From a virus, in IMG/VR virus record IMGVR_UViG_3300012209_000017, positions 1-31,418 of that record: a DNA stretch of 31,418 nucleotides; one strand, given 5' to 3'. Within the stretch, counting starts at the first letter, position 1. Each line of letters opens with the position of its first letter. The position numbers and the translations under genes were made by a program. Shown here piece by piece: positions 1 through 31,418 of this stretch. The notes beneath the pieces were generated by a model. It was not told the origin of the DNA, did not search any database, and saw only the letters and a program-made list of their open reading frames with translations.

Positions 1-1
1 G

Positions 2-439
2 GCGCGCCGCGAATGGCGTCGCATCGTTCCCTTGCTGCGTGAGATAAACGTCATCGCCAAGGTGGACGGGCTGGCGCTGGCGGCCTACTGCCGGGCGCAC
101 GCGCTCGTTGAACTGTCCGCGAAGGAAATTGACAAGAACGGTCTTACCTTCGTTACGCACTTTGAGGACAAGCAGGGCAACATCATCGCCGGCGATATCA
201 AGGCCAATCCCGCAGTCAGCATCAACATGAACGCGATGAAGGTGATGAAATCCTTCCTGATTGAGTTTGGACTCACGCCAGCCAGCCGCACTAAGCTCAA
301 GGTTAGCAAGCCTGTCAATAAAGACCCAATGGAGCAGTTCCTAAGTCGAAAGAGTTCAGTGCCAATTGAATTTACTCCTCCGGTTATCGACCCAAGTGAA
401 ATGACTGCTAGTGATGAACCCGAGGATAAGGAATCCTAA
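2..439 (+). CDS. terS: Terminase small subunit, P27 family (5' end cut off by the window)
   Basis: The small terminase recognises phage DNA and loads it onto the large terminase motor for packaging into the prohead. The frame is open from base 2 to the stop at 437-439, so the true start lies upstream of the window. A TTG at 32 is possible but unlikely, because the bases before it encode EWRRIVPLL, which fits the conserved N-terminal part of P27 small terminases. It is followed by a helical segment with D-x-LAL-x-x-YC, and the family signature FGLTPASRTKL lies near the end. The C-terminal tail is acidic (DEPEDKES). The large terminase lies 198 bases downstream, the usual order. Family assignment is confident from the motif; the missing N-terminal length is unknown. 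Confidence 0.9.
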   Translation, partial: ARREWRRIVPLLREINVIAKVDGLALAAYCRAHALVELSAKEIDKNGLTFVTHFEDKQGNIIAGDIKANPAVSINMNAMKVMKSFLIEFGLTPASRTKLKVSKPVNKDPMEQFLSRKSSVPIEFTPPVIDPSEMTASDEPEDKES

Positions 440-637
440 GCTGATACTGTAGGCCTCGGTCCCGCGCCAGTGCGGCGTGCCTCCATTGCCGAAGTCAGTT
501 TGAGATAGTCGGAAGCAGCGCGGTAGTCTACGCCAACGCGCCTCAGGAAACCAGTTGAAAGGCTTGGCGGCTGGACGGGTGGCTCACCTGATACGTGTGA
601 CTGCCGCGCGATACCGACTTCAATTTCTCGACTAGTC
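440..637. other. Intergenic region between small and large terminase, with a minus-strand ORF spanning it
   Basis: This is the longest gap in an otherwise tightly packed operon. On the minus strand a 67-codon ORF runs from an ATG at 639-637 to a stop at 438-436. Its start overlaps the terL ATG in the palindrome CATG, and its stop overlaps the terS stop, so it fills the gap exactly. No Shine-Dalgarno sequence precedes it and I recognise no family. A weak promoter-like pair on the + strand (TTGAGA at 500-505, TAGTCT at 524-529, 18-base spacer) could drive terL but matches the -10 consensus poorly. A cos or pac site would be reasonable in this position, but I see no diagnostic repeat. Confidence 0.3.
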
Positions 638-2587
638 ATGGAGCACGCAAACTTCATCATACAACCGAGGGCGCTGGAGACGTCAAAGAAGTATGCCACC
701 GACGTGCTCAGCGGAACCATTATTGCTGGTAAGTACGTGCAAGCTGCCTGCCTTCGATTCCTGAACGACCTGCAAGTCCAATCCCTTCCAACCTGCACAT
801 TCTATTTCAATGAAGGTGCTGCGCAGCACGCCATAGACTTCTTTGGTTTCCTGAGACACACAAAAGGCGTTTGGGCCAAGCGGATTGAGACCGCAGGCTT
901 TCTTCTGTCGCCCTGGCAAGTCTTCATCCTCACCAACCTGTTTGGCTGGATTCGCAAGGACAACGGCCAGCGTCGGTTTCGCGAAGCTCACCTAGAAGTA
1001 GCCCGCAAGAACGGAAAGTCCACCTTTATCGCCGGCATTGGCGTCTATATGATGTTCGCTGACGGTGAGCCAGGCGCCGAGGTCTACAGCGCAGCCACCA
1101 CAAAGGACCAGGCCAAAATCGTATTCAAAGCGGCCCAGGACATGGTGAAGGTATCGCCCTTCCTATCCTCCCGAATTGGAAACTGGCGCAATAACCTCCA
1201 CGTTGACGCTACCGGTTCCAAGTTCGAGCCGCTTGCAAGCGAATCAAATACTCTGGACGGATTGAACATTCATTGCTCTCTGATTGATGAACTTCACGAG
1301 CATCCAGACCGCTCCCTCTATGACGTGCTCAACACAGCGACTGGTTCGCGCTCACAGCCGCTCATTATTGCCATCACGACAGCCGGATTCAATCGTGAGG
1401 GCATTTGTTGGGACCAGAGGACGTACGGCATCAAGGTTGTGACCGGCGTGACGCCGGATGACAACTTCTTCGCGTTCATCGCTTGCTTGGACGATGGAGA
1501 CGACTGGCAGGACGAAAAGAACTGGATTAAGGCCAATCCGAACCTCGGTGTTAGCGTTAGCTTAGAGGCTATACGACCCAACTTCATCAAAGCGAAGGAG
1601 CAGCCGGCCGCGCAGAACGAATTCTTGCGCAAGCATTTGAACGTCTGGACGTCAAACGACACTGCTTGGCTACCTGATGGTTGTTGGGAGAAGAATAGCA
1701 TTCACAACCCACTTACGAGTAATCCAATTGAGTTAAGATCTAAGGCATTGGAGTCGTTGAAAGGCCGGCGTTGCTTTGGTGGTCTAGACATGGCGGAGAC
1801 GAATGACCTTGTATCGTTCTCACTCGTTTTCCCTCCATGCGAACAGGTGACAGCGATTGAGATTCCCACAGGTATGCGTTGCGTGTACGTGAAGGGAACG
1901 CAGGAGACCAAACTGCTCCCTGAATCAAATTCGGTCGCACTAATTAAGATAGATGCCGCAGTTGAAAAGTTTGGGCTCGACATTCCTGAAAAACTCCGAA
2001 AGACAGTTGTGAGACAGGAGATTGACGAAAAGTGGCGTATCCTAACCTGGTTTTGGATTCCTAGCGCCTACACAGATACGCAAGGTAAGAAGAACCGCGC
2101 GCCGTATGATGCCTGGGTTCGGCAGAAATTCATTGAGCAGACACCGGGTCAAACAATTAGCCAAGAGGCCATCAGAAACAAAGTTCTGACACTCGCGCAG
2201 ACCTTTCGCATTGGAGAGGTCGGGTACGACCAATGGAACACTGGCTGGATTGGTCCTAAGCTGCTCGAGGATGGCATCAAGATGGTGAAGATACCGCAGC
2301 GGTTTGAATATCTCGACGCGCCGACGAAGACATTCACTGCCTATCTCGTCTACGCGATGAAGAATCTTCCGATGGTTGAGCACTACAACAATCCAGTGCT
2401 TCGCTGGAATGCTAGTAACGTTCAGTTGCTCCTCGACAGCAACGGCAACCAGCGGCCTGACAAAGGGAAGAGTCGTAACAAGATAGATGGGGTAGTAGCG
2501 ACCGTCATGGCATTCAATCGTGTGCTCGCTAATCCTTTGCACGCGAAGGCAGACGACCCAGAACGATACAAGGTGAGGACGATATGA
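638..2587 (+). CDS. terL: Terminase large subunit (ATPase and nuclease), P27-associated / Terminase_1 type
   Basis: This is the packaging motor: an N-terminal ATPase drives DNA into the prohead and a C-terminal RNase H-like nuclease cuts the concatemer. At 649 aa it is somewhat long for the family. The Walker A-like segment is RKNGKST at residues 123-129. The Walker B is LIDELHEH at 215-222, with D217 and catalytic E218. The nuclease domain carries acidic residues in GGLDMAETND (D384), GYDQWN (D531) and KIDGVVA (D617). The N-terminal GxxxAGKxVxxAC segment and the PWQ-FILTNLFGW block are typical of TerL proteins paired with P27 TerS. ATG 638 is the first usable start, since the frame has no ATG/GTG/TTG back to the stop at 524; no clear ribosome binding site is visible. 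The stop overlaps the next gene as ATGA. Confidence 0.96.
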   Translation: MEHANFIIQPRALETSKKYATDVLSGTIIAGKYVQAACLRFLNDLQVQSLPTCTFYFNEGAAQHAIDFFGFLRHTKGVWAKRIETAGFLLSPWQVFILTNLFGWIRKDNGQRRFREAHLEVARKNGKSTFIAGIGVYMMFADGEPGAEVYSAATTKDQAKIVFKAAQDMVKVSPFLSSRIGNWRNNLHVDATGSKFEPLASESNTLDGLNIHCSLIDELHEHPDRSLYDVLNTATGSRSQPLIIAITTAGFNREGICWDQRTYGIKVVTGVTPDDNFFAFIACLDDGDDWQDEKNWIKANPNLGVSVSLEAIRPNFIKAKEQPAAQNEFLRKHLNVWTSNDTAWLPDGCWEKNSIHNPLTSNPIELRSKALESLKGRRCFGGLDMAETNDLVSFSLVFPPCEQVTAIEIPTGMRCVYVKGTQETKLLPESNSVALIKIDAAVEKFGLDIPEKLRKTVVRQEIDEKWRILTWFWIPSAYTDTQGKKNRAPYDAWVRQKFIEQTPGQTISQEAIRNKVLTLAQTFRIGEVGYDQWNTGWIGPKLLEDGIKMVKIPQRFEYLDAPTKTFTAYLVYAMKNLPMVEHYNNPVLRWNASNVQLLLDSNGNQRPDKGKSRNKIDGVVATVMAFNRVLANPLHAKADDPERYKVRTI

Positions 2588-2712
2588 GCGGACAGCTCGA
2601 AGTTATCCTCGGCGCCATTGCCACTGTAGTGTTTATTGGCGTATGGCTTTTGAATAAGTACGTGACAAGGTCCAAACAGTCGGCAGTGGTTCCCAAGATG
2701 TTGGTGAAGTAG
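2584..2712 (+). CDS. Small single-pass membrane protein, 42 aa, unknown function
   Basis: ATG at 2584 overlaps the terL stop (ATGA), and the stop at 2710-2712 overlaps the next GTG start (TAGTG), so the ORF is coupled on both sides. That supports a real gene despite its size. The peptide has one hydrophobic stretch at about residues 6-23 (VILGAIATVVFIGVWLL) followed by a basic, polar tail, which predicts a single transmembrane helix with a positively charged C-terminal side. I do not recognise it. Its length would allow a holin- or antiholin-like or membrane-anchoring role, but nothing in the sequence decides this. Confidence 0.6.
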   Translation: MSGQLEVILGAIATVVFIGVWLLNKYVTRSKQSAVVPKMLVK

Positions 2713-3206
2713 TGCAACCGCTCGTCCAACTCGAGAAATGGGCTATTGGCTTTGTCACCGAGGAACAGCTTGGGAATAAGCCGGCCTGGTGCGGCGGATG
2801 CACGATGCTTTACTCCAAGCAAGGCCGTTGCCAAATTCTTGGACCTAGCATCATCATTTCTCCTCTCGACCTGAATGGCAAAAAGTATACGCCGGTTTGC
2901 AGTCAGCAAGAACCAGGCAAGCCGATGGACGTGGATGACAAGCATGTCATGTACGCCTCGTCTCTTCTTGGTTCAGAGAAGGCCGACGAAATTGGACTCG
3001 AATGGGCGGAAGGCACTGGAACGAACTGCGGCGGTGAGTTTGGCGCAGCGATTTGCACGAAGCATTTCACGCCGACCGAAGGCGATAAGGGTATGTGCAG
3101 GCCTTTGCAAGCGGAAGTTGACCGAGGCGATTGCTGCGCTGCTCACAATGGGCCTTCGATGGAGTGGCGTATGGCGCAAGCTGAGCTTAGAAGGGCAAGT
3201 CTCTAA
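2712..3206 (+). CDS. Cysteine-rich protein, unknown function
   Basis: The start is GTG at 2712, overlapping the preceding stop; the stop overlaps the next ATG (TAATG). The 164-aa protein has nine cysteines, at residues 27, 30, 40, 63, 106, 115, 129, 141 and 142. The first four form C-x2-C-x9-C-x22-C with an RCQILGP segment. This resembles small HiPIP-like iron-sulfur or zinc-binding segments in some phage proteins, but the spacing is not diagnostic. The second group lies in TNCGGEFGAAIC, a MC, and GDCC. No signal peptide or membrane helix is visible. A metal- or Fe-S-binding protein is the likeliest reading; disulfide stabilisation of a virion protein is an alternative. Function is not known. 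Confidence 0.75.
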   Translation: MQPLVQLEKWAIGFVTEEQLGNKPAWCGGCTMLYSKQGRCQILGPSIIISPLDLNGKKYTPVCSQQEPGKPMDVDDKHVMYASSLLGSEKADEIGLEWAEGTGTNCGGEFGAAICTKHFTPTEGDKGMCRPLQAEVDRGDCCAAHNGPSMEWRMAQAELRRASL

Positions 3207-3466
3207 TGGCTATCTCCGGACCTTATCTCGGACGCGTGCGTGTCGTGGGTAGTGCGCCAGCAGGGCTCAAGGACCCTTATCTGGGTTCAGTAACTGTGAT
3301 AGGCGGTGCTCCCGCAGGAGAGCCCAATCCTTATCTTGGCCAGGTACGCCAAGTCTTTGCGGCGCCAACAGGAGATTTGAATCCAAGTTTAGGGACGGTG
3401 GTTGTCATTGGTTCGGCGCCGGCGGGCGTGCCTGACCCATATCTCGGAAATATTTTAGAGGTATAA
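3206..3466 (+). CDS. Protein built of 18-residue tandem repeats, unknown function
   Basis: This 86-aa protein is almost entirely repeat. After a five-residue leader there are four 18-residue units and a partial fifth. The consensus is P-Y-L-G-x-V-x-V-[IV]-G-x-A-P-A-G-x-x-[DN]; unit 2 reads [18 protein letters not shown]. Alternating hydrophobic residues with G/P turns suggest a short beta-solenoid or fibrous trimer; that is inference. ATG 3206 overlaps the upstream stop. The next gene encodes a collagen-like protein, so this is probably part of a fibre or decoration set. There is no signal peptide and no cysteine. I know no function for this repeat family. Confidence 0.8.
3221..3463 (+). repeat. 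54-bp coding tandem repeat (18-residue unit, 4.5 copies)
   Basis: Units are at 3221-3274, 3275-3328, 3329-3382, 3383-3436 and a partial 3437-3463. The amino-acid pattern PYLG...APAG is kept while the DNA has diverged, so the repeat is under protein-level selection and is not a recent slippage expansion. Confidence 0.85.
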
Positions 3467-3470
3467 GGAA

Positions 3471-4208
3471 TTGGCTGAATTCCATTCCGTCAAACGACTT
3501 CCTAGCAGAGGAATTCCTGGCGATGCGTACTTTGACCAGAACGCACAGATAATCTACATCGCAGTTGGTTCAGGCATACTGGTTGACCTTTCAAGCCTGC
3601 TTACTCCACTGCATCCTATTGCAGTTGGGCCAAGCGGACCACCTGGGCCGCAAGGTCAGGAAGGACGCGGACCGCAAGGCCTTCCAGGTCGAGATGGAAC
3701 AAATGGAAAGGATTCTATTGTTCCGGGACCTAAAGGCGATACAGTAGTTGGTCCTCCAGGACCTCCGGGACCGCAAGGTTATGCAGGACGAGATTCAACT
3801 AGTCAGGGACCGCGGGGACTGAAAGGCGACACAGGTTCTCAAGGTGAGACCGGACCACAAGGTCCGCAGGGTGCGCAAGGATTGACCGGCTTACGCGGAC
3901 CAATCGGAACGATGGGTATGCCTGGAGAGCGTGGCGAAAAGGGTGACAAAGGCGAACCAGGAGAATGCGGTGAAAAGGGTGACAAAGGCGAACCTGGGAA
4001 AAATGGAGCGCCAGGCCCACGCGGCGAGCTCATGGTCATCGGCGCGGAAGAGGTTAGGGTCGCAGCAGAAGAACTAAGAAAGACGAAATTACGATTGCAA
4101 GCAATCCTAAAAAGACAAACACTCGAACTTTCCGGATTGCCGAGCGTTATCGCTAACGTGTTGCGAGCAGATATACAAGAATTAGAAAGAGAAATTGGCA
4201 ATGAGTAA
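3471..4208 (+). CDS. Collagen-like protein with C-terminal coiled coil (putative virion fibre)
   Basis: The 245-aa protein has three parts. Residues 1-52 are a short N-terminal domain ([19 protein letters not shown]) of a type seen at the base of phage fibres. Residues about 53-185 are interrupted Gly-X-Y collagen repeats rich in GPP, GPQ, GEK and GDK. Residues about 192-222 are a charged amphipathic helix likely to be a coiled coil. Collagen stretches with a flanking coiled coil form trimeric rods, so a virion surface fibre is likely. The start is TTG at 3471, the only start codon after the in-frame stop at 3456, with GAGG (3458-3461) nine bases upstream. The stop overlaps the next gene's ATG by 8 bases. 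Position between terminase and portal argues for a head rather than a tail fibre, by inference. Confidence 0.88.
3933..3994 (+). repeat. Near-perfect direct repeat in the collagen-like region
   Basis: A 26-base segment at 3933-3958 recurs at 3969-3994 with one mismatch and a 36-base period. It encodes GEKGDKGEP twice. It is recent compared with the other Gly-X-Y units and could vary in length by recombination. Confidence 0.85.
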
Positions 4209-6306
4209 TAAGACACCAAATCTTGGTTTATATCTTCGCGGCCCATTATCGTGGGAGTCTCTAGTTCAGGGCGCGGCCAATCAGTGGGACCTTGACCTCA
4301 ATATGGCAATCATCGATACCGCTTTTGCAGGCGGTCTCAGCGGCACGACATGGTACACTGGAACAAGCAATCCGAGCTCCATTCCTGGCTCGGTCAACGG
4401 TTCGTTTTATCTTAATACTTCTAACGGTTCCGTTTGGCGTTTGGAGTCCGGTACTTGGGTAAATCGAGGAGCACTTCCCACCGCTCCAATTCTAGGAATC
4501 CCCAATCTTGGACAGATTCCTATAGGGCAAGGAGACGGAACATCTGTCTTTGCGGACCCACTCGTTCAAGGAATTCAAGCTGAAGGAACGACCGCGGCCA
4601 CAGTTAACCCAGTTTTGGTTGGTGGTAAGGATGGAAGTGGAAATCTAAAAGATTTGATTCTTGATTCGTCTGGCCGACCAACAGTCAATGTGAACGGAAC
4701 TGTTCCAGTCTCAGCCGCATCCTTGCCCTTGCCGACGAACGCTGCTCAGGAGACGAGCGGCAATCTAGCGACACTTGCTGGCGCTGTGGCTAGTACCAAA
4801 ATGAAAGTATCTGCCGCTGTAGGCGACGTGATTGTGGAAGTATCCGATGGAACAAACATTTTAGGAACGACTGTCCATCCTGTAAAAGTCGACCCAACAG
4901 GAACCACAACTCAACCTATTTCAGGAACTGTTGCCCAAGGAACGGCAGCGACAGGAACCGCAGGTTGGCCAATAACTCAAGGAAACGTTGCCGCGATAAC
5001 AGCGGCTTGGACGTCAGCAACTGGTGCCAATGCGGCTCTTTCATCCGCACTCATAGGGTATCAAACTGTAGTTCTTTCTCTTAACGTGTCAGGAAGTATC
5101 ACGGGTGGTGTGCTGACCTTCGAAGTTTCCGATGACAACGGGACTACTTGGTATCCAATATTGGCATACCGTTCAGGCATTGCTGTGGGAGACTCGACAG
5201 TCACATTGTCTGTGGCCGGCAGTATTTTGTGGCAGGTTAACGTAACTGGTTTTACGAATTTCAGAACGAGATTAAGTTCGGTTATTATAGGAACTGGCAC
5301 AGCGTCATTACGGCAGCAAGCGTCAAGTGGAAATCAAACATCGCCTAGCACGAATATAGCTGCTATTGGTGGAAACGCAGTTTTACCACAGCTAGTAGGA
5401 GCTTTGCCGGTAACAATCAAAGGCGGCAACGCGGGCTTTTCACTTGAAGACACCAACGGCGTTCTTAATGAAAATTTGAAGAACATTGCGAATAGTGCCG
5501 TCGTGACAGCCGCAGCCGGAGTTCAAAAAGTGGGCGTAGTTGGTGCAACTGGCACCGCGCTTGATGGAACCACAGCGGGTGTTGTGGACGAGAACGTGAA
5601 AAACGTTGGTGGCAGCGCGGTTGTTACAGCCGCCGCAGGCGTACAAAAGGTTGGTGTGGTTGGCAACACAGGCACATCTCTTGAAACAACTGCGGGCACC
5701 CTCGATGAAAATATCAAGAACGTTGGCAATTCTGCTGTCGCAACCGCTGCCGCGGGTGTTCAAAAGGTTGGAATAGTTGGTAGCGCGGGAGCCACTGTAG
5801 ACGGTGTCATTACCGCTGCTGCGGCGCCGGCGAACGCTGTCGCTCAATTAGTCGTGAACAACACAACGCCTCCATCCCTGGCAACGGGACAGTCAGTAGC
5901 GGCACAGTGCGATTACGAAGGTAGTTTATTCGTTAAGCCGATTCGTCGCGCGCAGACAACGTCCAAGGCTACTACGATTACGAACAGTGCGGCGGCAACC
6001 ACCGTTTTAGGCGCGCAAGCAGCCGGTATTTTTGCTGACATAAGTAATTTGATTATCACAGTTGTTCCGGCAGCGACAGCAGACATAGCATTCACCGCTA
6101 CACTTTCGGACGGAACGAATAGCTATATCTTTGATATGGATACGGGTGCTTTAGCAACAGCAACCGCTGACCCAACTCAGATAAATGTGAATTTTAATCC
6201 GCCACTCCCGGCTACCGCGGCGGCAACGGCATGGACGATTACTTTGAGTGTTAGCACTGTAACTGTTCATATCACAGTTGTTGCCGTTCTTCAAAAAGCG
6301 AGTTAA
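4201..6306 (+). CDS. Large repeat-containing fibre-like virion protein
   Basis: The 701-aa protein is rich in Ala, Gly, Thr and Val and poor in Cys and charged residues, as is usual for beta-rich fibres. Residues 1-95 form an N-terminal module ([15 protein letters not shown]..., [18 protein letters not shown]) typical of phage fibre bases. The middle carries a beta-sandwich-like segment ([11 protein letters not shown]) and then nearly three copies of a 40-residue repeat containing GVQKVGVVG and DEN-x-KNV. The C-terminal ~100 residues are a beta-rich domain. ATG 4201 is preferred over the in-frame TTG at 4195 because it overlaps the upstream stop in the style of this operon. It probably acts with the collagen-like protein as a head fibre or decoration; receptor or glycan binding is possible but not shown. 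Confidence 0.8.
5470..5805 (+). repeat. 117-120 bp coding tandem repeat (about 40 residues, ~2.8 copies)
   Basis: Units begin at 5470 (120 bp), 5590 (117 bp) and 5707 (partial). Each encodes DEN/NEN-x-KN, SAV[11 protein letters not shown][VI]VG and a variable GT-rich tail. The one-codon length difference and many silent changes indicate an old duplication. Confidence 0.8.
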
Positions 6307-6347
6307 TGGGCTGTAACACTTTCAAAGAAAAGATGAGGAGTACTCGA

Positions 6348-6698
6348 ATGTCAAATTTCTCTTTCAACAAAGCTGGTTCACAGGCCACGCGCGAATCGTT
6401 TGACGTTGTAATGGACAAAATCAAGACAGCGCGGTCCTTGGTCTACACTGTCACGGCATCAGACATCACGAACAAGTATTCGGCCATGATTCCTTTGAAC
6501 TGGGACTCGGCGTATGCAGACACAAATTACACTGTGTCACTCGGCATTGAAGCTGTCAACGTCGCGAACATTTCAAAGGACGGCTACGCTGTCGCTCGGT
6601 TCACCAAGACTAGTGCCAGCTTGGGCGTGGTGTTGTCCATTCCAAATGGAACTGCTGGCGATACGGTTCTCTTGCACGGACTCGCAATTCACGATTAA
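6348..6698 (+). CDS. Small beta-rich protein, unknown function
   Basis: The frame opens at ATG 6306, overlapping the fibre stop, but ATG 6348 is favoured: it has a strong GAGGAG site at 6335-6340 seven bases upstream and gives a 116-aa protein beginning MSNFSFNKAG. The upstream 14 codons look unstructured. The sequence is mainly alternating hydrophobic and polar residues, with NWDSAYADTNYTVSLGIE resembling beta strands and no cysteines. Hydrophobic stretches are too short for membrane helices. It closes the accessory block before the portal gene and may be a decoration or fibre-partner protein. I do not recognise a family. Confidence 0.7.
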   Translation: MSNFSFNKAGSQATRESFDVVMDKIKTARSLVYTVTASDITNKYSAMIPLNWDSAYADTNYTVSLGIEAVNVANISKDGYAVARFTKTSASLGVVLSIPNGTAGDTVLLHGLAIHD

Positions 6699-6746
6699 GT
6701 TAGAGAGACCGTAGCATCAATTTGAAGTAGTGGAGCAATAAACTCG

Positions 6747-8657
6747 ATGGCTAACTTCCTGGACAAGGTGTTCGGGCGGTTTGGACTAGAGCAACGTGGA
6801 GGGTCGGTGGGCGCCGAACGGCGCAACTCGCTCGAGAATCCACAGACACCTCTTTCCTTCCCCGCCGAATGGATGCTAGACGCTTGGAACGGTTCTCGAA
6901 CCGATTCTGGAATTCGCGTCAGCGAAATGACAGCGTTGCAGGTCTCGACGCTGTTCCAGTGCGTCACCATCATTGCTAACGGCATCACATGCCCGCTGAA
7001 CGTGTATGAGCGTTTGATAGAAGACGGTCAAGTTGGCAAACGCATTGCTTACAAGCATCCTCTGTTCCAATTCCTCAACATACGTCCTAATCCTGAGATG
7101 ACGTCCGCCACTTGGCGGCGAACAATGCAATGTCATAAGCTGCTTTGGGGCAATGCCTATTCCGAGGTTGAATACGATGGCGCGAATCGCGTCAAGGCTA
7201 TCTGGCCGCGCAATCCAGCGCGAACGCGTCCCGTTCGTCTCACTGAGGGCATCACGTTCCAAGGAACCTTCTACAAAGCCGGTACGATGGTTTATGAGAC
7301 TTTCGACCCGATGGGCGAGTCTCAAATCATCTACGAAGATAATAACAATCAGCAGTATGGGTTTCGGCGCATCGTTCTTCCTGAGGACATGATTCATCTT
7401 GTCGGCTTGTCACTCGATGGCCGCATAGGTGCTGATGTGATTTCGCTTGGTCGACAGGCTATCGGCTTGGCGCTCGCAACAGAGAAGTACGGTGCAAAGT
7501 TCTTCGGCAACGGTGCCGTTCCAAATGGACTCCTGAGCGTTCCTGGTGATATGACTGACGTCCAGTGGGAGACTCTCAAGCGTTCATGGTCTGAGGCACA
7601 CGGTGGCGAGAACGCGCACAAGACTGGTGTCCTGCCTCCAGGCGTGACGTACACCAAGACTGGTGCCTCACCATCAGAAGGCCAGATGCTCGAAACGCGG
7701 CAGCATCAACGGCTTGAGGTTGCTGGCATCTTTAATGTGCCTGGCCACATGGTTGGTGTCGTCTCGAATGATGCCGGCAAGTCCACTGTGGAACAAAGCG
7801 CCATTGAGTTCAAGCTCTTCTGCCTTGACCCACATATCAATGATTGGGAACAGGAAATGGCGTGGAAGTTGTTCCCGCAGGTTGGCCAGTCCGCAAACAA
7901 ATATTATGCTGGCTTTGACACGCGCAAGCTCATGTATCCTGATGCCGCCAGCAGAGCAACCCTTTACGGGTCTGGTAAGCAATGGGGCTATTTGAACACA
8001 GACGAGATTCACGAGCTCGAAGGCATGAATCCTGCGATGGACGGAAGTGGGAAGAAATATTGGATGCCGCAAAACATGATAGATGCTGCCGCTGCAAATG
8101 CCCACAGTGACGCAGTAACTGAAGGCCTCAAGAACGGTACGCTGGCTGCTACGCCGGAGAATGTCACGCCAGTTGGAAATCATCAAATTAAGAAGGACGA
8201 GAAGTCTGCCGTAAAGGCGGAGCAAAGCCTCGACCTCCAGAAACATGAATTGACGACAAAGGCCTCAGTTGCCATTGCTAAGCATAACGCGAGCAAACCG
8301 CAGGATGGAGGAGATGGCCAACAGCCGGTAAAGGGTCAAAAGACTGCGCAAGCGAAAAAGAAAGCCGCAAAACGTGATAAGTCGCAGTCCGTCTTCGCCG
8401 GGATGTATCGTGACGCATGTGGCCGTGCATCACATCGAAACAAGGCCACAAAGAACGACTACCTAACCATCTTCGCGCCGGTCCTGTCGGCCATGATTGA
8501 GATGATTCACGATGAAGAGCGTGTAAATGCCGGCCCGTTCATTGACGCGTATTTGTCGGACCTTTTTGAACGTCGAAATGGTAATTGGGAGAGTGGCGCG
8601 CTGGACGCTATTGCGACTGTTGAATTTGATGAGCTACTTGAGGCGATGCTCCAATGA
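6747..8657 (+). CDS. Portal protein, HK97 family, with long C-terminal extension
   Basis: The portal forms the dodecameric ring at one capsid vertex through which DNA passes and to which the neck attaches. Residues about 1-445 match the HK97 portal family: VSTLFQCVTIIANGI near residue 70, HPLFQFLNIRPNPEMTS near 104-120, LLWGNAYSEVEYD near 132-144, QRLEVAGIFNVPGHMVG near 321-337 and LNTDEIHELEGMNP near 416-429. HK97 portals are usually about 400-450 aa, so the last ~190 residues are extra. They comprise a Lys/Ala/Gln-rich linker (about 480-548) and a helical domain (about 548-636). A GGAG site sits at 6732-6735. The stop overlaps the next start as ATGA. The extension could act in assembly or internal scaffolding; its role is unknown. 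Confidence 0.95.
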   Translation: MANFLDKVFGRFGLEQRGGSVGAERRNSLENPQTPLSFPAEWMLDAWNGSRTDSGIRVSEMTALQVSTLFQCVTIIANGITCPLNVYERLIEDGQVGKRIAYKHPLFQFLNIRPNPEMTSATWRRTMQCHKLLWGNAYSEVEYDGANRVKAIWPRNPARTRPVRLTEGITFQGTFYKAGTMVYETFDPMGESQIIYEDNNNQQYGFRRIVLPEDMIHLVGLSLDGRIGADVISLGRQAIGLALATEKYGAKFFGNGAVPNGLLSVPGDMTDVQWETLKRSWSEAHGGENAHKTGVLPPGVTYTKTGASPSEGQMLETRQHQRLEVAGIFNVPGHMVGVVSNDAGKSTVEQSAIEFKLFCLDPHINDWEQEMAWKLFPQVGQSANKYYAGFDTRKLMYPDAASRATLYGSGKQWGYLNTDEIHELEGMNPAMDGSGKKYWMPQNMIDAAAANAHSDAVTEGLKNGTLAATPENVTPVGNHQIKKDEKSAVKAEQSLDLQKHELTTKASVAIAKHNASKPQDGGDGQQPVKGQKTAQAKKKAAKRDKSQSVFAGMYRDACGRASHRNKATKNDYLTIFAPVLSAMIEMIHDEERVNAGPFIDAYLSDLFERRNGNWESGALDAIATVEFDELLEAMLQ

Positions 8658-9649
8658 TACGCACACTAGAATTCAGAAAGCGCGTCCGCGCTGAGCAACC
8701 AACTATCACGATGAATCCCGATGAGCTCTTGCTCATTTTTATCAGGCATGGAATCACTTCTGAGGACCTGGAGAATAGGTACTGTGGCTGGCGAGATTCC
8801 GATATGGTTGAAGAAGGACGTGCGGAGATGCGTGCTGCCAGAACCGTCATCTCCTCAGTTCCTTGCGGCCCATTCTATACCGATGACCTCTCAAGAACTA
8901 GTGAGGCTGCCGGTATTCTTGCGGAAGATGCGGCCAAGCCTGAAGTTGTCGTTTTACGAGGACTTCGGCCTTGGGGAGTTGGAACTAAACTTTCAGGCCA
9001 GATTAAGACCAAAAGTCTCGAACGCCTGGTCGAATGGTATGTTGCCAATCCCAATGTGGTTCCTGAGGGAGACGAAGCTGAATCAATTAACGAGAGCATT
9101 GTTCGTTGGAACTCCGCGTTCAGTTATGTTCTATCCCAGACAAAGCCCGGAATCGCAAGCGTGATTTCATGCCATTCAAATGCACACAAGATTCTTCGTC
9201 AACAATTCCTTGGCCAAAAATATAAAGGCAACGGGAAAGCGCAGAAGTTCAAGCTAGGCCACGGCGGCGTGATGACGTTCAGATTGCGAAAAGATGGTAA
9301 CGCTAACATCGGTATCATTGCGCAGGGCCGACTTGAGGACAGCGAGCGCGCGACTATTAGGATTGCTGAACTTAGGTCTGTGTTCAAGCGCCAAGTGGAA
9401 ATAAGTCCTGATTTTATAAAGCTATGCAATCAAATTGTTGTTCTCAAATATGACGACCCAAAACGGCGCGAAATCCTTTTGGCAATGGGTCAACTTCTTG
9501 GAATTCCAAATCTGCCAGAAGCTGACGTGATGTCAGTCATTGGAACGATGGGAATCACCCATGTTGATGGTCAGATATACATGGGCGAAATAGAGGACCT
9601 GCTGACTGACCTCAAGCTCAATCCGTCAGAGAAATCTCCACTGAAATAA
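8654..9649 (+). CDS. Histidine phosphatase superfamily (phosphoglycerate mutase-like) protein with C-terminal extension
   Basis: Members of this fold form a phosphohistidine and hydrolyse or transfer phosphate. The catalytic elements are visible: IFIRHG with R31 and H32, SRTSEAAG with R81, an acidic segment PEGDEAES at 137-144, and the second histidine H174 in ISCHSNAHKIL. LRPWGVGTKLSGQ at 104-116 fits a branch of the fold I associate with phages. Residues about 230-331 are an extra helical C-terminal part I do not recognise. ATG 8654 overlaps the portal stop. It lies between portal and prohead protease, so it is co-expressed with the head genes. The substrate is unknown; removal of phosphate from a nucleotide, sugar or protein is possible. 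Misassignment of the fold is unlikely. Confidence 0.88.
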   Translation: MIRTLEFRKRVRAEQPTITMNPDELLLIFIRHGITSEDLENRYCGWRDSDMVEEGRAEMRAARTVISSVPCGPFYTDDLSRTSEAAGILAEDAAKPEVVVLRGLRPWGVGTKLSGQIKTKSLERLVEWYVANPNVVPEGDEAESINESIVRWNSAFSYVLSQTKPGIASVISCHSNAHKILRQQFLGQKYKGNGKAQKFKLGHGGVMTFRLRKDGNANIGIIAQGRLEDSERATIRIAELRSVFKRQVEISPDFIKLCNQIVVLKYDDPKRREILLAMGQLLGIPNLPEADVMSVIGTMGITHVDGQIYMGEIEDLLTDLKLNPSEKSPLK

Positions 9650-9729
9650 AAGGTTAAGAAGAGACTCTTTCTCAGAATGACCTGCATACAACGAAAAGCC
9701 GTCACATCTAATGAAAGGAATGTCTAGTC

Positions 9730-11796
9730 ATGTCTCTCTCACCACGAGAAATTCGTTACGTTGCTGCTACGGACGTCCGCGCTATGGGCGGAACTGGCGA
9801 TAGTGACCCTCTTCGACTCGAGGGGTACGCATCGGTATTCAATTCTCTTGCCAAACTTCCTGGATTCCGTGAGCAGATTAAGCCAGGAGCCTTCAAGCGT
9901 GCGATTGAACAGCGCATGGACGTTGTAGCTCTCTGGAATCATAATGATGATATCGTTCTTGGCCGGACAACTTCCGGCACCCTCCGCCTCAATCAGGACT
10001 CTCGTGGCCTGCACTATACCATCGACCTTCCCAACACGCAAACGGCCCGCGATATCCACGAATCAGTTCGGCGCGGCGACATCAATGGCAGTTCATTCGC
10101 CTTCAATGTTCCCGAAGGTGGGCAGGACTGGTCTGAGCAGCGTGATGCGGATGGGACATTCTATGTCCAGCGCGATATCAACGATGTAAACTTGCTTGAC
10201 GTCTCACCGGTAACGCATCCTGCCTATCAGGGTACCGAAGTTTATGCTCGCGACATGGAAGGGCTCGTTCCGACAGAGCTACGTTCTGCGGTTGACGCGA
10301 AGAACGCGGCCGCCCAAGTGCCTGTCATCGTTCCTCCGGCCATTGAGAAGAGACCGTACTCGAGCGTTGATGAAGTTCCGGACAGTGTTCCAGCGGCTCA
10401 CAAGGCCCAATGGATGGAAGTTTGGAACAATGTTTACAAGAAGGCACTGGCTAACGGTTCTTCGAAAGAAGATGCGGAGGCCGCGGCCTTCAAGCAAGCG
10501 AATGGCGTTGTGAAGAAAGCCAAAGCGCGGTCCGTGCGAGAGCAAATAGAAGTTCGAGGCGTGGAGAACAAGCGCGAGATGGATTCGCTTGAGGACACGA
10601 TAAAAGAAGTTTGTCTGGCGCTGGCAGCGGCTTTTCCACGCGCCGCGAATGGTGTTCAGACATCCGCGCCAGCTCCTATGATGGATGGCCGGTTCTACGA
10701 GATGGAGACCTTCCAAGATGAGGAAGGTGATGGCTACGTCATCGTCGGCGATTACACGACTGGTGAATACTTCTCAATCACGTTCAATCACGACGAAAGC
10801 AAAGACGAAGGGAACGAAATCACTTTTGGTGAACCTCAGTCGGTTGAAAAAGAATGGGTCCCAAGTGACCGCACGGCAAAGCGTCTTGCCGAACAACGTG
10901 ATATGGTTGAGCGCGATGATGAAGAGGATGAGGAAGACGACCTCGACGACGATTTTGACATGGCCTACAAAGGCCGCGCCTATCGTGATGGCGAAGAGCA
11001 TGAAGACCACGAAGACGGTGGAATGTGTGAAGAAGCAGGTTGCATCTGCCAAAATCGTTGGGCGCCTTCCGGCAGCGGTTATCGTAGCACCGACTACGTT
11101 GGCGAGCTTATGTTCGTCGGACTCTTCGATGAACAGCGCGGTGGTATGGCGCGAACAAAGCGGGTAGGTGGCAAAGATTTGACGGCCAAGTCGTTCGCTT
11201 TCGTGGGCGACCCAAATCGTACCGAGACTTGGAAATATCCGATTCACGATGCTGTCCACGCCCGATTGGCTCTGTCACGTTGGGGCCAGCATAAGGGTAT
11301 TCCTTCTGATAAGGAAGCTGGCGTGTACCGAAAGATTGTGGCTGCCGCCAAAAAGTTTGGTATCAAGGTTAGCGAGGAAAAGTCGTGGCCTATCATGGCC
11401 GAAGAGCGAAAGGCTTTTGCTGACCGGCTTGCGAAGGCAATGCGATATTCCGACGACCAACCGCGCGACGAGAAGGGTCGATTCGGGGAAGGTACGGGCG
11501 AGAAATCAAAATCAAGCGAAGAGCACCAAATCTCTTCTCGTGAACATGCCAGTGCGGCGGCCGGTCATCGTCTTGCGGCTCAAGACCATGCAAATCAAGC
11601 TCAAGAGGCTGCAAAAGCAGGAGATACCCAGAAGGAATCTGCTCACGACCACGCCGAGGCGGCGCATCTGGCGGCCGCTCAAGCTCATACGGCTGCGGCA
11701 AGCGCGCACATGACAGGCTCGAAAGCTGCAAACGCATCATCCCGAATTGCGAATCACGCATCGGCTGTAGCCAACAAGATGAGTGACCGAGCGTAA
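9730..11796 (+). CDS. HK97-family prohead protease fused to ChaB-like and other domains
   Basis: Residues about 8-180 are the S78 prohead protease that cleaves scaffold and capsid delta domains during maturation: LEGYASVFN (30-38), catalytic His in ALWNHN (H71), catalytic Ser in INGSSFAF (S121 or S122) and DVSPVTHPAYQGT (157-169). The rest of the 688 aa is fused. About 208-268 is a ChaB-like domain (PYSSVDEVPDSVP...). About 320-378 is a beta-rich domain ending VTFGxP-like (EITFGEPQSV). About 395-410 is very acidic (ERDDEEDEEDDLDDDFD). C433, C438 and C440 form a small cluster. About 480-548 contains KYPIHDAVHARLALSRWGQ, a DUF6582-like domain. PRDEKGRFGEG sits at 579-589, followed by an Ala/His-rich coiled coil. 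The extensions are probably scaffold-like. AAAGGA at 9714-9719 precedes the start. Confidence 0.9.
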   Translation: MSLSPREIRYVAATDVRAMGGTGDSDPLRLEGYASVFNSLAKLPGFREQIKPGAFKRAIEQRMDVVALWNHNDDIVLGRTTSGTLRLNQDSRGLHYTIDLPNTQTARDIHESVRRGDINGSSFAFNVPEGGQDWSEQRDADGTFYVQRDINDVNLLDVSPVTHPAYQGTEVYARDMEGLVPTELRSAVDAKNAAAQVPVIVPPAIEKRPYSSVDEVPDSVPAAHKAQWMEVWNNVYKKALANGSSKEDAEAAAFKQANGVVKKAKARSVREQIEVRGVENKREMDSLEDTIKEVCLALAAAFPRAANGVQTSAPAPMMDGRFYEMETFQDEEGDGYVIVGDYTTGEYFSITFNHDESKDEGNEITFGEPQSVEKEWVPSDRTAKRLAEQRDMVERDDEEDEEDDLDDDFDMAYKGRAYRDGEEHEDHEDGGMCEEAGCICQNRWAPSGSGYRSTDYVGELMFVGLFDEQRGGMARTKRVGGKDLTAKSFAFVGDPNRTETWKYPIHDAVHARLALSRWGQHKGIPSDKEAGVYRKIVAAAKKFGIKVSEEKSWPIMAEERKAFADRLAKAMRYSDDQPRDEKGRFGEGTGEKSKSSEEHQISSREHASAAAGHRLAAQDHANQAQEAAKAGDTQKESAHDHAEAAHLAAAQAHTAAASAHMTGSKAANASSRIANHASAVANKMSDRA

Positions 11797-11906
11797 CACG
11801 GTTCAAAAAGATTTCGGACTATACAAGGCGTGTGGCCCGATACGCAGTAATCTCACAGTTGAGTAGCACGAACCAAACTCATCGTGAGCTTGAAAAGGAC
11901 AATACC

Positions 11907-13256
11907 ATGTCTCGTCTCAAAGAGCTGAGGGAGCAACGGGCTAAGGCACACGCCGCGGCCGTCGAGTTCCTGAAAGCGGAAACACAAACCGCGGAAACGC
12001 GTGCGTCAGCCGACAAGGCTCTCGCGGAAGTTGATTCACTCGCTGCGGACATTGTTCGCATTGAGAAAGCCGATGCGATTGCGGCTGAGCTTCGCGCTCA
12101 GGGTGTCAATCCCGGCACACAGCCCATCAACGGCGCTCCCGTCAACCCGGAAACACTGGCGAAGGAATATCGCCAGGCTTTTATGGTGGCGTTGCGCAAG
12201 ATGCCTGCCGGCTACGGATTCGGTCCGGATGCCACGCAGCGTGTCGCTTCCGAACAGTTGCCCGAGAAAATCAGCCAAGTGCTGTCTCGCGGCGTTCAGT
12301 TCGAAAAAGAACAGCGCGATGGCCAGGTTGAAGGCAACCTGTTGGCACACATCGGCACGTACACTGGCCTTGGGTTTTTCGTTCCCACGGGCTTTGTGAA
12401 CGCAATCGAACAGGCAACCAAGTATTTCGCTCCTCTTCTGGATGGCTCCGTCATCACCGTGATGGACACTGCAACGGGTCAACCGCTGCCCTTTCCGACG
12501 AGCAATGACACGACTCAGGCTGCGACCATCGTTGGCGAAGCAAACACTGTCAACGAGCAGGACGTGACCGCGAGCCAAATCAACTTCGGCGCATACAAGT
12601 TCACTTCTGGGCTTGTGAAGTGCTCCTTGGAATTGCTCCAAGACAGCGCGTTTGACCTCGAAGCATGGCTCATTCAACGATTTGCAGAGCGTTGGGGCCG
12701 TGGATTGGAAGCCTTCCTGACGACCGGAACCGGTTCTAGCCAGCCAACAGGCTTGCTGACCGCCATCGCGTCTTCGGGTATCTCACCTGTTGTCGCCGCG
12801 GGTTCTTCGGAATCCACCGGTGGCAGCCAGACCGGTGTGAACAGCATCGGCTACTCCGACCTCGTCAACCTGGAGCACAGCGTCGACCCAAGCTACCGTC
12901 GTGGCGCAAAGTATATGTTCCATGACCAGACGTTGAGCGCCATCAAGCGCATCATCGACAAATTTGGCCGTCCGTTGTGGGCTCCCGGAATCACCGCTGG
13001 CGACCCGGACCGCATCAACGGCTACGAGTATGTCATCAACCAGTCCATGCCACAGATTGCCTCCTCGGCGACGACTGTGGTCTTCGGCAGCCTCAAGAAG
13101 TACATTGCGCGACGCGTCAAGGATCTGTCCGTGATGAAGCTCGTTGAGCGGTATGCTGAACTCGGTCAGGTTGCATTCGTGAGCTTTGCTCGCTTGGATG
13201 CCAACCTGATTGATGCCGGAACCCATCCGTGCAACGTTCTTCAGCAACACTCGTAA
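11907..13256 (+). CDS. Major capsid protein, HK97 fold
   Basis: This is the shell subunit. Residues about 1-64 are a charged helical delta domain (MSRLKELREQRAKAHAAAVE...) that acts as internal scaffold and is normally removed by the prohead protease encoded just upstream. Conserved family features follow: TGLGFFVPTGFVNAI near 153-167, TGQPLPFPTSNDTTQA, and KFTSGLVKCSLELLQDS. ATG 11907 has AAAAGGA (11893-11899) seven bases upstream. A longer form from GTG 11832 would add 25 residues that do not fit the delta domain and lacks a good site. The protein is 449 aa. A hairpin follows the stop. The family assignment is secure; I did not fix the delta-domain cleavage site. Confidence 0.95.
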   Translation: MSRLKELREQRAKAHAAAVEFLKAETQTAETRASADKALAEVDSLAADIVRIEKADAIAAELRAQGVNPGTQPINGAPVNPETLAKEYRQAFMVALRKMPAGYGFGPDATQRVASEQLPEKISQVLSRGVQFEKEQRDGQVEGNLLAHIGTYTGLGFFVPTGFVNAIEQATKYFAPLLDGSVITVMDTATGQPLPFPTSNDTTQAATIVGEANTVNEQDVTASQINFGAYKFTSGLVKCSLELLQDSAFDLEAWLIQRFAERWGRGLEAFLTTGTGSSQPTGLLTAIASSGISPVVAAGSSESTGGSQTGVNSIGYSDLVNLEHSVDPSYRRGAKYMFHDQTLSAIKRIIDKFGRPLWAPGITAGDPDRINGYEYVINQSMPQIASSATTVVFGSLKKYIARRVKDLSVMKLVERYAELGQVAFVSFARLDANLIDAGTHPCNVLQQHS

Positions 13257-13277
13257 AGAGTGATGCTGGACTGAAGA

Positions 13278-13312
13278 GGGGCGGCGCACAGCGTCGCCCC
13301 ACTTCCCGTTTT
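13278..13312 (+). terminator. Intrinsic terminator candidate after the major capsid gene
   Basis: The arms GGGGCGGCG (13278-13286) and CGTCGCCCC (13292-13300) pair over 9 bp with one G-U pair and a 5-base loop, 22 bases after the capsid stop. A TTTT run follows at 13309-13312, about 8 bases off the stem, so termination is probably partial. That would lower expression of downstream joining genes relative to capsid. Confidence 0.55.
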
Positions 13313-13325
13313 GCTAGGGTGGTCT

Positions 13326-13505
13326 ATGCTTATTCAAATGGCAACTCGGTTTGGTTGGTCAGCACCTCAAGAAGTGCTTGATAGTTGTGCGGTTCAGCTC
13401 CTCCAATCTGGAGCAGCTCGAGCAGTGGTTGTCCAGAAGATTGAGACCACTGCCCTTTCGTTCGTGAAAGAGACAGCGGCAAAGCTCTTTGGCCGCAAAG
13501 GATAA
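13326..13505 (+). CDS. Small protein between capsid and connector genes, unknown function
   Basis: ATG 13326 has AGGG at 13316-13319 six bases upstream, giving 59 aa beginning MLIQMATRFG; an in-frame TTG at 13311 would overlap the terminator candidate. The sequence is mostly amphipathic helix (SAPQEVLDSCAVQLLQSGAARAVVVQKIE) with a basic end (FGRKG). Its 3' end carries AAAGGA (13497-13502), the likely ribosome site of the connector gene, so the two are coupled. Small proteins in this position are common in siphophage head modules, but I recognise no family. Confidence 0.6.
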   Translation: MLIQMATRFGWSAPQEVLDSCAVQLLQSGAARAVVVQKIETTALSFVKETAAKLFGRKG

Positions 13506-13508
13506 TTC

Positions 13509-14447
13509 ATGCCCGGTCTGTCAGTTGAGTTCCCGGCAGCGGTTGACCCAGTTAGTCTCGCAGAGGCTAAACTGTATCTTCGCGTTGATTCGTTTATGAC
13601 AGACGATGATGCGCTGATATCCTCATTGATTTCGGCTGCGACACATGCTTGCGAGGCATTTACTCGCCGCTCATTTATTACAAAAGGATTTTTGCAAACA
13701 CTGGACGCGTTCCCGTACTTCACCGACACAATCGTTAGCCAGTTGAGCTACCCTCCGGCGTACAGCGCCTATCCTCGATACAGTACGTCTCTGTGGAATT
13801 ATTCGCAGATGATTAAGCTCTTTCGGCCGCCGCTCGTGAGTGTTGACCGCGTCACGTACATGAACTCTCAGTTGCAGTCGTTCGTTGACCTAGTTGCAAA
13901 TCCATTGCCGTGGTATCCTCAGACCTTGTACGCGTTCAATGCCCAGGTTATGGACAATGGCGGCGCGAACGCGAACGTACAGACGTGCATTTCAAATAAC
14001 AATCCATCGATTCAGTTCAAGTCCGGCCAGACACCACCAACCTGGAATTCCGCTGTGGCAGGATTGACGGTTGAGTCAACTGGCCTAACATGGAGAAATG
14101 ATGGACCGCTACCGCGCGGAGAGTTTGGTGCCTACATCGCTGACACAGTCAATGAGCCTGCTCGTTTGTTCCCTGGTCTAACAACTGGTGGACAAGGAAA
14201 TCCTGGAACAGGATTCTGGCCTTCGGCCATGTATATCCCGAATGCTGTTCAAATCCATTTCAAAGCAGGATATGGCCCTACAGCGGCGACTGTTCCGGAA
14301 CTCGTCAAGACAGCTATCAAGCTGGCAATCGGCAACTGGTACGAGAACCGCGAACCTGTAAAAGGCGATGAGGAGCAGTTGCCTCGCGCCGTTCGCGCGC
14401 TGCTGTGGCCATTGCGAGTTATTGATTTTGGTCCAACGAGGGGCTGA
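13509..14447 (+). CDS. Head-tail connector (gp6 / phiE125 gp8-like) with inserted W-rich module
   Basis: The protein forms the ring under the portal. The N-terminal part has the family pattern PVSLAEAKLYLRVD, DDDALISSLISAAT and the CEAFTRRSF helix (residues about 13-56). The C-terminal KTAIKLAIGNWYENRE is typical of the last helix. Usual family length is about 180-220 aa; this one is 312. Most of the extra length is in the middle: residues about 135-198 form a module W-x4-LY-x-FNAQVMD-N...NVQ...SGQTPPTW...LTWRNDG, which also occurs in the tail-tip protein. The module probably projects from the neck. It resembles the layout of some small carbohydrate-binding modules, by inference only. The stop overlaps the next ATG (TGATG). 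Confidence 0.85.
   Translation: MPGLSVEFPAAVDPVSLAEAKLYLRVDSFMTDDDALISSLISAATHACEAFTRRSFITKGFLQTLDAFPYFTDTIVSQLSYPPAYSAYPRYSTSLWNYSQMIKLFRPPLVSVDRVTYMNSQLQSFVDLVANPLPWYPQTLYAFNAQVMDNGGANANVQTCISNNNPSIQFKSGQTPPTWNSAVAGLTVESTGLTWRNDGPLPRGEFGAYIADTVNEPARLFPGLTTGGQGNPGTGFWPSAMYIPNAVQIHFKAGYGPTAATVPELVKTAIKLAIGNWYENREPVKGDEEQLPRAVRALLWPLRVIDFGPTRG
13911..14102 (+). repeat. Shared W/Y/PxW module, copy 1 (in connector)
   Basis: This encodes residues 135-198 of the connector. It aligns with residues about 282-339 of the 1559-aa tip protein over W...Y...Q[VI][LM]D, NG..NVQ, SG.T.P.W and TW. It looks like a self-contained domain inserted into the connector fold. Confidence 0.6.
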
Positions 14448-14836
14448 TGGCGCGTAAGCTACCCACAGATATTGAGGCTGGCGAGCTCAGGCATCGCGTC
14501 TCAATTGTTCAGCCATCAGGCGGTCAGGATTCAATGGGAGGCATTACTCAAGACCCATCTCAGTGGACGATTGTCGTTTCGTGTTGGGCAGAAATTCAGA
14601 CGTGGACTGGCGAGATGTCTCTTGCGGCGCAAGAGTTCATGTCGGTTGCATCACACTGGATAACGATTCGTCACCCGCATCTAACGATAACGGCGCAGAT
14701 GAAGGTTTGGTTCAATCGACGGACGTTTCAGATTTTGGCTGTGCTGAATCCTACGGAGCAGAATAAGCTCTTGGTTTTGGTCTGCACAGAAGTGAACGAC
14801 AGCGCACAGAATACGCCGACGCCACTAGCGCCATGA
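14447..14836 (+). CDS. Head closure / head-tail joining protein (Phage_H_T_join-like)
   Basis: This 129-aa protein fits the head closure (SPP1 gp16-like) family, which seals the connector and binds the tail. GELRHRVSIVQPSGGQDSMGG (residues 12-32) is the characteristic opening, followed by W...CWAEIQTWTG and FNRRTFQILAVLNP, which form the family beta barrel. Start and stop overlap both neighbours (TGATG upstream, ATGA downstream). Its place between connector and gp10-like genes is canonical for this family. Confidence 0.88.
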   Translation: MARKLPTDIEAGELRHRVSIVQPSGGQDSMGGITQDPSQWTIVVSCWAEIQTWTGEMSLAAQEFMSVASHWITIRHPHLTITAQMKVWFNRRTFQILAVLNPTEQNKLLVLVCTEVNDSAQNTPTPLAP

Positions 14837-15315
14837 GCGGGCGCAATGCAGTAACGGTCGAGATTAAGGGCCTGGATGCTCTCCAGAAGAAAATGGAGGA
14901 GCTTCCGCGTGACGTAGCAAAAAAGGGCATCAGGCAGTCACTCAGGGCAGGCGGCAAGATTATCAGCGCAGCAATGGCCGCAATGGCGCCAAGCGATACT
15001 GGGTTCCTTGCCAAGCACTTTGGCATTCGAACAAAGATGTACTCCGGAGAATTGGCAGGTAGCGTCTTTGTTGGGCCAGAAGGCCGCATTGATTATCCAG
15101 AGTCAAGTGGCTACAGAGAAAAGGTCACTTCCAGCGGCAAGAAATACAAGGTTGGACGCATCGGAGTGGCAGCGGTTGCGCGATATCTCGAGTTCGGCAC
15201 GTCAAAAATGGCCAAGCATCCTTTTATGACGCAAGCGTTCGAGGTACACAAGGAGAACGCGCTCAACGCCATTATCAAGAAACTGCGAGATTACTTGGAG
15301 AAAGCGGTGAAGTGA
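14833..15315 (+). CDS. HK97 gp10-like neck/tail component
   Basis: The 160-aa protein matches the HK97 gp10 family: an N-terminal VTVEIKGLDALQKKMEEL, a helix with KKGIRQSLRAGGKIISAAMAAMAPSDTGFLAK (residues about 36-66), and the conserved YLEFGTSKMAKHPFMTQAF (119-137). Such proteins act at the head-tail interface or in tail completion. ATG 14833 overlaps the head-closure stop, and TGA 15313-15315 overlaps the next start. Family assignment is confident; the exact structural role differs among phages. Confidence 0.9.
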   Translation: MSGRNAVTVEIKGLDALQKKMEELPRDVAKKGIRQSLRAGGKIISAAMAAMAPSDTGFLAKHFGIRTKMYSGELAGSVFVGPEGRIDYPESSGYREKVTSSGKKYKVGRIGVAAVARYLEFGTSKMAKHPFMTQAFEVHKENALNAIIKKLRDYLEKAVK

Positions 15316-15746
15316 TGTTCCAAGACGGGCTCTTTCAATACGTCACATCTGCTGCAAGTATCACCGCCTTACTTGGAACGCCGGCAACTCGCGGAGACAA
15401 GAACTCCGGCGTGTTCGCAATGCTGGCAACGACTGAGGCGCTGCTTCCGTATATCGTCTTTCAGCGAGTAACGGGTCGGCAGTCGTTTTCATACGAGGGC
15501 CACGGCCAGTGGACGGAGAGCAGGTGGCGACTCACTTGTTATGGTTCGACGCAGCGGGCGGCTGTGCTTTTGTCGCAAGCGTTGAAAACCTTGTTCAAAA
15601 CTTTCACCGGAAATTTTCCGGACGGCACGCAAGTTCAGAATATCATGCTGGACCTGGAGATGGACGACACCGAATCGCTGCCGCATGGAACGATTTTCGC
15701 GGTGCATCTGGACTACACGTTCCAGTACATCGATTCGACTTTGTAA
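15315..15746 (+). CDS. Tail terminator / completion protein (DUF3168)
   Basis: DUF3168 proteins are tail terminator proteins, forming the ring that ends tail tube growth and joins it to the head. Supporting segments are FQDGLFQYVTSAASITALLG, LLPYIVFQRVTGRQ, WTESRWRLTCYG and the terminal HGTIFAVHLDYTFQY, the usual beta-sandwich ending. ATG 15315 overlaps the upstream TGA (TGATG); an in-frame GTG at 15312 is an alternative start one codon earlier. Length of 143 aa is normal for the family. Confidence 0.88.
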   Translation: MFQDGLFQYVTSAASITALLGTPATRGDKNSGVFAMLATTEALLPYIVFQRVTGRQSFSYEGHGQWTESRWRLTCYGSTQRAAVLLSQALKTLFKTFTGNFPDGTQVQNIMLDLEMDDTESLPHGTIFAVHLDYTFQYIDSTL

Positions 15747-15805
15747 CATAACGCCGGGCCGCGAGACTCGGTGAGTAAAATTCACCAAACGAAGGGCAGA
15801 ACAAC

Positions 15806-16222
15806 ATGGCAAATCTAGCATTTTCACCGAGGGGTACGGTCCTCTCGTATCAGACGAATCCTTCCGTAGGATTCATTCCCATCATCCAGATGAGGGACAT
15901 CAATTTCACTGGCGCGAAGTTTGACCTGGCTGACGTGACGAATTATCAGTCCGGCATCTTCAAAGAGTGGCTCACCACTCTGGCGGACAGCGGCGAAATG
16001 TCCTTCACTGGACAATACGTTCCGACAGACTCGTCTCAACAGGCGCTTCTGGGCTTTTTCAACAATGGAACGTTGGTTCAGTGGAAGGTTCAATTGCCGA
16101 ATCAGATTGGAACCATCACGTTCAGCGCGTATGTCCAGTCGCTCGAACACGGCTTGCCGATTGACAAAGAAGGTACGATTACCGGCAAGCTGAAAATCAC
16201 TGGCGCTGTGCTCGGCTTCTAA
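15806..16222 (+). CDS. Major tail tube protein
   Basis: At 138 aa, beta-rich and cysteine-free, this protein sits between tail terminator and tail chaperones, the usual place for the tube subunit. FTGAKFDLADVTNYQSG, SGEMSFTGQYVP and GTITGKLKITGAV are typical of lambda gpV / Phage_TTP-like subunits. AAGGG at 15792-15796 lies nine bases before the start. It probably forms hexameric rings around the tape measure. The closest subfamily cannot be named without a search. Confidence 0.88.
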   Translation: MANLAFSPRGTVLSYQTNPSVGFIPIIQMRDINFTGAKFDLADVTNYQSGIFKEWLTTLADSGEMSFTGQYVPTDSSQQALLGFFNNGTLVQWKVQLPNQIGTITFSAYVQSLEHGLPIDKEGTITGKLKITGAVLGF

Positions 16223-16257
16223 TAGCCGGCCATAACACTGCCTGCCCTTTATGAGTA

Positions 16258-16276
16258 GGGAACCCTAGAGGTTCCC
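16258..16276 (+). terminator. Hairpin between tail tube and chaperone genes
   Basis: GGGAACC (16258-16264) and GGTTCCC (16270-16276) form a perfect 7-bp stem with a CTAGA loop. No U-run follows, so it is more likely an mRNA-stabilising or processing hairpin, or a weak attenuator, than a full terminator. It could help keep tube mRNA abundant relative to the chaperone. Confidence 0.4.
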
Positions 16277-16301
16277 GCTCCGGGAAGGTAATGGTGACCA
16301 G

Positions 16302-16733
16302 ATGACTACAGTTCGAAAGCGGTTCGCTCCAAGTGTATCTCTTGCATTGGAATTTGAATCAGAGTCCGGCGCGAAAGAGACTCTTTCGTATCGGCTCGCA
16401 TACAACTTCAACGCCTTCGCAGCGATTGAGGCGCGTACAGGTTTGAACATGCTCCGCGGAGAGCTGTTCCGCAAGCTGAACGCCTCGAATCTTATCGCTG
16501 CGTTCTGGGCTGCGCTCCTTATCAATCAACCTGACTTCTTTAACGACGAAGGCTACGCCTTCGCCGGCGAACTCGTTACGATGCAGAACTCGCCGGATAT
16601 CCTGCGAGCAGTTAAGCAGGCATTTCTTTTGTGCCTGTCGAAAGAGGAACGTGAACGGATTGAGGCGGCTGAAAAGGTGGCGGCTGCCGAGGGTGGTGCG
16701 CTCCCTTTGGAATCAACTCCGCCCGCACAGTAA
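16302..16733 (+). CDS. Tail assembly chaperone, short form (lambda gpG-like)
   Basis: This 143-aa protein lies between tail tube and tape measure, where lambda G and its relatives lie. Its composition (YNFNAFAAIEARTGLNM, then helices and an acidic/Ala-rich end EAAEKVAAAEGG) fits GTA and siphophage tail chaperones, which bind the tape measure and deliver tube subunits. Most ribosomes would end at the TAA at 16731-16733. A slippery site 24 bases before the stop lets a minority shift into the -1 frame. The ribosome site is weak and distant (GGAAGG at 16283-16288). Confidence 0.85.
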   Translation: MTTVRKRFAPSVSLALEFESESGAKETLSYRLAYNFNAFAAIEARTGLNMLRGELFRKLNASNLIAAFWAALLINQPDFFNDEGYAFAGELVTMQNSPDILRAVKQAFLLCLSKEERERIEAAEKVAAAEGGALPLESTPPAQ

Positions 16734-16978
16734 CGATACTCGAGCTGTGGGCCACAGGTCGGTATGACTTAGGGCTCACAGATGACGAGTTTGGCGAACT
16801 GACTCCGGAGTTATTTGACGCGCTGCTCAAGCGGAAACAAGCAGCCGATAAGCAAGAGTACGTTCGCGCAGGTGTCATTGCTGCGACTATCGTGAATCAC
16901 AGCATGGCGCCTCCGGAGACACCGATAACGCCGGCGGACTTCTTCCCCTTCTTGAAGGAAGAGGCCCAACAGATTTGA
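16302..16978 (+). CDS. Tail assembly chaperone, frameshifted long form (lambda gpGT-like)
   Basis: The -1 frame is open from 16673 to the TGA at 16976-16978. It encodes ILELWATGRYDLGLTDDEF...LFDALLKRK...EYVRAGVIAATIVNHSM, the pattern expected for the T part of a tail chaperone. It has no good start of its own. The heptamer CCCTTTG at 16703-16709 is phased C-CCT-TTG in the G frame, so Pro135 and Leu136 tRNAs can slip back one base. The product is G residues 1-136 plus 89 residues, 225 aa in all. In lambda the G:GT ratio is required for tail assembly. Coordinates given span both frames with a one-base slip at 16709. Confidence 0.85.
16703..16709 (+). promoter_or_regulatory. -1 programmed ribosomal frameshift slippery site CCCTTTG
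   Basis: The heptamer matches X-XXY-YYZ in the zero frame (C CCT TTG). After the slip the tRNAs re-pair with CCC and TTT. It lies inside the 60-base window in which both frames are open. I did not identify a downstream stimulatory structure. Confidence 0.82.
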
Positions 16979-16983
16979 ATAAG

Positions 16984-17055
16984 ATGTCGCCAGAAGAGGC
17001 GGCGGCTTACGTCAAGAACATGCTGTCGAAAAAGAGCTATAGAAGGAAGTCCTAA
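16984..17055 (+). CDS. Possible 23-aa peptide between chaperone and tape measure
   Basis: ATG at 16984, six bases after the chaperone stop, runs to TAA at 17053-17055, which overlaps the tape-measure ATG (TAATG). The peptide begins MSPEEAAAYVKNML and ends basic (SYRRKS), an amphipathic helix. No clear ribosome site precedes it; AGAAGGAAG inside its end serves the tape measure. It may be a true short gene or simply a leader that couples translation into the tape measure. Confidence 0.4.
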   Translation: MSPEEAAAYVKNMLSKKSYRRKS

Positions 17056-20051
17056 TGGCTAATATCCTCGGCTCACTGCTGGTTGAACTTGGCCTGAACT
17101 CTGCGGCTTTCGTAGAGGGAATGGACAAGGCGACCTATAAAGCAAAGCAGGGTGCAAAGGAAATCGCTGATGGCTTTCGCGGGATAGGCGAAAACTTGGA
17201 GGGATTGTTCTCCCAGTTTGGCGCCTTCGGCGAATCCATTGGTGGGGTGTTTTCGCAGATTGGTTCAGGACTTTCTCAGATGGCAAGCGAGCTCGGTAGC
17301 GCAGGCGGCGCTATGGGCGTGCTCTCGGTCACCACTGCGGCGGCCGCTGCCGCGCTTACTGCCGTTGCTGGAGCTGCCGTCTTCATGGCGGCTGAGGCGG
17401 CTGAGGCTGCCGGTAGTCTTTATAGGCTTAGCAATGAGACCGGAATCAGTGTTGAGAACCTTTCTGCTCTGAGCTTTTTGGGCAAGCAGGTCGGTATAGA
17501 CGTCGAAAATATGGCCCGTTCATTGGACCGTGTCTCCCGCTCTGCGGTTAAGGCGGCGGAAGGGCCTGAAGGTGCTGTCAATGCATACACACGCTTGGGC
17601 ATCGCTGTCAAAAATACCGACGGAACACTGCGCGATGTAAATTCCATCTTTTCTGATGTCGTTGATAAACTTTCCAGCATGGCAAAGGGCGCGGAACGAA
17701 CTGCATCCGCCCAGGATATCTTTGGCCGAACTGGCGCAAAGATGCTCACTGCGCTCGACGATGTGGATGGTGGGCTTGAGGCAGTCAAAAAGCAGGCCGC
17801 ATCCTACAATGCGCTCATTAGCACCGATACAGCAAAAGCCAGCGAAGAGTTTGAACGAAATCTCAAAAAGGTTGGGATTGCAGCAGATGGTATCTCGAAT
17901 GAATTCCTGACTGCGCTGCTCCCAACCATCAAAATTGTATCGGAGCAACTGATTGCCGGCATGAAGGCTGTGCTGCCAATCATTCAGGAATACATGCCGG
18001 AGATTAAAGGCTTGGTGAAGGCCTTTATCATTCTAGGTGACCTCGTCGTTACTGTTTTCAAGCAAATCTACGACATCGTCATCGGAGTATTTGAACAGAT
18101 TGGCAATGCTGAGATTCGATTGTATGCCTCGGTTAAGGCGCTGACAAAAGGTCACCTCTCCGAAGCCGGCGCGGCATGGGACGGTTTCGGTTCACAAGCC
18201 AGGGCATCGATGAATCGATTCCTTGATAACTCAAAGAAGGATTGGACTGATTTTGCTGCATTTACGAAAAAGGTCATTTACGGGTCAGATGAGATTCCAA
18301 AACCTGATAAACCTCGAGCTGGCCATCGCGATACAGGCGCCGGCGCAGCGGACAAAGAGTTTGAACGAATCAAATTACAAGTTGAGAACGTCAAGGCGCT
18401 GGCTGAGGCTGAACTCAGGCTGGCTGCCGCCGCTAGTGAGTCGGCATCTGCTCAACTCCTGACAAAAGCAGCGGGTGAGGCGGACGTCTTCATTAAGAAG
18501 CTCGAATCTGAGGCCGCCAGAACGACCGGAAAAGAACACGAGAAGCTCACTGGCTATATCAACGCGAATCGCACATCAATCATCGCATGGTACAAAGAGC
18601 GTGCGGTTGCGGCCGAATCTGTTAAGCTGAACGAGCAACTCGATAAAGAGACCCTTGCATTCACTCGTCAGATTGAAGCTCTTCGTTCATCCGCGGATGC
18701 CTACCGCGAAGGCGGAGAGGCCATTGTCAAGGCACAAGTTGCCGCTGCGGTTGCGAAGGACCGACAGGAAGTTGAAAAACTCACTGAGAGCTTCGACCTT
18801 CTTGCGAAGACTCCGGGAGTTACAGCGGATGCCCTTGCCAAAGAGCAAGCTGCGCTTGACGCCGCAACTGCCAAAATGCGTGAACACGAAACGCAAGAAC
18901 GGGCAGTGATATCGGCCAAATTGGATGAACAAGTTGCCAAACAAACGAGTGCCCTGAATGCTGAGGCCGCGGCGTTTGATATCACGGCTGCCGCTGCTCT
19001 CAAATCTGCCGCTGCGCAACGTGAGGCGGCTGCGTCTGCCGCTGCCACCAAGTTTGGTGCAGAGAATCCAGGTGCGGATGCAGCCACGATTCGAGCAGTT
19101 CACGACAACACGCTCAAAGCGCAGGAACGCGCCTATCAGCAGACCGTGCTAACAATAGCGGCGCAGCATGACCTCAACAAACAGTACGATGACCAGCTCA
19201 CTAAGCTCGAAGCTGCCCGCGACGTTCTGATAGCTAATAGGCAGAGCACGCTCCTCATTGACGAGGCCATCTACAATGAACAGAACAAGTTGAATAAACA
19301 GTGGGATGATGCCGCCATTAAGATGGGTGGATTCAAGGACAAGGTCACAGGAGTCCTCGACGAGATTCGCATGGAAGGTGAAAATATGTGGGGCTCGATT
19401 GCCGAGGCCGGTAAGAAGGCGCTTGACAATCTGACGAACGAACTTGCGAAGTTTGCTGTGACTGGCAAAGGGAGTTTCAAACAAGTCTGGCAGGGTTTGG
19501 AAGAGAGCATCACTCAGGCCGGAATCAAAAAGCTCGAATCAAGCCTTGCCGGTGGACTAATGAATATGCTCGGTCTGGGCAGCGCGACTAAGCCTGACGG
19601 CTCCAAGTCAAATCCGTTCTTCGTATCAAATGTCGATGCGATGGGCGGCGAGGCTGGAGGCGGAGGACTCTTTGGGTCCATTCAAAATATGTTTGGTGGT
19701 TCAAGCGGAGAAGATGGTGGAGGCGGCATTGGCGGCTTTCTCAGTGGCATTGTGGGCAAAATTGGGAGTGTATTCGGAAGCATCGGTAGCTTCTTTGGCG
19801 GCTTTCTTGCGCAAGGTGGAGACGTGACACCAGGCAAGGCTTACGTGGTTGGTGAGCATCACCCAGAGTTCTTCGTTCCAAATCGTCAAGGTTCTGTTGT
19901 TCCGGCGCTGAAAATGGGCGGCGAGCATACGACGCACTTGTCAGTTCACTTCCATGGAATTCAGGATATGGATAGTTTCAAAAAGAGTCAGAGCCAGATA
20001 GTGTCCGCGTTCCATCGGCAGGCTGCTATCGCGTACCAGAGAGGCGCATAA
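17055..20051 (+). CDS. Tail tape measure protein
   Basis: At 998 aa this is the second longest ORF and follows the tail chaperones, as tape measures do. It is mostly helical with Ala-rich coiled-coil stretches. A hydrophobic segment lies at about residues 94-116, and another around IKGLVKAFIILGDLVVTVFKQIY. The end is Gly-rich, followed by GKAYVVGEHHPEFFVPNRQGSVVP, a close match to the C-terminal motif of lambda-like tape measures. It sets tail length and may help DNA pass the cell membrane. At about 1.5 angstrom per residue the tail would be near 150 nm. GAAGGAAG lies just before ATG 17055. Confidence 0.95.
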   Translation: MANILGSLLVELGLNSAAFVEGMDKATYKAKQGAKEIADGFRGIGENLEGLFSQFGAFGESIGGVFSQIGSGLSQMASELGSAGGAMGVLSVTTAAAAAALTAVAGAAVFMAAEAAEAAGSLYRLSNETGISVENLSALSFLGKQVGIDVENMARSLDRVSRSAVKAAEGPEGAVNAYTRLGIAVKNTDGTLRDVNSIFSDVVDKLSSMAKGAERTASAQDIFGRTGAKMLTALDDVDGGLEAVKKQAASYNALISTDTAKASEEFERNLKKVGIAADGISNEFLTALLPTIKIVSEQLIAGMKAVLPIIQEYMPEIKGLVKAFIILGDLVVTVFKQIYDIVIGVFEQIGNAEIRLYASVKALTKGHLSEAGAAWDGFGSQARASMNRFLDNSKKDWTDFAAFTKKVIYGSDEIPKPDKPRAGHRDTGAGAADKEFERIKLQVENVKALAEAELRLAAAASESASAQLLTKAAGEADVFIKKLESEAARTTGKEHEKLTGYINANRTSIIAWYKERAVAAESVKLNEQLDKETLAFTRQIEALRSSADAYREGGEAIVKAQVAAAVAKDRQEVEKLTESFDLLAKTPGVTADALAKEQAALDAATAKMREHETQERAVISAKLDEQVAKQTSALNAEAAAFDITAAAALKSAAAQREAAASAAATKFGAENPGADAATIRAVHDNTLKAQERAYQQTVLTIAAQHDLNKQYDDQLTKLEAARDVLIANRQSTLLIDEAIYNEQNKLNKQWDDAAIKMGGFKDKVTGVLDEIRMEGENMWGSIAEAGKKALDNLTNELAKFAVTGKGSFKQVWQGLEESITQAGIKKLESSLAGGLMNMLGLGSATKPDGSKSNPFFVSNVDAMGGEAGGGGLFGSIQNMFGGSSGEDGGGGIGGFLSGIVGKIGSVFGSIGSFFGGFLAQGGDVTPGKAYVVGEHHPEFFVPNRQGSVVPALKMGGEHTTHLSVHFHGIQDMDSFKKSQSQIVSAFHRQAAIAYQRGA

Positions 20052-20986
20052 TGGCATTCTTTGAAGTAGAGTTCCCTCGAACAATCCTTTATAAAGGAAC
20101 GTCTGGGCGAACTTTCAATACAACGGTCAACACTGGCTTTTCCGGCTTTGAACAGCGCAACAAGAACTGGGCCGCTGTGCGTGGAGAGTGGCAGGTATCG
20201 CTCATCACGCCAACAGCATTTCAGAACTCGCGGCAGCAATTCCTCGACCTGCTGAATTCGTTCTTCTTGAACGTCAGCGGTATGGGAGATGGATTTCGGC
20301 TATTCGACCACATCGACAATACTGGAACGAACCAGCTCCTCGGTATTGGCGACGGCATCACGAGCGTGTTCCAGCTCGTCAAGCAGTATACTATTGGCGC
20401 TCGCACGTATACGCGCACTATCAGCAAGCCCATCACAAATGTGGTTACAGACTATCAAGGGAATCCATTGCCGAATACAGTTGTTATATTCCGCAATGGC
20501 GTTGTGGACCCAACAATTCGATGGACTGTGGATGCCACAACCGGCCTTGTTGCATTCGGCCTAAATGCGTCCAATCTGAGTATTACAGCAGCGACGGTCT
20601 CCGGTGGGAACGTAGTCTATACATACACAGTCACGGCTGGCCAAGCAGTTCAAATCGGTATGCGCGTCGTCATCACTGGAATGGCGAACGCTGGAAATAA
20701 TGGAACATTCTACGTCACGGCGCTCGGAGGCGGAACCTTCACTGTGGTAAATGGCGCCGGCGTCAATGCCACCGTTCAGAGTGGAGTAGGCATAACAGAC
20801 TGGACGCCGGCAGTAGGGGCGCAGCTCAACGTGAACTTTCAGTTCCACTATCCTGTTCGGTTTGACACAGACAACATGCAGATTCAGATTGAGGAGTCAA
20901 ATTTGATTGCCGGCCAACCATTGGGAAGTTGGGCCAGCATCGCTCTCAAGGAAATCCGAATCGCAGCCGGCTTGTCGCAGGGCTAA
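20051..20986 (+). CDS. DUF2460 distal tail protein (GTA gp12-like) with inserted beta module
   Basis: DUF2460 proteins are the distal tail proteins of GTA-like tails, linking tube and hub. Family features are FEVEFPRTI near the start, SGFEQRNKNWAAVRGEWQVS (31-50), the DGFRLFDHID segment (80-89), and C-terminal FHYPVRFDTDNMQIQIEES. The family is normally about 200-215 aa; here it is 311. The extra length is mainly residues about 177-247, a beta module with ATVSGG and TGMANAGNNGTFYV. It is inserted between the TTGLVAF strand and the PAVGAQLNVNFQF strand. The same module occurs in the fibre at 27075. ATG 20051 overlaps the tape-measure stop (TAATG). Confidence 0.9.
   Translation: MAFFEVEFPRTILYKGTSGRTFNTTVNTGFSGFEQRNKNWAAVRGEWQVSLITPTAFQNSRQQFLDLLNSFFLNVSGMGDGFRLFDHIDNTGTNQLLGIGDGITSVFQLVKQYTIGARTYTRTISKPITNVVTDYQGNPLPNTVVIFRNGVVDPTIRWTVDATTGLVAFGLNASNLSITAATVSGGNVVYTYTVTAGQAVQIGMRVVITGMANAGNNGTFYVTALGGGTFTVVNGAGVNATVQSGVGITDWTPAVGAQLNVNFQFHYPVRFDTDNMQIQIEESNLIAGQPLGSWASIALKEIRIAAGLSQG
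20579..20791 (+). repeat. Shared NNGTF beta module, copy 1 (in DUF2460 protein)
   Basis: Residues about 177-247 match residues about 489-561 of the tail fibre: ATVSGG-x-x-VYT, IG-x-x-V-x-ITG, N-x-GNNGTF and N-x-x-GI/GV. At DNA level AATAATGGAACATTC (20696-20710) is identical to 28659-28673. Confidence 0.65.
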
Positions 20987-20989
20987 TCC

Positions 20990-21904
20990 ATGAAGGTCAT
21001 CTCTCAAACTCTTCGACAGCACATAAATTCTCCGGTTACCACGCTGGCCACACTCTGGAAGGTCAAGCGGCAGGATGGCATCATCATTGGATTCACGGAC
21101 CATGACCAAGATATCATTTATAACGCCAACGATGGAGATGGAATAATCCCCTATGCGGCCGCCGTTGGATTCACACCGTCCGCAACTGAGACTGGTTCCG
21201 AGCTGGGCGTTGACAACTTGGAAGTCACGGCCTTCATGGAAGTGCAGGCTATTTCGGACACGGACCTTCGCGCTGGTCGATATGATTTTTGCACTATCGA
21301 AATTCGCATCGTAAATTATAACGACCTCACAATGGGTGATTTGAAGGTGCGAACTGGTTCAGTAGGCAACGTGAAAGTACAAAATAATCTTGGACATTTT
21401 GAAATTCGCGGGTTGCTCTTTCGTACCACGACGGCCATCGGTCAACTTTGGGGACCAACGTGCCGCGTAGAGCTTGGTGATAGCAAGTGCGGCATCAATC
21501 TTGCGCTATTCATTCAGAATGGTTCCGTCACAACCGGCATAGACTTTCGAAGTTTTAGGCCTCCAACCAATTCTCTATTCATGGTTGGCTCCGCTACACC
21601 TACCGCGTTGGCGCCTGCAAAGTGGTTCAACGCAGGCGTGCTGACGTGGTTAACGGGAAATAATGCTGGCTTTCAAATGGAAGTTAGAACATGGGATGGT
21701 ACGACGGTTGTGCTGTTTGAGAACATGCCATTTCTGATTCAGGCCGGCGACACGTACACGATTGAGCCTGGCTGCGATTTGACACGCTTGGGCGATTGCA
21801 AGACCAAATTCAACAATGTTATCAACTTTCGAGGAGAGGATACGATTCCTGGCATGGACCAGATTCTGATGTATCCAAACGCGGATGGCTCGGTGCCAGG
21901 ATAA
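20990..21904 (+). CDS. DUF2163 tail hub protein (GTA gp13-like), four-cysteine cluster
   Basis: DUF2163 proteins form the baseplate hub in GTA-like tails. The start LATLWKVKRQDG-x-x-x-GFTDHDQDI (20-42) and the end GCDLTRLGDCKTKFNNVINFRGEDTIPG (261-288) are diagnostic. Cysteines 158, 167, 262 and 270 (PTCRVELGDSKCG and GCD...GDC) are placed like the cluster-binding cysteines of hub relatives such as lambda gpL, which binds an iron-sulfur cluster, so a [4Fe-4S] site is likely here. Length of 304 aa is normal. It is followed by the NlpC/P60 and tip genes, the full GTA gp12-gp15 order. Confidence 0.92.
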   Translation: MKVISQTLRQHINSPVTTLATLWKVKRQDGIIIGFTDHDQDIIYNANDGDGIIPYAAAVGFTPSATETGSELGVDNLEVTAFMEVQAISDTDLRAGRYDFCTIEIRIVNYNDLTMGDLKVRTGSVGNVKVQNNLGHFEIRGLLFRTTTAIGQLWGPTCRVELGDSKCGINLALFIQNGSVTTGIDFRSFRPPTNSLFMVGSATPTALAPAKWFNAGVLTWLTGNNAGFQMEVRTWDGTTVVLFENMPFLIQAGDTYTIEPGCDLTRLGDCKTKFNNVINFRGEDTIPGMDQILMYPNADGSVPG

Positions 21905-21940
21905 AGCGTCACATAAGGCGTCAAGTTTGTAGGAGTGCGC

Positions 21941-22393
21941 GTGGCAACACGAACAGAAATTCAAGCGAAGGCAAGAGAGTATGTTGGCACGCCCTTTCAG
22001 CATCAAGGACGCATGAAGGGTGTCGCGCTCGACTGTGTTGGATTGATTTTGTCCGTCGCGGAAGATTTGGGAATTAAGGACACGCGTGGTGTACCAATTC
22101 TTCGCATCGATTATCGCGAATATGGACCGCAACCGGAAGGCCTGCTAGTGCTCGAGTGCTGCCGTGACCGCTTGGTTGCGAAAGGCATGGGTGACCTCAA
22201 GCCAGGAGATATTATCTGCACAAGTGTACCGGAGATGCCAACGCATACTGCTATTATTGTTGCGCGCGACGGCATGTTCTACATGGTTCATGCTTACGAA
22301 GGTGGGACCAGAAAGTGTGTTGAGCACATCCTTGACATGAAATGGCGACGCCGCATCGTAGCGGCATTTGAATTCTCTGGAGTAGAGGACTGA
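21941..22393 (+). CDS. NlpC/P60-family tail peptidase (GTA gp14-like)
   Basis: This 150-aa cysteine peptidase should cut peptidoglycan at the tail tip during DNA entry. The catalytic cysteine is C32 in VALDCVGLI, the catalytic histidine H102 in PTHTAIIVA, and a third polar residue H117 in MVHAYEGG. YVGTPFQHQGR before the cysteine is typical. The start is GTG 21941 with AGGAG (21931-21935) five bases upstream; GTG 21935 would overlap that site and is rejected. The stop overlaps the tip ATG (TGATG). In lambda the same activity is fused to a JAMM domain (gpK); here a separate JAMM protein lies 7.6 kb downstream. Confidence 0.93.
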   Translation: MATRTEIQAKAREYVGTPFQHQGRMKGVALDCVGLILSVAEDLGIKDTRGVPILRIDYREYGPQPEGLLVLECCRDRLVAKGMGDLKPGDIICTSVPEMPTHTAIIVARDGMFYMVHAYEGGTRKCVEHILDMKWRRRIVAAFEFSGVED

Positions 22394-25300
22394 TGGCTCG
22401 TATAGCCCTAGGACTTGCTGGTGGAATTATCGGCGGCATTATCGGCGGGCCGGCAGGTTTTTCTATTGGTTTTTCGCTCGGCAATTTGGTCGGCAGTGCT
22501 CTCTTTCCTCCAAAGCTCCCAACGCAGTATGGTCCACGCCTCAATGATAAGCAGGTCACATCATCCGCACCTGGTGAGCCCATTCCTTGGGGTTATGGCG
22601 GATTTCGAATCAGCGGTAACATTATCTGGGCTGACAAGATAAAGGAAATCAAGACGACGCAGACGCAGAGCGCCAAAGGCGGTCCATCGCAAGCATCGGT
22701 GAACTACACCTATATGTGTAGCTTCGCGGTTGGCTTTTGCGAAGGACCTGGCACTATTACACGCATTTGGGCTGATTCAAAACTCATCTATGATGCTACT
22801 GGCAAGACAGCGACCACACTTGATACAGGCATCAAAGATTCTGGCGGCGTTTCCCGCACTGTGAAGTTTACACCAACTATTTATTCTGGAACAAGTATCC
22901 AGAATCCTGACCCTACAATTGAGTCATTCCTTGGCGCCGGCAGCACGCCGGCTTACCGCGATATCATATATGCAGTGTTCACCGACCTTCCTCTCGCAGA
23001 CTTTGGAAACCGCATTCCAACAATACGTGCCGAGATTTCAACTGGAAATACGCTCACATACATAAAAGATGCGTATCCTGCCAACAATCTTCCTCGTTTA
23101 TCGGATGGCACATTACTGCCATTCCTTCTGTGCTTTGTTGATTCGATATATCGTGTTGGCTACTTTATGGATGTAGCAGGACACGAAATCGTAGCAGTGG
23201 ACCTCAACGTTGATACAACTCAGCCATTGAACGGCTGGCAAGCAAATCACGTCTATAATTTGGGCGACCAGATTCTCGACAGTAACGGAAATGTTCAGTA
23301 TGCCAGAACTTCAAACGTGCCAAATACATCTGGCGGAACGCAACCGGTATGGTCCACGGTGGATGGGGGAGTCACCACAGACAGTTTTATTACATGGTTA
23401 AGGATAGGTGTGGGTCCTAACGCTGTCAAGGTTCTTAGAACTGGAAGACTGGACCCTACCTTCGGAAATTTTGGATTCTCTCTAACCAGCAATTTCAACG
23501 CAAATGGTCCGATGACGATGGTCATTGACACGAACGGTTTCATTTGGGGTCAGGCGCAGTCATCAAATGGCTTATGGTATCCCATCAAATACGACCCCAT
23601 CACGTTCAAAGCGGTTGCTGTTTTTAGTCCTTCAGGATGGCTCGGCCAACCTATCCAAGCAATGAACTCGGTGAAGATTGCAGGCGTGGATAAGGTCTAC
23701 TTCACCACAGCAGGAAATGTTGCTCCGGGCTCAGTTCTATGGATAGTCAATGCGAAGACGATGGTAGGTGTAGGCGGCCTGCCCTGGCAGCCGATAGGAT
23801 ATGATAATGGAGGAATTACTTTCTTTCCATCTATCGACCCGAATACAGGCATCGTCTATCTTGTGGCTGTCAATACTGGAAATACAGGATGGGCAATCGT
23901 TAAGATTGACCCACGCAGCACGTTTTCCGGTCCGGTTTGGCCGTCCACGTTCTTTACTTATTCTTCCGGCTCCCCAGCCTCAACTCCTGGTGTTGGTTCA
24001 ACGATATTTTACAACGTCGCGGACAACACCCTCATTGTTATCAATGGTTGGGGACCCGGTGGTGCGAGTGGTGCATTCAAAGTAATTTGGAAGATTGATG
24101 CCGTCAACGGAGCAATTATCACAAATACGTCACTGACTGGCTTGGCCTTTCAGGACGGTGGATTGCAGCTCATTTATCCACCTGCATACAAGGGTTTGAT
24201 TCCCTCCAATGGAGTCATCAAGCTCCAGTCATTCGACACGAAGAGCTGGCTTTATTATTCCGCGGCGGACCTCTCGATTGTGAATACGGTCGCAATAAAT
24301 AATTGGGAGCCAGTTACCGGAACGCTCGGTGACATCTTTACTGGATTGGCATTTGATGATGCGTCCGACTCGATGCTCCTTACCACAACTGCCTATTCAC
24401 CTATTCCACTGCGAATCTTCTTTGACCGGCAGGCAGTACAATCTCAATCGGTTGACCAAATTGTATCGGACTTGCTGCAACGTTCAGGCGTTCCACCTGC
24501 AAACATCGACGTCTCTGCCCTTACAGGTCAGATTTGTTTGGGATACGTTATCTCGCGGACGTCTGACGCAAAAGCGTGTTTGCAGCCGCTCACTACCGCG
24601 TTCTTCTTTGACCTTGTAGAGACCAATTTCAAAATTACTGCCGTTCTTCGCGGTGGCGTTGCGTCGGTGAACATTCCCGAAGATGATCTCGGAATTGTCG
24701 ACGACCAGTACAAACTTATTGAATCGATTGCACAGCAGCAAGATATTCCAAAAACAGTCTCCATTCAATATCAGGACCCGGCAATGAATTATCAGCAGGG
24801 TAAGCAGCATCGATATCGTTCCTCTCGAGTCAAGAAGACAAAGAATCACGATGTCCTATCACTGCCAATCACGATGCAAGGAGATGCGGCCGCGCAGATT
24901 GCTGATAAATTTCTTTCCCTGCTTTGGGCGGAGCGCAATAACTATGATTCGAAACTCTGGCGAGCGAAGTATTTGACCATTGACCCAACAGATGTTATTC
25001 AGTTTACTTACGAAGGTAAAGCCTTTCAGGCTCGCATTGTCAAGAATACGCTAGGTCAGAACAAGGTTATGGAACTTAGCGCAGTCAGTGAGGATGCGCG
25101 CCAGTATCTGTCAACGCTCGCCGGCGCCGGCATGACTGGATTCAATACTGGTTCGCTTTCAATTGCCGCGCCAACACTGCTCTTCCTTCTTGATACGCCG
25201 TTGCTACAGGATATAGATTCTGGAACTGGCTCCGGACTCTACTACCTAATGTCCTCGCCAATCGTTAGTACTTGGCCCGGCGCGGTTCTCTACACGTCAG

Positions 25301-27072
25301 CGGATTCATCGACGTGGAACAGTCAGGACTCAGATTTTGACGAAGCATCTTACGGAATTGTAGTAACGGCCACACCGGCACCAACATTCGGTAATGGAGT
25401 TCTGCATCCATTTTCTTGGGATATGAACACGACCGTTACGGTTCGACTTGCCCAAGGCGCGCTTTCAAGCACCACCGAGCTCGCAGTTCTAAACGGTGCC
25501 AATGCCTTCGTTCTGGGAAGCGAAATCATGCAGTTCCAATTCGCTACACTCAATAGTGATGGCACATATACCCTTTCAAAACTCCTTCGCGGACGGCGTG
25601 GGACCGAATGGTTCGCCAGGGACCACATGGCAGGTGAAACTTTTCTACTCCTCAACACTGCGACCAAACGAATTCAGCGGGATATATCTATTATTGGCTT
25701 GCTCCGATACTTCAAGGCTGTGACTTTGGGAACATCGCAATCCAGTGGAAGCATTATTCCAAATACCCTGCGAGGCAATGACCTGAAACCCTATGCGCCA
25801 GCCCAGTTTAAGGGAACTGTGGATGGGTCAAACAACATCATCACCTCCTGGGAGCGCCGAACACGCGTTGGCGGCGCTTGGCTTGACGGTACTGGGGAAA
25901 TACCTCTATCGGAACAAACGGAGAGTTATGACCTGGATATCATGTGGTTGAACAAACAAGGACGATTTGATACATTCTACTCGTCTTCACCATCTTCGGC
26001 ACTTGCCGCAATTTATTTTGACCAAAGTGGCGGTGTTACTGGCACTCCTGGAAATTATTATATCCACATCAAACCTTTTACAATGACATGGGATGACGGC
26101 ACTGTTGCCAGCTACAAGGGTGGCAACGTTACCGCATCAAATGTTGGGAATGTTGGTCTTGGTCAAAACTTTGTCTGGGTACATGATGTCAATCGACTTG
26201 GTGACGTCAGTGGAAATATTGGAATCACGTATGGCACTGATGTTCGAACCTTTCCGGATGATACAATCGTCAACACGGTTGGTTACTTTCTTATCGGTGT
26301 CACTCCCTCATTCATTGCCGGGAAGCCAGTGGAATATTATGTCGCGGGTACGGGTGGAGATAGCGCCGCGCGAACCATTCCTGGCCTCGGCGTCAAGAAT
26401 TTCACCTATACCAGCGCCCAACAGGTCATCGATTTTGGCCGAAATGAAATTACGGGAGCTGGCGCTCCAGGTTTCGTTCGTGGACGTATCTATCAGAATT
26501 CATCTGTTGTTGGGCGGGGATTTGGTACAGATAATTCGACACTTGGGAGTGGCAATGTGGTGACAGGCGGCAGCGACGCTACAAGCATTTTGGGCGTGCC
26601 CATTACTGGAACGCCGGCTGACGGTGATATCTTGCAGTACAATGCCTCAGCCAACGCTTGGCAGATTGTTGGACCCTTGCTCAAGCGCGTGAATGTCATT
26701 AAGACGACTGCAAGCCTCGGCAACGGCATTGCCGAAACGGGTTCCATTGCATTCTCTTGTAAGAGTTTCGCGCTTCTAAGCGTCGCCGGCGACAGGAGTT
26801 GTCGAGTACAATTATACTCTACGGCCGCCGCTCGTGATGTTGACGCCAACCGACCAGTGAATATGCCACCTGATTCTGAGACTCAGAACGGCATCATTTG
26901 CGATATGCTGCTTTCGGCTGGTGGAGCTGAGACTTGGGTATGTGCCCCGCCACTCCTGGGCTCTAATGCCGACACAACACCAGCTCAAACGATTTACTAC
27001 CGTATTACGAATAACAGTGGGTCAACGAGCAGCGTAACAGCGACGCTGTCTATTGTGCCGATTGAGAACTGA
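22393..27072 (+). CDS. Tail tip / host-specificity protein (GTA gp15, lambda J-like)
   Basis: At 1559 aa this is the largest gene and the likely central tip and receptor-binding protein. The N-terminus has a glycine-zipper hydrophobic stretch (residues 5-36, GLAGGIIGGIIGGPAG). The family core includes IPWGYGGFRISGNIIWA (64-80), VGFCEGPG (113-120) and PAYRDIIYAVFTDLPLADFGNRIPT (186-210, read in part). Residues about 282-339 hold the W/Y/PxW module shared with the connector. About 345-680 is an insertion with recurring strands ending in WxI-x-P or YxxxD, propeller-like. The family resumes at VDQIVSDLLQRSGVPPANI and IPKTVSIQYQDP. The C-terminal part has the LLRGRRGTEW motif and beta domains. It starts in a TGATG overlap. 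Confidence 0.92.
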   Translation: MARIALGLAGGIIGGIIGGPAGFSIGFSLGNLVGSALFPPKLPTQYGPRLNDKQVTSSAPGEPIPWGYGGFRISGNIIWADKIKEIKTTQTQSAKGGPSQASVNYTYMCSFAVGFCEGPGTITRIWADSKLIYDATGKTATTLDTGIKDSGGVSRTVKFTPTIYSGTSIQNPDPTIESFLGAGSTPAYRDIIYAVFTDLPLADFGNRIPTIRAEISTGNTLTYIKDAYPANNLPRLSDGTLLPFLLCFVDSIYRVGYFMDVAGHEIVAVDLNVDTTQPLNGWQANHVYNLGDQILDSNGNVQYARTSNVPNTSGGTQPVWSTVDGGVTTDSFITWLRIGVGPNAVKVLRTGRLDPTFGNFGFSLTSNFNANGPMTMVIDTNGFIWGQAQSSNGLWYPIKYDPITFKAVAVFSPSGWLGQPIQAMNSVKIAGVDKVYFTTAGNVAPGSVLWIVNAKTMVGVGGLPWQPIGYDNGGITFFPSIDPNTGIVYLVAVNTGNTGWAIVKIDPRSTFSGPVWPSTFFTYSSGSPASTPGVGSTIFYNVADNTLIVINGWGPGGASGAFKVIWKIDAVNGAIITNTSLTGLAFQDGGLQLIYPPAYKGLIPSNGVIKLQSFDTKSWLYYSAADLSIVNTVAINNWEPVTGTLGDIFTGLAFDDASDSMLLTTTAYSPIPLRIFFDRQAVQSQSVDQIVSDLLQRSGVPPANIDVSALTGQICLGYVISRTSDAKACLQPLTTAFFFDLVETNFKITAVLRGGVASVNIPEDDLGIVDDQYKLIESIAQQQDIPKTVSIQYQDPAMNYQQGKQHRYRSSRVKKTKNHDVLSLPITMQGDAAAQIADKFLSLLWAERNNYDSKLWRAKYLTIDPTDVIQFTYEGKAFQARIVKNTLGQNKVMELSAVSEDARQYLSTLAGAGMTGFNTGSLSIAAPTLLFLLDTPLLQDIDSGTGSGLYYLMSSPIVSTWPGAVLYTSADSSTWNSQDSDFDEASYGIVVTATPAPTFGNGVLHPFSWDMNTTVTVRLAQGALSSTTELAVLNGANAFVLGSEIMQFQFATLNSDGTYTLSKLLRGRRGTEWFARDHMAGETFLLLNTATKRIQRDISIIGLLRYFKAVTLGTSQSSGSIIPNTLRGNDLKPYAPAQFKGTVDGSNNIITSWERRTRVGGAWLDGTGEIPLSEQTESYDLDIMWLNKQGRFDTFYSSSPSSALAAIYFDQSGGVTGTPGNYYIHIKPFTMTWDDGTVASYKGGNVTASNVGNVGLGQNFVWVHDVNRLGDVSGNIGITYGTDVRTFPDDTIVNTVGYFLIGVTPSFIAGKPVEYYVAGTGGDSAARTIPGLGVKNFTYTSAQQVIDFGRNEITGAGAPGFVRGRIYQNSSVVGRGFGTDNSTLGSGNVVTGGSDATSILGVPITGTPADGDILQYNASANAWQIVGPLLKRVNVIKTTASLGNGIAETGSIAFSCKSFALLSVAGDRSCRVQLYSTAAARDVDANRPVNMPPDSETQNGIICDMLLSAGGAETWVCAPPLLGSNADTTPAQTIYYRITNNSGSTSSVTATLSIVPIEN
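23236..23409 (+). repeat. Shared W/Y/PxW module, copy 2 (in tip protein)
   Basis: Residues about 282-339: W-x4-VYNLGDQILDSNG-NVQ...TSGGTQPVW...FITW-x-x-IG. The order and spacing of W, Y, D, NG, SG, PxW and TW match residues 135-198 of the connector. Confidence 0.6.
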
Positions 27073-27074
27073 CA

Positions 27075-29417
27075 ATGAGCACTCAATTTCCATCAAATTC
27101 GCCTCAGATACTTGTTGGCGTGCAGGTCAAGACTGCGGACTATGCTGTCGCGCTAACAGACCATGCGCAACTCCTGATAATGAACTCGAGTTTGGCACGT
27201 ACGTTTACGCTTCTCGCAACGCCTCCAAGTCGCAACGGCTGGTTCGTATACCTCCAGAACATTGGAACGGGAGCCTGCACGATTGCTCGCAATGGGAACA
27301 ATATTGACGGCGCGGCTGCTAATATCATTTTGGCGCAGAATACGGGCATCCTCCTTGCCTCAGACGGCGCGACATATTATACGGAGCGAGGACTGGCATC
27401 AGGCATTGAACTAACAGCGAACAAGGATGCCGCAAGTGGATACGCGGGTCTTGACGCGAATACAAAGCTCAAGCTGACTGAGCAAGCCACAGTGGTTGAC
27501 GCGAGAACCTCAACGAGCGAGGCAGTAGCTGATAGCGACCGCGCCAAGTTGGTGACCTTCAGCAATACTGCGGCGACTGCGGCGACTATCGCGCAGGCAG
27601 GTGCCAGCAGCAACTTCGTAGCAGGATGGTACTGCGACCTTGTCAACGAGAACACTGGTGTTGTTACCCTTACGCCGACAACGAGCACGATTGATGGTCA
27701 GACTACACTTATTCTTCAGCGTTATGAGGGCGTTCGCATTGTGTCTGACGGGTCCAATTATTTTACCATTAAGGGACAGCCAACAATTGATACGCCAGCC
27801 GATGCTGACGTCTTAACCTATGTAGTGGCGGACAAACGATGGGAATCGAAAGGCATCGGAACTATTGGCGGAGCAAATGCTTCGCAACTTCGTGGCAAGA
27901 ATATATCGGCCGCAGCGCCAACCGACCAGCAAATTCTTCGTTGGAGCGTTACGGATAACCAATACGATTTGGTTTATGCGGATGGGTTACTTCATGGTGA
28001 TATGATTTTTGGCGTTGACGCCGGCTTTATTGTTTGGAAAGATAAATTTTTCAGGGGTGGCATCCCCACATCTAATACGACTGGAGGTAGCAATCTAGGT
28101 GAACTTGGTTGGGATTCAATCTTAGGGACAGGAGTTGCTGGCAAAAAGACGCCGCCACCCGGTGGCTTTCTAAGCGCAATTGGCGTAGGCTTTAAGACAG
28201 GCACCACGGCAAATTCTTATGGTTCTATTTATTGGCCCGGAGGCTCAATTGCTTCTTCATCTGCCAGCAGTACTCCTTACTATCCACTCCCATTACTGGA
28301 CTATCCTGGCTGGAAAATGGTTTGGGTTTTTGGTTTCTCATTCGAAGATGGGCCAGCAAACGTGCAATCATCTTTCGCACAGAAGCAATTTTATCTAGGA
28401 TTGTGCCCTCAGCATACAGGCTCCGGTTCATGGAATGTTGCTGGAGGTTCTGGTAGCTCAGGAATAGCTGTTGGAGTGGCTCGGCCTCCTTATTTTATAG
28501 GATTGCGCTACGATACTGACCCTGGAAAATCAATGGCATTGACATCCGTTGCCACGGTGTCTGGCGGGACAACGGTTTATACTGGAACTGCCCTTTCTCT
28601 CACGACAAATGAATTGATTGGAAGTAACGTCACCATTACAGGCTTTACGAATGGAGCCAATAATGGAACATTCGAATGTATCAGCAATACCGGTACGACA
28701 ATGACTCTCATAAACGCGAATGGTATAGCTGAGACACATGCTGCAACTGCAACTACGCCAGCGTTGAGTGATGCTAATTTTGTCTTTGAAGTAGTCAATA
28801 ATCACAACGTGAGTCAGACACGGATAAACAATCAGGGTACAACTTCCAATACCGGTATTGCGCCGTCGCAATTCAAAACTTATCGTTTCGAAATGCTTTG
28901 CAATGCTGCGGGTCAGATAGTAATGACGCTTTCCGGTAATGGTTCAACATTCACTCATACCTTTACTGGTGTTCCTCAAACTACGACAGATGGCGCACTT
29001 GGAGGTAGCCAAATAACACTTGACCGACAGAATGGTTTGGGAGATTTTCAATTAGCAGTGCAACCAACATCGAGGACAAGCTGTCTGTCCATTGCGATAG
29101 GGACAAAAGTAACAATAAGCAACGCTCCTGTTGGTAAGACATTTTATAACGGAACATTTACCGTATTAGGAGCTGAGGTTTCGGTAAACAATGCTTTTAC
29201 TTATGCCTTAGCTGGCGCGTCTGATTCCTCCTCGAATACTGGCGTTCTTCTCACTTATTATCCAGGATTGAATCCTTATTTTGCCATCGGCAATGATTCG
29301 CAAGCGTCGCCATCGGCTTGTATTTGCGTCCTAGATTTCTTTGGTTTGATTTGGAATACAGGGATTCAGACAACTCCGGGTGCAATTGACGCCACGCAGG
29401 CGCATTATGGAGTGTAA
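27075..29417 (+). CDS. Tail fibre protein with repeated beta modules
   Basis: The 780-aa protein directly follows the tip gene, the usual place for a side or central fibre. Residues about 15-105 and 140-233 are two copies of one beta module with GW-x-x-x-L-x-N-x-GTG/NTG, IDG and SDG-x-x-Y. KDAASGYAGLDANTKLKL at 117-134 is a motif common in phage fibres. Residues about 360-660 look like a lectin-type beta sandwich (GLRYDTD, YRFEMLCNAAGQIVMTLSGNG), interrupted at 489-561 by the NNGTF module; a second NNGTF-like element (FYNGTFTV) lies near 700. ATG 27075 is three bases after the tip stop. Receptor or surface glycan binding is likely but not shown. Confidence 0.85.
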   Translation: MSTQFPSNSPQILVGVQVKTADYAVALTDHAQLLIMNSSLARTFTLLATPPSRNGWFVYLQNIGTGACTIARNGNNIDGAAANIILAQNTGILLASDGATYYTERGLASGIELTANKDAASGYAGLDANTKLKLTEQATVVDARTSTSEAVADSDRAKLVTFSNTAATAATIAQAGASSNFVAGWYCDLVNENTGVVTLTPTTSTIDGQTTLILQRYEGVRIVSDGSNYFTIKGQPTIDTPADADVLTYVVADKRWESKGIGTIGGANASQLRGKNISAAAPTDQQILRWSVTDNQYDLVYADGLLHGDMIFGVDAGFIVWKDKFFRGGIPTSNTTGGSNLGELGWDSILGTGVAGKKTPPPGGFLSAIGVGFKTGTTANSYGSIYWPGGSIASSSASSTPYYPLPLLDYPGWKMVWVFGFSFEDGPANVQSSFAQKQFYLGLCPQHTGSGSWNVAGGSGSSGIAVGVARPPYFIGLRYDTDPGKSMALTSVATVSGGTTVYTGTALSLTTNELIGSNVTITGFTNGANNGTFECISNTGTTMTLINANGIAETHAATATTPALSDANFVFEVVNNHNVSQTRINNQGTTSNTGIAPSQFKTYRFEMLCNAAGQIVMTLSGNGSTFTHTFTGVPQTTTDGALGGSQITLDRQNGLGDFQLAVQPTSRTSCLSIAIGTKVTISNAPVGKTFYNGTFTVLGAEVSVNNAFTYALAGASDSSSNTGVLLTYYPGLNPYFAIGNDSQASPSACICVLDFFGLIWNTGIQTTPGAIDATQAHYGV
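28539..28757 (+). repeat. Shared NNGTF beta module, copy 2 (in tail fibre)
   Basis: This encodes residues 489-561 (ATVSGGTTVYT...ITGFTNGANNGTFEC...INANGIAE). It appears inserted between two strands of the surrounding lectin-like domain. A more divergent third copy is near 29090-29260 (VTISNAPVGKTFYNGTFTV). Confidence 0.62.
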
Positions 29418-29433
29418 CATCTAGGAGAGCAAC

Positions 29434-30066
29434 ATGAGTACGACGCCAAATCTTTTGATTAGTCACATCGCGGCAAGTCAGAACCAGAAAGAAGTCACGG
29501 CGAATACTGCATTTGACGATTTGGATTTGGCTCTCTGCGGTTTGAAGTCAATCGCGCTGTCGGACGCGGATTACAACGTCGTACAGGCTGATTTCCTCAC
29601 CAACATGGTTCTTATCTTCACTGGTGCGCTCACCGCCACGCGCAACATCATTCTGACTGCCAACAAAAAGCCCATTATTATTTCCAACCAGACAACGGGA
29701 GGCAAGAATTTGATTGTGAAGGTGGGGACTGGCGTTGCCACTGCGCTTCTCACGGATAATGCGTACTATCTACTCTACTGCGACGGCGTGAACACTGTGA
29801 GCTTCATTCAGGGTGGCGAACCCACGGCTGTAACTGGGTCAGGTCCGGAAGTTCTGCAAATCCAACCTATCGTCACATTGCCACGATTCACTTCCTATAC
29901 GGTTGCCGGCCTTCCGCTGTCCTCTATTTCTCTTGAAGGAATGCTGGCCTACGCGACAAATGGCCGCAAGGTTGGTCAAGGACCTGGCGCAGGGACTGGC
30001 GTTCCAGTTTATTTTTCGAATGGTGCTTGGCGCGTGTATTCGACCGATGCTCCCGTTGCTGCATAA
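29434..30066 (+). CDS. DUF2793-like fibre/tail protein
   Basis: The start MSTTPNLLISHIAASQNQKE (1-20) and VTANTAFDDLD resemble the conserved N-terminus of DUF2793 proteins, which occur near phage fibres. A middle beta module (residues about 40-130, ending LLYCDGVNTVSFI) is related to the duplicated modules of the preceding fibre. The end EGMLAYATNGRKVGQGPGAG and GVPVYFSNGAWR is a frequent cap of phage fibre proteins. AGGAGA at 29423-29428 gives a good ribosome site. It is 210 aa and likely a small fibre subunit or fibre cap. The next gene starts inside its last codons. Confidence 0.78.
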   Translation: MSTTPNLLISHIAASQNQKEVTANTAFDDLDLALCGLKSIALSDADYNVVQADFLTNMVLIFTGALTATRNIILTANKKPIIISNQTTGGKNLIVKVGTGVATALLTDNAYYLLYCDGVNTVSFIQGGEPTAVTGSGPEVLQIQPIVTLPRFTSYTVAGLPLSSISLEGMLAYATNGRKVGQGPGAGTGVPVYFSNGAWRVYSTDAPVAA

Positions 30067-30430
30067 CGTTCTTGAGGCAGTTAAGCAGCACGCTGAGGAC
30101 ACGGTCCCTTTTGAATGCTGTGGGTTGATTGATGAAGAAGGTGCCGTTCTGCGATGTGAGAATAATTCGCACGACAGAACGACACAATTCCTCATAGCGC
30201 CGCATGAGTTCAGGAGGGTTTCACGCGGGCGGCGCATTGCCGGCGTTTATCATTCACACGTCGAGCAGGCGGCTTACATTTCGCAGCGTGACCGCGATGG
30301 TATGACGTTTGATGGACTTTACGTTGTGGCCTCCGTGATGAACGGAATAGCCAAAGATGTGAAGGTTTTTCTGTTCAAAGACAGCAAGTTCACTCCGGTC
30401 ACGATACCGGAAAAGGCAGACTCCCAATGA
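30047..30430 (+). CDS. JAMM/MPN (JAB-type) metallopeptidase
   Basis: This 127-aa protein has the complete JAMM zinc motif: E23 in PFECCGLI, then H69-S-H71, S79 and D82 in HSHVEQAAYISQRD, which fits E...H-x-H-x7-S-x2-D exactly. GRRIAGVYHSH and the last strands VKVFLFKDSKFTPV also fit. Lambda gpK carries such a domain fused to NlpC; here it is free-standing. The chosen ATG 30047 overlaps the upstream gene by 20 bases and starts at the helix HNVLEAVKQHAEDT; a longer in-frame start at 29903 would read a shadow frame. It could process a tail protein or act on cell-wall or isopeptide bonds; the substrate is unknown. Confidence 0.9.
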   Translation: MLPLLHNVLEAVKQHAEDTVPFECCGLIDEEGAVLRCENNSHDRTTQFLIAPHEFRRVSRGRRIAGVYHSHVEQAAYISQRDRDGMTFDGLYVVASVMNGIAKDVKVFLFKDSKFTPVTIPEKADSQ

Positions 30431-30801
30431 GTAAGATTGACAGCGTCCTGGCTGTGGTAACAGAGCAGGGCAAGACCCTTGCTGCAATGCAGCAATGGCA
30501 AGAGGGAACTCACGAGCGAATCTTTGGCGGTTCACAGCCGGGCGTCCTTCAATATCTGGCCGCAAAGGACAAAGAACTGTCGGATGCGATTACTGCGTCG
30601 AATAAGCAGCTCTCCGATGCACTGTCCGCGTCGAATAAAGAGCTCAAGGACGGCATGACTGCGCTCAAGACGGACGTTGACATTCTCAAAACTGAGAAGA
30701 GGGTCAGTAAGGCCTACGGCGCCGGTGCAATTGGCTTGGGAACCATGATTGGTTATCTCATCAAGGTTGGTTTGCTGAAAATTGGAATTCACACGCCATA
30801 G
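30427..30801 (+). CDS. Coiled-coil protein with C-terminal membrane segment
   Basis: The 124-aa protein has a long charged helix (about residues 45-95) with a duplicated SDA-x-x-ASNK-x-L segment, then a hydrophobic stretch at about 99-119 (GAGAIGLGTMIGYLIKVGLL). No other lysis gene is recognisable in the window, so this could be a holin- or spanin-like protein, but coiled coil plus one membrane helix is also seen in unrelated phage late proteins. ATG 30427 overlaps the JAMM stop (ATGA). Confidence 0.72.
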   Translation: MSKIDSVLAVVTEQGKTLAAMQQWQEGTHERIFGGSQPGVLQYLAAKDKELSDAITASNKQLSDALSASNKELKDGMTALKTDVDILKTEKRVSKAYGAGAIGLGTMIGYLIKVGLLKIGIHTP

Positions 30802-30810
30802 GGAGAACAA

Positions 30811-31041
30811 ATGGATTATCTAATCCTGACAGTTAAGTCCAAGATTCAAACCACTTGCGGAGAAGTGGAACAGATTTCGTATCTGTGCGTCAACGGAATC
30901 TCACGGTGCAAGAATTCGCAAGGTCAAGATGTCCTACAATTTGTCATCAGTGGATACGGTCAGCAAGTGCCCATCGAGAACGTGTTGTGCATCACGCCTT
31001 CGACGCCAACACCAGACCAGTACGCTGCCTTCAAGAAGTAA
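30811..31041 (+). CDS. Small protein, unknown function
   Basis: A 76-aa protein with GGGAGA (30801-30806) ahead of ATG 30811. It is mainly beta-type (YLILTVKSKIQTTC, LQFVISGYGQQVPIENVLCITPS) with four cysteines (residues 16, 26, 33 and 60) and a C-terminal TPDQYAAF tail. I recognise no family. Good start signals and tight spacing to both neighbours support it as a real gene. Confidence 0.65.
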   Translation: MDYLILTVKSKIQTTCGEVEQISYLCVNGISRCKNSQGQDVLQFVISGYGQQVPIENVLCITPSTPTPDQYAAFKK

Positions 31042-31046
31042 ACGCT

Positions 31047-31418
31047 ATGGGCCGCGCGGAATATCTCGAAAAGAAATACGGAATCACGGCTGTCGAATAC
31101 GCCCAGATGGCGATTGTGCAGGGCGGCGCGTGTAAGTGCTGTGGAAACATTCCAAAGGGAGATTATCCACTTCACGTTGACCACTCCCATAGGGTGGCGG
31201 CAACGAAGATTCGTGTGGAAAGAGCCGGCAACTCATTCGTTGCGATTGCGGTGACTGACAAATTTCTATCGCCAACTTTTGTTTATGTATTCCGCGAAGC
31301 GGCAATTAAGGCTGCCAAGAGGTGGCTCTTGCGGAAGTCAGTCCGCGGTTTAGTTTGCTGGAAGTGCAATACGGTTCTGCGGTGGGCGCGAGATAGCGCA
31401 GAAATCCTTCGCGCGGCA
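31047..31418 (+). CDS. Endonuclease VII-like HNH protein (3' end cut off by the window)
   Basis: Recombination endonuclease VII-type proteins cut branched or terminal phage DNA with a zinc-bound beta-beta-metal site. YGITAVEYAQM (11-21) is the typical lead-in. Zinc cysteines are C29 and C32 (CKCC), with VDHSH at 44-48 and RGLVCWKCN at 100-108 giving C104, C107 and N108. Between VDHSH and RGLVC there are about 50 residues, including an Arg/Lys-rich helix (FREAAIKAAKRWLLRKS), where short family members have only a few. The frame is still open at 31418 after 124 codons. HNH nucleases often work with the terminase during packaging. Confidence 0.82.
   Translation, partial: MGRAEYLEKKYGITAVEYAQMAIVQGGACKCCGNIPKGDYPLHVDHSHRVAATKIRVERAGNSFVAIAVTDKFLSPTFVYVFREAAIKAAKRWLLRKSVRGLVCWKCNTVLRWARDSAEILRAA

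Follow-up and report, generated by a model that had tools for sequence, protein, structure and literature searches.

Several enzyme-type domains, among them PBECR, 2H, inorganic pyrophosphatase, Nudix and ART, are fused to portal or MuF proteins of phages, and it has been proposed that they are packaged and injected (PMC5512222, Iyer et al. 2017; PMC9503650). The text of PMC5512222 nowhere uses the word "phosphatase", and no fusion of a histidine phosphatase to a portal was found in the literature searched. Among the cellular histidine phosphatases, SixA of E. coli acts on phosphohistidine (PMC7948535).

The DNA analysed here (the window) is an IMG/VR virus record from an uncultured virus, 31,418 bases long, that contains a complete head operon. 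A histidine phosphatase gene lies directly behind its portal gene. By analogy, this arrangement appears to fit the already described class of portal/MuF-fused effectors (polyvalent proteins), with a new domain. Features in common are i) an enzyme-type domain at or beside the portal C-terminus in a head-gene context; and ii) the swapping of domains among related phages, with ParB/Srx-, JAB- and ART-type domains nearby. Unlike the known examples, the domain here is a histidine phosphatase, and the cargo is a small single-domain protein rather than a large multi-domain one.

The phosphatase gene of the window

The head-operon genes of the window given here are on the plus strand. The head operon begins with the terminase large subunit, TerL (638-2587; PF03354 and PF20441). 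The 636 aa portal protein (6747-8657) is of the HK97 type (PF04860, 1.9e-83), with fold matches to the HK97 portals 8fql and 8cez. It is followed by the 331 aa histidine phosphatase (8654-9649), an S78 prohead protease with a long C-terminal extension (9730-11796; PF04586, 8.1e-46) and an HK97-fold major capsid protein (11832-13256; PF05065, 6.8e-52). The phosphatase has an ATG start that lies inside the portal stop, CAATGATA, i.e., an ATGA overlap, and 80 nt separate its end from the protease gene. The first-pass annotation had placed a histidine phosphatase with an intact active site between portal and protease and had described it as translationally coupled to the portal; the open reading frame, Pfam match, active-site residues, gene order and stop/start overlap all agree with it.

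The TerL-portal interval of the window is ~4.1 kb and holds tail-fibre/collagen-like genes (2712-6698). In the related contigs L044 and L122 the same spacing is only about 100-185 bases, so the window head operon looks like one into which fibre genes were inserted.

The phosphatase has the branch-1 His_Phos fold. It matches PF00300 (His_Phos_1) over aa 27-215 with an E-value of 4e-19 and 69.5 bits, against a curated cut-off of 21.7, and it matches PHROG 12933 at 4.6e-7. Two related phage copies match the same PHROG at 1.3e-19 (L047) and 7.5e-18 (L209); the library gives this family no function or neighbourhood. Scores against the named NCBIfam equivalogs are far under all cut-offs, the best being CobC with 37 bits against 162.9. 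AlphaFold, given an alignment of 17 sequences, modelled ~aa 21-180 with confidence, the block pLDDT values there being mostly 80-93. The model matched 298 PDB chains at E<=0.001, and the best 50 of the 298 are of the phosphoglycerate-mutase/CobC/PhoE type. The agreement in fold and residues is far beyond chance.

The second His and the general acid are catalytic residues of the histidine phosphatase superfamily, together with the RHG motif and a second Arg. In the window copy the RHG motif is Arg31-His32-Gly33 (8744-8752), the second Arg is Arg81 (8894-8896) and the second His is His174 (9173-9175). All four superfamily residues (R31, H32, R81 and H174) are in place, and this copy is probably catalytic, as judged from its residues. 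Where CobC and GpmB have their general-acid Glu, the window copy has Pro106 (8969-8971), and SixA also has Pro there. The phage copies resemble SixA in having RHG, the second Arg (present also in CobC and GpmB) and the second His with no Glu at the general-acid position; they differ from it by a longer GGES/E143 insert, by low identity and by the loss of the second His in many copies. With the CobC/PhoE/phosphoglycerate mutase enzymes of branch 1 they have in common the fold, the core residues and E143, but they have no general-acid Glu and fall below every NCBIfam equivalog cut-off. Because the active site is SixA-like and has no general acid, substrates whose leaving group departs easily, phosphohistidine for example, would be favoured.

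The C-terminal extension of ~100 residues (aa 226-331; 9329-9646) was modelled mostly at low confidence (pLDDT mostly 31-75). No relative of it was found among the 18,132 ORFs of the related loci, and it appears to be unique to the window phosphatase. An earlier suggestion that these residues are a docking part is unsupported; they are window-only sequence, and a short N-terminal leader is all that the protein has in common with a gene in the neighbouring slot of a relative.

Portal fusions and linkage to the head genes

Single-protein scans of viral contigs with the window phosphatase and with the window portal found no relatives; portal and TerL alignments were therefore used as queries. The related portal clade was gathered by these portal and TerL searches together with a portal-clade DNA pattern. 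A scan with a two-sequence alignment of the window and L122 phosphatases also found no relatives. Matches to records of isolated phages (Listeria, Enterococcus and similar unannotated contigs) were set aside as bacterial-looking DNA, judged by record type.

In 13 related IMG/VR contigs (L046, L047, L052, L055, L073, L210, L211, L212, L213, L256, L266, L279 and L283, of which L073, L212 and L213 are near-copies) the portal protein carries the His_Phos domain as a C-terminal fusion. The fused ORFs are 711-851 aa long, with the portal domain N-terminal. A separate phosphatase gene is present in four contigs and lies clearly in the head module in three of them: between portal and protease in the window; likewise in L122, with one intervening gene; and after the connector in L051. 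In the fourth, L209, it lies by eye upstream of scaffold- and capsid-like genes; portal and terminase were not found on that contig. The relatives thus form a natural series from a separate gene to a full portal fusion.

A PF00300 search of the whole phosphatase-bearing records, up to 49 kb long, found one phosphatase site per record. Apart from L208, a second copy of the L051 contig, none of 168 loci whose portals are partial or more distant contains a phosphatase. In the portal tree (its row set included near-copies) the phosphatase is patchy and occurs in at least three separated groups. The near relatives L043 and L044 have no phosphatase, the portal gene being followed directly by the protease gene. 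The first-pass annotation had named a scattered gene with no link to head genes as the outcome that would count against it; the 13 fusions and the single site per record reject that case. The same two observations give strong, though indirect, support to its suggestion that the protein may be packaged.

The catalytic residues are unevenly conserved across the 17 phage copies. None of the 17 lacks the RHG His or the second Arg, and 16 have the RHG Arg, which is lost in L122; the RHG Gly or Arg is altered in L052, L122 and L279. The general-acid position holds Pro, Ser, Thr or Ala in every copy. Six copies (the window, L052, L055, L122, L256 and L279) clearly retain the second His, two (L047 and L051) probably retain it in a shifted form, and the remaining nine have lost it, with Arg in its place in seven, Leu in L210 and Ser in L209. 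These counts follow the motif as printed in the alignment, since the automatic H174 column is off by one residue for several rows (e.g., VTSHN in L055 and ITSHK in L279). Diverged pairs, the Arg group included, have dN/dS values of 0.11-0.27 over the phosphatase domain, which are rough because dS is high. The domain is under purifying selection, even where the second His has become Arg.

With 9 of the 17 copies lacking the second His, one cannot take phosphatase activity to be conserved across the family, and with the RHG Arg also lost in L122, many copies may not be phosphatases. From the residues, catalysis does not appear to be the conserved property of this phage family. Loss of the RHG/His residues in most homologues had been given as a further outcome that would refute the first reading, and only half of it was found: the RHG His is retained in every copy and the RHG Arg in all but one, and the second His is lost in nine.

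Other occupants of the slot and a recurrent motif

Other conflict-type domains occur in the place of the phosphatase or beside it. The portal core closest to that of the window (72 percent) is in L290, where the portal stop is overlapped (TAATG) by a 150 aa ParB-like gene (ParBc_2, 7e-4, below the curated cut-off). In L050 a JAB-like domain is at the portal C-terminus (Prok-JAB, 3.4e-4, likewise below the cut-off). An ADP-ribosyltransferase exoenzyme-type gene (L047:7686-8306; PF03496, 1.7e-9) comes immediately after the portal-phosphatase fusion of L047.

An N-terminal leader of the pattern M-(x)-R-x-L-x-F-[KR] begins one gene in each of three phages: MIRTLEFR in the window phosphatase (8654-8677), MRKLVFK in the L122 phosphatase and MRALEFK in the ParB-like protein of L290. 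Only these three distinct genes carry it among the 18,132 ORFs; the leader is suggestive only, being short and matched with a pattern derived from these very genes. A second motif, (R[YF]S[ED])DQPRDxxG[KR]F, precedes or lies within cargo-like ORFs and also occurs in protease extensions and in one portal. In the window it reads DQPRDEKGRF and lies in the C-terminal extension of the protease (11455-11484). Sites in related phages are in L047:7686-8306, L050, L051:1642-2772, L073:8822-9634 and L309, the last with an insert of unknown type. DQPRDxxGKF gave 27 matches in the related loci and 0 in shuffled ORFs; it is a candidate capsid-targeting or protease site, and with the common leader it may supply capsid-targeting signals.

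A small Cys-rich domain (CxxC ... DxDDCC) is N-terminal of the phosphatase in L209:698-1552 and is encoded in L122 by the gene preceding the phosphatase (10952-11509). L003, at one time taken as a phosphatase-less contig, was dropped: it stops ~60 bases past the portal, and the next start (MALVQIERGV...) resembles the pre-phosphatase gene of L122.

Proposed role and rival explanations

We would give an even chance to the reading that the phosphatase is a swappable portal-associated virion effector, unfused in the window, which is delivered and acts on the host. In this clade of uncultured HK97-portal tailed phages the domain, placed on or right behind the portal protein, would fill a swappable cargo slot at the portal C-terminus. 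It would be made in step with the portal and enter the procapsid with it, by way of the fusion in relatives and perhaps of the short N-terminal leader in the window; because the gene is separate there, we infer the association of the window phosphatase with the portal. The C-terminal crown of the portal faces the capsid interior, and the HK97-like portal fold would put the phosphatase on that side. Least certain is the last step, in which the protein would be delivered with the DNA and would dephosphorylate a host target early in infection. Since portal rings remain part of the virion, a domain fused to one could be injected only after being cut off, and delivery of the fused forms would require the prohead protease to make that cut. 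In favour of the effector reading are the 13 fusions, the single phosphatase site per record, the other domains that alternate with it in the slot, the purifying selection and the published domains fused to portal or MuF proteins. Against it are the copies that have lost catalytic residues, the phages L043 and L044, which do without the phosphatase, and L051, in which the gene comes after the connector instead.

Should virions contain the protein, the phage would have phosphatase chemistry on hand from the first moments of infection, and the head-cargo slot of this clade would be a place to seek host-take-over or counter-defence proteins. The histidine phosphatase would in any case join the short list of enzyme-type domains that ride on portals. 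A more specific version, which we regard as rather improbable, has one portal slot filled in turn by histidine phosphatase, ParB-like, JAB-like or ART-like domains and marked by the leader and a DQPRDxxGKF cargo tag. The SixA-like phosphatase would then be injected to shut off a host phosphorelay, PTS or nucleoside diphosphate kinase step, and the copies without the second His would be binders of phospho-ligands.

The main rival, which we consider unlikely, keeps the enzyme tethered at the portal and never delivers it; its work would be done during assembly or on the portal, where it might remove phosphohistidine from portal or neck proteins. We know of no phosphohistidine in these phages, and this speaks against such a task, as do the absence of the gene from the closest relatives, the several copies that appear inactive and the alternative slot domains, which have no such role. 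The fusion to the portal in relatives is what a tethered enzyme would look like, however, and its active site, like that of the phosphohistidine phosphatase SixA, is missing the acid. It also counts in favour of this rival that in the archaeal tailed virus HFTV1 the portal channel is lined by putative phosphohistidines (PMC12494034).

No more probable than the tethered enzyme, and no less, is a domain that has given up catalysis: a phosphate-binding fold that now serves the portal crown in a structural or DNA-contacting capacity, with the window active site a leftover by descent. The replacement of the second His by Arg, Leu or Ser, with purifying selection persisting in the Arg group, and the changed RHG residues of L052, L122 and L279 are readily explained in this way. 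Less easily explained are His32, Arg81 and the second His occurring together in the window and five others, and probably in two more; the RHG His and second Arg of all 17 copies, which go beyond the need of phosphate binding alone; and the fact that close relatives dispense with the gene. Capture by chance of a host metabolic gene (cobC/PGAM-like) that has nothing to do with the virion is very unlikely on the linkage data. The fold and the nearest solved structures are those of ordinary cellular phosphatases, and no close kin of the gene turned up among isolated phage records, which both speak for such a capture; against it are the repeated fusion and linkage to head genes, a best NCBIfam score far under any equivalog cut-off, and a gene family common to other phages of the clade.

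As to hosts, 396 genomes from the phylum of L123 (Terriglobia) and 29 from that of L122 were searched, and in each set the starting genome alone was returned. L122 (CABMCB010000040.1), a close relative of the window phage, is in a MAG labelled uncultured archaeon, which may reflect either the host or bin contamination. In L051, L073, L210, L212 and L213 two tandem capsid-like genes follow the protease, one about 21-28 percent and the other about 47-54 percent identical to the window capsid. Near the L281 portal, at the contig end, an integrase gene is present (L334; G039:C1:1-1113), and it suggests a temperate lifestyle in the clade.
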